This document shows, one piece after another, positions 1 through 64,000 of a stretch of DNA of 64,000 nt. A model generated the notes under the pieces. The model had not been told where the DNA came from. It worked only from the letters and a program-made list of their open reading frames with translations, and made no database searches. The stretch covers positions 38,630 to 102,629 of the forward strand of contig NW_005178421.1 in assembly GCF_000341285.1 (NCBI RefSeq). Direction: 5' to 3'. A program made the position numbers and the translations under genes. Source of the stretch: Galdieria sulphuraria. Taxonomy: Eukaryota; Rhodophyta; Bangiophyceae; Galdieriales; Galdieriaceae. How positions within the stretch are numbered: position 1 is the first letter of the stretch; every line of letters begins with the position of its first letter.

Positions 1-403
1 AGAGAGCAAATTGCCATTTGCTTCTTTTTGATATTTGGACAACGGATTGAACGAGAGAGTTTGACTAGTATTGAAAGTTTTCAACCCTGGTTTCCAAACA
101 AATATACTCTTCTGTAGCTATTCTTGTGGATTTTTACCGAGCAAAAGATAGAAAATTCGTTGATGCACTTCTCATAGCAAGATAGCTAACAAGTTGCCGC
201 TCGGATCCTTTTTATACAAATTATATCATCCAGGGATATTACAAAAGTATTCATTATGATTGAATTTTGGCACTTTGTAAAAGAATGAATGATATTTGTT
301 TCGTTTAGCTAGTAGAAAGTGCAAGTATACTTTTTCTATTTTTTATGGGGTTATTTGATTGTAATTCAAGTCTGCCATTCCAAGTAAAGATTATCCTCGA
401 GTG
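1..403. other. Intergenic / upstream region of the RWD-domain gene
   Basis: No open frame longer than a few dozen codons with protein-like composition was seen on either strand. It is AT-rich and runs into the start codon at 404. It probably holds the promoter and 5' leader of the RWD-domain gene, and perhaps the end of a gene outside the window. No RNA gene or repeat was recognised. Confidence 0.5.
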
Positions 404-1096
404 ATGCATGTCAATGACGCACAGCGTGAAGAAATAGAAGCATTGGAAGCCATATTAGGTGATGATTTTTCTTTACAACAAGATGAGACAACTAGAAGGC
501 CCTTGATAAAGTTGGACTTCTCAGAAGAGCGTCCTAAAGTTCAATTTAGTTTGTACTTGTGTCTTCCTCCTTCCTATCCAGAAGACTCTCCTTCCATGAC
601 TATTCAGCCTGGTAAGGGTTTTCCGGGAACATGGCGTTCTCCTTTACTTCAGTTTTTAAAGAATGAAATGAACCTTTTGATGGGAGCTCCTATGATTTTC
701 GAACTGTATATGAAAACCAAGGATTGGCTTTTGGAACAGGAGAAGGAAGATGAAGCGGAAGATATCGATAGAGTTTCTTGTGTAGGGTCGGTTCCATCTG
801 TGAATGAGAATACGAAACTTGAGTCGTCTTTGTTGATTCACTCCTTGATAGAAGAGGTAGGTGAAGAACCTTGAAGATTTTGTTGATTCTCATCTATGGA
901 AAAGAAGGAGTACGGAACTCCAGTCACAAAGGAAACCTTTGAAAAGTGGCGTCAAAGTTTTTTTCAAGAGTTTGGTTTGTCGTTGAGAAACAAAGAAAGA
1001 GAGACTGCTTGGAAACTAACTGGAAGACAACTTTTTGAGGAAAACCGTCTAGTTGAGACAAGTGAAACTTATGGTTCTTCAGAAGATGAAGAATAG
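404..1096 (+). CDS. RWDD1: RWD-domain protein, RWDD1/GIR2 (DFRP2) type
   Basis: Proteins of this family bind and stabilise the translation-linked GTPase DRG2 (yeast Rbg2) in the cytosol. Residues about 1-115 form an RWD domain, with the typical opening of acidic residues around EIEALEAI and the YP-x-x-x-P turn (SYPEDSPSM). The C-terminal part has the DFRP2-type motif GTPVTKETFEKW and LTGRQLFE. The two parts are separated by an in-frame stop, but removing a 48-nt GT-AG intron (about 857-904) joins them in the same frame and gives about 214 residues, near the family length. I chose the ATG at 404, which opens the RWD domain directly. Family assignment is from motifs only. Confidence 0.8.
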
Positions 1097-1449
1097 TTTC
1101 TACCCCGATATGGATAGTTGAACCGATGTAATACGTTTTTTTTTGTTTTGCATTAGAAATAATATTGTTTCAACAGGTTTCAAAGAGAAGATGTTTATGA
1201 TAGAATGGAATGAGAAGAGAGAGAGCATGCTTATCAACAATATAATGAAAATAGGAACCCATAAAGTATTTGGAGAGATATTCAGTGTTCTTGATACAAA
1301 CATGGACATATTCACTTAATACTTCCAAACTCGTTTTACAAATCAACTCATGAGCCATTTATTTCTTTCTTTATCAGAATAGTCTTAAAAGGAACATTGA
1401 TTTTCTTTGTTGAGAAATAAAGAATATGAAAGAGTAGTCAAGGCAAGCA

Positions 1450-3102
1450 CTATTTCTTTCCTTGTTTTCTATTTGCACTGGTCGTTTGCTTCTTATTATT
1501 GTTAGACCCTTGAAAAGGTTTTCTACCTCTACTTCTTTTGGTTTCCAATAAAGGTTTCTGTTCTTGACTTTTGCGTACTTCTTCATTCAGTTGATGAATG
1601 AACTTGGTGAGTCTTTCCATTCTAGTAGTTGCAGAAAGTCCATGTGTTTGTTGAATAAACAATGCTAAACGATTCACCTGTTCTGCAGACCAATGATCTT
1701 GAGGAAATACTTTAACTAATTGTGATATATCTACCAAATTGGTAAAGTTTGGTTTCTTTTCCACTTGCTTCAGTCTTGCTCTTAGTTCATCAAGTGCATT
1801 GAGTTCTAAAGAATCTTCCTTCTTATTCTTGGGAATTTCTTGTGGATAAAGTTGTTCTTCTTCATCTGATGATTGCTTCACCTTTTTGCTTTCTTCCATA
1901 GTGGAACCTTTTGAGGTGCTTTGTCTAGAAGCCAACTTTTTACTACTATACTCTTTTATCAATTGCTTTGCTGTTTCTTCATCCAATGAAAACTTTCCTT
2001 TCCTCTTCAACACATCTCGAACCTTTTCTTCAAATTCCTTTTGAACTTTTTCCTTTTGATCAGCTTCTTCTTCTAATATGCGTTGAGTTACTAATCTTCC
2101 AGGTGGATTCTTTTTTCTTCCATTGCCCGATGCATTATTTCCCGTAGTTCCAGAATGACTAACACTACTACTAGTGCCATTACTATGATAGCTGCTGCTA
2201 CTCAACTGACTGGAATCAGAGACGTTCCCACGCAAACTACTTTCTCTATTCACCACAGCTTTGGTATCGAAAAGATTGGCAACATTTCTTTCTTTAAACC
2301 GAAATACGCGATCTTTTCCTACCGTTTCTGGTAAAATGACGGTGGTGTTGGGACAATCTATGCGTGTCTTCAAAAAGGCATGCACGTAAGCATTTTCTTG
2401 TCGGATATGGCGATAGCTTTTAGATAAATCATAATACTTCCCTGACTCATGTGCTATGAACTTTGCCAAGTCTGAAGATTCCGGTTGTTGTCCTCGAAAC
2501 TTGTGATTCAATGCGGATAGCACCGATTGGGAACTGTCTGAATGGCTAGTCGATAACGATATTGAGATAGTATTATTATTATTACTGTTGTTGTTATGAT
2601 AGGAGATACTTTGAGTTGTCATAGTCTCATGGGAAGTATACGAAGTCTGATGAGCGCCGTTGATAGAAGAAAGAGACGCTTCAGCGGTTTCTTGATATTC
2701 ACAGTGATTAGCATCAGAATATGAAGATGAGTTGAAATGATTCGCGCCATGGACTCCATTTTGCTCCTCTCTTACAACTAAACTATCAGCGTTCCACAAA
2801 CTGGGATCGCCTTGGGGTCGTTGATAAGGAGGCAAATAAGAATGTGAGAGACCGTTGGTGGTCAAAGATGAGTTAGGTTGTGAAGTTGGTTCCCTTCTTT
2901 CCAGCTGATCTTGATGTTTATCGTCCCATTCTAAGGAGGCACTTACTGGAGCTTGGGTAGATCGGGAGTGAATGGTTTGAAGAAACGGTCCCAAATGAGA
3001 ACAGGGCCAACTCAGCGAGGAGATGTCCACTGTAGCCTTGCTTCCTGAAAATAGTTTGTAACAAGGATGCCAACAACAACACCACAACCCACGATGATAC
3101 AT
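1450..3102 (-). CDS. Hypothetical low-complexity protein
   Basis: A single open frame of 550 residues starting at ATG 3102. I do not recognise a family. Residues about 60-200 are rich in Ser, Asn and His, with an Asn run encoded by repeated AAT/AAC near 2570-2600. The middle has a charged helical stretch (many E, K, Q; about 340-450), and the last about 100 residues look folded, ending in a basic tail rich in K, R, N and Q. The N-terminus is Cys/Trp-rich and could be part of a leader or an upstream exon. It is convergent with the RWD gene; the 353 bp between them (1097-1449) hold nothing recognisable. A nuclear or RNA-associated role would fit the composition but is speculation. Confidence 0.6.
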   Translation of the reverse strand: MYHRGLWCCCWHPCYKLFSGSKATVDISSLSWPCSHLGPFLQTIHSRSTQAPVSASLEWDDKHQDQLERREPTSQPNSSLTTNGLSHSYLPPYQRPQGDPSLWNADSLVVREEQNGVHGANHFNSSSYSDANHCEYQETAEASLSSINGAHQTSYTSHETMTTQSISYHNNNSNNNNTISISLSTSHSDSSQSVLSALNHKFRGQQPESSDLAKFIAHESGKYYDLSKSYRHIRQENAYVHAFLKTRIDCPNTTVILPETVGKDRVFRFKERNVANLFDTKAVVNRESSLRGNVSDSSQLSSSSYHSNGTSSSVSHSGTTGNNASGNGRKKNPPGRLVTQRILEEEADQKEKVQKEFEEKVRDVLKRKGKFSLDEETAKQLIKEYSSKKLASRQSTSKGSTMEESKKVKQSSDEEEQLYPQEIPKNKKEDSLELNALDELRARLKQVEKKPNFTNLVDISQLVKVFPQDHWSAEQVNRLALFIQQTHGLSATTRMERLTKFIHQLNEEVRKSQEQKPLLETKRSRGRKPFQGSNNNKKQTTSANRKQGKK

Positions 3103-3164
3103 AATAACCCAACTTTAACAACTATGAGTCGACCCCCCAATTGTAAAAAATGACATTTTAGAAT

Positions 3165-5165
3165 ATGGAATTAGGATTCACTTGTTGTCATATCTTTGGT
3201 ATTTATCATGAGCCACAATCGACCTTTTGTTGCAAACCACTTTCTCCAACTACTTTTTTGAAAAATAGACGTGCACTTCATTGGTTACCAAGATTAGCTG
3301 TTCAAGATGGATCATCCCGATTGAAACACAGCCATGCCAGTTGGAGTATGATGAAGGAATCAAGTATCAATCAAGATGCACAGAATAAAGCAACAAGAGT
3401 CGATCAGGACCAACAAACTGGAAATATTTCATATCAAAAACCTACTAGAAATAGAAGTGCAGCTTTAGTAGGTACCCAACCCGGTGCTCAAGACTGGAGT
3501 AAGCGTGCTGCTGCTCGTTCCATGTTGAGAGCCATTCAGTTCAAAGACGAAGATTTTGAAAAACCGATCATCACAATTGCTTCCACTTTTACCAACGCTA
3601 CTCCTTGCAACGCTCATATGGATCAACTGGGAGATAAGTTGTTGGCTACTGTAGAGTCGTTGGGTGCAAAAGGTTTCATATTTGGTACTCCTGTGATATC
3701 CGACGGAGAAACTATGGGAACTAGTGGAATGCGTTATTCGTTGGTGAGTAGAGACTTGATTGCGGATTGCATAGAATGTATGCATGAAGGATACTTAGCA
3801 GATGGTATGTTGACACTTGGAGGTTGTGACAAGTCTATTCCCGGAGCACTGATGCCTATATTGAGGACTAATGCTTATGGGGTCTTTCTTTACGGCGGTT
3901 CTATTCAACCTGGAAATCTGAATGGAGAAAACCTCACCGTCATTTCTACTTTTGAAGCTATTGGGTCTTATTCTTCTGGAAGAATAGATGAACAACAATT
4001 GAAAAGAATAGAAGAACGTGCTTGTCCTGGCCCAGGTTCTTGTGGTGGAATGTATACAGCAAATACAATGGCATCTGTGATAGAAGCCATGGGCTTAAGT
4101 ATCCCTTATTCCGCATCCCATACGGCAATGACAAAAGACAATCAACTTTCTCCTGAAAAGTTGCGAGACTGTGAAGAATCAGTGAAAGCATTGTTTACTT
4201 GTATGAAGAACAATATCCGAGCTCGAGATATTTGTACCCAAAAAGCATTTGAAAACGGTATCACAGTGATGATGGCATTGGGAGGGTCGACCAACGGTGT
4301 GTTGCATTTGTTGGCATTGGCACACGAAGCACAAGTGGATTTGGATATTGAAGACTTTAACAGGATTGGAGAACGAGTACCTTTATTGGGAGACTTTAAA
4401 CCTTCAGGAAGATACGTGATGGCTGACTTGGATAAGATTGGAGGCATTCCTATGGTGATGAAATATCTATGGAAACATGGCCTTATTCATGGAGATTGTA
4501 TGACAGTTACAGGAAAGAGAATAGAAGAGTTGTTAGCGGATGCTCCTGATTTACCTGGGACAGATCATGCAACTCCTAGTGTCATACTTCCGATAGAAAA
4601 GGCTTTGGCCCCCGCAGGTCAGCATATCATCATCATGAGAGGAAATTTGGCTCCCGAAGGTGCGGTGATCAAGTTGAGTGGAAAGGAATTGGAAATCCAT
4701 CGTGGTCCAGCTCGAGTATTCAATTCGGAAGAGGAAGCTCTAGATGCCATTTTAACTGGAAGAATAGTAAAGAATGATGTAGTTGTGATACGTTATGAAG
4801 GACCAAAAGGAGGTCCTGGTATGAGAGAAATGTTATCACCTTCTTCAGCCATCATGGGTTCCGGTTTAGGAAAGGATGTTGCGTTGATCACGGATGGTCG
4901 GTTTTCAGGTGGGACTCATGGAATTATGGTTGGTCATGTTACTCCAGAAGCTGCTGTAGGTGGTCCTATTGCATTGGTTGAGGAAGGGGATATCATATGT
5001 TTGGAACCAAGGAAAAAGTTGATGACATTGGAAGTAGATGAAAGAGAGTTGGAACGAAGGAGAAAGCAATGGAAACAAGTTAATAAGTTGCCACAACAAG
5101 GTTTGTTGAAAAAGTATGCTAAAACAGTTTCTAGTGCTAGTAAAGGCGCCATAACTGATGCATAA
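3165..5165 (+). CDS. ILVD: Dihydroxy-acid dehydratase, plastid precursor
   Basis: Catalyses dehydration of 2,3-dihydroxy-isovalerate (and the methylvalerate analogue) to the 2-oxo acid, the third common step of valine and isoleucine synthesis, in the plastid. The 666-residue intronless frame has the IlvD/Edd signatures: TPCNAH, GGCDKS and [15 protein letters not shown], which supply the three cysteines that hold the iron-sulfur cluster, and near the C-terminus the GRFSGG motif. The mature domain starts around residue 100. The first about 95 residues have no counterpart in bacterial enzymes and read as a transit peptide (phenylalanine and hydroxylated residues, few acids). ATG 3165 is used; a second Met pair lies near residue 62. 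The stop is 56 bp before the NOC3 start. Confidence 0.95.
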
Positions 5166-5221
5166 TATAACCATAAAATGGAAACTTTTCCGCATTGTTA
5201 TCAAAAAAGGAATTGGAGGTA

Positions 5222-7084
5222 ATGACTAAGAAAGGTTATTCCAAAGGTCTCAAGTTAACTCCCGCTAAGGAAAAAACTGTCAAAAAAGAAATAGCAATAT
5301 TATCTGAAAAAATATTGGCACAACCACAACAAAACTTGAAATATTTGAAACAACTTTTTGTATATGCTTTTGATTGGACTCCTACTCAACAGGAACAAGT
5401 TGAAACAGTTTCAAATATTGCAACCCTTAGTATCACTTCACTGGTAATCATATTCCGAGATATTATTCCGGGTTATCCAATCCTTTCGCAGAAGGAACGG
5501 AAGGAAGAAGGAACAACCTTGTCCGTGGAGACTTTGCGTATCCGTAAGTTTGAAAGTCGTCTATTAGAATATTATGTTGAGTTGGTCAATCAATTGCTCC
5601 AGCGAAGAAAGAAAGACAGGAAGTGTGTTCAGTTGGGGAAGAATGGATTGGGTCAGTGGAAAAGTGCGGTGAAACAAGTCATACTACCTGCACATACGAG
5701 GGCCTTATGTGTCCTATTGACAGATCTTGTCCATTTTAATGAAGCCAATAGAATAGCCAAAGCTTTGATCAAATATACACCTAGAGCAAATGAACAAGAA
5801 CGAAGATGGATACGTGAAACTTTGACAGAGCTTACAAGTAGTCTACACCGAGTTTCCGGATACTCTTTGAAGACTTGTCTGAATATTTGTCAATATTTGT
5901 GCATGGCTGCAGCAAAGTGGAATATTGTTACTCCTTCCATTTTTTGTTCTGCTTTCTATTGTATAAATTATGCAGCATTGTATAGTGAATATCAACAAGC
6001 CGCACGTCATCGAGAACAGCAGCCCACAGAAAGTGATTCAGCTTTGAATGATCCTCTTATAGATGAGAGAAGTTTTCAAAGGGATTGGAGAGAAGCACAA
6101 GGAAGAGCTCGTGATGATGAACGACGCATTCGATTTGAAAGAGTAATTGAGTCTGTGGAGCAGTTCTTAATATGTATTTTACAGTCCTCTGAAGATAAAC
6201 AAGTTGGAGATATTTTATGTTTGGGAGAGCTGTTAGAATTGTTTGTGAAAGTCTCCATATATCTCTCAGATGTTAGTGTTCGTCGGTTGGAATTTTATTT
6301 GCGCAAGTTGTCGTCTCATCAAATAGAAGACATGGAGAAGAGTTGTTTGTTGTTAAAGGCTCTTTATCAAGTGCATTTCTTACAGAGCAAGAATCGTGGT
6401 TGGAAGGAAGATACTGGATACCTGGATAGTCTTTTATACCAAAGTTGTGGGCGTTTGTTAGATTGTCGATCCATACACAACACGGATACAAGTCAATCGC
6501 TTGGTTCATTGTTCAAGTTGAGTCTTTGGTGGTTGAATCCAGCACGGGATCGATTGTTGAGAAGAAAGACGATATGGAGAAGGTTATTATGGCTTCTTTT
6601 GAGAACAGAATCTCCATTATTAATGAATATTATTACAGCAACATTTATTCACGGAATTCCTGTAGATTGGAATCAAGCTTCCATAGATAGTGATGAACAG
6701 TGGAGTGGTTCTCTTGAGATGCTTATTCGTGAAGCGTTAGTTAAGAATCCCGATGTTTCATATTTGGATGATGCTCCTCCACTTTATGAATACTTCATTT
6801 TGAGTCAACATTTTCATCCTTATATTAGGAATCACTTTGTATCCGTCGTTCGAGGTCATATTTTGCCTTTGAGTGATTCTATAGAAGAATGGTTATCCGC
6901 ATATACAGATGAAATGACATTTATTCCTCCAGTTGCCCAAACAATGAAGAATAGTAAATCTTTCAAAAGAAAGAGTTTATTTCTCACTTCTTTACCTCTT
7001 TTGGAAGAAAAAGAAGAAAATGTAGATTGGAATTGTTTGGTTCACCAAACCAAAACGATGAACAATGAGACGAAGGATGAATGA
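5222..7084 (+). CDS. NOC3: Nucleolar complex protein 3 homolog (NOC3/CBF domain)
   Basis: Noc3 works with Noc2 in export and maturation of 60S pre-ribosomes and, in yeast, also in replication licensing. The diagnostic stretch is at residues about 65-130: repeated hydrophobics leading into IIFRDIIPGYPI, followed by LRIRKFESRLLEYY, matching the Noc3 N-terminal domain. The rest is helical and includes a CBF/Mak21-like C-terminal part with a conserved-looking FHPYIRNHF segment. The frame is open further upstream but only from TTG codons; the first in-frame ATG is at 5222, giving 620 residues, a little short for the family. It follows dihydroxy-acid dehydratase by 56 bp on the same strand and is followed by another gene 28 bp downstream. 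Confidence 0.85.
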   Translation: MTKKGYSKGLKLTPAKEKTVKKEIAILSEKILAQPQQNLKYLKQLFVYAFDWTPTQQEQVETVSNIATLSITSLVIIFRDIIPGYPILSQKERKEEGTTLSVETLRIRKFESRLLEYYVELVNQLLQRRKKDRKCVQLGKNGLGQWKSAVKQVILPAHTRALCVLLTDLVHFNEANRIAKALIKYTPRANEQERRWIRETLTELTSSLHRVSGYSLKTCLNICQYLCMAAAKWNIVTPSIFCSAFYCINYAALYSEYQQAARHREQQPTESDSALNDPLIDERSFQRDWREAQGRARDDERRIRFERVIESVEQFLICILQSSEDKQVGDILCLGELLELFVKVSIYLSDVSVRRLEFYLRKLSSHQIEDMEKSCLLLKALYQVHFLQSKNRGWKEDTGYLDSLLYQSCGRLLDCRSIHNTDTSQSLGSLFKLSLWWLNPARDRLLRRKTIWRRLLWLLLRTESPLLMNIITATFIHGIPVDWNQASIDSDEQWSGSLEMLIREALVKNPDVSYLDDAPPLYEYFILSQHFHPYIRNHFVSVVRGHILPLSDSIEEWLSAYTDEMTFIPPVAQTMKNSKSFKRKSLFLTSLPLLEEKEENVDWNCLVHQTKTMNNETKDE

Positions 7085-7112
7085 ATAAACTTGAAAGTTT
7101 GTAGTGTGAAGG

Positions 7113-7906
7113 ATGGAGAACATGGAAGAAGAACACACGAGTTCTGATAGAGATAGTTTTGCAATGTTTTATAATCAAGGTCTAAGAGAAGGAATCATGG
7201 AGGCACAGGAAAACTTGACGAGAGTAAGTAGTTGACGGCATCTTGTAAGGTTGGGTTGTTGAAGGGTGTTTCCATAGCTTGGTTATTGGGAGGGCTTAAA
7301 AAGCGTTAGTCCAGGAATCAAGTTACTGAATAAGAAGTATGTTTGTTGTGTAGATATGACTACAGTATTGATGTTGCTTGCATACCTTGCTTTTATATAG
7401 TATCAGTGAATTGTTGGTCTTGGAGTCGCTAAACCAAAAAGGACTTTTATTGACAAAGGTAAAAGAGTCTTATGAACAGTAATAAGGGTTATCCTACTGT
7501 ACAACTTTTACTTAATAGGAAAATCCTTCGTTTCTCGGTCAACAGATAAAGGAAACGAGAAAGCAGTTGGAAAATTTGCTACACGTAAGAATGAACTATT
7601 TCAGTTATGGAACAATGTCGTTGTACTTATTCAGTGAAATAGAAATATGAGTCTACCCTGTTAGAACTGGGGTCCAAATACGTCCAAAATACGCAACATA
7701 CAAGTTATGTTTTCGAACAAAATTCGCCAATAGAGGAGACTCTTTCTTTAGAAGTTTTGAAGCAGAGTTGGTTCTCTCAGTTGGAGCAACATGAAAGGTA
7801 CACGTTGCAAGAGGCCCATGAAGGAATAGCTAAGTTTGTGAATTCTTTGGACGAGTCTCTCCAGAGTCAGTTAAGAAGAGTGTTTATGAAAGAGTTGACA
7901 CAGTAA
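7113..7906 (+). CDS. Intron-rich small gene, YAE1/LTO1-like N-terminus
   Basis: Reconstructed by eye from several short exons: 7113-7223 (ATG 7113, GTAAGT donor), an exon around 7265-7308, one ending at 7458, 7519-7584 and 7643-7906 (stop TAA). The last two joins keep phase 0 and use good GT-AG sites; the second and third exon borders are uncertain. The N-terminus contains spaced glycines (GLREG, then LLGGL) like the deca-GX3 motif of YAE1/LTO1 proteins, which in yeast form the adaptor that loads iron-sulfur clusters on the ribosome-recycling factor Rli1/ABCE1. The C-terminal about 110 residues are helical and acidic/Gln-rich. Exons are certain in outline; the family name is tentative. Confidence 0.55.
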
Positions 7907-8191
7907 CCTCCCAGTGGTGGTAGGCTGTTACAGGAATAGACTATCTTGTGCAGTGTTGTTAGAGTTACTATGAGTGTTATAAGAAACTGTCCAGAACACG
8001 TGTGTATCTTATGACCTTTTCTTCCTAGTGACTATGATAAGAAACCTAGAGGCATTTTTTGCCTCTTCCATATCTTTATTCGTAAATGTACTCCTACCTG
8101 TGTATACCTATGGAGTGGAACATTTCAAAACCAACCACATTTAGAAATAAAAAGGTTAATTACATTTGTTGTCTATTTGGGACAATAAATA

Positions 8192-9934
8192 ATGCCTCAA
8201 GATGATGACAAGTTAAATGCCTTTTTAGCTGTAACCTCTGCTGACCCAGAACTAGCACAACAGTTATTGGATAGTAACCAAGGTGATTTAGAAAAGGCAA
8301 TAGAATCCTACTTTGCTATAAATGAAGCTCAAATAGAGCTTGACCATACCCCGACGCAAACTCCGGTGGTAGACACTAGCAGCGTAAGTACAAAGAGGTC
8401 TTGTTTGGAAGAATTTTAAGTGTTATTCATAGGAAGATGCACTGCCGCATCCTCACGCACCACCTTCTGTTGAAGATGATGAAGAAGAGGTTATACCAGT
8501 GAGGAGACGGGAACCAAGAAGAAGAAGTTCAAATGGTGGTCCACAAAGAGAGACAAACAGAGATTCTGGGCACCCTAATCACGTTGGTTTTCCAGAAAAC
8601 TTGACAGAAGGAAGGTTGGGTGAACTCTATGCTCCCCCTTCTGACCTTAACTTTGAGGATTCTTATGAACAAGCACTACGGTAGGTCTACTTTAGTTTGC
8701 ACAATCTGGAATTAGGCTCACTCTCTATTAGGAAAGGAAGAGAAGAAAGCAAATGGGTTTTGGTTAATTTGCAGCAGAATGAGAACTTTTTATGTCTTTT
8801 GTTGAATAGAGAAGTTTGGTCGGTAAGTATACTAAACGCTTGACTTAGTTCATGGTTCTAAACTCATAAAGGATTCCACTATTAAAGAGTTTATTCAGTC
8901 GAGTTTTATTTTTTGGCAACGTGACGTTCTTTCGGAGGACGCAATGCAGTTCTGTGCGCGATATTCTGTAAATAGCTTTCCTTTTGTTGCTGTGATTGAT
9001 CCTCGCACTGGAGAGAAAGTGTTGGAACCTAGCTTGGAAGAGAATGATAGAATAGAAAAGAACTATATAGTATCAAATCTTTGTAACTTTCTCGAGACTA
9101 ATGTTTTAGATGAATGGACCGCACCACGAGGAAGTCGAAGAAGTGGAGCTGTTCATTCAAATAGTCACAGTCTTCGGTCATTTCCTGTGAGTAACGACTC
9201 TGCTGAAGATGAGGCCAGAGATAGTTGGCAACAAGTAGATGAGAATGAAGATGCACAGTTGGCTGAAGCTATTGCTGCGTCATTGGAAGACCAGGAAGGT
9301 CCCTCTTCATCATCGGAGATGATGGGATATGGCGAATTTTATACGAATGGCAAGTTTCCAGTAATTCATAAGAGTTTTGTTGGCTAACTTTATTTCAGAA
9401 GTACCTTTAACACGTAATGATAGTGAAAGTCGAATTGCTTCACAGTATGCTTCTATGACTGACCCTCATCTTACTGAAGAGAGAGAACTTAAGATGGAAC
9501 AGGATGCCGCTTTAGCAGCAGCAGAAGCTGCAGATCGTGCACGATTGTCGCGTGTTGAAGAAGAAGAGCGCCAGAGACTTTGGCAGAAAGAAATGGAGCA
9601 AAAACAACAAGAAGAACTTGAGGCATTGGAGGCCACCAAGCACATGAGGCAACGAATGAAAAAGTCAGTATTGAAAGATGAACCTGCTGAGAACAGTCCA
9701 CACGTTACAGAGTTGCTCTTAAGGTTACCAGATGGACGAAAAGTTGTGAGGAGATTTCAAGACAATGAACCATTGCAAGCAGTAGTCGATTTTGTGGTTT
9801 ATGAAACAGGATTGTCTGAGGAGGAGTTTCAGTTGATTATTCCATATCCACGCAAGGTTTTGGCTGACTTAGACGTTACACTAGAACAGTTGAATCTTAC
9901 CACGAAGGCGGCATTGATAGTAGAGCGTAACTGA
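8192..9934 (+). CDS. UBXN7: UBA-UAS-UBX protein, UBXN7/Ubx5-type Cdc48 adaptor
   Basis: Adaptor linking ubiquitylated substrates to the AAA ATPase p97/Cdc48. Exons read as 8192-8383, 8433-8680, 8732-8822, 8872-9349 and 9399-9934, all in phase. Exon 1 is a UBA-like domain (LAQQLLDSNQGDLEKAIE). Exons 2-4 give a thioredoxin-like UAS domain containing FCARYSVNSFPFVAVIDPRTG. Exon 4 ends in an acidic UIM-like helix (EDAQLAEAIAASL). The last exon is a long charged helix followed by a UBX domain (LLLRLPDGRKVVRRF, then LIIPYPRKVL and a hydrophobic end). The domain order is that of human UBXN7 and yeast Ubx5. Four introns of about 48-51 nt; the last is best explained as GC-AG. Confidence 0.88.
9350..9398 (+). 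other. Probable GC-AG intron in the UBX gene
   Basis: Joining the UIM exon to the UBX exon in the correct frame needs a phase-1 donor. No GT fits; a GC donor followed by AAGT at 9350 does, and a TTTCAG acceptor ends at 9398. A CTAAC-like branch site lies about 15 nt before the acceptor. Length is 49 nt, like other introns here. Confidence 0.6.
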
Positions 9935-10075
9935 GACAATTTCATGTTGTAAGAAATTCATTCGTACTACTTTTCACTGTGAAGAAAGAAACAAATTATT
10001 TTGACTCGTCCAGAACGCAATTTTTATGTATGCATCACACTCTAAAACCCCCTTGCTATCTCATTGATACCTAGA

Positions 10076-11101
10076 TTACAACTTGACTACCATTCGATAC
10101 CGCACTTTGTTTTCTCGAACTCTATCTAGTGCCTCATTCAAATGGTCTACAGTCGTGACTTCACATTTAGGAAATATTTGATGAAGAGCACAAAAGTTCA
10201 ACATGTCCTTAATAAGCGCTCTACCTCCTGTAATACTTCCACATATGGTAAGTTGTCTTACCATCAATTCTGTCATGACTGGAACCTCCACATTCCCCAA
10301 AATAGCACCGACAATTGCCATCTTACCGTTTCGACGCAAAAGAGCAGTATATTGTTGCCAAGGCAATTTTTTAGGAACAGTAACCAACATGAAGTCTATG
10401 GTTCCCTGCGCCTCTTTCATTTGCTTTTCATCTGATGAATTGATAAATTGGGAAGCACCATATTCTTTTGCTTCTTTGATCTTGTCTGCGCTCGACGAGA
10501 TTGCTGTGACTTTACAACCAAAAGCTTTTGCAAATTTCAGCGCCATATGCCCTAGTCCTCCTATTCCAACAACTGCCACATGGTCTCCTGGTTTCACACC
10601 GAAACGACGAAATGGTGCAAATACTGTAATTCCACCACAGAACAGTGGTCCAGCGTACTCTGGCGGAATCTCCTTTGGAATGGGAAATGCAACTCTGGCA
10701 TCAGCGATAGTTTTTCTAGAAAAGCCACCTTGAGAAGCACCAAAACAAGTTGCTTCCCCGTGAGGACATAGGTTTTCATATCCTTGGATGCACTCTTGAC
10801 AAGACAAACAAGCACGACGATACCACCCGATTCCTACTCTGTCTCCTATTTGAAGCTCTCTCACTTCACTTCCACGTCTCGATACTTTTCCAACTATTTC
10901 GTGACCAGCAACTTTTGGAAAACGAGAAGCTTCGTCGCCCCATTCTTTATCAATGATATGAACGTCCGAATGACAAACACCACAATATTCCACGTCAACT
11001 TCGACATCGTTAGGACCCAAAGCAGGTAGTTCCAACTGATAGGGAACTACTTTTGCTTTCGGTTCCATAGCAGCCCAACTTTCTGTTACCGTCTTACTCA
11101 T
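10076..11101 (-). CDS. Zinc-dependent alcohol dehydrogenase, NADP-type (CAD/YahK-like)
   Basis: Medium-chain dehydrogenase/reductase that oxidises alcohols or reduces aldehydes; the closest family is the cinnamyl-alcohol-dehydrogenase/YahK group, which usually uses NADP(H). Visible motifs: CGVCHSD and GHE for the catalytic zinc, a C-x2-C-x2-C-x7-C set (CLSCQECIQGYENLC) for the structural zinc, and GIGGLGH for cofactor binding. I start at ATG 11101, giving 341 residues, normal for the family; the frame is open upstream but only from a TTG, and that extra stretch is not homologous in appearance. No intron. The real substrate cannot be read from the sequence. It is divergent from THOC5 across 421 bp. 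Confidence 0.9.
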   Translation of the reverse strand: MSKTVTESWAAMEPKAKVVPYQLELPALGPNDVEVDVEYCGVCHSDVHIIDKEWGDEASRFPKVAGHEIVGKVSRRGSEVRELQIGDRVGIGWYRRACLSCQECIQGYENLCPHGEATCFGASQGGFSRKTIADARVAFPIPKEIPPEYAGPLFCGGITVFAPFRRFGVKPGDHVAVVGIGGLGHMALKFAKAFGCKVTAISSSADKIKEAKEYGASQFINSSDEKQMKEAQGTIDFMLVTVPKKLPWQQYTALLRRNGKMAIVGAILGNVEVPVMTELMVRQLTICGSITGGRALIKDMLNFCALHQIFPKCEVTTVDHLNEALDRVRENKVRYRMVVKL

Positions 11102-11522
11102 CTCTTGTCTACAATTCAGAAACAAATGAAATGTTCCATAGTTGAATCTACAATCGATATATAAAATTCCGTTGGAAGGTTCTATGGCCAATGGAATGGC
11201 GTCGTCAAAACATCCCGACGATTCCCTCAACAGCTGTCGTTTGGTATCGAGAAAAGGTTATGTCTCAAAATAGGGATTGATGAAAAGGAAACCATTTCAC
11301 TTGAGTTTAGCTATGCATCCATTGACTCTATTTGTTATGCTCTGAAGGAAGGAACACATGTAAAAGTAGAATGAATTATCTTTTGAAAGACTGTTTCCAA
11401 GAAGAAGTATCATAGAGAATGAAGGGTAACCGATTTTCATTGTTATATTTGTTTGGTATAAGCGTAATAATAAAGAAGAGAGTTGTTGCATTCTGACGGG
11501 CCTTGAAAATTGTTTGGGATAG
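11102..11522. promoter_or_regulatory. Divergent intergenic region, ADH / THOC5
   Basis: A 421-bp stretch between two divergent genes with no convincing gene. It must hold both promoters. No known motif was recognised. Confidence 0.4.
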
Positions 11523-13412
11523 ATGGATCGTTCTTTACAAGTAGCCATCGAGGCAGCTACTGACCTTCCAAGTGAAATAGGAAAGATTGAGCAACAAGTT
11601 TCCGAGATGGTTATGTGTTGTGAAGAGTTGCGTAACGCAAGCCGGCTATTTGTTGGTATTCAGAGTGAAGACGAGTCGAAAGTTTTGTTGAAAATAGCAA
11701 GTTGTACAGCAAAACTGAAGTGGTTGAATAGGGAGAGTCACTTATCGCTGGAAAGTTGCAAGCTTGCTGTTCAGAAACATAAGGAACAAGTGCAGAACTC
11801 CCAGATTATTTTGGAAAATTATTTGTATCAAAGAGAACAGTTGAAGGAGGAAATCGCCAGCTGTCAAAGTTACCGTGGTTTGATAGATGAAATTTCCCTC
11901 ATTACTTTGGAAGAAGCTAGTCTCAGCGTTCCATCGGAGGAAGGGTTAGATAGCTTCGAATATGAGCACCAAGTGATGCTGAAACGATTGGAAGCGGAAA
12001 AAGAAAGGAGACAAAGTTTGCTGAACCAAGTTGAAGAGTTGAAGCGAAGAAAAAGTGATATGGAATCCGAACTGAAAGAGTCTCGACAGTTTTTGGAGAA
12101 TCTTCCAAAAGAGATTGAAAAGATTCACGTAGCAGCTAATCGTGTTTCAACTTTCTTTTTTGATTATGGGTTTGCTGGTCGTTTCTTTAATTTTCTTTGT
12201 GAAGACTCTTTGAAAAGGATGTTTCTTCTACCTTTTCCTTTGTATGTTTTGGCACGCCAAGCTTATGCATTTCAACATACTTTTCAATCAGAGCAACATT
12301 TGCATTTTCGTATGGATATCGTTGGAGATACCGTTGCTGCAGAGAGTATTTGTGATGCATTCAGCACTCGTTGGAAGGAACATGAGAATTTATATCAAAT
12401 GCATCCTCTACAAGTACAGTTAGAGTTGGGAGGCCAACCTAAGGGAGCTTTGGATTCTACTTTGCAAAAGACAGTGACGGTCACTTTTTCCTATTTGTTG
12501 TGTTTAGAGATTGTAGTTGTTTCATGTAGTGGAAATGCAAGTGATGGTAATTTAATAACGGAACAATTTGCTTTCTTATTTCCTGGAGATGATGGAAGTC
12601 ATTCTCCGAATCCAACCAATCATTACCTCGAAGAAGGCAAGTTTCAGTTTCAACCTAGTAAAGTTGGTGGAGCTCGACCTTTTATTTGGGCACAGATTAT
12701 ATGTGGACTTGGCTTTCCATTTGAGTTAAATCTTTCTTCCTCTACGAAGGATGCAAAGGAATGGCTCCAAAATGCATTGAATTATTCAAAGCATATCGTA
12801 TTAGGTGCCGTGATAAAGGCATTAGTAGCTCGGAACTACTTTCTACAATCACTTTCCACCCAATTGGTGAGTCTTCAACGTCTCATTGTTCCTGTGAATG
12901 CGAAAGAGGCACAACTACCGGGAGATCCTCGTTCAGAGTTAAAGTCTTGGTCAGAGCTTATTGATAATCAGGAGTTTGCAAGTGGCCCGACCAATTCTTC
13001 CTTTTATTCATTAACTGGTACACGCAAATTTCTTTTAGAGATTCAATCGGAATCTATACATTTGAGAGGATTGGTGGCTGTTTGTCCTGATTATCCATTA
13101 ACATCACCGTATTGGTCTTTGAAATGTATTCGTGGTCCATTACAAGACAGCGATTTGCGCGATATTGAAAGAGAATTGTGTTCCTTTACAGATGAGAATT
13201 TAGAAGGAAATGCGCTCGGAGAGAATTTGTTGAGTATCCAAGTTAAGAAACTTCAAGCTTGTGTAGATATTTGTCAAGAAATCAACCGACCTTCTCCTCA
13301 TGATAGCATGATTGAACGACCTCGTTGGGATCGTGCCTTTCGTGGGAGAATGAGAACCAAACCTTTTGTTTTCAACCCTGAAGCCAATATTTTTGAACCA
13401 CGAATAGGTTGA
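11523..13412 (+). CDS. THOC5: THO complex subunit 5
   Basis: THOC5 is part of the THO/TREX complex that couples transcription to mRNA export. The intronless 629-residue frame starts at ATG 11523. Residues about 70-200 match the THOC5 N-terminal region: REQLKEEIASC, then EISLITLEEA, then a heptad-rich coiled coil (KRLEAEKERRQSLLNQVEEL) ending near HVAANRVS. Around residue 235 there is LPFPLYVLARQAYAF, corresponding to the conserved LPPPLYVL block. The C-terminal half is a mixed alpha/beta region as in the family, with no obvious truncation. Assignment rests on these blocks and the length. The next gene on the same strand starts less than 150 bp downstream. Confidence 0.85.
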   Translation: MDRSLQVAIEAATDLPSEIGKIEQQVSEMVMCCEELRNASRLFVGIQSEDESKVLLKIASCTAKLKWLNRESHLSLESCKLAVQKHKEQVQNSQIILENYLYQREQLKEEIASCQSYRGLIDEISLITLEEASLSVPSEEGLDSFEYEHQVMLKRLEAEKERRQSLLNQVEELKRRKSDMESELKESRQFLENLPKEIEKIHVAANRVSTFFFDYGFAGRFFNFLCEDSLKRMFLLPFPLYVLARQAYAFQHTFQSEQHLHFRMDIVGDTVAAESICDAFSTRWKEHENLYQMHPLQVQLELGGQPKGALDSTLQKTVTVTFSYLLCLEIVVVSCSGNASDGNLITEQFAFLFPGDDGSHSPNPTNHYLEEGKFQFQPSKVGGARPFIWAQIICGLGFPFELNLSSSTKDAKEWLQNALNYSKHIVLGAVIKALVARNYFLQSLSTQLVSLQRLIVPVNAKEAQLPGDPRSELKSWSELIDNQEFASGPTNSSFYSLTGTRKFLLEIQSESIHLRGLVAVCPDYPLTSPYWSLKCIRGPLQDSDLRDIERELCSFTDENLEGNALGENLLSIQVKKLQACVDICQEINRPSPHDSMIERPRWDRAFRGRMRTKPFVFNPEANIFEPRIG

Positions 13413-13448
13413 TTTTACGATTATCTCTTAAAGAACGGAATAAATAGG

Positions 13449-13469
13449 ATATATATATATATATATATA
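13449..13469. repeat. (AT)n microsatellite
   Basis: A pure alternating AT run of about 21 bases in the short spacer between THOC5 and the coiled-coil gene. Confidence 0.9.
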
Positions 13470-13497
13470 GACACTCGTAGCAATTTGCAAAAGGAAT

Positions 13498-14294
13498 ATG
13501 ATTTCTACTCGTTGTGATCATTGGAGTGTTTATATATATTGACATATTATTTCTAGCTCATAGGAAATGTCGATAGAGAACTTGAAAATCTCTTTAGGAC
13601 CAACGAAAGAGAATCTTCAGGGAATTTGTGGGAAGTGTTTCAAAGTGATGTCAGGTCGATAATGGATACTATAGAGAATGAACCAGAGTCGAACTCTTCA
13701 GATGGCCTGAAACATATTCAGACGGAGACTAGGAAGCTTGTCATATCCCCCAACTTGATTGAAAAAGACGTGACGAAGTGGACGCAAAAAATAGATTGTG
13801 CCATAAGGTTGTTACAACTTTACAGAGTAGACTGGTCCAATGAACAGTTCAGTGAATGGAAGGAAGCGGTAGTTAGTTGTATAAGGGAACTTGAGCTACT
13901 CTTTGAAAATAGGAAAGCTGTTATGGAGGGTTGGCTTGAAGCAGCTGCAACAAAAGTGTTTCCAACGCCACTTGATTGTTCGAGCGAAGAGATTGAAAGA
14001 GAACTTATCAATGCAAAGTTGCAACTTGCTCAGGTAGAAGAAGAAAATGCTAAACTGGAGCTTGCATATTCTCGATTGCTGCGAGAGGGAAACCAAGTGG
14101 CAGAGTCAACAAGCGTTTCTGAGTCCTTTATGGAAAGGTTTCAAACTGCCAAACAAAGAGCAGAGGACACCGATATGGAAAGAGAAAAGTTGAACGAAGA
14201 AATTGAAAGAGTACAGTCGCAGCTTTTTCTTTGTCGCAAGAAGAATCAACACCTCTTGGAAGAGTATAGAGCCTTAGAAGGAGAGTGGAACTGA
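13498..14294 (+). CDS. Coiled-coil hypothetical protein
   Basis: The main exon runs from about 13557 to 14294, open from a TTCTAG acceptor to a TGA stop, and encodes about 245 residues. A possible first exon, 13498-13527 (ATG, 10 codons, phase 0), would be followed by a very short 29-nt intron, so the start is uncertain. The N-terminal half is mixed and acidic; residues about 150-245 are a long Glu/Lys/Arg-rich coiled coil. It follows THOC5 by 85 bp in the same direction. No family recognised; coiled-coil scaffold or kinetochore-type proteins are possible but not supported by a motif. Confidence 0.55.
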
Positions 14295-14514
14295 CTAGTT
14301 TCTTTTGTGGTTTATTTATTTCAAAAAAATGGAAATTTGCTTTTGTTTTTGGTCAATCATTGTGTTGTTGTTGTTGTACAATTCGTTTTGATATCTAAAG
14401 TGTCTAGTAAATGACAACTCGTTTAGTATAATCTAATCTTTTAGACATCCTTGTGAATCCAATTTCCCTTGTTTACCCTAATGAACACTCAAAACTAACC
14501 AAAAACTAAGAACT

Positions 14515-16502
14515 TCAAGTATTGGCTCTCAACTGTTCTAAACTTGTTGAAATATCAGTTGCCTCGAATGGCTTTAGAGAGGAGTGTTGTGCTTGTCTAT
14601 TACTCTCGTAAGCATTGAATGTTACATTACAAGCTCTTCGATTGTTCAAGGAATGCAATACCACATCTGCCAAGTCTGCATGACTTATATATTTGTCGTC
14701 TTGTATCGGTTCTTGATCAACGATAGTTGGCTTAAGGCCACCTACCATTGGAAGAAATTGGTAAGTTTATAGCTTATATATATATAGAGTCTATATATTT
14801 ACCAGGTCGATCAATACATCTTCCAGAACGAATAATACAATACGTCAATCCCGAGTTGCGAAGGGCAATCTCTCCTCGAAGTTTCCAAACGATTGGATTG
14901 TCATCATCCAATTCCTTTCATCACATTTACTTGAGACCTTGCTAGATAGTAATGACTGAGATAAATACCTTGAGCTTATCCGGACGCAAATATTTTCCAA
15001 CATCTGTACAAGATATCATTATAAATTCAGGTTCTTGTTGTTTTCGATAAGCTTTGATATAGTCAATAGCAAGATAAAAGCCATCATCTTCGTCCTGCCT
15101 TGTTGCTTTTACAAAATTGATTGCCAATTGATAAACGTCACTCAAGTTGATTTCTTCTGTGACAAGTACTGGTCTCAAAATTCCTTCTTTTGGAACTGCC
15201 ACGAACTTAGAAAAAGGAAGTCTTATTGTGAGCCATTTATTTGGAACAGTTCGGAAACGTGCCTAATAAAGCATAAGTATATCATTGAGCATTGGACAAA
15301 TGCTTACTAAATATTCCACTTGAGCGTTGTCTCCAGAACGAGTTCTTAACTCAAGGCCATATGTTTTCCCATCTCCAATACAACGAATGATAAGACCTTC
15401 AAACTCTTCCAAGTTGTGTTGGTCTATCTTGGAAGCAATTTCTGCAGTTCCACCGTCTGCATCAAAAATCTTTCCTGTAAAGACTGCGTTGTTTCTACTG
15501 TTTTGCATATATTCAATTTTGGGCGGTCTCTTTTGTAATCCAACAGAAGCTAAGCGACTACGAAATTCATCGAGTACGGGTTTCCAATTCTCAAAATCGG
15601 TCTTTCTATCAAATTTGAATAGAGTCACTTTTGCTGACTAGAGAAATAAAAAGAATGATAATACAATATCGAAAAATACTCACTTCCTCACTACCATACT
15701 GTTGAAATTTGGAATCATGCAAGGCTTTGATCACGTTTTGTAATCCATTGAACTCCACAGTTTCCGTTTCTTGTGAATCGGAAGTTCCAACAGCCCAAAT
15801 GACCTGAACTACTCTTAGACAAATAGTATTCTTGGAAAAGTTATTACCTTATCGATATTTTCCATGGCGTCATATAAACTTGAAAGTTCTCTCACATCTC
15901 CTTTCGCAAAAGTACATCCAGTTCCAACTGCATCCAAGGTGGAGCTGTACAAATTTCTTACTAATACTCTAATCATGGCCTTTGAAACCAAATAAAATAG
16001 TTGTGATGATAGCATACCTAACTCTGTATCCTCTTAACAATAGTTTCTTGGTAATGATATTCCCAATTTTTCCAGTAGCACCCAGTACTAAGACTTGATA
16101 GTTTCTGGACCATTCCTCTCTTTCAGGATAATAAACATCTTCCAACGGGGCCACATCTTTATCATCAACTAGTCGAGTAAGTCTTCTAAAACCCAGCAAT
16201 AACTGCATCATTTGAGCAAAAATATTCCCAACAAGAAAAGTAATACCGCCAGAGCCAGAAGAGGGAGAAGGATAAGGTTGTTTGGCAAACAGACACAAGT
16301 TGTACCTTAAACGTTTGGGTTTATGACTGACTGAAAATGCAGGTAAAAAACCGGAGGCAATCAAACAACGTGCTCTATACGTCCAAAAAATATGATTGAT
16401 GATTAAAGAGAGAGTTGTACAACATGTATACCTCTTTGACTTGCAACAACTACTTTCTCCAGTCCAACAAGAACGAAATATGAAACATGACTGACTACGC
16501 AT
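14515..16502 (-). CDS. HCF173: HCF173-like SDR/CIA30 protein, plastid
   Basis: In plants HCF173 binds psbA mRNA and is needed to start translation of photosystem II protein D1. The gene is split into about seven exons. The N-terminal exon (ATG 16502, ending about 16437) and the next (about 16379-16022) join after removal of a 57-nt intron and give a phenylalanine-containing transit peptide. Next comes the atypical SDR nucleotide-binding start VLVLGATGKIG with KKLLLRGYRVR, and then VLVRN and a GDVRE stretch. The SDR is interrupted by a CIA30 domain (FDRKTDFENWKPVLDEF, then NAVFTGKIFDADGGTAEI). The SDR part resumes with EFIMISCTDVGKYLRPDK and ends in PIQDDKYISHADLADVV. This SDR-CIA30-SDR layout is specific to the HCF173/HCF244-type group. 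Exact internal exon borders were not all fixed. Confidence 0.82.
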
Positions 16503-17457
16503 CTGTTCCTGTAGTTTTCCAAAGTTCTCCAACAAATACTCTTCAAGAAACTTATTTCCAGTTGTTCAAAGAGAATGACAAAATCGCTGGCCAGGAGCTT
16601 AATCGAGAGCTCCGAATGCTTCAACAATAGACTTGTATGAAGCATAGCCTCTTAAAGTGAGCATCATTACAAGTAGCCAGAAATTGTCAGAGAGAACCAA
16701 AAAGTGCGCATACTATAGTCTACGAATAGGAAGACAGACTATTGAATAATATACGACAGAAGAATGTGAAGAGAGAATTTTTTACCAAGTTGTAGATTGG
16801 TTTTCTACATACTACATAAGAATAACCATTAGGAAGTTACAACTGACCATTTCTTGTTTGTCCTATTATGAAGAAGAGCTTATGTAATATTTGAATTAAA
16901 GTTTTCAAGGTCGCCATCTGAACACCATTATGAATCTCTCAATATAGATGACTAGTTGTTTTCTTCTGTTTGATAGGTTTCGGTTCTCTAACCGGGCCTT
17001 TTTCATATACCTGTAGAAGGAAATTGCTCAAAGTTGTCCAATAAAGACGTTGGCAGAAGAAGAAATCGAGCGAGTTTTGACTCGTTTGTGCTCGTCATTT
17101 TGTTTCCATTCTGTAACTAGCAACTATCCAAGACAAAGTTAAGTTGATTTCCCTTATATTCTTACAATCAAAGTGCTTCAAGCCGTGAGATAAGAGTTTT
17201 TCCTTGTAGGATCCAAAGTCAACTTGGAAACCTTCACTATATTAGCAAGTGGTTGAGAAGCCTTGTAGAAAAGTTGGAGCTTTCGTCAAACAAAGAGTGA
17301 GAAACTAGAAGACCTTGACTTTCATACTCTGTTGAAAAAGAAACCAAAAAGTTGCCCTTTTGTGGAAGAGACTTTCAACGAAAGTGGAAAAACAACACAA
17401 TTCTACCCGATTGATAATGTCGAGGAGTTGGTTGAAAACCCATTTACTTTTCCCACA
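16503..17457. other. Intergenic region with unresolved coding-like patches
   Basis: Between the divergent HCF173 and AP-1 sigma genes. From 16503 to about 16900 nothing is visible. On the plus strand, 17017-17142, 17208-17297 and 17299-17457 are short open stretches with protein-like composition (for example TLAEEEIERVLTRL and KWLRSLVEKLELS), in two different frames. Near 16975-17020 an intron-like segment with a CTCTAAC branch site is visible. I could not join the patches in one frame. The last one runs in frame into the AP-1 sigma start codon. They could be exons of a missed gene, an N-terminal extension of AP-1 sigma, or a decayed gene. Confidence 0.35.
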
Positions 17458-18051
17458 ATGGTATGTATCGATACTTTTTTTTTGGTTTCACTGTTCTCTT
17501 CTCTGCCTCTTATATATTTATTATTAGTTCCATTTTCTTCTTCTTATCAGCCGTCAAGGTAAGGTTCGTTTGGCAAAGTGGTTGGAACCCTATTCCCAAA
17601 AGGAGCGGACAAAGACCTCTCAAGAGCTTGCCACCCTGCTAACTGCAAGGTCCAGTAAAATGTGCAACTTTATAGAGTGGAGGGACTTGAAAGTTGTTTA
17701 TAGAAGGTATCTCGTTTCCACGTGAAGGGTTAAAGTTTGGTATAATTTTGTGTTTCCCATAGATATGCGAGTCTCTTTTTTGTTGCTGGAGTAGACTCAA
17801 CGGATAACGAACTGATAACTCTTGAGATCATACATCATTATGTTGAGTGCTTAGACAAGTATTTTGGCAACGTATGTGAACTAGACTTGATATTCAACTT
17901 TAGCAAAGCGTATTATATATTGGATGAGATATTACTAGCAGGAGATCTTCAAGAGTCCAAAAGAGGCAATGTACTGCGTGCAATACAAGCTTCCGATAAT
18001 ATGGCAGAAAAACATCCAGAAGATCCAAAACATAGTGTGCGAGGTTATTGA
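17458..18051 (+). CDS. AP1S1: AP-1 clathrin adaptor complex, sigma subunit
   Basis: Small subunit of the adaptor that sorts cargo between trans-Golgi network and endosomes. Exons: 17458-17460 (only the ATG), 17528-17706 and 17763-18051. The mature N-terminus reads [19 protein letters not shown], the classic sigma start; then [37 protein letters not shown] and [17 protein letters not shown]. These match AP-1 sigma better than AP-2 or AP-3. Length is about 156 residues, as usual. The first intron begins directly after the ATG (GTATGT), and the second joins in phase 2. The frame upstream of the ATG stays open for about 50 codons, so an N-terminal extension cannot be excluded. The next gene starts 33 bp downstream. 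Confidence 0.92.
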
Positions 18052-18084
18052 TGATGAAGAAATGGAATATGTAAGAGACAAAGG

Positions 18085-18735
18085 ATGAACATTTCCTTTG
18101 TGGTTATCATTAAGAGAATGGTAGAGATGAGGAAGAGAGATGAGGAGATTGCTGTTGGCTATACCAGTTGTAGTAAATCTACTTCAAAGGAAGTGATAAA
18201 AAAGAGTTTTTTCAATACAATATCTTTTGTATGTGATAGTGACTTATTCTGTCGTTCACTGCACCACGTTGATTTCCTAAAGCAACTGCGTAAACAGCGC
18301 TCCAGAACGACAAAGTCTTTTCGTCTGCAACAAGTTTCCTGCGTCTTGAAGTCGAATAGTCCTTTCTTTCAAAAACTGTCTCTCATTCAATCATTGGATA
18401 ATAATAGTTTGGAAAAAATGCGGAAAAATAGTGATACGGGTTCGTTGGAAAAGAAGAGTCGACAAGAGCAACCAAAGAGGATGGAATACATTCAGTGTTC
18501 AGCTTGCAAAGCGGTATATTCAGTCAAAGTAGATATGTTTGGAGAAAATGGTAGATATGTTCGTTGTATAGTTTGTGGAAAGTTGTGGTTGCAGTTGCCT
18601 CAAGATGTAAAATTGTTGGAGGAGAATATGGAAACAAGGGAACTTTCAGAGGAGGTTTGGGAACAGTGGAAACTTGTGAGAATGAAGAAGTTATCTTCAT
18701 ATAGTGCCACGGGGGACTCGACGGATAGAAACTGA
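18085..18735 (+). CDS. MJ0042-type zinc-finger protein, probably organellar
   Basis: A 216-residue intronless frame from ATG 18085. Residues about 134-170 form a CxxC...CxxC finger (IQCSACKAVYSVKV, then VRCIVCGKLWLQL) of the MJ0042 type, a small zinc-binding module known from bacterial and plastid proteins. The first about 110 residues are basic and hydroxyl-rich with phenylalanines and could be an organelle targeting leader with a disordered linker. The C-terminus after the finger is a charged helix. The function is unknown: the finger suggests nucleic-acid or protein binding. Downstream it converges with the HCF107-like gene at 92 bp. Confidence 0.7.
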   Translation: MNISFVVIIKRMVEMRKRDEEIAVGYTSCSKSTSKEVIKKSFFNTISFVCDSDLFCRSLHHVDFLKQLRKQRSRTTKSFRLQQVSCVLKSNSPFFQKLSLIQSLDNNSLEKMRKNSDTGSLEKKSRQEQPKRMEYIQCSACKAVYSVKVDMFGENGRYVRCIVCGKLWLQLPQDVKLLEENMETRELSEEVWEQWKLVRMKKLSSYSATGDSTDRN

Positions 18736-18827
18736 TACTAGGGTAGTGTAGACAACGAGGTAGAGAGAATGGTTTTATTTTTTATATTTGGTTAGTCTTT
18801 CACTTTACATTGTATAGTAAAAGCCAT

Positions 18828-20874
18828 TTACTCTTCCTCAAACAAGGGTTGCCCAACCATATCTTCCTGTAAAATAACACTGTCTACTCCTACAGGTGAT
18901 AAACGAATATCTACTACTTCAGAAAGAGGCACCTCAAAAAGACCCAATTGAATTGAACCTAATAGAAGTGATGCTGTCAATCCTATTAATATCGTTACTT
19001 GAGCTACACGGCTTGATACACGATCTGCAAATCCTCCCAAAAAGTATACTAGTTGACAATAGTCTACAGAAAGATTGGACTGATAATAACACAAGTCATC
19101 TCCTTCTGACAAACTTTTAGGAAGCTTAGAAACAAAATACCACTCTGGTGGAGCCTGTGAAATAATTTCTTTCGTTCTTTTGGGTAACTGCCATCCAAAT
19201 AGAAGAGCTGCCACACTTCTATCTTCCTCATAACGTTCATTGAACCATTCCACAAACAAACGAATATCCTCTGAAGAACGTCTTTCAGCCCACTGTAAAA
19301 CTTTTCTCAAATCCTGCATTCCTCTTTGTTGTAATATTATCCTTAGATTTTGGTCATTTCTGGCTCTTGTTGCTAACCATTCTAAAACGATCCTAATGTC
19401 GGATTCCGATTTTCCCTCGACCATTTTACCTAACATGAACAGTCTCTCTCCTAAATGACTCGTTTCTGTATGAGAGGTATCGGTGACCTTCCATTCTATA
19501 GAATCTGGCAAGTGACCGAGACGTCTTTCTAACAAAGTCCAACCACGTAATATAGCTAGGCTTTGTGGCTATAAATAGTTTAGTTTATCAATAAGTATGA
19601 CTATATAAGATACTTACTGAATAACGAAATCCCTTCTCATACAACTCTCTTGCCTTGTCAATATTTCCTATTCTTTCTTCCATTTTAGCCCAAGCATGAA
19701 AAATAGGAGCATGACAGGAATCCAACTCGCTTCCTTTTTGAAATAATGATCTCGCATGTTCATAATTTCCACATTCCGCTTCAAACATTGCATACGCTTG
19801 ATAAGTAGGAACTGAGGTAGGACAAATCTTCAAGGCAGATTCAAAGCATGATAATGCAGTTTGTCTATTTCCAAGTTTTCCTTGTGCCACTGCCATTGCT
19901 TGCCATGCCTGATAATAATTGGGATGAACTGCAATTGCCCTTTCAAACATAGCAACTGCATCATTCCATTGACATTTGCGTGAAAATAAAACTCCTCTCG
20001 CTTGCAATAAGTACGGGTTATGTGGATCTCTTTCCAAGCCCTTCTTCATCAACTCTTCTGCATGTTCTATATTTCCTTGCCTTTCTTCTAAAAGTGCATA
20101 AGACTGCCAAGAAACTCCGTCAGAAGGATCTGCTTCAATACACTGTTCAAAAAGTTCTCGAGATTTGCTTACATTACCACACCTTTCCTCAAAAACAGCC
20201 CAAGCATGAAACAAATGTTTGTTCTTAGAGTCAACCTCCACACCCTTTCGAAAAACGTATCTTGCCGCTTCCCAATTGCCACATTGTGCTTCTAACCTTC
20301 CCCAGGATAGGAAACATCGACTACGAGTATCAATTGAGCAATATTCATTTTCTGCACAACTTTGAAATAACTGCCTTGCAGTTGACCAACGCTTTTGTTT
20401 CCATTCCTCCATACCTCTTGTGAAAAGAGTTCGGTATTGGCTGTCTAAATTTCTTCTTTGAGTATGGTCAGCTCCAGTAGGATGGATATCAAGCGACCCT
20501 GACTTTAGTGGATTTTTCTGTGTAGGTCTCTTCCTCTTCTTGTGGAATCTCCTGAGTTTGGGGTCGTTAGGTTGCTTGCTTGGTGCTTCCTCACTTGCTT
20601 CTTGCATTCGAACTATTGCACTTGTATCAGATAAAACAACAACGGACTTGCTAAAACTAGGTTCCCAAGGGGAGGTAAACCATTTGTTTCTTCCGACAGT
20701 TGGCACCATGTGGTTGTTATTTGGATACTTGAAGCAGTCACGTTTGGAAGTTCCACATAGAAAGCAACTTTGAACAATATTGATAAATAACAGAGGTTTT
20801 TGTAGACTAGTACAGTAACTCATGACTTCGAAAGAAGTTGTGTTACAACTTTTCGGAACAAGCAGGAGAACCAT
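18828..20874 (-). CDS. HCF107: HAT/TPR-repeat protein, HCF107/Mbb1-like
   Basis: HCF107 (Mbb1 in green algae) is a plastid RNA-binding helical-repeat protein that protects and activates psbH and psbB transcripts. Exon 1 runs from ATG 20874 to about 19619; a GTAAGT intron of about 50 nt is removed; exon 2 runs to 18828, giving about 665 residues. Residues 1-120 are a leader plus basic linker. From about 130 to 420 there are at least eight HAT/TPR units with the recurring pattern W-x-x-x-A-x-x-E-x-x-x-G-N-x-x-x-A-R-x-L-F. The C-terminal part is different: a charged helical domain and then a hydrophobic segment (VTILIGLTASLLLGSIQLGLF) that looks like one membrane helix. Assignment to HCF107 rather than another HAT protein is likely but not certain. 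Confidence 0.7.
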
Positions 20875-21063
20875 TCAGCCATATTATGGATTCGATATCC
20901 AACACGTGAACACCACACAACTGGATTGGTTGGAGCAGCTTCATTTTGTAAGAAATCTTTTACTATTTTATATGTTACCTTGATCCTTTGAAAGCTTGAG
21001 ATAAATATTGCTTTGGAAATGAGTCAAAACTTTTGTAGAAAACTAGATAAAGGCATATATTGA
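20822..21063 (+). CDS. Possible two-exon small protein overlapping the HCF107-like 5' end
   Basis: ATG 20822 opens a 42-codon exon (20822-20947) that stops at a GTAAGA donor. After a 47-nt intron the frame continues in phase from 20995 to a TGA at 21061-21063, giving 64 residues, mostly helical in the second half. The first 53 bases overlap the start of the HCF107-like gene on the other strand. Another 27 codons follow the stop in the same frame. No family recognised. Evidence is only composition and splice sites. Confidence 0.3.
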
Positions 21064-21476
21064 GTGTGCAATCGTCAGACCATTGCTTCATATATCACAG
21101 TTAGGCTATTGAGAATGTTTCCAGTATTTGATAGTTGTTTGCAAAAGTGAGTGCAGGATACTAGTTGCTTCTATATTTTACGTATAGCATTTTTGGACAA
21201 CTAACGTGTTTGTTGAAACAAACAACAAATGAAATACTATATTACTCCTTGAAAGATGTCACTAGGGATTCCAACTATACCGTAAAGGACGATTGCTTGA
21301 AAACACTTCAATATTATTCACGTTGTAACAAGTTCTTTCGTTCTATGACACTATACAACAGTGTTTATTCACTAGTCTATCACCAAAGTTCCAAACTGTT
21401 GGCTGCTCTCCAAACTTCCTAACAAACCCTAGTAACTGTTGCTTTGTTTCCATAAAACTTCAATCAATTTCTTCAA
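21064..21476. other. Intergenic region
   Basis: About 410 bp without a supported gene. One plus-strand frame is open for 85 codons but has no ATG at its start and its composition looks random. Confidence 0.45.
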
Positions 21477-21770
21477 CTAATAGCCTGGTACTCCGGAAAT
21501 TCTTTTTCTCATATCAAACTATACATAATATATACATATATGTATGTATAAATATATTTCACTAATACTTCAAAAACGAAAACTTACAGCTGCCCGACGA
21601 CATTTGTAATAAGAGTCCCGCACTCCTTTACAATAATCAGAAACATCACTACCATTACTTTTTGCACAATCCTTCAACGCTGTCTTCCTATCAGGATGAT
21701 TCTTTACACAGTCCGAGTTGCTAAGACATCGAACCAATTCATCAAACAAGCCTTTGCAAGACTTGCCCAT
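21477..21770 (-). CDS. COA5: Cytochrome c oxidase assembly factor COA5/PET191
   Basis: Small intermembrane-space protein needed to assemble mitochondrial cytochrome oxidase. Exon 1 (21588-21770, ATG 21770) and exon 2 (21477-21518) flank a 69-nt GTAAGT...TATAG intron. The protein has the twin CX9C frame of the family (C-KGLFDELVR-C and C-KGVRDSYYK-C) with an additional inner cysteine pair. Exon 2 adds the usual basic end FDMRKRISGVPGY. Length is about 74 residues, normal for PET191. Without the intron the frame would end in VSFRF, unlike the family, so the splice is well supported. Its start lies only 14 bp from the start of the divergent methyltransferase. Confidence 0.93.
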
Positions 21771-21784
21771 GTTGACACAATTCA

Positions 21785-23023
21785 ATGATGAATGCCTTTA
21801 TTTCATCGTCTTGTTTTCAATGCGGTCGACTCGTTTTGCGTTGTCCACAGAAAAGCAAAGTTTTATGTTCCAAGAAAGGAATTCAAAAATTTCGTGCTGT
21901 TCCAGTGGAGTCCAGAATTTCGGAAAATTTGAAAACCTTATTTGAAACATATAAAATTGCAACTTCCGAAACTTCAAAGCACAAAAAGTTGTTGTTGTCT
22001 CACTTTGAAGCGCTGGATATTCTGGAATACTTGGAGTTTAACTGCAAAGATAGTTCGAATTGGATCGATCTAGAGAAACCTTTGCAAGTGCATCTTGGTT
22101 GGAAGTGGGTTTCTCAGTTGAAGGTCATCGATCAAGGATTGCACTTATACTTGGACTTTGGTCCAGTATTCTTCAGTTGGCATGCTTTGACTGATTTTTT
22201 AGGAATAGACTCTCATTATCGTCCTTTTATAGAAAGGAATAGTCAGTTAACGCAAGAGTCTTTTAAGAAGAAACGCCCAAAGCGTATCTCTATAAGAAAC
22301 TGCAAAATACGTCCAGGCGTGCTATTATGGGAAGAAGAAGATGTGGCACATTCACATGTTCAAAGAGTATCCTTCTTTTCTGCTTCAACAAAGCGCCCCA
22401 TCACTTTAGTTCCTATTACGAGAGATAGTCCACCCACAGCTATTATTGGTGGTTTTACTATGCACCGAGGCTATTCCGATAGTCTTACAATGAATCCCGG
22501 TTTGGATACGCAACTTAAGATAGATTGCCTTTATCCTCTTGCTCCAAAAAGCAGAGTACTCGATATTTGTACAGGACTGGGTTACACTGCGATAGAGTTG
22601 TTACAAAGATATCCAGACATAGAGCAGCTAATAACGATTGAAATAGACGAGAGTATGGTGTTGTTGCAACAAATCAATCCGTGGTCCTCCGCATTAATCA
22701 ATGGCAATCGTGAAGTTGTTCATCGCCTACTCGTAGACGCCACCACAATATTGCCAAAATTGCCTGATAACTATTTTCAAGTGATTATTCACGACCCTCC
22801 TTCGCAATCTCTACAAGGAGATTTGTATTCTTACGACTTTTACTGTCAACTTGCGAGGGTGTTAAGTCCTAGTGGACAAATGTATCACTATATAGGAAAC
22901 CCAAATAGTAGAGAAGCTGGAAGACTATATCAAGGAGTTATAGATAGATTGCAAAGAGCAGGTTTTGGTAGAATTGTCAAAAAGTCCCAAGCATATGGAA
23001 TTATAGGAATCAAGACAAACTAA
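21785..23023 (+). CDS. Archaeal-type SAM-dependent methyltransferase (COG2521-like)
   Basis: A 412-residue intronless frame from ATG 21785. Residues about 200-410 match the group of predicted archaeal methyltransferases: FTMHRGYSDSLTMNPGLDT, the SAM-binding motif VLDICTGLGYTAIELL (about 258), an acidic motif II (ITIEID), INPWSSAL, IIHDPPSQSLQGDLYSYDFY (about 333) and LSPSGQMYHYIGNP near the end. The first about 60 residues are Cys/Ser/Phe-rich and basic and could be a plastid or mitochondrial leader; residues 60-200 are an additional domain. The substrate is unknown; the HDPP motif resembles the catalytic motif of RNA- or amine-modifying enzymes. The archaeal look makes gene transfer worth testing, since Galdieria is known for acquired prokaryotic genes. 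Confidence 0.75.
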   Translation: MMNAFISSSCFQCGRLVLRCPQKSKVLCSKKGIQKFRAVPVESRISENLKTLFETYKIATSETSKHKKLLLSHFEALDILEYLEFNCKDSSNWIDLEKPLQVHLGWKWVSQLKVIDQGLHLYLDFGPVFFSWHALTDFLGIDSHYRPFIERNSQLTQESFKKKRPKRISIRNCKIRPGVLLWEEEDVAHSHVQRVSFFSASTKRPITLVPITRDSPPTAIIGGFTMHRGYSDSLTMNPGLDTQLKIDCLYPLAPKSRVLDICTGLGYTAIELLQRYPDIEQLITIEIDESMVLLQQINPWSSALINGNREVVHRLLVDATTILPKLPDNYFQVIIHDPPSQSLQGDLYSYDFYCQLARVLSPSGQMYHYIGNPNSREAGRLYQGVIDRLQRAGFGRIVKKSQAYGIIGIKTN

Positions 23024-23099
23024 GCCCAAGTCGATAATTCTAAAAGGATTTGTATAAAAATTCCCGCTCTTTGGAGGACTTTTGAAGACAATCGACTAG

Positions 23100-23249
23100 G
23101 ACTCCGCTTATGGAATTTTGAGAAAAGCCTTAGCAGTGGATAAAGACTTTTCTTGGTTGAGAGAAGAAATATTAGAAACAGGGGGAATTCGTCATATTGT
23201 AAAAGTAAACACGGAGAAATCCGTTGTTGTATGGCTTAAGTGGTTGTAA
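23100..23249 (+). other. Orphan coding-like patch between methyltransferase and E2F
   Basis: A stretch of 49 sense codons (23100-23246) with a TAA at 23247-23249, preceded by a TAG that could be a splice acceptor. The translation has protein-like composition (SWLREEILETGGIRHIVKV). No ATG is in reach and no upstream exon was found. It may be the last exon of a small unseen gene or a relic. Confidence 0.3.
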
Positions 23250-23273
23250 CCAAGTGCAGTTCCCTTAGAATTC

Positions 23274-24627
23274 ATGCAACAGAAAAAGACCAAACAACTC
23301 GCGGAGGGGAATCGAAGTGTGAGAAGAAGTAAAAAAGGTTCTTCATATTTGGAAGAAGAAGAGAATGTCGTGTTAAATTCACAAACAGCTAACGAACACA
23401 CCTTTGGACTAGAGGAAACACATATGGCGCCTTTAGCTATGACTGCCAACTTCTTGAGAGGGGAACAAACGATGAACTACAATCAAAGCGTTAATGCTTT
23501 ATTAGAAAGTAAGTCAGTTGAAGTTTCTGTGGAGAGTTTCGTTGAAGCGTTGTTCTAGGTATCCAGTCTACCTCGCCTAGTTCAAATCCCGACACACCGT
23601 CAAACTCTTTGCCAAGACTTTGTTGGGATTTTATGGAAGATTTTCCGTCCAATAAGGGACTGTTTCAGGACTACTCGCCAGAATCTTCCGTAAACGCCTC
23701 CCAAACACAAAGACGTTCAAACCACGGTCGCTATGATAATTCTCTTGGATTCCTTACCAAAAAGTTTATAGAGTTGATTCAAAATAGTGAAGATGGAGCT
23801 ATTGACTTGAACGAAATTACTAAACAACTTAATGTCCAAAAGAGACGAATATATGATATCACTAATGGTAAGACAGATTCATGAATTGAACGATGGAATC
23901 TCAACTTGCCTATCCAGTTTTGGAAGGTATAGGAGTAATTGAAAAGAAAGAGAAGAATATTATTGTTTGGAAACGTCAAGAAATGGAAGAGAATTCGGCC
24001 AATATACAATATAAAGACTCGATTGTAGAACAGTTGAAGCAGTTGTCCGAAGAAGAAAACGCATTGGACAGAGCTATCGCCGACACTCAGAATGCATTGA
24101 GAGAACTAGTATGTTCTCAAAAGGAGCTTGCTTATGTTACAGTTTCAGATATACGTTCCATTCCTTCACTACAGGGCGATACTTTGATAGCCATACGAGC
24201 TCCTCCTGGGACAGAATTAGAAGTGCCTGATCCGGAAGAGGGTTTGCCACCAGGACAGAAACGCTTTCAAATATTTCTTAAAAGTAGTGGAGGGCCTATT
24301 GACTGCAGTTTGGTAGAAAGTGTAGAAGATTCTTATCCTTCTTTTCCTGATTCACAAGACTCATCTCATCATCGCACTCCACAACATGTTTATGGAAGAG
24401 ATACTCAACCAAGACAACCCTTTTTAGATGAAGACGTTGGAAATTTAGTCATGGGAACAGAAGTTTATTCATCACAAGAAGGAGATTATTATACTGACTC
24501 ACAACCAAGTCACAGTGGACAAGTATTAAGATTGTTTCCTCCTTCACCCGTAGATGTGGATTACTTACTTGATTTTGATAAGGATTATGGAATAGCAGAC
24601 CTTTATCAAGGAAATGATGAAATTTGA
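23274..24627 (+). CDS. E2F: E2F transcription factor
   Basis: DNA-binding regulator of S-phase genes that works with DP and is bound by retinoblastoma protein. Exons: 23274-23508, 23559-23867 and 23918-24627, joined by two introns of 50 nt, both in phase. The winged-helix DNA-binding domain spans the second intron: [12 protein letters not shown], then [10 protein letters not shown] joined to [19 protein letters not shown]. This [14 protein letters not shown] block is the E2F signature. It is followed by a leucine-rich dimerisation helix and the marked box ([33 protein letters not shown]). The C-terminal acidic segment [16 protein letters not shown] looks like the RB-binding transactivation motif. 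Length about 417 residues. This is a canonical, not atypical, E2F, since only one DNA-binding domain is present. Confidence 0.94.
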
Positions 24628-24652
24628 TGATAATGATGATGATGATAATGAA
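24626..24652. repeat. GAT/AAT trinucleotide run
   Basis: A short degenerate triplet repeat starting at the E2F stop codon and running into its 3' untranslated region. Confidence 0.7.
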
Positions 24653-24787
24653 TTACACAGGAATGATTGGAAAGAATCTCGTAAGAAACACAACTTCATT
24701 CCCTCTATAAGGCACCAACGAAAAGTGAAAGTTGCAAAATACGATTAAAGGAGAAAATACTTTTTGCATTTCTTTTTGTTTGTTCTC

Positions 24788-27700
24788 ATGACTATTGTTT
24801 GTTTCCTTCCTATTTTACTTTCCATACCGGAACGCCACTATTCTTCCAAGAAACCTGGATTAACTTTACTTGGTAGATATCGCTGTTGGAGAAGATACTG
24901 TAAACGATGTTGTGATAGAAATATGTCTGGTGTTTGGTTGATTCAGTGTCAGTATAACAATAACCATAGTCCAAATAGTCGTCGTGCACTCACTCAGGAA
25001 GAGGAGAAAAAGAAGAGAGAAGATATCAAGCGGATGGTCATCACAAGAAAAGAGGCGCCTTTTCTTGATGGGATGGAAGATTTGTGGAAACAACCTTATC
25101 AACCTGAAAAGTTGGAAAGGATTATATATGATTGGTGGGAAAGTAGTGGATACTTTCTTCCTAATAACGACTCTTCAAAGACTCCGTTCACTATATCCAT
25201 GCCACCACCTAATATAACAGGAGCCTTACATATGGGACACGCAGTATTTGTCACTCTTCAGGATATTCTTGTTCGTTATTATAGGATGCAACAATATCCT
25301 GTTTGTTGGATACCTGGAACGGATCATGCAAGCATTGCAACACAAACTTTGGTTGAAAGAATGTTGAAAGCACAACAAGGAAAGACAAAGGAAGAAGTAG
25401 GAAGAGAAAAGTTCCTTGAATTGGCATGGCAATGGAAAGAAGAAAAAACCAAATATATTACTCAACAGTTGAGAGCTATGGGAAGTAGTTGCGATTGGTC
25501 TAGAGAAAGATTTACGATGGATGAGCAATTATCGAAAGCAGTGGAAGAAGCATTCATTCGTCTTTATGAAAAGGGATATATTTATCGCGGTCATTATTTA
25601 GTGAATTGGAGTCCACTATTGCAAACTGCAGTTAGTGATTTGGAAGTAGAATGGGTTGAAGAGGATGGGTTTCTATATTACTTCAAGTATTGTTTTGCTG
25701 ATAATCCTGATGAATATATTCCAATAGCAACGACACGTCCAGAAACTATCTTAGGTGATGTTGCTATTTGTGTGCATCCACAAGATGTTCGCTACAAGAA
25801 CAGAATAGAACAACAAGTAATTGTTCCTTATATAGGACGTAGAGTTTCTGTGATAGCTGATGAAGCGGTGGATCCCAACTTTGGAACAGGAGCTTTAAAG
25901 ATTACACCGGCACATGATCATTTGGACTATGAAATTGGCAAAAGACATGGACTTGAGCTGATCAATATTATGAATTGGGATGCAACTATGAATGATAATT
26001 GTGGTTGTTTTCAAGGTTTAGATAGAATGGAATGTCGTCTCCAGTTGTGGAATTGGATGGAATCTCAAGGACTTGTGTTGAAAAAGGAGCCTTATCGTAT
26101 TCGAGTTCCTCGCTCACAACGAAGTGGAGAAATTGTTGAGCCACTCATTTCATTACAATGGTTCGTTAAGACAGCATCTTTAGCATTGCCTGCCATGCAA
26201 GCTATTCAAAGTGGAGAGATTCGAATTATTCCTTCCCGTTTTGAAAAAAATTATTTGCGTTGGATGGAAAATATTCACGATTGGTGTATTTCAAGACAAC
26301 TATGGTGGGGACATTCTTTACCTGTTTGGTATTTGGAAGATATGGAAACAGATTCTATGCAAGATTCTTTTGTAGTTGCTCGCTCGGAAAAAGAAGCCTT
26401 GGATAAGGTTAAAGCAAAATATCCAAACTATTCAGAAAATATTCGATTGAGAAGAGAAACAGATGTTTTGGATACTTGGTTTTCATCAGGTCTTTGGCCA
26501 TTTGCTATATTAGGTTGGCCCAATACGGAAACTTTGGATTATCAAAAGTTTTATCCTAATTCAGTTATGGAAACTGGATATGATATTTTGTTCTTTTGGG
26601 TTGCCAGAATGATCATGTTGGGTTATGAATTGACTGGAAAGCCACCCTTTCATACTGTCTATTTACATGGCCTCGTGAGAGATGCACAAGGACAAAAAAT
26701 GAGTAAAACATTGGGAAATGTTTTGGATCCATTACAAGTCATGGCAGATTATGGAACAGATGCTTTGCGACTTGCTCTGGTGACAAATTGTCATGCAGGT
26801 CAAGATATTTCTTTCTCATTAGAAAAGGTTGTTGTCCATCGTAACTTTGCCAACAAATTGTGGAATATCGGTCGTTTTATTGTACAAAATATTCGTCAAC
26901 GATATAATCAGAATGAATGGATAGCGTCATATCAACAAATGATTCAAAATCCTTGGCAAGTTCTTCATCATATGGGACTTGCTGAGAAATTCATTCTTTA
27001 TCGACTATATGAGCTGATTGCCCAAGTCAGTGGCCATGTTGAAGAATTTGACTTGGCAAGTGCTGGCAATAGAATAGTTGAATTCATATGGGATGATTTT
27101 GCGGATTGGTATATTGAAATTGCTAAAACGAGATGGCAAGAAAGGACTTTATCTAGTGATAGTATTTGGATTGCTGCACTGTTGATATTTGTGTGGGATT
27201 ATTGTTTACGCTTACTTCATCCATTTATGCCATTTATTACGGAAGCACAGTGGCAATGGTTGATCTATCAATGTGGTTTACCGAAATCGGCAAATGCACT
27301 TATCATAACTGAATGGCCACAAATGGATCATTCATTATTCAGTTCAGTTTCCAAAGAAATGGAGCAATCCATATCTAGTTTTGAATCTTTCCGTGACATT
27401 GTCCGTGCGATACGCAAGATTCGAGGAGATTATGGAGTCGCACCTTCTCAAAAGATCAAGGTAACCATTTATCTCAAAGAAGAGGCCAAAAACTTGGCTA
27501 TGGTATTGAAAGAAGAATGTTATGCCTTGAAAGTTTTGGCCAAGACGGAGAACACTCTCGATATTGAGCTAAATGATTCCGTATTTACAACACCACAAGA
27601 AGGTCACGATGCAGATGCACTGGAGGAATATAGAGATGGCTTTATCTATGTGCTCACTTCTCCTGTGATCATAACAGCAGTTGGTTTGAGAGGAAATATC

Positions 27701-27928
27701 GACCCTCATAAGGAACTGGAAAGATTAACGAAGCAACACCAAAAGTTACAAAAGGAAATAGCGACGATTTCAAGTCGCTTAGACAATCCCAAATTCTTAC
27801 AGAATGCACCAGCCCAAGTTGTGGATGAAAACAAGCAATTGTTAGAAAAATATCAACAACAACGGAAAACAATACAAGCACATTGGGATATTTTTAAAAT
27901 GCTTGCAGTGGAAAAGGAATCCCAATAA
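24788..27928 (+). CDS. VARS: Valyl-tRNA synthetase
   Basis: Class I aminoacyl-tRNA synthetase that charges tRNA-Val. The HIGH signature is in PPPNITGALHMGHA and the KMSKS signature in GQKMSKTLGN; the editing domain has TTRPETILGDVAICVHP and GTGALKITPAHD. The protein ends in the ValRS-specific tRNA-binding coiled coil (HKELERLTKQHQKL). From ATG 24788 it is 1046 residues; an internal ATG at 24923 would remove 45. The region before that Met is hydrophobic and then rich in Arg and Cys with few acids, so it could be an organelle leader, making two-site use from alternative starts possible. No intron. It ends 32 bp from the convergent DEG1 stop. Confidence 0.95.
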   Translation: MTIVCFLPILLSIPERHYSSKKPGLTLLGRYRCWRRYCKRCCDRNMSGVWLIQCQYNNNHSPNSRRALTQEEEKKKREDIKRMVITRKEAPFLDGMEDLWKQPYQPEKLERIIYDWWESSGYFLPNNDSSKTPFTISMPPPNITGALHMGHAVFVTLQDILVRYYRMQQYPVCWIPGTDHASIATQTLVERMLKAQQGKTKEEVGREKFLELAWQWKEEKTKYITQQLRAMGSSCDWSRERFTMDEQLSKAVEEAFIRLYEKGYIYRGHYLVNWSPLLQTAVSDLEVEWVEEDGFLYYFKYCFADNPDEYIPIATTRPETILGDVAICVHPQDVRYKNRIEQQVIVPYIGRRVSVIADEAVDPNFGTGALKITPAHDHLDYEIGKRHGLELINIMNWDATMNDNCGCFQGLDRMECRLQLWNWMESQGLVLKKEPYRIRVPRSQRSGEIVEPLISLQWFVKTASLALPAMQAIQSGEIRIIPSRFEKNYLRWMENIHDWCISRQLWWGHSLPVWYLEDMETDSMQDSFVVARSEKEALDKVKAKYPNYSENIRLRRETDVLDTWFSSGLWPFAILGWPNTETLDYQKFYPNSVMETGYDILFFWVARMIMLGYELTGKPPFHTVYLHGLVRDAQGQKMSKTLGNVLDPLQVMADYGTDALRLALVTNCHAGQDISFSLEKVVVHRNFANKLWNIGRFIVQNIRQRYNQNEWIASYQQMIQNPWQVLHHMGLAEKFILYRLYELIAQVSGHVEEFDLASAGNRIVEFIWDDFADWYIEIAKTRWQERTLSSDSIWIAALLIFVWDYCLRLLHPFMPFITEAQWQWLIYQCGLPKSANALIITEWPQMDHSLFSSVSKEMEQSISSFESFRDIVRAIRKIRGDYGVAPSQKIKVTIYLKEEAKNLAMVLKEECYALKVLAKTENTLDIELNDSVFTTPQEGHDADALEEYRDGFIYVLTSPVIITAVGLRGNIDPHKELERLTKQHQKLQKEIATISSRLDNPKFLQNAPAQVVDENKQLLEKYQQQRKTIQAHWDIFKMLAVEKESQ

Positions 27929-27960
27929 ATCAGATTTTTATTCAATAGGAATTTTCCAAA

Positions 27961-29487
27961 TTAACCGGATGATCCCAAAGTAAGTTTAAGTTCTATCAAA
28001 CGACCATCTCTGTCGACTTTCAAACGAATGGTTTGTCCTGGTTTCTTTTCCTCCAAGATTTGAAACAAATCACCTTCATTTCCTATACTTTTTCCATCAA
28101 TCGCAATAATAATATCTCCCAACTCGATACCAAGTGGACTTCGACTGGTACCTCGTAATCCTGCCTTTTCTGCTGGTGACCCTCGTTGAACATCTAATAC
28201 TAAAACTCCTCTGTCAATGCCTAGAGCAGAAGATTGGGTACCATCTAAATAAGAGATACCAATGACTGGTCGAATAACTTTGCCATATTTAATCAACGAG
28301 GACACAATAGGTTTCAACGTATCCACAGGAATAGCAAACCCAACCCCAGCTGATGCACCAGAGGGTGAATAAATGCTGGTATTCATACCTATGAGGCGCC
28401 CCGAAGAATCCAGTAAAGTTCCTCCAGAGTTTCCTGGATTGATAGCTGCATCCGTTTGAATAACGTTAGATATCGGTTTACCTGTAGGAGAACGCATCTA
28501 AGGCATTGTATATAAATACAAATGCAAACATAGGTCCTTCATACTTACAGTTCTTCCTAATCCAGAAACAACTCCCGTTGTCAAGGTATGATCTAATCCG
28601 AAGGGATTTCCAATGGCATAAGCACTTTGACCTACTATCAAATCGGAAGAATGACCTAAAGGAATAGGTCGAAGTTCATTTTTGGGAGCGTCGATTTTCA
28701 AAACTGCTACATCTTTGTCCGGATCGACTCCAACAAGTTTTGCATCGTAGATATGTCCATTATATAGCGTAATCTTAGCAGAAGTTGCGGAACGAATGAC
28801 ATGAAAATTGGTGACGATATGTCCATCTGTATCCCAAATAAACCCAGAGCCTTGCCCGGCAGGCAATTCCATTATGTTGGGTGACAAGAAATCTAACCTT
28901 TCCACAAAAGTTGTAGCAAAAACCACGGAAGGAGTCGCATTCTGAAAAAGTTCGATGACATCTTTTTCCTGTTGCTTTAAGGTAGAAGAAGCATTTTCGC
29001 GAATCAAAGACTTGTTTTCGAAAGCAAAGGCTTCAAGTCCAGGAGGCACCCACCAGTAGTTGGTCAAAACAAAGGTTAAAAGCAATAGACAAAGAACAGC
29101 TTTTGTAGATAGCCGTGCAAAATTAGAAAAACAATAAATATGCATGGCTTGGTTTTTTACATTATCTTTTTCTGTTGTTCCCTCTTCTGCCTTCAAAAGA
29201 GCCCAGTACGAAAAACGAGCCCTTTTGCACTTGGTAAAAATTCTGCTCCCTTCAAAACCTCTTATAAACGTTCTAAAACTGTTTCGTAACAAGCTGTGAG
29301 AAATTAATCTCACACATGTGCTTTCACTAGATGACAAGAGAAATCCTACTTTAACTGACTTAACTTCATAGCTTTTGTGACGGAATAACTTGGCGCCATT
29401 CAAGTGCATTTTTTTCCAATCACACAACTCGAAGTTTTCAGCCATACAGAATCTTCTTATCCATATTTCGCATCGTGAGTAATCCAT
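27961..29487 (-). CDS. DEG1: DEG1-type serine protease, thylakoid lumen
   Basis: HtrA/Deg protease that in plastids degrades damaged photosystem II subunits such as D1. Exon 1 is 28549-29487 and exon 2 is 27961-28497, separated by a 51-nt GTAAGT intron; total 491 residues. Residues 1-125 are a basic stromal transit peptide; about 129-155 is a hydrophobic thylakoid-transfer signal ending in AFA, so the mature protein is likely lumenal. Catalytic residues are visible: His in NFHVI (about 229), Asp in DKDVAVLKI (about 259), Ser in GNSGG (about 337). One PDZ domain follows (about 375-475), as in DEG1 and unlike two-PDZ HtrA proteins. ATG 29487 is used; a second Met at residue 15 is possible. Confidence 0.92.
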
Positions 29488-29741
29488 ATAAAAAGTTCAT
29501 CTTAATATACAGGACAATCGTCATGAATATATTCAAAAAGAGATATTTTAAATGATACGAAGATTCACTTTCAATTTTGATAAACTTTAATGAAGTTTCA
29601 TTACATTCGGAATATACCATATGAAAACGACGACGGTTGTTGTTGTGCCATCTTATGGCCATTTGTTACTACCGACAAGGTGAGGCCTATAAAAACATGA
29701 TTATTTCGGTTTCCCAATATCATCTTAATATTCAATTCTGT

Positions 29742-31950
29742 CAATTCTTACCCAACACCTTTCGTGTGTCTTGAGGGGCAATGACGCCATCATCCCATAT
29801 TCTTGCAGATGCATCTCATTGTATCATTTAGTTCTTTGCAGGGAAACAACAAGTATTCCTGAATATTACTTACAATAAGGAGAACCTTCTCGTTCATATT
29901 TTTCAACAAGAGAGTTACGAAATGCTTTTTCCTCATCTGGGTTCCAGGTTTTACCTGATTTCTCCATCGCTTCTTTTTGAATCTGTATATAGTATTTTTG
30001 GTTATGAAAGAATATAATAGAGCTCCCTATCCAATTCTTCACATACCTGAGTTAATACCGATGCTGCTTGTTCACCTCCCATGACAGAAATACGAGAATT
30101 GGGCCAACTGAATAGAAAATTGGGCTCATAAGCTCTACCACACATTCCATAATTACCAGCACCAAAACTTCCACCCATTAGAATAGTTATCTTAGGCACT
30201 TTAGCGTTGGCAACTGCATTCACCATTTTCGCTCCATCTTTTGCAATTCCTCCTTCTTCATAGCTTTTACCCACCATAAAACCAGTAATATTCTGCAAAA
30301 AGAGAAGAGGTATGCCTCTGTAATCACATAATTCAATAAAATGAGCAGCTTTCAAAGCACTTTCACGAAACAACACTCCTTGATTGGCAAGAATTCCTAC
30401 TGGATATCCATATATACCGGCGAATCCTGTAACGATGCTCGTTCCATAATATTGTTTGAATTCTACACAAGGGATATGAAATATAAGTAAAACAGAATAA
30501 TGTCATAGCTTATATATACCTGTGAAATGACTGGCATCGACTATTCTAGCAATAACCTCTTTCACATCATATTGTGTCTTCAAATCTGCAGGAACGATAT
30601 CTAACAACTGTGATGTTGGATAGAGAGGTTCTTCAAAAGTTTGCAATGGATATGATGAGGAGCCTATTCTTGTGGACTCTATAAAAAGAATAGATCAAAG
30701 ACCAATAACCAAAACCCAAAAAAGATAGATAGATATATCCATTACCCTTGGCAAAACAAGAATATAAAATCTTTCTGGTTAAAGACAACGCATGCAAGTC
30801 ATTATATGCATAATGATCAGCAACTCCGCTCTTTTTGCAATGAAGATCAGCTCCTCCTAGTTCTTCTGCAGTCACAACCTTAGACAGTCATTGTACACTG
30901 TAATACTAATAGATTCAATGACTCTTACCTCTCCAGTCGCTGCCTTTACAAGAGGAGGACTAAATATCACAACTTTAAAATGCTTGTATAATAAAAAGTA
31001 TCTTACTCACCCTCCCAGAAAAATGGTTCCTTGATTCTTCACAATCACAGTTTCATCGGCCATGGCAGGCACATATGCGCCTAAACACATACTTAAAACC
31101 AAAAAAACAATTCCAAATATTCGTTGCTTACCACCAGCAGTACAACTTCCCATTACTACTGCTATTTGTGGAATACCTTGTGCACTCATTCTAGCTTGAT
31201 TATAAAATATTCTAAATATAATTCTAACCAAAAATTTTCATGGAAAGAGTAATAATTATGCATACCTTCCGAAATGATCCTTATCAGGAAATACTTCTGC
31301 TTGCAATGGCAGATAAGCACCACCGCTATCCACTAAATAAACACAAGGAAGTTTACATTGTTCTGCAATATTTTGGGCTCTCAAGTATTTCTTCACCTTC
31401 ATAACAATATCTTCAATGAATATCGATAAAGGACTTCGATCAATGCTTACCGTTAAAGGAAAGAACGTTCCACCTTTTGTAGTTGCATCATTCGCAATAA
31501 CCATAACTTTTCTACCATGTACAAGACCCACTCCAGTTACCAATCCTGCTGCAGGAACTGGGCTATCATAGACTTGAAAAGCTACAAAAGTGAATTCAGT
31601 TACAAGTTTGTGATAACTTGATCATCCAACAACCTGCCAACTGTGAAAGTTCCAAAAAGGGAGACGTAGGATCCAATAGTTTTTGAATACGATTGCGTAC
31701 AAACCATTTGCCTCGTTCTTCATGTCTCTTTATTGCCTTTTCACCACCACCTTTGGCTATTTCCTCTACTTTGACCTATTGTTGAAATAAGTAATCTCTC
31801 CGTGTGACAAGTGAATTCAACAACCCTGAGGTTTCCAAGAAGTTGCTCCATAACTTGAGAGTTTGCATTGGATTCCTTATTTGAACGAAAATTGGAAACT
31901 AGTGTAGAATATCGAACGGAGGATAAAAATAGAGATACTCGTTTGTTCAT
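29742..31950 (-). CDS. MCCB: Methylcrotonyl-CoA carboxylase beta chain, mitochondrial
   Basis: Carboxyltransferase subunit that moves CO2 from biotin to 3-methylcrotonyl-CoA in leucine breakdown in the mitochondrion. The gene is cut by many short introns. Recognisable exon products, in order: an N-terminal basic leader from ATG 31950 ([16 protein letters not shown]); [130 protein letters not shown]; and [15 protein letters not shown]. The last exon ends in [20 protein letters not shown] with TGA at 29742-29744. All diagnostic acyl-CoA and biotin-site blocks are present, so the gene looks intact. Individual exon borders were not all fixed. The alpha subunit is not in the window. Confidence 0.9.
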
Positions 31951-32145
31951 TCAACAAGAAGTTGTTTACTGCAACAAGTGAATACGAATTCTTCTGGACA
32001 AGAATTTCTCTATCCAATGACCACATATGAAACAAAGTCACCATTGTTAAGAAACTCATTTTATGTATATCATTGTTTTGGAAACTTTAACTTTTTATTG
32101 TTTCACATTGTTTGGGGAATATTATTGGTTGATTGATACGTCATC

Positions 32146-33044
32146 ATGTGGCGATTGTTTCGACTTTCAACGGGAAGACTTGTTTCTACTTATAATCAAG
32201 TTAAGCACCATACTTGGAACAAGACTAAATATTCTTTTTTTTCTACCTTTGATCGTGAAAATGAAAAGCCTATAAAGGAATCGCCGAGGAACCAGCCAAC
32301 TGAAAGTTCGTTGAGTTCTCCAACGGAAACCCATTTTGCAGATAGTGAACAAAGACAAGAAGCGCCTTTACGAGGTGTCATAAAATCTTCCAAATTTCGC
32401 CAAGTAGACCGTTCCAAGCTGATACACGAATATTATCCGGAACTTCGTATAAAGCCTCCCTATTTTGAATACGAACCTGATCGCGATAGGCTCATTTATC
32501 AAGCACCATATTTTCAAGCACCCATAGAACTCATTCGATCGTTGTCTACTGAAGAAATTATTTCTGCACTAAAGGAATATGCTGGTTTCCTGAAAGGGGA
32601 TAGGGAGATATTGCTGAATCGTCTCATCTTTTATACCCGACCGAGACCTGAAGAGTTGATTCATGGCAAAGTATCGAGTACCAGAATGAATAAAACAGCT
32701 ACGGTAGTATCTCGTCGTCCGTGTTTTTATAAGAGGCTGAAAGTACGAACCTTTCGATTTCGCAAGTTTATGGTAAGTCGAAAGTTTTTGTTTAGGATAG
32801 TTGATTTTTAGAATATGGATTATATAAATAGGCGCATGATGAGTTTAACTTGTGTGATGAAGGTGATGAAGTCCTTATCCGTCACTGTCGACCATTGAGT
32901 GATCGGAAGCGTTTTGTAGTTGTTGAAAATTATGGCAAAAGAATTCCGACCATGGCGAATATGGAAGAGTTGATATTAAAAGCGAGAGAGAAACTACTCG
33001 AAGAAACTGTACAGTTTGAGAAGCGGAAGAATATATCGAATTAA
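32146..33044 (+). CDS. MRPS17: Mitochondrial (or plastid) ribosomal protein uS17 with long N-terminus
   Basis: Small-subunit ribosomal protein that binds 16S-type rRNA. Exons 32146-32772 and 32832-33044 join in phase 0, giving 279 residues. The uS17 fold is at residues about 175-255: HGKVSSTRMNKTATV, then KKYx-like contacts, then FMAHDEFNLCDEGDEVLIRHCRPLSDRKRFVVVENYGK, matching bacterial S17. Bacterial S17 has only about 85 residues; here about 170 residues precede it, of which the first about 40 are a targeting leader and the rest (ELIRSLSTEEIISALKEYAGFL) form a helical extension. Mitochondrial location is inferred because S17 is usually plastid-encoded in red algae. Confidence 0.85.
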
Positions 33045-33188
33045 AAGGCACACAACATATTTCTATATATATATATTGATTGAACGAAAGAGAGAGAGAA
33101 GTTTTTTCTATTTTTAGAAACTTATGGCAAATGGAAAAGTGGACTGGAATGTGGAAGTAGTGGATTTCATCATCATCATCATGACTTC

Positions 33189-35192
33189 ATGCAAAGTCGG
33201 TTTTTACACCAAGTAAACATTTTTACAACGCCTAGTAAAAGTAATTACTCTGTTATTTCAGTTTTAAAAAGATTTAGGGTTACTAAGTCTACTACTACTC
33301 GTAGAGGTGTTTTGAGGTGTCAACCACCAAAGTTTTTGAGAGCGCCCAACTGGTCTTGTCCCAACTGTAACTATCAGTGGAAGTCTACTGACCAACCAAA
33401 TCCTACTGTATTGACTGATAAAGACTCTGGAAAGCAGTTTTCACTAGATTGGAAAAAATTGTCACAGTGGTTGCCTATTAATAGTTTTGATAAACAAACA
33501 CAGTTTGTATTGTCTCTGCTATCCAACGTGAAAGTTTCAAGTGTTGCTGACCGCATGTATTTGTTGGACTCTTTTACTCGTAGCGCCAATAGAGAAAGAC
33601 TAGAAAGAGAAAAGAGAAAAGCACTCTATCAAAAGGTCATCGAAGAACTGGAAAGATATGATGCCTATTGTACTGATGTCGACGAGGAAGTTCGTACCAC
33701 AACAACTTTGGCTTTTAGTGGAGGAGGTGTATTAGGCAATGCTTATGTCGGTGCACTTTCCGTATTAGAACAACATGGATTGGACTATAGCAAAATAACC
33801 AAATTAGCAGGTACTTCAGCAGGTGCTTTAACAGGTTAGTTGATTATTTATTTTGGTTGGATATAGAATCTATGATATGACTTTTCTATAGCCGCAGCTC
33901 TTGCAGTAGGCCATAATGCAGACTCCTGTAATTGTATTTTAAGAAAGACAGGATTCAAAGAACTTTTCTTTCCTGAATACTCTTCAGTTTTAGGTATGCG
34001 TGGCGGTTCGTCAGGACAGAAATTGGAAGAGTTTATTGGAAGTGTATTAGCAGAGAAGACAGGGAATCCGGACATCACTTTGAAGCAACTGTATGAGGAA
34101 TATGGAAAAGAGTTGGTTTGTGTAGCAACAGAATTGGATACTTTACGTGAACGCAAATTCCGTTATCAAACTGATCCAGATTTACCTGTTCGTCGTGCTG
34201 TTCGAATGTCTTCTAGTGTTCCTATTATACTAGAACCTGTCGAATATAATGGACATTTGTATGTGGATGGAGGTTTGACTAACAACTTTCCTGTAGATGA
34301 GTTACCGGATCGAAATGGCATAGGAATGGTTGCGGATACTTGGGAAATATTGGCACAGATGAGATACTTTATTCGTTTGGATGATGCAGATCCTGAAGAG
34401 AGAGACTTGGTTGCTGCTATGCGAGAAAGATGGGAACATGTAAGTAGAGAAAAGAGACGTATTGTTTCTGTATTCGATGTTGCTTTTGCTTCCATTCGGT
34501 GTCTTGTACAGAATAACTTTGCTCTGAGGCTTCGAATAGCTGATGTAGAAGAAGTTAGTCATGAACATATGCAACCTCCTAGAAATTGGTGGTTATGTGT
34601 AGGGGAGATTGATAGTTTTCATTTAGACTTGGACCAAGACAAACAACAGGAACTGTACAATAATGGCAAGTTATCTGCGTTATTTTTGATCCAATCCTGG
34701 ATGCGGAGGCTGAAAAGAAAGGAAACGAATATCTTAAAAGATGAAATTTTGGAAGGAGATTGGAAAGCACCCGTTGATTTGTTATGGCAAGCTTTGAGTT
34801 TGGTATCATTGACTGAAACAAAACCAATATCTTCATTGGAGCAACAAACAAATGAATCTCAACCTCCTTCATCAGATGATAGTTATATGGAGACGCAAGC
34901 CAAGTGGGAAACTTCTCTAGCAGAACAATGTGAAGGAAAGGGACTTGGTGTGCTCACGGAACAGCAAATGAGTAAGACATTAGAAGATACAGAAGAAGAA
35001 AAGAGTTCTCTTCAAGAGCAACTCAGTATGTATGAAACTATTGTTCAAGGGATTCGGGATCGTTTACGACAACTGAGCATTTTGTCCAAATCAAATATTT
35101 CCAAAGAAAAAGAAGAACAACATGTGATGCAAGACGAAGATGAATTGGAAAGAGACAAAAGTGAGGAGCATGTCATACACCGAGATATGTAA
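33189..35192 (+). CDS. Patatin-like phospholipase
   Basis: Acyl hydrolase of the patatin family. Exons 33189-33834 and 33892-35192 join to 648 residues. Motifs: oxyanion loop SGGGVLGNAYVG (about 177-188), nucleophile elbow GTSAGAL (about 208, Ser-Asp dyad serine), and VDGGLTNNFP (Asp about 341). The N-terminal about 60 residues are basic and hydroxyl-rich, followed by SCPNCNYQW, a CxxC knuckle like half of a zinc ribbon. After the catalytic domain there is a long helical, acidic tail from residue about 520 to the end. ATG 33189 is chosen; another ATG at 33181 is out of frame. A membrane-lipid role in plastid or mitochondrion is possible but not shown. Confidence 0.88.
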
Positions 35193-35599
35193 AGAAAATA
35201 GGATAAGAAATAGGCAAAAAAATTCGATCCATTATAATATTTCTGAATAAACTAGTTGCTTTTGAAAGAAGAAAGTGGACTGGAATTGTACTGGGAAACA
35301 ATACAATTGTTTTTGATGGATGTATCGTTTGTCTTGCTTATACAAGCTATTACTATTCCCATCTCTAGTTTCTGAAAATAAAGATTTGCCCTTGTTTGTT
35401 TTGAAAGGATGTTCATGAATCAATTCTCAATTATGTATCAAGTCACTCTCTTAGGATAAGAAGAGAAACGGCTTTGGAAGCGGCATGTCCAATGGAATGA
35501 TTAGCCTGCTGTCGTTTCCTCTGAAGAGGCTTTGATTTGGCGCCATTTCGAATAATGGATTCCCCTCCTCACAACTTGTGTTGATATTGGAAAATCATC
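35193..35599. promoter_or_regulatory. Intergenic region with an E2F-like site
   Basis: 407 bp between the lipase stop and the oxysterol-binding protein start, with no gene visible. At 35536-35544 it has TTTGGCGCC, matching the E2F consensus TTTSSCGC, about 55 bp before the start codon. The match is by eye; the same core also occurs inside coding regions. Confidence 0.35.
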
Positions 35600-38176
35600 A
35601 TGTTCAAGTTGAAGAAAGATATTAGAACAACACGTAAGAAAACAGAAGAAGAAGTTATAGAAAAGAAAAGGGTTGGGGATCGAAGACCGAGCTCTGCTGC
35701 ACCCAAAACATGGCCGCTGGAGTCCGTTTCAAGTCCTACACCACCAACCAGCACGTCAAACGGTAACTCTGGGGGTCAAGTTTCTGATAACATTGTTCAA
35801 GAACTTTTCAACAGAAAACAAGGACATCTTTGGAAGTGGACAAACTATTTAAAAGGTTGGCAAAGAAGACTTTTTATTCTAGAGAACGGTATCGTTTCCT
35901 ATTATGAAGAGAAGAGCCCAGTTTCGGATATTTCTTCTACCAATATACAAACATTGTTGTCAAGCGGAAAGTTATTGTGTAGAGGAAAGATTAACTTGTT
36001 GTTGGCCACTATTGTACCGCATGATATTGACGTTTGTAGGTTTGCAATTGACCTTGGGAAGACGATTTACCACCTTCGAGGAGACAGTGAAGAAATAAGA
36101 GAGAAGTGGTTATCAAGTTTAATGAGAAGCCAAGCATTTCTTCAAAATCTCTTGAAAAGAAAGCCAAGTGAACTCGCTGTCAAGTTATCTAGCAACCCTG
36201 TGGAGAGTTCTCGACAATATGGAGAAGGTCTCCGTCAGAGTTCATTTCAAAATCATCCTTCATTGGCATCAACTGAAGAAATACTATCACCCTTTGAACC
36301 ACCGTCAGAAGATGTGAGTCCAAGAAGCGATGAAATGAGAGAATTACAAAGAATGAAACAAGGTTTGTTGAATGAATTGAAGAGAATTCAGTCCAAGTTG
36401 GAAACTACAACATCCATAAATAACAGTGAAAGACTGGCAAAGCTCATGATAGAGATATTTTCACAAGAAGACATTCAAAATGGTACAAAAGGAGCCAATG
36501 AAAATGGTCAAAGCATAATTACTGCCACTCAGGGTTTCTCTGATTTAATAAGCTGGGGTATTTACGTATTAGAAACGACTTGCGATACAGGAACAGATCA
36601 ATATCTTCACAAGCCAACGATACGTCAAAGTTCGACTCAATTTACCGTTCCAAGCTCGTTAGATCCACCGTTTGATGAAGACTTGGATGATAAAGAAACG
36701 GAATTGGAATTTTTTGATGCTGAAACGGATGAGAGAAACATAGAATTGGATGCTACGACAGATAACGATTCATACGACGAACGATTGACATTATCTTTGA
36801 AAAACTCAAATTCTCCCAGCAGACAAAAGACTGCAAATAGAAGAACAAAACTTCCTGTTCATCGTGGAGATGTGAAGAGACCTTCATTATGGTCAGTTTT
36901 AAAGGATGCTGTTGGTAAAGACGTTTCTCGCATTTCCATTCCTGTAACCTTCAACGAGCCATTATCCTTTTTACAGCGTATGGCAGAAGATATTGAATAC
37001 TCTGAGCTTTTAGATAGGGCCAGTGAGACAGAAGATCCTTTCCAACGCTTGTTATTTGTTTCTGTACTTGCTGTAAGTCATTATTGTTCTGCACAACAAC
37101 GCATTGCCAAGCCATTCAATCCTCTTTTGGGAGAAACATTTGAATTATGGCTTCCCGAAAAAAATAATTTGAAGTTCATGAGTGAACAAGTTAGTCATCA
37201 TCCTCCCATAAGTGCCTCTTTTGCAACGGTATGTATAAAGGTCTATTTTGAATATGAAATTGTTTTTTGATTGTTCGTTCAAGGCCGGAACAGAAGAGAA
37301 AATTTCTTGGACATATTCTGCAGTTCATATGGTTGCCAATAAGTTTTGGGGAAAATCGATCGAAGTTTTTCCCACCGGACCTGTTCAAGTTACTATTCCT
37401 CGTTTCGGCGATTATATTACATATGAGAAGGCAACTACTTGCGTTCATAATATCTTGATTGGACGCGTATGGATTGATAATTATGGTGAGATGGTGTTGA
37501 AAAATCATACCACCGGAGACTATGCTATTATAAAGCTTCGAAAGACTGGTTGGCTGAGTGATATGAAGAATTTTGGAGAAGTTCGAGGTATTATATATGA
37601 TAGAAGTGGAAATGTACAAAAAAGAATGTCTGGAACTTGGCATGATAGTCTATATGAAGACTTGTCGAATGGTAAAGCATATTTCTTCTATAATATTGGA
37701 TAGAGAGATAGTTATGGGAACTTGTTTGAATTTTAGGGAAAAGGCAGCTATTATGGAGAGCTAGCAAACGTCCTCCTCCTGAAGATTCGGGAGGATATCA
37801 TTTTACATCCTATGCGGTATTTTTGAACCAACTCACCCCAGAGTTAGAAGCTCATATTGCTCCTACTGACTCTCGATTTCGTCCTGATCAAAGGGCGTTA
37901 GAAAATGCTCAATACAAGTTGGCTTCAGATGAAAAGTTTCGCTTAGAAGAAAAGCAACGTGCAGCGAGAAAGGTAGCCATTGTTTATTTTGTATTTACAA
38001 GATGCTTATGCATTGTTCTTATCTAGAAAAGAGAAATGAATGGCGAAAGTTATTATCCAAGTTGGTTTGAACAAAAATGGAATCATTATTTACAAAAGAA
38101 TGAATGGACCTTTAATCATCAATATTGGCATCATCGTGAAAGTCATGATTGGTCGAAATGTCCAGATATCTTTTAG
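35600..38176 (+). CDS. Oxysterol-binding protein-related protein with PH domain
   Basis: Lipid-transfer protein acting at membrane contact sites. Exons 35600-37228, 37284-37671, 37737-37972 and 38027-38176, all in phase, give 800 residues. A PH domain is at about 78-180 (GHLWKWTNYLKGWQRRLFIL). The middle about 200 residues are disordered and acidic. The ORD starts near 452 (FNEPLSFLQRMAED), has the family fingerprint EQVSHHPPISA (about 530), the lid-side GKSIEVFPTG, and the basic C-terminal segment after LWRASKRPPP. No FFAT motif was clearly seen. The third exon boundary was chosen so that a premature stop after NIG is removed by a 65-nt GTAAAG intron. Confidence 0.9.
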
Positions 38177-38253
38177 TACTACGAATTGTCTGATTCACAG
38201 ATTGACTATACATATCACTTTTATCAATCTGTTGTATTTTCTAGCAACTTGTG

Positions 38254-39664
38254 ATGAATAAATTGGATAAGAGTGGACCATCATCATTAGTAAACTTCAT
38301 TCTTCTTCATTCTTTTTTGGGATCAACTTGGATGAATAGTCATTTTGTACCTACGGTTTCAGTTAAAATAGGCTCGTCTCTCGTACCACTTCGAGGTGTC
38401 TCATTTTGTCCTTTTCCTACCCAAGAAGGCTTTTTATTTGCAGTTTGTGGGTCACGTTATGTTTGTGTTTGCCTTGCCAAGCCTAGTGGCGAAACAGTCA
38501 TTGTACACACTTACTCAGATGAAGATGAGAAAGTCTGTTTATTATTTTTCCTTTATTATTAGTTTCCTTATATCTATTTTTGTTAGGAAGCCTTTTATTG
38601 TTGTTCTTGGACCATGATCAAAGACAAGAATGATGTGTTATTATTGGCTGCTGGAGAAAAGGGAATTATACGAATTATCAATGCTTCTCAAGGCTTTGTA
38701 GAACGTTCTCTTGTCGGTCACGGACAAATGGTTAACTGTATAGCTATTCATCCTCGTGAAGGTTCACTCATAGCTTCTGCAAGTGATGACGAATCCGCTC
38801 GTCTATGGAATATAAGAACAGGATCCATGGTCGCCATCTTTGCTGGTCATCAAGGTCACCGAGGTGGAGTTTTGTATGTAGATTTTGATGTATTGGGAGA
38901 AAGGATGGTAACTTGTGGCAAAGACAAGGGTGTGAAAATATGGGAACTGAAGCACTGTGAGTACGAGATAGAGGCTAGTCATCGCTGTGCCGATATGCAA
39001 AGCCCGGATGGATATTCAATAGAGGACGATTCACTTAAGCGAAAACGACTCTTTAGACCTCGATTTGTACAGTTTCCACTATTTTCTACCTTTTTGTTAC
39101 ACGACAATTTCGTGGATTGTGCTATGTTTGTTGGCCAATTGATAGTATCGAAAAGTACTAGCAATCGTATTTTACTTTGGCAACCACAAGCAGATGATGC
39201 AGGTACTAAGTAGAAGGTTTTTTTAAAATGAATGACTTGAAACCATTGTTGATAGCTTTATTGCCATGGAATAATCAATATACTGTATTGGCAGACTTTC
39301 CTTTGCCTCATAGTGAAGAATGGTTTATTCGTTTTGGAATGAATTGGGACCGAACTTTACTTGCTGTAAGTACTATTCCATTGATTATATATTTATATGT
39401 ATAGAAAGGTATATACTTAGGCGGGAAATACACAAGGAACGATTTGTATATGGAATATTGATGAGTTGCGATCCAAGCCAATGGAAGAATTGAATATTCC
39501 TACCAAGTAAGAATAATCTTGTATATATTTATTACATTCGGTAAAGAAAATAATTCGATAGACAAGCAGTAGCACAATGTGCATTTTCACCTGATGGTCA
39601 TATTCTCATTGCAGCTTGTTTAGATGGCAAATTTTATCGTTGGGATCTTCAAAATGCGGAATAG
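38254..39664 (+). CDS. EED: WD40 protein EED/ESC, Polycomb PRC2 subunit
   Basis: EED (ESC, FIE) binds trimethylated H3K27 and activates the E(z) methyltransferase. Exons: 38254-38532, 38587 to about 39203, then three more ending at 39664. Diagnostic blocks: EAFYCCSWTMI (EED ENFYTCAWT), LLAAGEKGIIRIIN, GHGQMVNCIAIHP, ASDDESARLWNIRTGSMVAIFAGHQGHRG, RFVQFPLFSTFLLHDNFVDCAMFVGQLIVSKS, and a last repeat ending YRWDLQ. The order and special inserts match EED rather than other WD40 proteins. The N-terminus is shorter than in animals and its start is uncertain. The first donor is GTCTGT, less canonical. It is convergent with VPS35 with 14 bp between stops. Confidence 0.9.
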
Positions 39665-39678
39665 TAAAAAGTCGCGGG

Positions 39679-42608
39679 TTATATGAGACGTTGATGATGA
39701 AGAAGATTTGTATACTTTTCAGGTTCTACTTTTCTCATATAATTCATTGCTCTAGTTAGTCGAGCAGATGCTGCTTTTCCAATGGAAGATTCGTTTCCCA
39801 TACGATTGGTTACTTCTTGTACGTGATGAATTATATCGACAAAAAATTCCAAATGAATATCCATACAACCGCTTTCATATAAATTCATACTAGCATTGAG
39901 AATGTCAACAAACAATAGTGATCTTTCACCCAAGGCTAGACATGATTTGGCTGAACGAAATGCACGTTCAAGACAAGCAAAAGTACGACTGGCATCCATC
40001 AACCATGGTGTCCAAAATAGTTGTGCACAAGCACATAATGCCAAACATTGATCTGCTCTAGTTAACAATTTAGCTGCATGTTTCACTGCCTTGGAAGACA
40101 AAGTATCATAATTATCAGGTTCCAGTCTATTGATCGAACGCAACGTCCCGATGATTAGCAACAGGGTGGAAAACTGTACTCTCGAGTCGGCAATTTCCTG
40201 TTCGTATAACAAATATGCTCTAGCAAGGAATTCATATAATAGCTAAATATATTTGAGTACTTTTATAATAACAACGAAGAACACAACTTACGGTATCATT
40301 ACGAAATGCACATTGACTTAAAGCTAAAGCTCCCTGAAGATACAAACGTAAACTTGTAACAGCATCGGCTTCACTGAGTGAAGAAAGAGTTTCTAAAGCA
40401 AACTCAAAAATATGCTCTGCACTGTTTTCTGATTCTACTGTTGATGGAATGCCACTTGGTAGAGTACTTTCCTTGTATCGACGATGAGCCAAACGTAAAC
40501 AGGCAAATGTCAAAGGTGGCAATGTAATACAAGTTCTTCTAGGTCCACCGCGATACAAATATCTTCTTATAACTCTATACAATCCAAATAAGCTGCTCGA
40601 ATCCGTTTCATCTAAAAGATATACGATTCTGGCAACCAAGACTTGCACTTGTTCGAAATATCCCGAATCATCTTCAGCTACTCGAACTTTGGTGGTGCTT
40701 ACTTTGACTACTTCTCTAGGTAAATGTGCATGAAAGGGATGCACTTGTGATGAATTGGCATTCTTCTGTTGTTGTATGAATTCGATTTCTCCAGGAGACT
40801 CTTCAACCAAAGGACGTATAAATTCGAAAAGCTTTTCTAAAGTTTCCACTGCACCGATACAAGGCCTATTCAAATATGCTCAATTCATCATGACTTTGTA
40901 TTATCCATTACACTTACCTATATTCTGCATGATTCCTTAATAGACTAGCTGCAACAAAACGTTGCATTTCCAATCTCAAAAATGATAGCAAAGTAGAAAA
41001 GTTTCCAAGTTTTAGTGTCATTGTAATACTTCGATATTCTTCTAATGGACTTGTCAACAAACGAACGATCAATCTTTCTTCTGGTGAACCTTCTTCCAAA
41101 ACAACTGATGACTGTAAACTCTTTTGTATTGTGGATCCGACATTCGTGTCATCACTTTGATAAGAGAATTTCTCTTGTGCTTTTCTAGACAAAAAGTTAC
41201 TATTCCTTAAGGAATCAATAGCAAACCCTAATAGAGTATGGATATAATCTACTTGTCCAGGATAGGCTTTCAACGTAAATTGAGTCAAGGAAAGTAATGT
41301 AGACAAAACGTCCAGTAAACTCAAAGAATTGCCTTGAGAACTTAGAATACTTGGCAAATGCTTTTCAAATGCCAAAAAAGTTCCACAATCTTCCACCAAT
41401 TTTCTATTTTCTAAGGATATATTTGAAAACTTGGCAAAACGATCGGCTAAACCACCAATAACTTGTCGAATACTAACACCTGGAATAAGCTTCATGCACA
41501 TAGTCAAGAATTCTGACAATGTCTGCAAATGATATTCATCAGGGAAGGCTTGAACCACACAATCAGCTAAATACTCTTGTGCTATCGGATCATGACAAGA
41601 ACAAATTTGTTGAGATATGGTAGGAAATATAACATTAGAATATAAAGATACATTCAAACCACTTAAATGAGCAAGAGTAGAAATATTCAAGCCTACTAAT
41701 GTCTCCACTTGTCTCCTTTCTTGATCTCTTTTGAGTCGTTCCTTATTAGCATCATACTGCATCCTTATCCACAGCCTATTGGCTTCTCCAAAGTTCCATA
41801 ATAGAAACTCGATGGCTTCCTGTGTGGTTATTCCAAGTTGTTCATTTTCATTATCCTCTCGATTCTCTGAAAGTTTACTTCGCAAGAGCTGAGTTAAATA
41901 TCCGCGAAGAAAGAGACCTTTCATAGGATTCTGCACACCTGAACACATTTCCATAAGATCTTTGAGTATATTTTTGGTCAACTTTCTTTCCACTCCCATA
42001 TAGACAGTCCCTGCTACTATAAGTAAATAGAGTCTCGAAAGCACGTGAGGAGTTTCTTGAACTTGTTCGTACAGTTTCAAAGCTGTTATTTGATTCCTCT
42101 TCACTTGGTCGAAAAAGAACCATTCCAAGTGCCTTAGTTCGTTATTGACTGCTAAATATAGTTCATAATACAATCGGGGATGTATAGTAGGAATACGTAA
42201 AGCTTGTAAGACTTCAGTTGCTCTTGCCAACACTTCAACGAGATCTTCTTTTTCTATAGCTTGTCTTAAGAGTACAGAATTTTTTCGTAGTTCTTGAGCA
42301 GTTTCTCGCATAAGCTTTTGTTGCTCAGCGTGTTCCATAGCTGAATTCGATTCCTTATTCACATTGATATTATTTCCATCGCTGTTATACTTTGCGTTGG
42401 TATTTCGTGGACTAGCTCTTTCTGAGCCGTTGGCGATTTTAGATAAGGCGCTCAAAGAGGCAGAGCGTCTTTTCAAGACGTCGTTTCTGTGATGAACGTT
42501 CGAAGAAGAACCCGAACGTCTTAAATGAGTTTCTTCTTTTATTTTCAGACAAGTCGCATTCCTTCTCTTGGTGTGTTCGTCTTCAGGTTTTCGCAATGCT
42601 CTTTCCAT
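39679..42608 (-). CDS. VPS35: Retromer subunit VPS35
   Basis: Scaffold of the retromer complex that recycles cargo from endosomes to the Golgi. Three exons, about 42608-40914, 40873-40232 and 40212-39679, separated by two introns, give about 950 residues. The family block PRLYYELYLAVNNELRHLEWFFFDQ leads to LYELVQ-like and RLYLLIVAGTVYMG, then KDLMEMCSGVQNPMKGLFLRGYLTQLLRSKL, which is the classic PRLYL/GLFLR region. The rest is an alpha-solenoid as expected. The first about 90 residues are an unusual Ser/Asn/Arg-rich extension. ATG 42608 is used; it lies 36 bp after the stop of the CSA gene on the same strand. Confidence 0.95.
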
Positions 42609-42644
42609 CTTTTCCCTTTAAAAGAAGAATGTCGATCTCAATCA

Positions 42645-44063
42645 TTATTTTTGTGTACAAAATGAGACTCCTAAAGGCAATTGCTTTTGAAGATAAATGC
42701 TATCTTCAACTCCAAAAAATATCAATTCACCATTTCTTGAACCACATATCCATAAAGGTTCCCAAGGATGGGAAGTTAAAGCAGTTATTGCACTGCCTAT
42801 TGTTTGTATCGTAGTTATATGATTCCCATGAAAAGCATCAAAGGAATACAAATTTCTATCCAAAGCATATATCAAAGTTTTGTTATCCCAACCCAATGAA
42901 ATCCACTGAAATGCGTTTTTCCTTTTGCGTTTGTTTGGAAGACAACTGCAAGTTAACGAATGTTCTAAACATCCAGTTAACGTATCCCATATTTGAACAG
43001 TGCCTTCTCTATCCAAAGAACTAAGATATCGACTATTCCACAAAAAACAAATGGATTGGACAGAACATGAATGAGCACGATGACTAGCAATCTCTTGAGA
43101 GTGTTGGAGCATTTCACTTTGCTTCGATAGTCCATCCAATGGCTTCATTTCCACAACTTTATCCATTTTCTCTTTTCTCTTGCATCCAATGATCTGCTGA
43201 TAACAAGACTTGGACCAAAAATGAAGCGTAGATGATGGAGACCAACTCAGTCTTCTTTGTAGACTTTCAATGCCTTGATTCATGGGTTGGATAAGCACAG
43301 GTTGACTCGTATTTGAACAAGAAGAACGATAAGGATTCATAACAACCAAGCGATTATTATGTTTAGGCTTTCTCCAATCAATTAAACTCAAGTCGCCATT
43401 CAAAGTCCCCGTAGCCAAACAATAGTCGACCTGAGGACACCATTCTAGGCAAACAACTCCACTATCCCAACCTCCCAATTGCTGAACTGCTCTTTGACCA
43501 ACTCTTAAATCTAATAACAATACCTTTTTATTCGTACCTAAAGCCAACAGTGAGTGCATAGCACCTGCAGGACAAGGTGTCAATTGATAGATTGGCATAT
43601 CCTGATATTCAATAACTTGTTCCTCAGTAAACAAGTTAGTATCCCAAATGGAAATTCTACTTTGTTGAATCAAGTATTGAAGAGAGAAAAACATTCCATT
43701 GTCTTCAGTATACCAACGTAAACAAGAAACACTGCCAAGTCTATTCATTTGTCTATCTCTGGATTGACATAGACGAGGAAGTGTAATACCATTCTTCTCC
43801 TCCGAATAAAAATAAGGAAATAGGTCATATAAATAAATTGAACCATCACTCTCTCCTGCAAGAATATATCGACCTTCTGCTCGATCGATATCCACTGCAG
43901 TGACAGTGGCAAGAGCATCCTGTTCTTTCTCAACCACAACCTCGTCCAAACAGTGCAATTTATAACCAACTTGAAACTTGTCAAAGAAAATAGAACGATG
44001 AGGAGTATGAGAAGATTCTTTTAAGTAGTCCAACAGATTTGCAGACATCATTTCATTTTTCAT
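42645..44063 (-). CDS. ERCC8: WD40 protein CSA/ERCC8-like
   Basis: Substrate receptor of a CUL4-DDB1 ubiquitin ligase in transcription-coupled repair. Intronless, 472 residues from ATG 44063 (a second Met at residue 5). Matching blocks: TAVDIDRAEGRYILAGESDGSIYLYDL (CSA [27 protein letters not shown]), LRWYTEDNGMFFSLQYL, SISIWDTNLFTE, LLALGTNKKVLLLDLRVGQ, CLEWCPQVDYCLATGTLNGDLSLIDWRKP. Middle repeats carry an insert of about 80 residues not seen in human CSA. It is divergent from a hypothetical gene with 41 bp between start codons. Confidence 0.85.
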   Translation of the reverse strand: MKNEMMSANLLDYLKESSHTPHRSIFFDKFQVGYKLHCLDEVVVEKEQDALATVTAVDIDRAEGRYILAGESDGSIYLYDLFPYFYSEEKNGITLPRLCQSRDRQMNRLGSVSCLRWYTEDNGMFFSLQYLIQQSRISIWDTNLFTEEQVIEYQDMPIYQLTPCPAGAMHSLLALGTNKKVLLLDLRVGQRAVQQLGGWDSGVVCLEWCPQVDYCLATGTLNGDLSLIDWRKPKHNNRLVVMNPYRSSCSNTSQPVLIQPMNQGIESLQRRLSWSPSSTLHFWSKSCYQQIIGCKRKEKMDKVVEMKPLDGLSKQSEMLQHSQEIASHRAHSCSVQSICFLWNSRYLSSLDREGTVQIWDTLTGCLEHSLTCSCLPNKRKRKNAFQWISLGWDNKTLIYALDRNLYSFDAFHGNHITTIQTIGSAITALTSHPWEPLWICGSRNGELIFFGVEDSIYLQKQLPLGVSFCTQK

Positions 44064-44104
44064 TCAAAGAAAATGGAAAAGTTATCATTTCTGTGCAACT
44101 TCAA

Positions 44105-44854
44105 ATGACCATTAGCCTTTCAGCTTCTGGCTTCTATAGTCTTTATCAGTTAGCTGAAACTCTTCAAGTCTGTTGTTTTACAGGAATTCGACTTTCTAGA
44201 GCTTTTATGATACGTTTTGTTCCTACAAGAGACGAACAAGGTGATTTTTGGTTGATCCCTGATCCTTGTAAAAGATTATCAGGTCCTTGTTTCTTTACCA
44301 TTGCAGACAAGTCCCTGCTAAGTTATCATATCAAAAACAAAAGTAAGATAGCCTAAATGGTCACGGATGCGAATAAAGTGTTTTATCTAGGCCCTCCTTT
44401 GATTCCGAAAATAGAACAAGATATTGTGTTGCATCCCGATACTTTGGAAATTGTTCCTGAAGCTCAGTTTCTGTCTGTTGTTCAAAATCTGCACTGGTTG
44501 ATTAAATATGAGAAATTGAGTTGGTTGGATCACTTACCTTTTAAAGACAACTTATCTATGGATTTGGTGGTGAGAATATGCTTTCGAGAAGAACAACTTT
44601 ATCATTCAAGTTGTTTCGAGTCAATGGCAATTTCTTGTAAAGAGAAAAATATTTTCTATAGGCAGTTATTGTTATCTTCAAAGAGACTCGATCATGCCTT
44701 GAAATATCTCAACATGAAAGACACTTATCTTGAACAATGGAAAAGATGGGATTATCCAATGTTTATGGGTTATTATCGCAGTTATTGGAGTTGTCAGTTG
44801 TTATCAGAAATAGAAAAGTGGCAACATTTTGAGAAGAATGTGGAGATGACATAG
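44105..44854 (+). CDS. Hypothetical two-exon protein
   Basis: Exon 1 starts at ATG 44105 and ends near 44341; a 49-nt intron (GTAAGA...CTAG) joins in phase 1 to an exon ending at 44854. About 233 residues. Visible features: MTISLSASGFYSLYQLAE at the start, RAFMIRFVPTRDEQGDFWLIPDP, then LSWLDHLPFKDNLSMDLVV and a C-terminal helical part with several aromatic residues. No family recognised; it has no signal peptide and no repeated motif. The frame is open upstream to 44039 but only from a TTG. It shares a 41-bp divergent spacer with CSA. Confidence 0.55.
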
Positions 44855-45158
44855 TGTATACTTGGATTCTTTCTGTAACCCAAAGTTGTTTTTGGCTTTC
44901 TTTTCGATATCCAAATGATGAAATATCAACAACGCAATATATTTTCAACGGATGTAAATGTTCATTCGTGTCCAATATGGTCTTTTTTAAATAGAAGAGT
45001 TGAAAATTTCTTTCTTTCTTTTTCTCTCTCTCTCTCTCTCTCTCTCTTACACACAGACATCATCATTTTGTAATAAAAGAAATGAAATCATGAGCATAAT
45101 ATCCAAAGATATAACCATATATCAAAGTTATTTATTCTTGTCTTCTCTTTCTTTCTAG
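44855..45158. other. Convergent 3' intergenic region
   Basis: 304 bp between two convergent genes. It contains the pyrimidine tract listed separately and no visible gene. Confidence 0.5.
45007..45048. repeat. Pyrimidine tract with (TC)n microsatellite
   Basis: A pyrimidine tract with a TC dinucleotide run of about 25 bases (45023-45047) in the convergent spacer, where 3' ends of both neighbours would meet. Confidence 0.9.
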
Positions 45159-45655
45159 TTATGTGGCATACAAGTGTGTACTGAAATATCGAATGACATC
45201 CAAACAATTACTCATTTGTTCTGCATGTTCATCAGGTATTTCAACTTCAAACTCATCTTCCAAAGCAATTAAAAGTTCTACTGTATCCAGACTGTCCAGT
45301 CCCAAGTCCTTTTCAAAATACGCTTCTCGATGTACCTTACCGGGATCCACCTGGAAAGAATCATCCATAAAGAATAGCTCCAACAATCTTCAAGTTCACC
45401 CACCTTTTCAAACAACTTTACAACTTCCAATACTCGCTCCGTTACTTCTTCGGGGTCCATATACACATTCTTAGAAAAGGCTATACCTGATCCAAGTGGT
45501 ACAGATTCCAAAGGTTTCGGTTCCCAAGAATGAGAGGTTGAACATGATCGAAAAGGAATATAGCCTTTCAAGTTCGGTCTTTGAGTTTCCTTACAAACAA
45601 TGGCTCTCCAACTTGCTGGACGAAAGAAGCCCCCAACAAAACATCTCCAAGACAT
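45159..45655 (-). CDS. NDUFAB1: Mitochondrial acyl carrier protein
   Basis: Phosphopantetheine carrier for mitochondrial fatty acid and lipoate synthesis and a complex I-linked LYR-protein partner. Exons 45404-45655 and 45159-45350 are separated by a 53-nt intron and join as FEKVDPGKV. The attachment site is in LGLDSLDTVELLIALEDEF, with the usual DSL serine. About the first 50 residues are a basic leader (MSWRCFVGGFFRPASWRAIV). Total about 147 residues. A plastid ACP is encoded elsewhere in red algae, and the leader looks mitochondrial, so that location is preferred. Its ATG lies 2 bp after the stop of the upstream kinase gene on the same strand. Confidence 0.92.
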
Positions 45656-45657
45656 AA

Positions 45658-48600
45658 TCAATTTGTCGATATTGCTCTTGGGGAAGCAACTCCATTCTTT
45701 TGTACTGCTGCCATTCTTCGAATCAGTGAGCCTGCAAGTTCTCTTACCATAACTGCCGAATCATTTCTTTCTAAATCAAGCAAAACTTGTTTCTCTCCTC
45801 TGGAAAACACTCTTGGATAATCATGCAAAAGCAACTGTAGAATCTGCAACAATAATTTACGAACACTGGTCTTGGGATGTTTCAAACGAGAGAAAAATTT
45901 CTCTACTGCTTGATGTTGATATAAAGATTCACGAATTTTCAAAGATAAGACGAGCATTCGGACATATGAGTCCAACATATACTCAATTTCGTTCTGACCC
46001 AAAGTAGTTACCAGATGAACAATCCTTTGAATATTTTTCTCTCGCAGCAAAATAGTTTCTACTTGACTGGGTTCTCTTTCCAATAATTCAACCAAACTGC
46101 TTCCAGCTTTCGCCTTATCTTTACCTGGAACCACCGAAAGCAAATCTAAGAAAAATTCCACTCCATTGCTCTTCAACAACAATTGCATGACTTTTCTGGA
46201 ACGAACCGTGGCGAACCAACACAACATTTCTACACTTTTAGTAGTCTCAATACTAATAAACTTTCGTCCGTTTGCAGAAAACAGAATTCCACTATGCCGA
46301 ATAATGGACTGTAGAATAGGTATAATGCCATGAATGGCTGCGTCTTCCTTTCTTTTTGGACTTGCCAAACACAAATAATACAAAGAAAGCAAAATATGCC
46401 TTCGACAAGGATCACTTCCACCCTCATCACATAAAGTAGAAAGTAAACGAACAAGAATTTGAATAGCTCCACATTCTTGTAAAATATCATGCGTTTCCGT
46501 ATTCCGACAAAGAGTTTCGAAAATTGATAAAAAGCACTCGAGACAACTACTACCTTTCAATCGGGATAATAGTTGACACATGGGAGATAATACTTGTGTT
46601 GACTGAAAATGAGTTCGAATAGTTACATCCGACTGTTCTCCTTGAACAAATAAACTAAACTTTTCTAAAGTACGCAAACTAATCAACATCATTTCATCTC
46701 TCATGGCATAACTCGTATCTTGTATTTCTTCTAAATTGGTTAGTCTATAAAAAAATCCCATAAAGCGTTCAATAAAACCATATTTTGCCATAGAACGACA
46801 CCATTCTCGACCAAAGGAATGACACCACTTTTCAGTTACAAAATAAAGTGCCTTCAAAGTACCCAAAATATGTTTATCCACTTCAATATTTACTTCTTCA
46901 AAGAATGTGGACAAGATCCGGGGTGCACCACGACAGGCAAAAAACATCAGAATGTTCTCTTCTCGCTCTGAGAGAATCACAGATAACATCTGAAACGTTA
47001 ATTGACGAACTTGTTCAGATATTCTAGAGTCAATCAACTTGATTGCGATAGGGAAAAATCCCATAGAGCTCAAAAATTGACCCAAGTCTCGAATATCTTC
47101 TAAACGAATACTTTCTTGTCCATCAAAAGAACATAAAACATGTAACATAAGTTGTAAAACAAACTCCAATTTGTGCTGTTCACATCGAGGATAGTCAAGT
47201 ATTTCCAATAACAAAGAAAATGTGCCTTCACTAGTAAAAAATTGAGATAAATTGGGATAAGTAGTTAACAAAGATAATAATTCCGAAAGACACTGTTTGC
47301 GAGTTTCCATTTGGCTTTGATCATCAAACATACCAGAAAGTAATTTCAAAGCCCTTTCCTTTGCCAGTATTTGTTGTTCTCCTTGGTTGGAGCGTAAATT
47401 CAACCAAACAAAGTCATCCAACTCGTCCACAACATCAAGTTCTGTTCCTCCATCCGCTGTTACGGTAGCATCTAGAGACTGTTGCAGTCTTTGCCACAAA
47501 TGTTGAGTTACGTCCATTCTATCATTGGAAGTATTTTCACGTTGGACGGCAATATTGGATAAATGATCATTTACAAATAAATCATCAAAGATTTCCTCTT
47601 CCTTGGGTTCTTCAAACTGCTCCAACTTCGAAACTTGGACACTTGAAGTTTCCTTACTCTTCTCCAGATGTTGCAAACTTGTCAACTTGGATTGTAATGA
47701 AGTGATGGTCTCGTTTCTCAAAGAATACGTCGATTTATCGTATGGAACCTCCTTTGACTTGGATATCCAACGATGACTTAATAGTTCCTTGGCAGATACA
47801 CGACTAGTTACATCCTTATTAAAGCAACGGAGAAGAAAGTCTTCCAACTCTGAAGAGACAGTCGAAGGGAGTGGAGGGTGCGCATCACTTACAATATGAA
47901 ACAGAGCAGACATAGCGGTATATTCTGAATAAGGAGGAGAACCTGTGAGAAGTTCAACGACTGTACATCCAACACTCCAAATATCCGAAGCAGTACTGCA
48001 ACCAGAAAGCTCAATAATTTCAGGTGCCATCCAATAGGGGGTTCCAACTACTTCGACAGGACTATTTTTTGAAGAAATTTCATCCAATCTTGCTGCGACT
48101 CCGAAATCGGCAAGTTTTATTAAGCCTTCTTTTGTACTCAATAAATTGGCGCCTTTGATGTCTCGGTGCACTACACCCTGTTCATGAAGATAAACGAGCC
48201 CTTCCAATATTTGTTCAACATAAAAGGCTACTAGAGGCTCAGGAAATGAACTAAATTTGTTTACAGTCTTTGCAAGCGAACCACCTTCTACATATTCCAT
48301 GATAATGTTGACCTTGTCATCTTCCTTTTCTTCATGAAATCCTATATATTCCACAATATTTCTGTGCTATGTAGTAGTTTAACCACTCGGACTAACGGTG
48401 AGAGAGAGAGAACCTGAACTTACTTGCAAATTTCTCAACAACTTAATTTCAGATTTGAGTGAGTTCACTTCCTCTATTGGGATTCCTTTTGTAGGCAGTT
48501 GTTTGATAGCGACTACTCTGCCGCTTTCCAAGTCAAAACCTTCAAAAACTGCCCCATATCTTCCCTTCCCTATTCTTTCTCCCAAAATCTAACACGTTTC

Positions 48601-48691
48601 TACATTATCCAAAGACTACTGTACTTTTCTTACTTACATATTTATTCCCAACTCGTCTACTATGCACAAAACGACTAGATGAGCCACTCAT
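45658..48691 (-). CDS. STE-type kinase with ARM repeats (MAP3K-epsilon/Cdc7 group)
   Basis: Protein kinase group that includes plant MAP3K-epsilon, fungal SepH and fission yeast Cdc7, which control cytokinesis through the SIN/Hippo-like pathway. Exons: a first short one (ATG 48691, 18 codons, GTAAGT donor), about 48594-48424 and about 48368-45658. The kinase domain is N-terminal: [20 protein letters not shown] lysine, [28 protein letters not shown]. From about residue 450 to the end is an alpha-solenoid of ARM/HEAT-type repeats, as in MAP3K-epsilon. Total about 985 residues. The stop is 2 bp from the next gene's ATG. Confidence 0.88.
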
Positions 48692-48722
48692 CTATACAAG
48701 TAACAATTCAGTAGTATCATAA

Positions 48723-48730
48723 CTTGGCGC
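48723..48730. promoter_or_regulatory. Possible E2F-like site upstream of the kinase
   Basis: CTTGGCGC, one mismatch from the E2F consensus TTTSSCGC, about 32 bp before the kinase start codon. A cytokinesis kinase is a reasonable target, but the core also occurs at 48150 inside its own coding region, so this is weak. Confidence 0.25.
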
Positions 48731-50488
48731 TTAAAGTTCGATTGGGAATTTGTTAAATGGCCCATACAAAACTGTCTAGATGATCCACTTGTTGCCACAT
48801 TTCATAACAAAACTCAACATCAATTCACAATGAACTCCTGTTTAGATAATATTGTATCTCATTCAGTATTTAGGATTGAAAGTCGTGCATGGTTTAAACA
48901 GAAAAGTCTTCACATAATGCATTGTGCCATGAAGAATACGTCTAGTGACTGTAAACAATTTCTTTTTGAATAGCAACGAATCGAGCACAAAATTCTTCTG
49001 CATGGCATGAAGAATTCTAGCTTTATTTCTATCTCTTTAAATTATGGACTAGCTTAAAAGAAATGTTTAGTATTCGTCTTCAAAGAAAGTCTTTGTATAC
49101 GATCATTGTGCAGTTTGTGTGACAAACAAAATTCGTCAGTATGATAAGAAACTCGGAAAGAATCTTAACTTATGTTTTCTTATCCTGTTATTTTGATTTC
49201 TTATTCTTCAAAATCAAGGAGAAACATACATTCAACTTATTAGAGTGATTGTTTTTTTCATTATAAGAAAAATTGACAGCATTTTAGCGACTGAAGACAT
49301 CTTCAACATATGCCTTTGAGAATCATTTCAAATAGAGCTACCTGTAATCCATTGGAGTAACAGGTATGTTGAATTGTTGGCACTACTACGCAAAAAAGTC
49401 CACTGTCTGTATGACAAGAATTGGATAGACTTTCCAAAAACATGCAATTCTTTGGATATAGATACAGAAATGTCAGTATCTATGGAATCTATCTAAGGCT
49501 CTTAAAACTTTCACAATTAACTGAAAAAGAGTGATTCAAATGATACATAGCGCTCGTTGGGTTGGTGTATGGCTCATATGATTCATTGTCATGTAGATAT
49601 GTATAGATTTCTCCAAAACATCTTTGGCAGATGACAGAATGAATAGTCTACGAAAATTTGTTTATCTAGATATAGCATTAGACCAAATGGAAGGCTCGAA
49701 TCCATTTTTTTTGAATACCTCACTTCTTCTTGTAAGTAATGACTGTTCTAAATAGAGCCAAGTCCAGGAGCAATTCACATATCCAGAAATCACAATACCA
49801 ACAGTCCAAGTGATGGCAGCAAAATTCGTATGTTCCAAGTAAATTAGCTGACATATCTTTCTAAAAACCTTTATTCAAAGGTAGAAAGTGAATTTGCTAA
49901 ATTTATTAACGGAACTGGACAACCATAGCAATGGAATCAGGACCACATTCACTGATTCATAATGTCTAGATCTCCAAACATATTGATAGATAGCACTAGA
50001 TTCATAACAGTGTTACCATAAGGTTCGAAGAGTTTGTTAAAATTTTCTCCATCAGTTGTGTTCAGGTTTTTGGAAATTTTTCGAACTGCAGAAAAATTTC
50101 TGTTCAAGCTGCTTGCCTCTTTGTCGTCGACCTTGAAAAGTTGTGCCTATAATGAATAGAACTTGTTGTTCAATTCCATCCTATATGTGGAACACTGTAT
50201 CTGGACCACAAGTGTTTTGGAAAAAATGACCTTTTTCACTCAGCGTTATCTTTTCTATCCATTTTTATCCAAATTTTTTGAATCCGAAGACACGTTCCTT
50301 TGCTGTGATGTCTCGTTTTAATGAATAACGAAAACTTTTCAGAGGTAAGACATTGGAATCAGGAAGATATCTCATTGATATCGTATAAAAGCATCAAAAA
50401 GTTCCTAAGAGTGATTATATCAGTTCCTTTTCAAGGTGGTTCCGGACACAATGGATAAATGACAGTGATAAGCAAACTAGTAGGTTGA
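48731..50488. other. Gene-poor AT-rich DNA
   Basis: About 1.8 kb with no open frame of convincing composition on either strand. Several short imperfect palindromes occur, none long enough to name as a transposon end. Confidence 0.5.
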
Positions 50489-50599
50489 CAGCACTACTGT
50501 CCTGTTTGTCAAAATAATGAACAGGAGACCATGTTTTATTTGTTAATCAAATGTAGTCGCTGCAGTCGTTGTCGAGAAATGCTTCAAGTGCCACTGTAG
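50489..50599 (+). mobile_element. Possible LINE remnant (C-terminal zinc knuckle of reverse transcriptase)
   Basis: A short frame reads CPVC, then NNEQETMFYLLIKC, then an Arg/Cys-rich tail ending at a TAG. This C-x2-C...E-T-x-x-[H/Y]-L-L-x-x-C order is that of the zinc knuckle at the end of LINE reverse transcriptase ORFs, where the third ligand is normally His. The frame is preceded by a TGA, so it is decayed or truncated. No reverse transcriptase catalytic block was found nearby. A tentative call. Confidence 0.35.
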
Positions 50600-51823
50600 C
50601 TATCTTGAACAAGCTAGTAGGTAGTCTGCTAGGTGGCAAATTCTATTGATGGCAATATGCCAGATGGTCCTTTATCTGGGACGCTATTCCAGTCAGACCA
50701 CTAAGAAAATAGGATCAATATTATTATTATTATTAAGATAACATTTTTAATTTTTTTTCAATAGAACTAAACTGGGATCCCCATGATATGGCTCTTTGAG
50801 CAACTTTATCCAAATGTATCCTCTTTGCTCTTAGAAAAATAATGTATCTGAATACTATAAAAACACTTTGAAAGACAATATATAAGCTATCTTTGACAAA
50901 ATTTTTGCTATTCAAAAGAGTAAGAGTAGGTTTGTCTAGATACTATAATTGGAATTTCTTTTTGAATTTCGGAGGCACTGTAGAGTTGACTGTAGGAAAG
51001 TCAGTCGTTACCTACTGTGAACTTAGAGCCAGAATTGGGAGAAAAGACAGCTTGACTGGAAAAAATCCTACAAATGAAGAGAAAAGCAGCACTAAAGAAG
51101 AAGAATAGCTCAGAAATAGCAACAGATGGTCTGCGCACCTTTGTATCTATAAACAGACGACAGATGACAAATTCTTAAATACAATTTTGAAAAGGATAAG
51201 TAAAATAGTGAAGGTAGGGTGAAAGTGTGGAGAAAAAAAGTGAAGGAGAGGGCAAAAAAACCGATCCAGGTAAGAAGGAAGAAGGAAGCGAGGAAGAGGA
51301 AGAAGCGAAAGAGAGGACATATTTCCCATACTCAACATCCACATTATTCTACTCATTATCGGCATCCCTACCGTATCAATGTTGTTTTTTGAATATACAT
51401 TTATAATTATATGCAAATGTTGAAGAGAAGGAACACTTTTCTGCAGGGGATATCGTTTTATATAAAGTGAGACTTTTGAATATACAAATGATTAAATTTG
51501 GGTAGGCTATTTACAGTGTTTGCTTTCTTATTTATAGTTACTTTGATAGATAGTTAGTTGTAGACTCATCTACTCATCGTGAATTGAGTCAAAATTTTGA
51601 GTTTTGATTGCTGGCTTATACACTTCTTGTTTCACGCTTTCTGGCATAAACTATGAAATGTACTTTACACTGGAACACCGACTAGCCAGTTTAATAGGAT
51701 TCCTGTAGCACCAGAATATAACTGACAAGAGTGGACTATAAGCTTCTCAAAAATGGCTCAAAAACTTGAATTTACTCTGAACCTCCTGAAAGTTCCCAAG
51801 CCAGAGGACACAAAAAGCTGTTT
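50600..51823. other. Gene-poor AT-rich DNA
   Basis: Contains a small TTA triplet run near 50720 and a plus-strand open stretch (50893-51108) of unclear nature with a possible zinc-finger-like look. No gene supported. Near 51740 the decayed NTPase gene begins on the minus strand. Confidence 0.45.
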
Positions 51824-53161
51824 TCAAAAAATTACAACTGAAAGAAATGGACATTTCAAAGCTAGTCTTAGTGCAATAATTCCTTCAAGTACAGGACACT
51901 TTGAAAAGAAGAAACAATCTACTGGTTCCATATCGAGTGATCCAAGAAGTATCTTTTCTAAAGGAGAAATAGACAATAGCTCATTGAAGATTCCAAGAAA
52001 TATTCTTGGAATCAGTATTTGAAAAGTATTCTCGTCAATAGGATATCGATATAATCTCATTTCTGTAACAGCATCATATAAAAAATATTCCGAGGTCAAT
52101 CTGTCATATACTTTAAACGGTATACGATAGAGCGCCATCATTAAAAGTACATCAAAAACACTTCTTCCATCCTCGTCTAGAATCGATAGTTTTGTACAAA
52201 TGGTTCAGCACAAATTCTTCGGAAGTCACTTTCATTTGAAAGGCTGGTTTCTCATTTCCACATAATTCAAAAGCATATTCATTGTACAAATAAACAAACC
52301 AGGAACTCCACCTATACATTCCAATAATGAATCTGCCAACTCATTTACTGAAGATGACGAACTACATAAGATATCACAAACTGGTTCTGGACTAGGTGTT
52401 TTTTGAAAGCTCTTTTCAAAAAATTCAACGATATTAGAAGCGTCTATAGGTGATAAAGAAATAAAATGTAGTATAACTTTTGATAGTCCAAAAGCTACAT
52501 AATTCTTAATACTTAAACCCTTGCTTTTTCCCAACAAGAATAAAAAACAAGTCGGGCTCTTTACACAAACTACGAAGAATACCAAAAAAACGATGTATGG
52601 TCGAAACACATCCTTATCAAGTACAAAAAGAGTTCCATTGTATCCAAAACACCAACTTCATCAAAGGCTACCAGAAGATATTGATCGGAAGGAATGCCCA
52701 AAGTCTTCCATAGCTTTGGAATCAGAAATTTTGGATAGGGAGGAATGTGTCTGTAGGCTTCGTCATGCTTCAAGCTGATCGGTACAATAAAAAGTAGACT
52801 GCCAGTTCAGGTTTCGTTTTTCCTCGATGAGGTCTGCGGGCTCTAACTTGTTCAGATCTACATAAAGCAACGAAGCTCTTTTCAAATTGTCCAAAAAAGT
52901 TATCCTCGAAAGGTCCGAAACAACAGTCGACAGGAATTTTCACCAAACCTTCCCACCAACTCCATTTAGTTTTGCTGAGCCAAACATAAGTGGAGGAAAA
53001 GGAATAGTCAAACGATAGTTATGACTACTTGATATAACGCTGAATTGTTTTCGGCTTTTGTAAAGATCACAGAGTATTTTTGTCACTTGAAAAGCATCCT
53101 TTTTTCGATCTACTATATATGAATTGTATCGGTTCGAAGCATTCCTCTCAACCATTGTCAA
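51824..53161 (-). pseudogene. Broken relative of the downstream NTPase/nuclease gene
   Basis: Fragments in several frames on the minus strand line up, in order, with the intact protein at 54879-57398. Near 53080-52985 there is VDRKKD (compare IDRKED) and a P-loop-like MFGSAKLNGVG. A TGA stop interrupts at 52940-52942. The frame continues to about 52765, then shifts; the next frame has a Walker B-like YLLVAFDEVGVL. A further shift, in or near a run of seven T's around 52595, leads to a sensor-like FLFLLGKSKG and the helical GGVPGLFICTMNMLLNYVEMR. More frame changes near 52235 and 52140 precede a C-terminal part to 51824. At least one stop and two or more frameshifts make it a pseudogene. The reading is partial and described only as fragments. 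Confidence 0.65.
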
Positions 53162-54878
53162 GTTTGAATTTCAACAAGAGTTGCAGAATCGTTGCTTTCA
53201 GACATTTTCACTATTGAAATAATGACCTACTGACTTGACTTTGAACAGATTCTTGATTATGTAAAGATAAATAGTATTGAAAATTAATTTTGAGATAAAA
53301 AAGGTAACCATAGGCTCTTTTATGAGCTATAATGCTTTGTGTTCTGCTATTCATATTCAATGCTTTTCAGAGTATGTTGCGAACCTGTTTCTCTCTCATC
53401 TCTTTTAAAAGACGTATGTAGCACCTCATTTACTATTTTGGTTATCGGTGATATGCAACCAAATAACTGTTTTAAAACTTTCATTCTACTTGGTTGTATG
53501 ACACACTGCGCAAGCAAGCTTGAATTCCTTAACATTTACCAAATAAAAGATAGTTTTATACTCGATTCTTTCTCCATTCCAACTGTTTTTGTGAAAAGCG
53601 CATACAATTTTTTTTCAATTTTCTAAAAACTGAGGATATCAGTAACAAAATTATTTTTTACCTAAAAGAAGCATGTGATCCTATAACAATTTGAGATTGT
53701 ACGATCTTCATCGATATTCAAATGAGAAAATTCAAAGTTTCTTCCGTTGCAATATAGCAAGTGAGATAAAAGTTATGCTTTGGATTCTTTTTTCTTACGA
53801 TATACTATGCAACTGTCACAATTTCAGTTTGGATATTTAGAACCGAAGGGAGTTTCCATTTATATCGCAGGCGTTGTTGAAACTCTAGTGGCTCTTGTCA
53901 TAATATCCATTTTGTCTGACAACCAATGATATATATGTATATATTAAGAGATTTAAGAAAAATGATGACATAGTACAACCATTCGACTGAACAATAGCTC
54001 CAGTTTATAGTTCAATTATCACAAGACAAAAAGTTATTGGCTATCATAGCGTATGTCCAAGAATAAATATACAAGCAACTTCCAACAACAAGCATATAGC
54101 CTTCGAAGAACTCGAGTCAACAGATGAAATTAGTGTGCTGTTTGACCTATTGGGTAAAACTTGGCTTTTCGTCAGAATTTCGACGACGATTAAGAGAAGA
54201 AATGCTTATAGAAATTTTTTAAAAATTGAAGAATGTTAATCTCGAAATTTCCGTGCGAGGAAAGGAAACTGTTAAAAATTTCATTTGAGTTCAAAACTGT
54301 CATATGATTGTTCATGTTGCCATCTAGCCAAGATTATTGCAATTCTTGATCTTCAATGCTTCTTATTGTAAACAGATTGTCCATCCAACTATTGGCACAA
54401 GTTTTTATATCCTTAGGTCGTAAAGTCAAGCTACTTATGGTAGATCACTTCAATAAAAGTATTTTTGAGATAGTTTACAGTTCTTTCTCACCCTGAATAT
54501 TTCATTTATCTTCAAAAAATGAAAGATTGAACTCACTTCTTTATGAGATATCATAGTTTAAGAAAGATATATTCCAGTTTCTTACACTACCACTCTTTTA
54601 GACAGTCAAAGCTCTTTCAAGAGATCAAACAGTGCTCTTAGAAAAGTATTTTCACTCTTGCAAATTCATGGATATTTCTATATCGTTTTGCGGTACCCAA
54701 TTATGAGTCCATGTTGTATAGAATAGAGTAACTCAAAGCAGTTTTAAGTACTGTTCTTATATTACAGTAAATGAATGACGTTTTCTTCAATTGATTCAAC
54801 CAAACGATACGTGCGTTAGAAATGCTCTGAATACACAAGATATGAATATTTATTTTTGAGAAGGAAAATAGAACACTT
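53162..54878. other. Gene-poor AT-rich DNA
   Basis: About 1.7 kb between the pseudogene and the intact NTPase gene. One plus-strand frame (53339-53626) is open for 95 codons but lacks an ATG near its start and its composition looks random. No gene or repeat supported. Confidence 0.5.
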
Positions 54879-57398
54879 TCAAGTATGAGGATTATTTTTC
54901 ACATAATTTCTCAAACCAGCAAGAACCTTGACTTGCAAAAAAGTCTCATCGATACCCACTTGCTGTAATACACCCAAACTTATGAATCCAATGTCTCGCT
55001 CTGAAAAAGTCCAAAGGCATTCGTAACATTTACTAGCTTCCTCCTCAGTTAAATGACAATATAGTTTCAAAAAGTTCATCCAATCAAAAGGATTTTGTTG
55101 CACGGAACTAAGTGAAGAAGTGGTTACCTCGTCTCTCTTATATTCCACTTGCATAGCACTTTGAAAACTTTTCATTTGCATCCGATTCTCCTTGCTTGTT
55201 CTCTGTCTTACATTTCGAGCTACTCTTGAAATAACATTTGACTGCCCAGCTTCCAAAGACGAAACATATGCACTGCACATCGACTCAAAGACAGTTTTAC
55301 ACCATACTGAAAAGTCTTTAATGAACTCTCCTCGGCTTGCCTCGCCAATTTTCCTCAAAATTTCGTAATTTTTTATTCCCAAAAATCGTTCAAGGTTCCT
55401 TTGGGAAACAATTACCAGTTGCAGACATGATCGACTACTTTCACTCAAAGTTGACCTCAAAGAATGTTTAGTAACCAAATAACTTACATCTTCAACAATA
55501 TTTTGTTCTTCAACAGAGAAACCTACAGATCGATCATAACTAGTACAAACTACCACCACAAACTGAAAACAAAGTTGAACAGATGAAAGAGATTCGTAAT
55601 TCAAAACGGAAACAACTCCCTTAAAAAATTGTTCTGATTCCTCCTTAATATCGCTTTTCGAAAATCCAGTTTTGTGATAAAATTTGAATGAAAATCCAAC
55701 AACATAACGTGTTTGTCCATTATGGAATACAACATATGCATCAGGGCCACTCGAATTACCATCCTTTGGAACAAAAATACCACAACATTGTAAATAATTT
55801 CTATAATAATCAGAAAATGAACCAGGGACATCTCTCAAGATGGGTATATCATAAGATTTTGTTGATTCCATAGAATAAGAAATATTGTCCTGTTCAATAA
55901 AGGAATCCTGGAAAATTCCTGGAATAGCAGAATGTACAATAGGCGAGGAATTAGAATGAAGAAAAGTTAATAAGCGAAAGCGAAAGATCTTCATAAATAT
56001 AAATTCAAAGAAGACTCCTTTTGCTGTTGCAATGTCGGAAATATAACTAAACGGAGATAAAGGAAAGAATTCACTAGCCTCACGGAAAAATTTATAGCTG
56101 CTATGAGCTCGCAATATAAATTCACAACAACCAATCTTGAATTCGGTGCCCATATCAATCCCGTCAATTCCACAAAATTCACAGTAAAACCCAAAAGTTG
56201 CAACCAAGTCCATCAAATAAGTTGTCGTTCCACATAGAGTAATTGCAAATCCGATTGGAAAAACTGTTCCGAGCTGATAATTCAAAAGGACAAATTGATA
56301 TCGAAGAAGGGTTGCGGAATCTTGTATCTCTGGAATAATAAACGTTCCCGACTCATTTAGTATATCTTCAAAGACACTATCTAATAAGGGTTCCATATTG
56401 TCATCGTTGATAACAGGTTGGGCTTCGTGTTGCATTCTTATCAGTGTTAATAAAGTGTTCCTCACAATCAACGGCATACCTCCTGTCTTCTTTTTCAACA
56501 ATTCTACGAATCGATACCGTAAATCATCTGAGGGCAATAACCAGTCCTTCAAAGACTTTCCATCATAAGCTGCCACCTCAAGATATTCACCAATATCATT
56601 GAGGTTAAAGGGATTCAACCGCAACATATGGAGACTCAAGCCACTCGAGAGGGCATCAGTCCGGCGGGCTGAGATTTCATCGGTTCGACCTGCCAAATAG
56701 ACGATTACCTTTCCTGTAATCAACAAATCACGCAAAACGCGGAAAAACTTCCGAAAAGGTACATATTTTCGGTCAGACTCGATAAACTGTTTCTCGTCGA
56801 GTTCACTATAGTATGTGGTGAGGTAACTCAGGTGGCTAAGTTCGTCTATCATCAAAAATAAATATTGTTTCTGAAATTGTTCGAGAAGATACTGGACAAA
56901 TAAAAAAACACGAGGTTGCTTCATCGCTGCGTCCGTGAATTCTACAATTTCACGGGCGGTCATACCATTACACTCGGCTGTAGCCATAGCTATGTTATAC
57001 ATCAAAGCCTTTCGAAACCTTGGAAAAGGAGCACGAGAAAAACTCTCTCCTAGTTCAAAGCAAACCAACAAAATGTTTTCCGCAAAGTGCTTCCAAGAAA
57101 AAATCTTCGCATCAATTTTTCCCGACGAGCTCTTGTTGAAAACCTCCGTCTCCTTCTGCTCTTTTTCTTCTTCGGCGAATTTTTTTAAAAACTCTAAAAA
57201 ATTGTGACCTACAAAGCTTTTGCCAGCTCCAAAAATATGTGGAGAAAAGGAAGCTGAAGGGCGTATGTTAAAGTCTTTCCCAACTGGAGAAAACTGGTGG
57301 AAATAAGTTCGAAGAATAGAGCAAATATCTTCTTTTCTATCTATTAACGGTACTTTTGTCATTCCAGGCAAACTTATGCGTATCTCTTGACGAGCCAT
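54879..57398 (-). CDS. P-loop NTPase with nuclease-like and SAM-like domains (RHS/Crinkler or archaeal-ATPase type)
   Basis: A single open frame of 839 residues from ATG 57398 (the open frame extends to a TTG upstream). Domains: residues 1-60 lead into a Walker A-like loop IFGAGKS (about 54-60), whose first glycine is not in the usual place; a Walker B-like FLMIDEL (about 182) with a following helix; and a sensor/winged region with GGMPLIVRNTLL (about 325). From about 510 to 620 there is a segment like a PD-(D/E)xK nuclease core (PDAYVVF, then VVGFSFKFY), but the acidic/Gln partner before the lysine is replaced. The C-terminal about 65 residues (WMNFLKLYCHLTEEEA...GIDETFLQVKVL) look like a SAM domain. 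This order resembles eukaryotic RHS/Crinkler-type proteins and also archaeal-ATPase proteins known to be expanded in Galdieria. Function unknown. Confidence 0.7.
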   Translation of the reverse strand: MARQEIRISLPGMTKVPLIDRKEDICSILRTYFHQFSPVGKDFNIRPSASFSPHIFGAGKSFVGHNFLEFLKKFAEEEKEQKETEVFNKSSSGKIDAKIFSWKHFAENILLVCFELGESFSRAPFPRFRKALMYNIAMATAECNGMTAREIVEFTDAAMKQPRVFLFVQYLLEQFQKQYLFLMIDELSHLSYLTTYYSELDEKQFIESDRKYVPFRKFFRVLRDLLITGKVIVYLAGRTDEISARRTDALSSGLSLHMLRLNPFNLNDIGEYLEVAAYDGKSLKDWLLPSDDLRYRFVELLKKKTGGMPLIVRNTLLTLIRMQHEAQPVINDDNMEPLLDSVFEDILNESGTFIIPEIQDSATLLRYQFVLLNYQLGTVFPIGFAITLCGTTTYLMDLVATFGFYCEFCGIDGIDMGTEFKIGCCEFILRAHSSYKFFREASEFFPLSPFSYISDIATAKGVFFEFIFMKIFRFRLLTFLHSNSSPIVHSAIPGIFQDSFIEQDNISYSMESTKSYDIPILRDVPGSFSDYYRNYLQCCGIFVPKDGNSSGPDAYVVFHNGQTRYVVGFSFKFYHKTGFSKSDIKEESEQFFKGVVSVLNYESLSSVQLCFQFVVVVCTSYDRSVGFSVEEQNIVEDVSYLVTKHSLRSTLSESSRSCLQLVIVSQRNLERFLGIKNYEILRKIGEASRGEFIKDFSVWCKTVFESMCSAYVSSLEAGQSNVISRVARNVRQRTSKENRMQMKSFQSAMQVEYKRDEVTTSSLSSVQQNPFDWMNFLKLYCHLTEEEASKCYECLWTFSERDIGFISLGVLQQVGIDETFLQVKVLAGLRNYVKNNPHT

Positions 57399-60300
57399 TT
57401 TCCACGCCGCCAAACCAAAAATCAATGAATGAGTGATGATGAGAAAAGGGTGATGAAAGCGATGACCTAAAAGCTTTCAAAGGAGCCGAGAACAAAACAC
57501 TTGGAGGAGGACAAAGGAGTTGGAAAGAGTGTATGTTTTATTGTTCGAGCGGTTGCTTTATTTGGTGATTGGTAAAACTGATCTCTTTGACACTTCTAGA
57601 CTCACAATGACAACAGAGAGAAAGCAGGAATATTTTCTTGCTTGTCATAACTAGAAACTTTCTTTTACAATAGACAAGAAATAGTTTTCTATGAGTTTTT
57701 GTGGTAAATTAGATTGATGGGTACTCTTTCTATGGCTTGTATACTGTAAGAGAGTTTTTCTACTATCTTCCACACCATCTTACACGCAAACTCCTATATA
57801 CAAGTCTAATTAGATACAAACCTTTTGTAAGTTACAGACGAAATACAGTGGGAAACAGAGAATTGCAATGAATGGGAAGTCTGTTAGTTTGTAACCGTTC
57901 GTAGCAGTCTATAAATACAAAAATATCTAAATGAGTTTGGAGAAGAGTATAATGAAGATTGTCATACTGACTTATCATTAAATACAAGCCATTATCGATA
58001 TAATAGCTACACAAATTGTCTATCCTTTGTTCGACTTTTACCAAGTTGTGAATATGTCTTATATAAAAACATCAACTAAGGCTTCAAATATAGTAACTAT
58101 AACCCGTTCATTTTCTGCACATCGATGCTGAAAAGAAACGTAAAAGATTGAGCCAAAAAATTATTTAGCTAAAGAAGAAGCCTCGTATACTTGAGTCAAG
58201 GTCGAGTAGTGTACCAACTTGAAAGCTTCAGCAATTCTCCAACTGAAAGCCACTCCATATTGAAGAACTTTTACCCAACATGACTCTTGGCTGAAAGACG
58301 TTGTAGTTCCTAAGTTATCGGTCAAGTGATTGTTGTAGAATGACAATACTTCAAGATTGGATATGGGTTCCACTGACTAATTAGAAACAATTCTGTTCCA
58401 CTCTCAAAGTTGTCCTTTGCAATGCAATATAAATAGAACTCCTCTGTAAATAGTGACTTTCTAAAACAGAAAGTTTTTATCTCTGTTTGTCACATGGATA
58501 GATTCATTTAAGATGTCTCTTGTACTATTAATAGTCAAACGAAATTTTTTATATCGAATATCATCTTTGCAACCGGGTTACTTTCCCTATCTAAGAGTCG
58601 GTGAGTTTTCAGTCTAATTCACTAAAACAGAATTTGAATATATAGTGTCGTGAATACTTTTGAGATAGAGTTTGAATTGCAAACTAAAATACTTTTTTTA
58701 GTATTTGTTCTTATCTTTGCTATATTTTCTCTTAGTTCCAATAAGTTTTATATTTGTGGGAGCCATTTACTGAATTCCAAGGCTAGAAATGCAGTTTGAA
58801 AAAAACTTATTAAAAACGAAAGGAATCTAAACTTTTATGGAATTTCAAGAAGCTAAAACTCTTTTTAAGACCGCAGTGTAGGTCCTCAAGTTGAAGCCTC
58901 AAGTTTTTGCCGCCACTTTTTTCTTTTGGTCTAAAACCGAGGAAAACTCTCTTCTATTCAGTTAACAAAAGATAGGAAGGACAGTCCAAGTGAAATCTAC
59001 AAACAACTTTTTCTGTCTCAGTCTTTGAGAATTATATAAAAGGAGTTACTAGTCTTTTTTCAACAAACTAGAAAGACAACATAGCAGACACTTGAAGAAT
59101 GTTTTGAGATATTCTTTCGGTAACCACTTTACTAAGTACTTGGACAAGAAAGGATATTTTTCATTTTAGTTGTATTCAACATGTATGTATGTATAGTCTA
59201 TTCATTTTGAATCATTGCTACAACTCTGCAATATTGCAAGTTGACACCAAAAATAGCCTTAAATGAAAAACTTTTAGTTTTCAAACTTGTTCAAAGGTAT
59301 CTCCGAAATATTTGAAAGATTGCACTAGTGTATTAACCAAATCATTCTCCTGCACACAAGTGCATATCATCAATACACAATTTCTGTAAGGGTCAACAAC
59401 TCCTGTTTCTTTCTCCTCTGAAAATATGTGCAGACAATAGTGACATTTGATATTGTGGATTATGCTGAGAGAAAACTTATTTTCAAAAAAGTTCAATTCA
59501 GTCCAACTGAGTCTATTCTATCGAATCTCTTCTCGTTTTTCATCATAGCATTTAAATCATAGTTGAATTGTCTCTTCCAAGTAGTCGACTATATAGTTGA
59601 GGTGCTTTTGAAGGTAAACCTGACTGTTTAGGTTTAAAGGTTTTCACTGCCTTCTCTTGTACCATCAACTTTGAACTTTGTAAAAACCACAAATTGTCAA
59701 CATATATAAGAAAGCAAACTATATAAAGTACAAAGCTGCCTTAGGGCATGGATAACTCCAAGAGAACTCTTATTTCTTCCAGTACGAAGAAAACAAAACT
59801 TTAAAAAGCTCTGCAAATTCAAGGAAAGATTTGTTTAGCTCCAGTTGTTTCCGATTCTTTTCCCACTCTCTCAAACATCAGCTCGTTGCATGAGTCATAA
59901 TACAAAAGTTATTCGCGTTAGACACTAGGCAGAAAACTCTCGCGAAATATAAACAGATGGATACAATGGTGGAGGCTTCTCCTTAGATATTTGTAACAAG
60001 AATCAAAGACAACTCAAAGTTTTGCATAAACAAACTGTCTATAAATACAAGAAACGTTCATTTCCAAAAGGGACAAGTCAAACATAAAGAAAGAAGAAAA
60101 GATATAGTTTTATCCAAATTGCTCTAAAAAGAAGGAAAATGTCTCTTTCAACTTTGTATTATTCAGCAGAATAAAATTGTGGCAGAGTCAAATTGATACT
60201 GTGATTATCCAAACTGGTAAAGGTCTTATTCTCTTAAATATACTAGATAAATTTCGTCTACAAGTGAAAAGAAAAGAATATAAACGTAGAAATAATGGAA

Positions 60301-63300
60301 AAATAAGAATCTTTCATCTCCTCTTGGCAAAGTAACAAAGAAAGGTGAATCTTGAAATATATGTGCAAGGAGAAGCAAAAGCATCACCACTTTTACCGTT
60401 GTTATACTAGTCAAAAACTCTCAAAAAGTTCTTTACGTGGAGAACGAACCAATAGCCTTGAATCGTTTGAGGTTCGATCCTCCTTATCGTAGGTAGGTTT
60501 ACGTACGAATTTGTGTATAGACAAAAGTATTCCCAACCTTTGGTCAGTTTTTTATTATTGTCCTGTCCTCTGTATACTTTCCAATTCTAGAGTTGAATAT
60601 ACGATTTAGTCTTCTTTATAACTCGTAATCGAACAAGATTGCTCCTAGAGCGTAATTTGCATAGAAGGAAAGGTTCTAGCTCTCACAATGCAAGCCAAAC
60701 AGAGTTAACGTCATTGAAATTAGAAAATGACCATTTTACACCTCTAAACAGTTTTCCTAAATTTTGAGTGACCAACAAAGAAAGGTTCTCAGATCGAAAA
60801 CGAGTCAAAAGCTGGTTGTAGCAAAACCGTTCTTGATTTGTTATCAAAATAGGGTCACAAGTAGTTTAAAATTTACCTTGCAGAGACAAGATTGATCAAA
60901 CTCAACTCTGTTAAAGGGCTACATTGTCGCTAGGGAGTTGCGAGGAACTTTGTTACGACACTGTTCTTCTCGTTTCACAACATTACTGAAAGTGAGATTG
61001 ATTGTATCTAGCACACTTATTGTTCCAGAAACTTTTTACATATCTCCAAGTGGGATATTTTCTTTCATAAAACTCACTAGTCACTTAAAATAATATATCT
61101 CCAGTGAAAGGAGACAATACAAAGCGATCCTTCTCATAACAATCCAATTAGAAAGGAACACAATGGTTTGATTGTTGGATAAAAAGGAAGGCTCAGTGAG
61201 TATTGTCAAGGCTGTGGACCTGATTCAAGTTTGCTAGTGAAACTTTTCAGACTTTAATTTCTAAAGCAAATTCGTCGTTCGTTTTAGTTGGACAAGTGAA
61301 TTTCTATTATCTACGTTTCTTTTTAAAGCCCTTCAAATGTTTCTTTTAGAACAATCCATCGAGTCCTGAGCTCTGAGTTCCACGTAGACTGTAGTTTCTT
61401 TTAAGTATTTACAACTTTTATTATCTCCTTGGAGTTTATATACTTTATGCAACACTTGTTGTTATTTCACTTGTGGTCTTGTACGGAAATTTGAGATTAG
61501 CGTTGTCGAGAAGAGAACAAAGACAAAGGAGTATAAGCTGTCGTTGAGTGTTGGTACATTAATCAACTAGTTGTCTCACAAGTTTGTTTATTTCTATCGA
61601 TAATTGTTTCAGAGCATTTTTGCGTATGTATTAGCAGTTGATAGTCTAATCTTGTAGTCTGTTGTTGAGAAACAGTCTTTGGGTTGATATTTCCAAGATA
61701 TTCTGCAAGAACAAGAAACCAGCCAGACTCTCAGTTGAGTCTTTTAGTCAGTACACAGAATTATATTCCGTATGGTATTTTTTGGTCTTCTATGTGACTC
61801 TTTTTGCGATGGAGAAATCGGTCTGTAGCTTTGCAACAGGTTTTTGAGTGTAAACGATATTTGCACTTTTTGTAAAACAAATTCATTTCTCAGGATAACG
61901 TAGGAAGGTATTTTTAATGATTTTTTATATTGTTGTGCTTTTAGATCAATTCTATTGATTCAAATATGTCTTTTGAAATATTATTTGCGGAAAAACGACA
62001 CCCATAAGGTTTGACAGTTATTGAAAACGAAAGCTGAATAGACTTGCTTTTTTATAGCAAGGGAAAAGTTTTCAGTTCAAAGTATACTCAACTTGTTGGG
62101 AACCATGAAATAAAGCAAGCAAAAGGACACTGTTGAAAGTCATGGTTGTATCCACCTGGTAAAATGTTTTGACGATGGCGACTGTAGCTATTAGTCCGTT
62201 CTGAGAAACGCCTTTGTCTTTATGAATTACTGGGTTTGCCGAAGGTGAAATATGTCTAAAACGATATTTTAGTAGTAAGAGTGATAAAGTTGGAACTAGT
62301 ATTGATGGTGTTTCTGAAAGGCATTTATTGCAAATCGTCTTTGGTTTGTAATATAGTTGGAAAGGAGGGTAACCTTAGTAGTACGGTATGAATGGGAAAT
62401 AAGGCGACTTGTGTGAAACAGTATTTGCGTGCCAAGAGTGCTGCTGATCTGTTTTTTTCCCAACACACTGAAAGTCATTCTGTTCAAAGTAGTGGTAGTT
62501 GTAGCTTTCAAAAAGCGAAAAGGAGACACAACATTTTGTGCAAACAGCTTGCGTTTGGAAAGTATACAAAGCATCTCTAAAAGAAACTCAGGAAAGATTG
62601 GTTGAACTTCAACAATGTTACACAAGTGCACACATTGATGTCATCGTGTCCGACTAGAGTCTTGGTTTGACTCTGAAGATAAAGTCCAACTTTTGGTAGA
62701 TAATACCTAGAAAGCATACGCAGACGAACAAAGTGGTTTGCACATACATTGACACGAACCTAAAACATTTTTCTATTATCGCAGCAAAATCAAACCACTC
62801 GCCACTACTCGAAATTCAACCAGAACAGCAACAACAACAAATATGAGCCCAAGCCTAGTACAGTATGGCAGAGTCATCAATTCTACAAAGAGAATGACTT
62901 GTGTTTCTATCTTTTACTGTTTTCTTCGTTGTTGGCATGACCGGAAAAGTGTCATTGTTTTATTTACTTGGAATTGTAAAAAGACAACAACAACAACAAC
63001 AAGAGAAAGCCATAGTGTATTGGTTAGTAGTACATGGAATATTAATAATAGTTTTTGTCATAAAAGTACGAATTTGACCTATTTTTTACCATAAAGGAAA
63101 ATTGAATTGTTGACTCTACAAAAGAAAAGGGCACTATTTGCACACTTACGACTATTCCTGCACATTACTATCAGTAGAACTACATACGGTCCTGATTTTG
63201 AACAACAAATAGAGTATCGAGTTGCTTTACTGGTCGATTTTCGATTTTTCTTGTACCGGTTTGAGAAAAATCTTCATCTTTTGATTCTTGAAATGAACTT

Positions 63301-64000
63301 GTTTGTTACCTCATGATAATATGATGAAGCAACTAGTCGTCATTTCTTTTCCGAAAACGTCGACGTACAACCTTTCAGAAGATTTTTTCATTGGAAATCT
63401 CAATCACATAGAATCTCTTTGTCCCTTGATAGTTGCGTTGCATTTGTAGGGATAGGCAATTGATAGTCCAAGTGATCAATTCGAGACAATTTCGTCAGTT
63501 GAATCAATTAATCTTTGACAAGTGAACTTGCAGCATCATGAAAGTGTACAACATACTGTTTTCTGTGATCTTGAATTTACTACTGATCTATGTGGATATA
63601 TTGTAATGCTCTCATGTTAAAACCATCTTATGGTTATTTGTGCTCCAGAACATTTCTATCTTACATGTTCGACCCTATGACCAGCTTGATATGAAGTTAG
63701 TCATCTAGTCGATAAGGATAGGATAATATCTCTATTTCGTTTTTTCTCTTCTTCATCGGCGTAATTGTAGAATGGTGAAAATCTTGTTTTTTAGAGTTGT
63801 AATATGTTCGAAAAACAATAGAATGCTCATTGTACAAGAAAAGGGATGAAGATGATAGAAAGTAGTATTCGAAGACTGCGGGATGATGTCAATTCAAAGA
63901 AAAAATCAACTAGATTGCAGTCAAAGTTCTATATAAACTATCTGCTGGGAATAGAAATTGAACTTGTCTTAGTACGAAATACTGGTTTTTCCCTACGAAT
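57399..64000. other. Long gene-poor region to the window end
   Basis: About 6.6 kb with no protein gene I can support on either strand. The longest open frames (for example 62296-62631 minus) have low-information composition and no family match. No tRNA, rRNA, long inverted repeat or telomere-like tandem repeat was recognised. It may be subtelomeric or decayed accessory DNA. Confidence 0.5.

Follow-up and report, generated by a model that had tools for sequence, protein, structure and literature searches.

Near one end of a contig of the hot-spring red alga Galdieria sulphuraria, a single long open reading frame raises the question of what a protein that joins an NTPase, a nuclease-like part and a SAM-like part in one chain might do. 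The window, i.e., the whole 64-kb stretch of DNA that was analysed, corresponds to C55:38630-102629; since its right edge is the contig end, the start of the gene lies 6.6 kb from that end, and the gene-poor block around the gene is the end region of the contig. According to the ORF list of the window, the frame of 839 aa runs on the minus strand from an ATG at 57398 to a TGA at 54881-54879, and the plus strand of the same segment holds 36 stops. A chance ORF was excluded because the long frame recurs in many near full-length copies at 66-97% identity; one of them, P0001 from contig C49, is 97% identical to the window protein. The ORF with its NTPase, nuclease-like and SAM-like parts is therefore confirmed as a real observation. 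The earlier note had described the gene as alone. From 48354 to the contig end no other ORF indeed reaches 150 aa; on the same strand, however, a decayed relative follows 1.7 kb downstream, and the subfamily recurs at 43 other places in the genome. The decayed relative, the only further family trace within the window, was detected by tblastn with P0152 as query at 51857-53074 (56% identity over 429 aligned positions), with an N-terminal piece at 52940-53170, and was also matched by the C/D query at C55:90492-91778. The features of the gene and of its neighbour are:

54879..57398, minus: intron-less CDS, 839 aa, subfamily A of the Galdieria "archaeal ATPase" family (ORF list, genome matches)
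56409..57371, minus: P-loop NTPase domain, about residues 10-330
57213..57248, minus: Walker A, FSPHIFGAGKSF, residues 51-62 (column conservation)
56841..56861, minus: Walker B, LFLMIDE, residues 180-186 (column conservation)
56472..56486, minus: TGGxP motif, residues 305-309 (column conservation)
56079..56408, minus: helical and winged-helix block, residues 331-440 (AlphaFold2, alignment with 2qen)
55380..55817, minus: PD-(D/E)xK-like nuclease core, about residues 528-673 (AlphaFold2, conserved residues)
55740-55742, minus: D553 of the nuclease core
55683-55685, minus: K572 of the nuclease core
55638-55640, minus: E587, next helix of the nuclease core
55089..55271, minus: low-confidence, probably disordered linker, residues 710-770 (pLDDT below 50 at 710-769)
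54882..55088, minus: SAM-domain tail, type T4, residues 771-839 (tail profile, AlphaFold2 helices)
51857..53170, minus: decayed relative of C/D type with several frame breaks, in tandem 3' of the CDS (tblastn of P0152)

Predicted domains of the protein

Searches with the sequence itself gave little. In Pfam the window protein matched only an insignificant LAGLIDADG_3 row (E 0.19), and in the PDB sequence search it had no match. The PDB search with a profile of the main 88-row alignment, comprising the window protein and 87 of its 110 relatives and including 76 of the 84 tails described below, returned one SLA1 SAM row (E 0.054), and the PDB search with a profile across types gave chance rows only. 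A single weak PADLOC row, of P0039 over the P-loop region (E 0.005), was discounted. The AlphaFold2 model made from the 88-row alignment (mean pLDDT 72.7, pTM 0.65) assigned about residues 10-440 to an ATPase with winged helix, about 528-673 to a nuclease core of strands and helices, and 773-835 to a domain of five helices. The three-part layout proposed earlier, with blocks at 40-400, 500-640 and 760-839, was thereby borne out. A STAND/AAA-type NTPase, a PD-(D/E)xK-like nuclease and a SAM domain are supported by fold searches, profile and model, the nuclease weakly, and a single known fold unrelated to the first two was rejected.

The P-loop motifs of the NTPase were nearly invariant in the rows with a letter at the respective position: G57 80/80, G59 79/79, K60 79/80 and S/T61 79/80 in Walker A, and D185 and E186 87/87 in Walker B. 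Walker A had been called unusual, which is true of its first position only, as GxGK[ST] and the Walker B DE are retained. The TGGxP motif, presumably the STAND "GxP" motif, was conserved at G307 and P309 (85/86 each) and invariant in seven sequences of four types. The fold alignment of the model with 2qen extended to residue 434, and the 2qen portion aligned here is, as we take it, the winged helix. Among the matches listed, the NTPase fold was nearest to the archaeal Walker ATPases 2qen and 2fna, both of which we take to be PF01637 members, then to CED-4, TnsC and NLR resistosomes, and was also close to MuB and Orc/Cdc6; the absence of a fold from the matches listed for this or the nuclease slice excludes nothing. 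GxGK[ST], the Walker B DE and a GxP motif with an adjoining winged helix, as in STAND or PF01637-type proteins, were all found. The PF01637 gathering score was not reached, the window protein having no match and the best relative scoring 17.6 bits vs 33.2, and the NTPase is filed in this type by fold, not by Pfam score.

In the nuclease part an alpha-beta core was predicted, with strands at 540-544, 554-559, 563-573 and 608-618 and a helix at 581-601; D553 starts one strand and K572 lies in the next, as in a PD-(D/E)xK core. Among rows with a letter, D553 was conserved in 79/82, K572 in 76/81 and E587 in 80/80. An acidic residue or Gln two positions before the Lys is lacking: position 570 was Ala in 40 rows, Ser in 31, Thr in 8, Gln in 1 and Pro in 1, and the earlier remark to that effect is true of the window copy, which reads FSFK. 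E587 may stand in place of the missing residue, i.e., as a migrated Glu. An Asp, a Lys and a Glu one helix later is a layout known in active restriction-fold enzymes. The suggestion that the domain is a non-cleaving sensor or scaffold is not the default reading because D553, K572 and the invariant Glu of the next helix are retained; judged from model and motif, the domain is a putative nuclease that probably cuts DNA or RNA. Foldseek with the nuclease slice placed FokI, McrBC, BamHI, Avs3, Cap4 and MspJI within the best ten rows, at a best E of 0.026 and with no match at 0.001, and the weak matches also included Avs4 chains and the HerA-DUF4297 nuclease. Modelled alone, the slice was poorer (pLDDT 59) than within the whole-protein model.

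The C-terminal tail was modelled as five helices at 773-835, with pLDDT values of 85-92 as far as residue 830. A profile built from 16 tails returned 15 PDB rows up to E 1, of which 13 were SAM proteins (SLA1, ANKS6, SAMD12, Caskin-1, Bicaudal C, ANKS1A and others), SLA1 being the sole row under 0.001 (6e-4). Both the five-helix model and the profile matches identify the tail as a SAM domain. Searched singly against Pfam at E 1, six of the 16 tails matched SAM_2 (best 0.0059) and four matched SAM_1 (best 2.4e-5); the T4 tail of the window protein matched neither at that threshold. The SAM core is retained in the tails. Pooled dN/dS within tail types was 0.34 (0.28-0.50 per type) vs 0.62 for the body, synonymous change between types being saturated, and judged from these ratios tails within a type are under purifying selection. 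No positive selection on tails was seen in dN/dS within types, which we count against the reading preferred below. The presumed mid-loop and end-helix SAM faces, located from the AlphaFold2 helices, were acidic and basic, respectively, in T4, T5 and T8, and on average basic and acidic in T1, T2, T3 and T6; T7 had a basic mid-loop face and a nearly neutral end-helix face. On this modelling, the charge of the two presumed contact faces appears to vary with tail type.

Copies in the genome and exchange of tails

The genome searched comprised 12.05 Mb in 102 contigs. The window protein found 56 matching stretches, 53 of subfamily A and three of subfamily B, and the A stretches were merged to 44 places, the window gene among them. 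Near full-length and stop-free (at least 760 of 839 residues) were 24 of these places, and 20 were partial or broken, several being cut by contig ends. Subfamily B (query C33:3074-5743) was found at 13 places after merging, one of which (C17:3-188) consists of nothing but a tail at the edge of its contig, and group C/D (query C33:710-2335) at 65; neighbouring rows were merged, so all place counts are lower bounds. The B protein shares 19-32% identity with the A, C and D proteins in the alignment. Of the A places 41/44 lay no more than 25 kb from a contig end, as did 12/13 B and 62/65 C/D places; places on short contigs fall within this distance automatically. When contigs of 80 kb or longer were considered, 31/34 A places were near ends vs 29% expected (binomial p 5e-14; copies are not independent and only copy-bearing contigs were counted). 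The family is thus multi-copy in this genome and mostly adjoins contig ends.

The Galdieria "archaeal ATPase" multigene family was reportedly treated by Schonknecht in 2013. The earlier note's mention of an archaeal-ATPase family expanded in Galdieria proved apt: 47/47 matches were from Galdieria, 32 of them named archaeal ATPase and 15 "hypothetical protein". In three protein searches all named relatives belonged to Galdieria, accompanied by a few environmental rows (120 of 137 listed in one search); distant relatives may be missed because the search scores about 8000 candidates sharing exact words. A conserved single-copy housekeeping ortholog was rejected, given a large multi-copy family with matches in Galdieria only in these searches. 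The labels "SAM domain-containing protein" and "archaeal ATPase / transposase" are given to relatives in some sources, so the SAM domain has already been seen by annotation pipelines. The subtelomeric placement is in print, in passages of PMC9812998 and PMC6629376; the latter gives 211 such genes in strain 074W without hits outside the species, disputes an origin by transfer and states, citing unpublished data, that members of the family lie beside every telomere. The passages on the family in these two papers mention no nuclease domain, sterile-alpha-motif domain or tail exchange, and the papers listed for Galdieria archaeal ATPases, SAM, STAND and subtelomeres gave no pointer to nuclease or tail exchange. 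Of the claim that this is an undescribed system, the family part falls, being in print, but the exchangeable SAM tails may fairly be called undescribed within the literature searched.

Across relatives the body is conserved and the tail is not. Tails were detected in 87 of 111 proteins; three were dropped (two truncated or frame-shifted, one false match), and the remaining 84 fell into eight types at a 45% cut-off, with mean identity 0.70 within and 0.28 between types. There were two immediate observations. Firstly, nearly the same body carries different tails: in 232 G. sulphuraria A pairs of different tail type, body identity was 0.79 and tail identity 0.28, and P0048 and P0049 share 96% of the body vs 29% of the tail. 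Secondly, the same tail occurs on very different bodies: in 129 A-B pairs of the same tail type the body was 0.24 and the tail 0.64 identical (range 0.42-1.00), and P0008 (A) and P0049 (B) are 24% identical in the body and 100% in the tail. Six types (T2, T3, T4, T6, T7 and T8) were each present in two or three named species; among the 84 tails, T1 was restricted to G. partita and T5 to G. yellowstonensis plus two environmental proteins, species labels being taken from the source names of the matches. On the body tree of the 75 rows that entered both body and tail trees, at least 36 changes of tail type were needed, where seven are expected if each type had a single origin. Shuffling tails 500 times within species and body gave a mean of 40.6 changes (lowest 36), so the independence of tails from bodies is almost, but not fully, complete; very close relatives are inclined to have the same type, and this partial linkage is likewise counted against the preferred reading. 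A single clade of A-body tails was rejected (p-AU 2.9e-7; 69 columns, group chosen after the data were seen, two sets of identical rows left free), in a tail tree of 69 columns with 26 of 59 inner branches open. Mis-assembly is unlikely as the origin of the mixing because separate assemblies of four species each show several types. The exchange between bodies and the sharing between species, like the tail types and domains, are read from the sequences themselves, the nuclease from model and motif.

At DNA level, 27 copies (19 A, 8 B) were compared after nine duplicate loci had been left out, 26 of them in the box profile. The body-tail junction is marked by a short conserved word, here called the switch box:

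55139..55154, minus: switch box at the body-tail junction, ATGCAAGTGGAATATA, three mismatches to ATGCAAGTGGAAGAAG (DNA comparison of copies)

B copies with different tails (18 pairs) were 97-100% identical up to and through the 16-bp box, 56-62% right behind it and 32% within the tail, and A vs B copies were 86-87% alike within the box vs a background of 28% upstream. The box was exact in 11/27 copies and had at most three mismatches in 23/27, against five to six mismatches for the best chance match elsewhere in bodies. It is looser in A copies, where the best match of some is an adjacent similar word; A-A pairs reached 0.53-0.72 upstream of the box in the ungapped profile, owing to length differences, and 0.91 in the gapped body. 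In the A-B pair L004/L029 similarity begins a few bases past the box. Junctions remain in frame. In the 3' flanks of same-tail A-B pairs, mean identity was 0.77 in the initial 150 bp and 0.71 in the 300 bp that follow, vs a shuffled baseline of 0.55; the common 3' piece was as short as about 80 bp in some T7 pairs and reached 413 bp and much more in others. The 5' flanks were common over 800 bp to many A copies regardless of tail, L021 and L024 excepted (start located in 13 of 15 loci tried). Because the tail carries its own 3' flank and the 5' flanks of many A copies are alike whatever the tail, the exchanged unit consists of tail plus 3' end, and on this comparison its junction with the body falls in the box or close to it.

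Among ORFs of at least 50 aa within the initial 1.8 kb of 3' flank, no convincing cognate or immunity-like gene was found, and no ORF there was common to all copies of a type, except for near-identical flanks or the start of the next family gene. The 63-aa ORF of L015 and L031 lies in near-identical flanks and is absent from the other copies of the type, and the 103-aa ORF of L006, L007 and L035 is where the following family gene begins; both were rejected as cognates. The want of a partner is counted against the preferred reading. A search with four tail types for SAM tails on other bodies or silent cassettes gave only few fragments (C11:22319, C25:168006, C38:149372, C38:91 and C17:3), read as relics or contig edges.

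Possible function of the family

The explanation we prefer, tentatively and with a probability of about 0.42, is a subtelomeric repertoire of STAND-type ATPase-nucleases in which the exchangeable C-terminal SAM sets the assembly partner or target; such a repertoire has been found in Galdieria only so far. We infer a course of events from resting state to tail reshuffling. At rest, the NTPase would keep the nuclease off. After a putative trigger, which may be foreign or damaged nucleic acid or a protein of an intruder, ATP-bound subunits would oligomerise via the AAA+/winged-helix block. The SAM tail would polymerise with tails of the same type or bind a type-specific partner, so that only matching subunits would form an active nuclease cluster, which would cut DNA or RNA. 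Chromosome-end recombination at or near the conserved box would reshuffle tails onto bodies and thereby maintain many specificities in one genome. A bolder version, which we consider doubtful, is an innate recognition repertoire of ATP-switched nucleases at many chromosome ends of a free-living unicellular alga, with balanced tail "codes" that predate the species. Specificity would then reside in the SAM tail, recombination at the in-frame box would move tails between unrelated bodies, and each genome would hold many matched codes, serving self/non-self or anti-invader recognition.

The main rival is a selfish or telomere-linked recombination gene, for which telomere-linked helicases of fungi and a TnsC-TnsA-like pair serve as models. 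Here the ATPase-nuclease would act on subtelomeric DNA, trigger end recombination and so spread itself, and the mixed tails would be a by-product or would target the protein to chromatin or telomere proteins. The position of A, B and C/D copies beside contig ends fits this well, as do the remark on unpublished data in a passage of PMC6629376 that the family abuts every telomere, the closeness of the fold to the DNA-binding TnsC, MuB and Orc/Cdc6, and the 5' flanks that many A copies share over 800 bp. However, three of the 44 A places lie more than 25 kb inside contigs, and the constraint on eight SAM types and their sharing between species are not explained by selfish spread itself; we consider this account unlikely.

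Less probable still is that the pattern is a by-product of subtelomeric recombination, in which gene conversion homogenises bodies up to the box and each tail stays attached to the 3' flank of its chromosome, with no role in recognition; the proteins may function weakly or be in decay. The joint travel of tail and 3' flank is what end-swapping predicts; the 20 partial or broken A places, several cut by contig ends, the weak constraint on the body (dN/dS 0.62) and the remaining partial linkage of tail type to body point the same way. Against it stand the 24 near full-length, stop-free A places, the retained SAM core with its pooled dN/dS of 0.34, the persistence of six tail types in several species and the in-frame junctions.

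The published suggestion of a transferred archaeal ATPase amplified for high or fluctuating temperature is very improbable: a passage of PMC9812998 repeats the temperature link and the NTPase fold best matches archaeal proteins, but in the cited part of PMC6629376 (Appendix 2) a patchy subset only responds to temperature and the transfer is disputed, nuclease and polymorphic SAM tails are left unexplained, and the three protein searches (120 of 137 rows listed in one) gave named relatives in Galdieria only. A repertoire for recognition suits the tail pattern better than an enzyme for heat tolerance does.

The family itself is already known, and the feature of exchangeable tails is new and testable. 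New here are the SAM tail in eight types, largely detached from the body, the nuclease D, K and invariant Glu, and the placement of the NTPase fold. This family of some 200 genes was first a prime example of heat adaptation and of gene transfer from archaea and was later contested as such, and it is without an agreed function in print, origin and function both being disputed. An ATPase-nuclease with a modular SAM tail of trans-species polymorphism turns a vague question of function into testable ones, namely type-specific tail assembly, nuclease cutting and the nature of the trigger. If the recognition reading is true, the family would represent nucleases of a eukaryote that have diversified into a repertoire by exchanging domains, and a link between bacterial Avs-type defence, SAMD9 and Crinkler-RHS proteins.

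Comparison with known systems

The likeness to conflict families that pair an NTPase with a nuclease, proposed in the earlier note, is supported in kind. By source names, subtelomeric placement and lineage restriction, the protein belongs to the Galdieria "archaeal ATPase" or STAND family. From PF01637 (ATPase_2) of the archaeal STAND clade it differs by the extra nuclease and SAM, and by having no Pfam match.

Bacterial polymorphic toxins of the Rhs/CdiA type have a constant body, a short conserved junction and a swapped C-terminus that moves with its 3' flank. Constant body, short junction and exchanged C-terminus with 3' flank are common to both systems; the Galdieria tail, in contrast, consists of a SAM domain instead of a toxin, and the adjoining 1.8 kb of 3' flank yielded no convincing immunity-like gene among ORFs of at least 50 aa.

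Crinkler-RHS proteins were reportedly studied by Zhang in 2016. They likewise have an NTPase followed by a REase-superfamily nuclease, and RHS is a multigene family according to a passage of PMC5289972, which mentions no SAM tail for them. The Galdieria protein, unlike these, is without a long N-terminal header, and no Crinkler or RHS Pfam match to the window protein was found at E 1. The likeness to their architecture is one of kind and says nothing of descent, the nuclease fold being weakly matched.

In SAMD9/SAMD9L a eukaryotic chain likewise combines SAM, a STAND-like NTPase and a nuclease, as described in part of PMC13245274. Their order is SAM-Alba nuclease-SIR2-NTPase-TPR-OB, the nuclease type is unlike that of Galdieria, and the same part does not present them as a repertoire with swapped tails (PMC13245274). 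Avs1-4 and other bacterial STAND nucleases likewise hold NTPase and restriction-fold nuclease in a single chain. In Avs the effector is N-terminal and the sensor C-terminal, whereas in the Galdieria protein the nuclease follows the NTPase and the 69-aa SAM comes last; an effector placed after the NTPase, contrary to the textbook order of STAND proteins, was also counted against the preferred reading. By analogy, the Galdieria protein would act as an effector of the Avs or SAMD9 type whose specificity tail can be exchanged.

Lysine of the predicted nuclease site

In the window protein, the predicted catalytic-site lysine is encoded as follows, according to the family alignment:
55683-55685 (-), K572
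Threonine stands at position 572 in four and glutamate in one of the 81 aligned family proteins with a letter there. Because the lysine is replaced in these 5/81 rows, the sequences hint that the nuclease may be dead in some copies.

C- and D-type genes

The 3' flanks of five A or B copies showed a head-to-tail A/B to C/D order. In these copies, L022, L024, L006, L007, and L035, a C- or D-type gene starts approximately 550-750 bp 3' of the A/B gene. The same A to C/D order was observed in the window, with the C/D copy decayed. In two C/D-type ORFs examined over their whole length, L040 and L020, the protein ends after the nuclease and carries no SAM tail. Another C/D-type match, at C34:18366, was reported with an open frame of 6753 aa, perhaps due to masked bases.

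SAM tails and N-termini

A tail search of the genome gave two orphan SAM-tail fragments:
C11:22319-22516
C38:149372-149473
No A or B body was found near either, among the genome matches listed for A and B.

Within subfamily A, residues 1-95 occur in about three forms (alignment A1):
MASQ/MTSQ..
MSLNE..
MQTIY/MESIY..
Several tail types were found with each form, and the MQTIY/MESIY.. form is similar to the G. partita protein.
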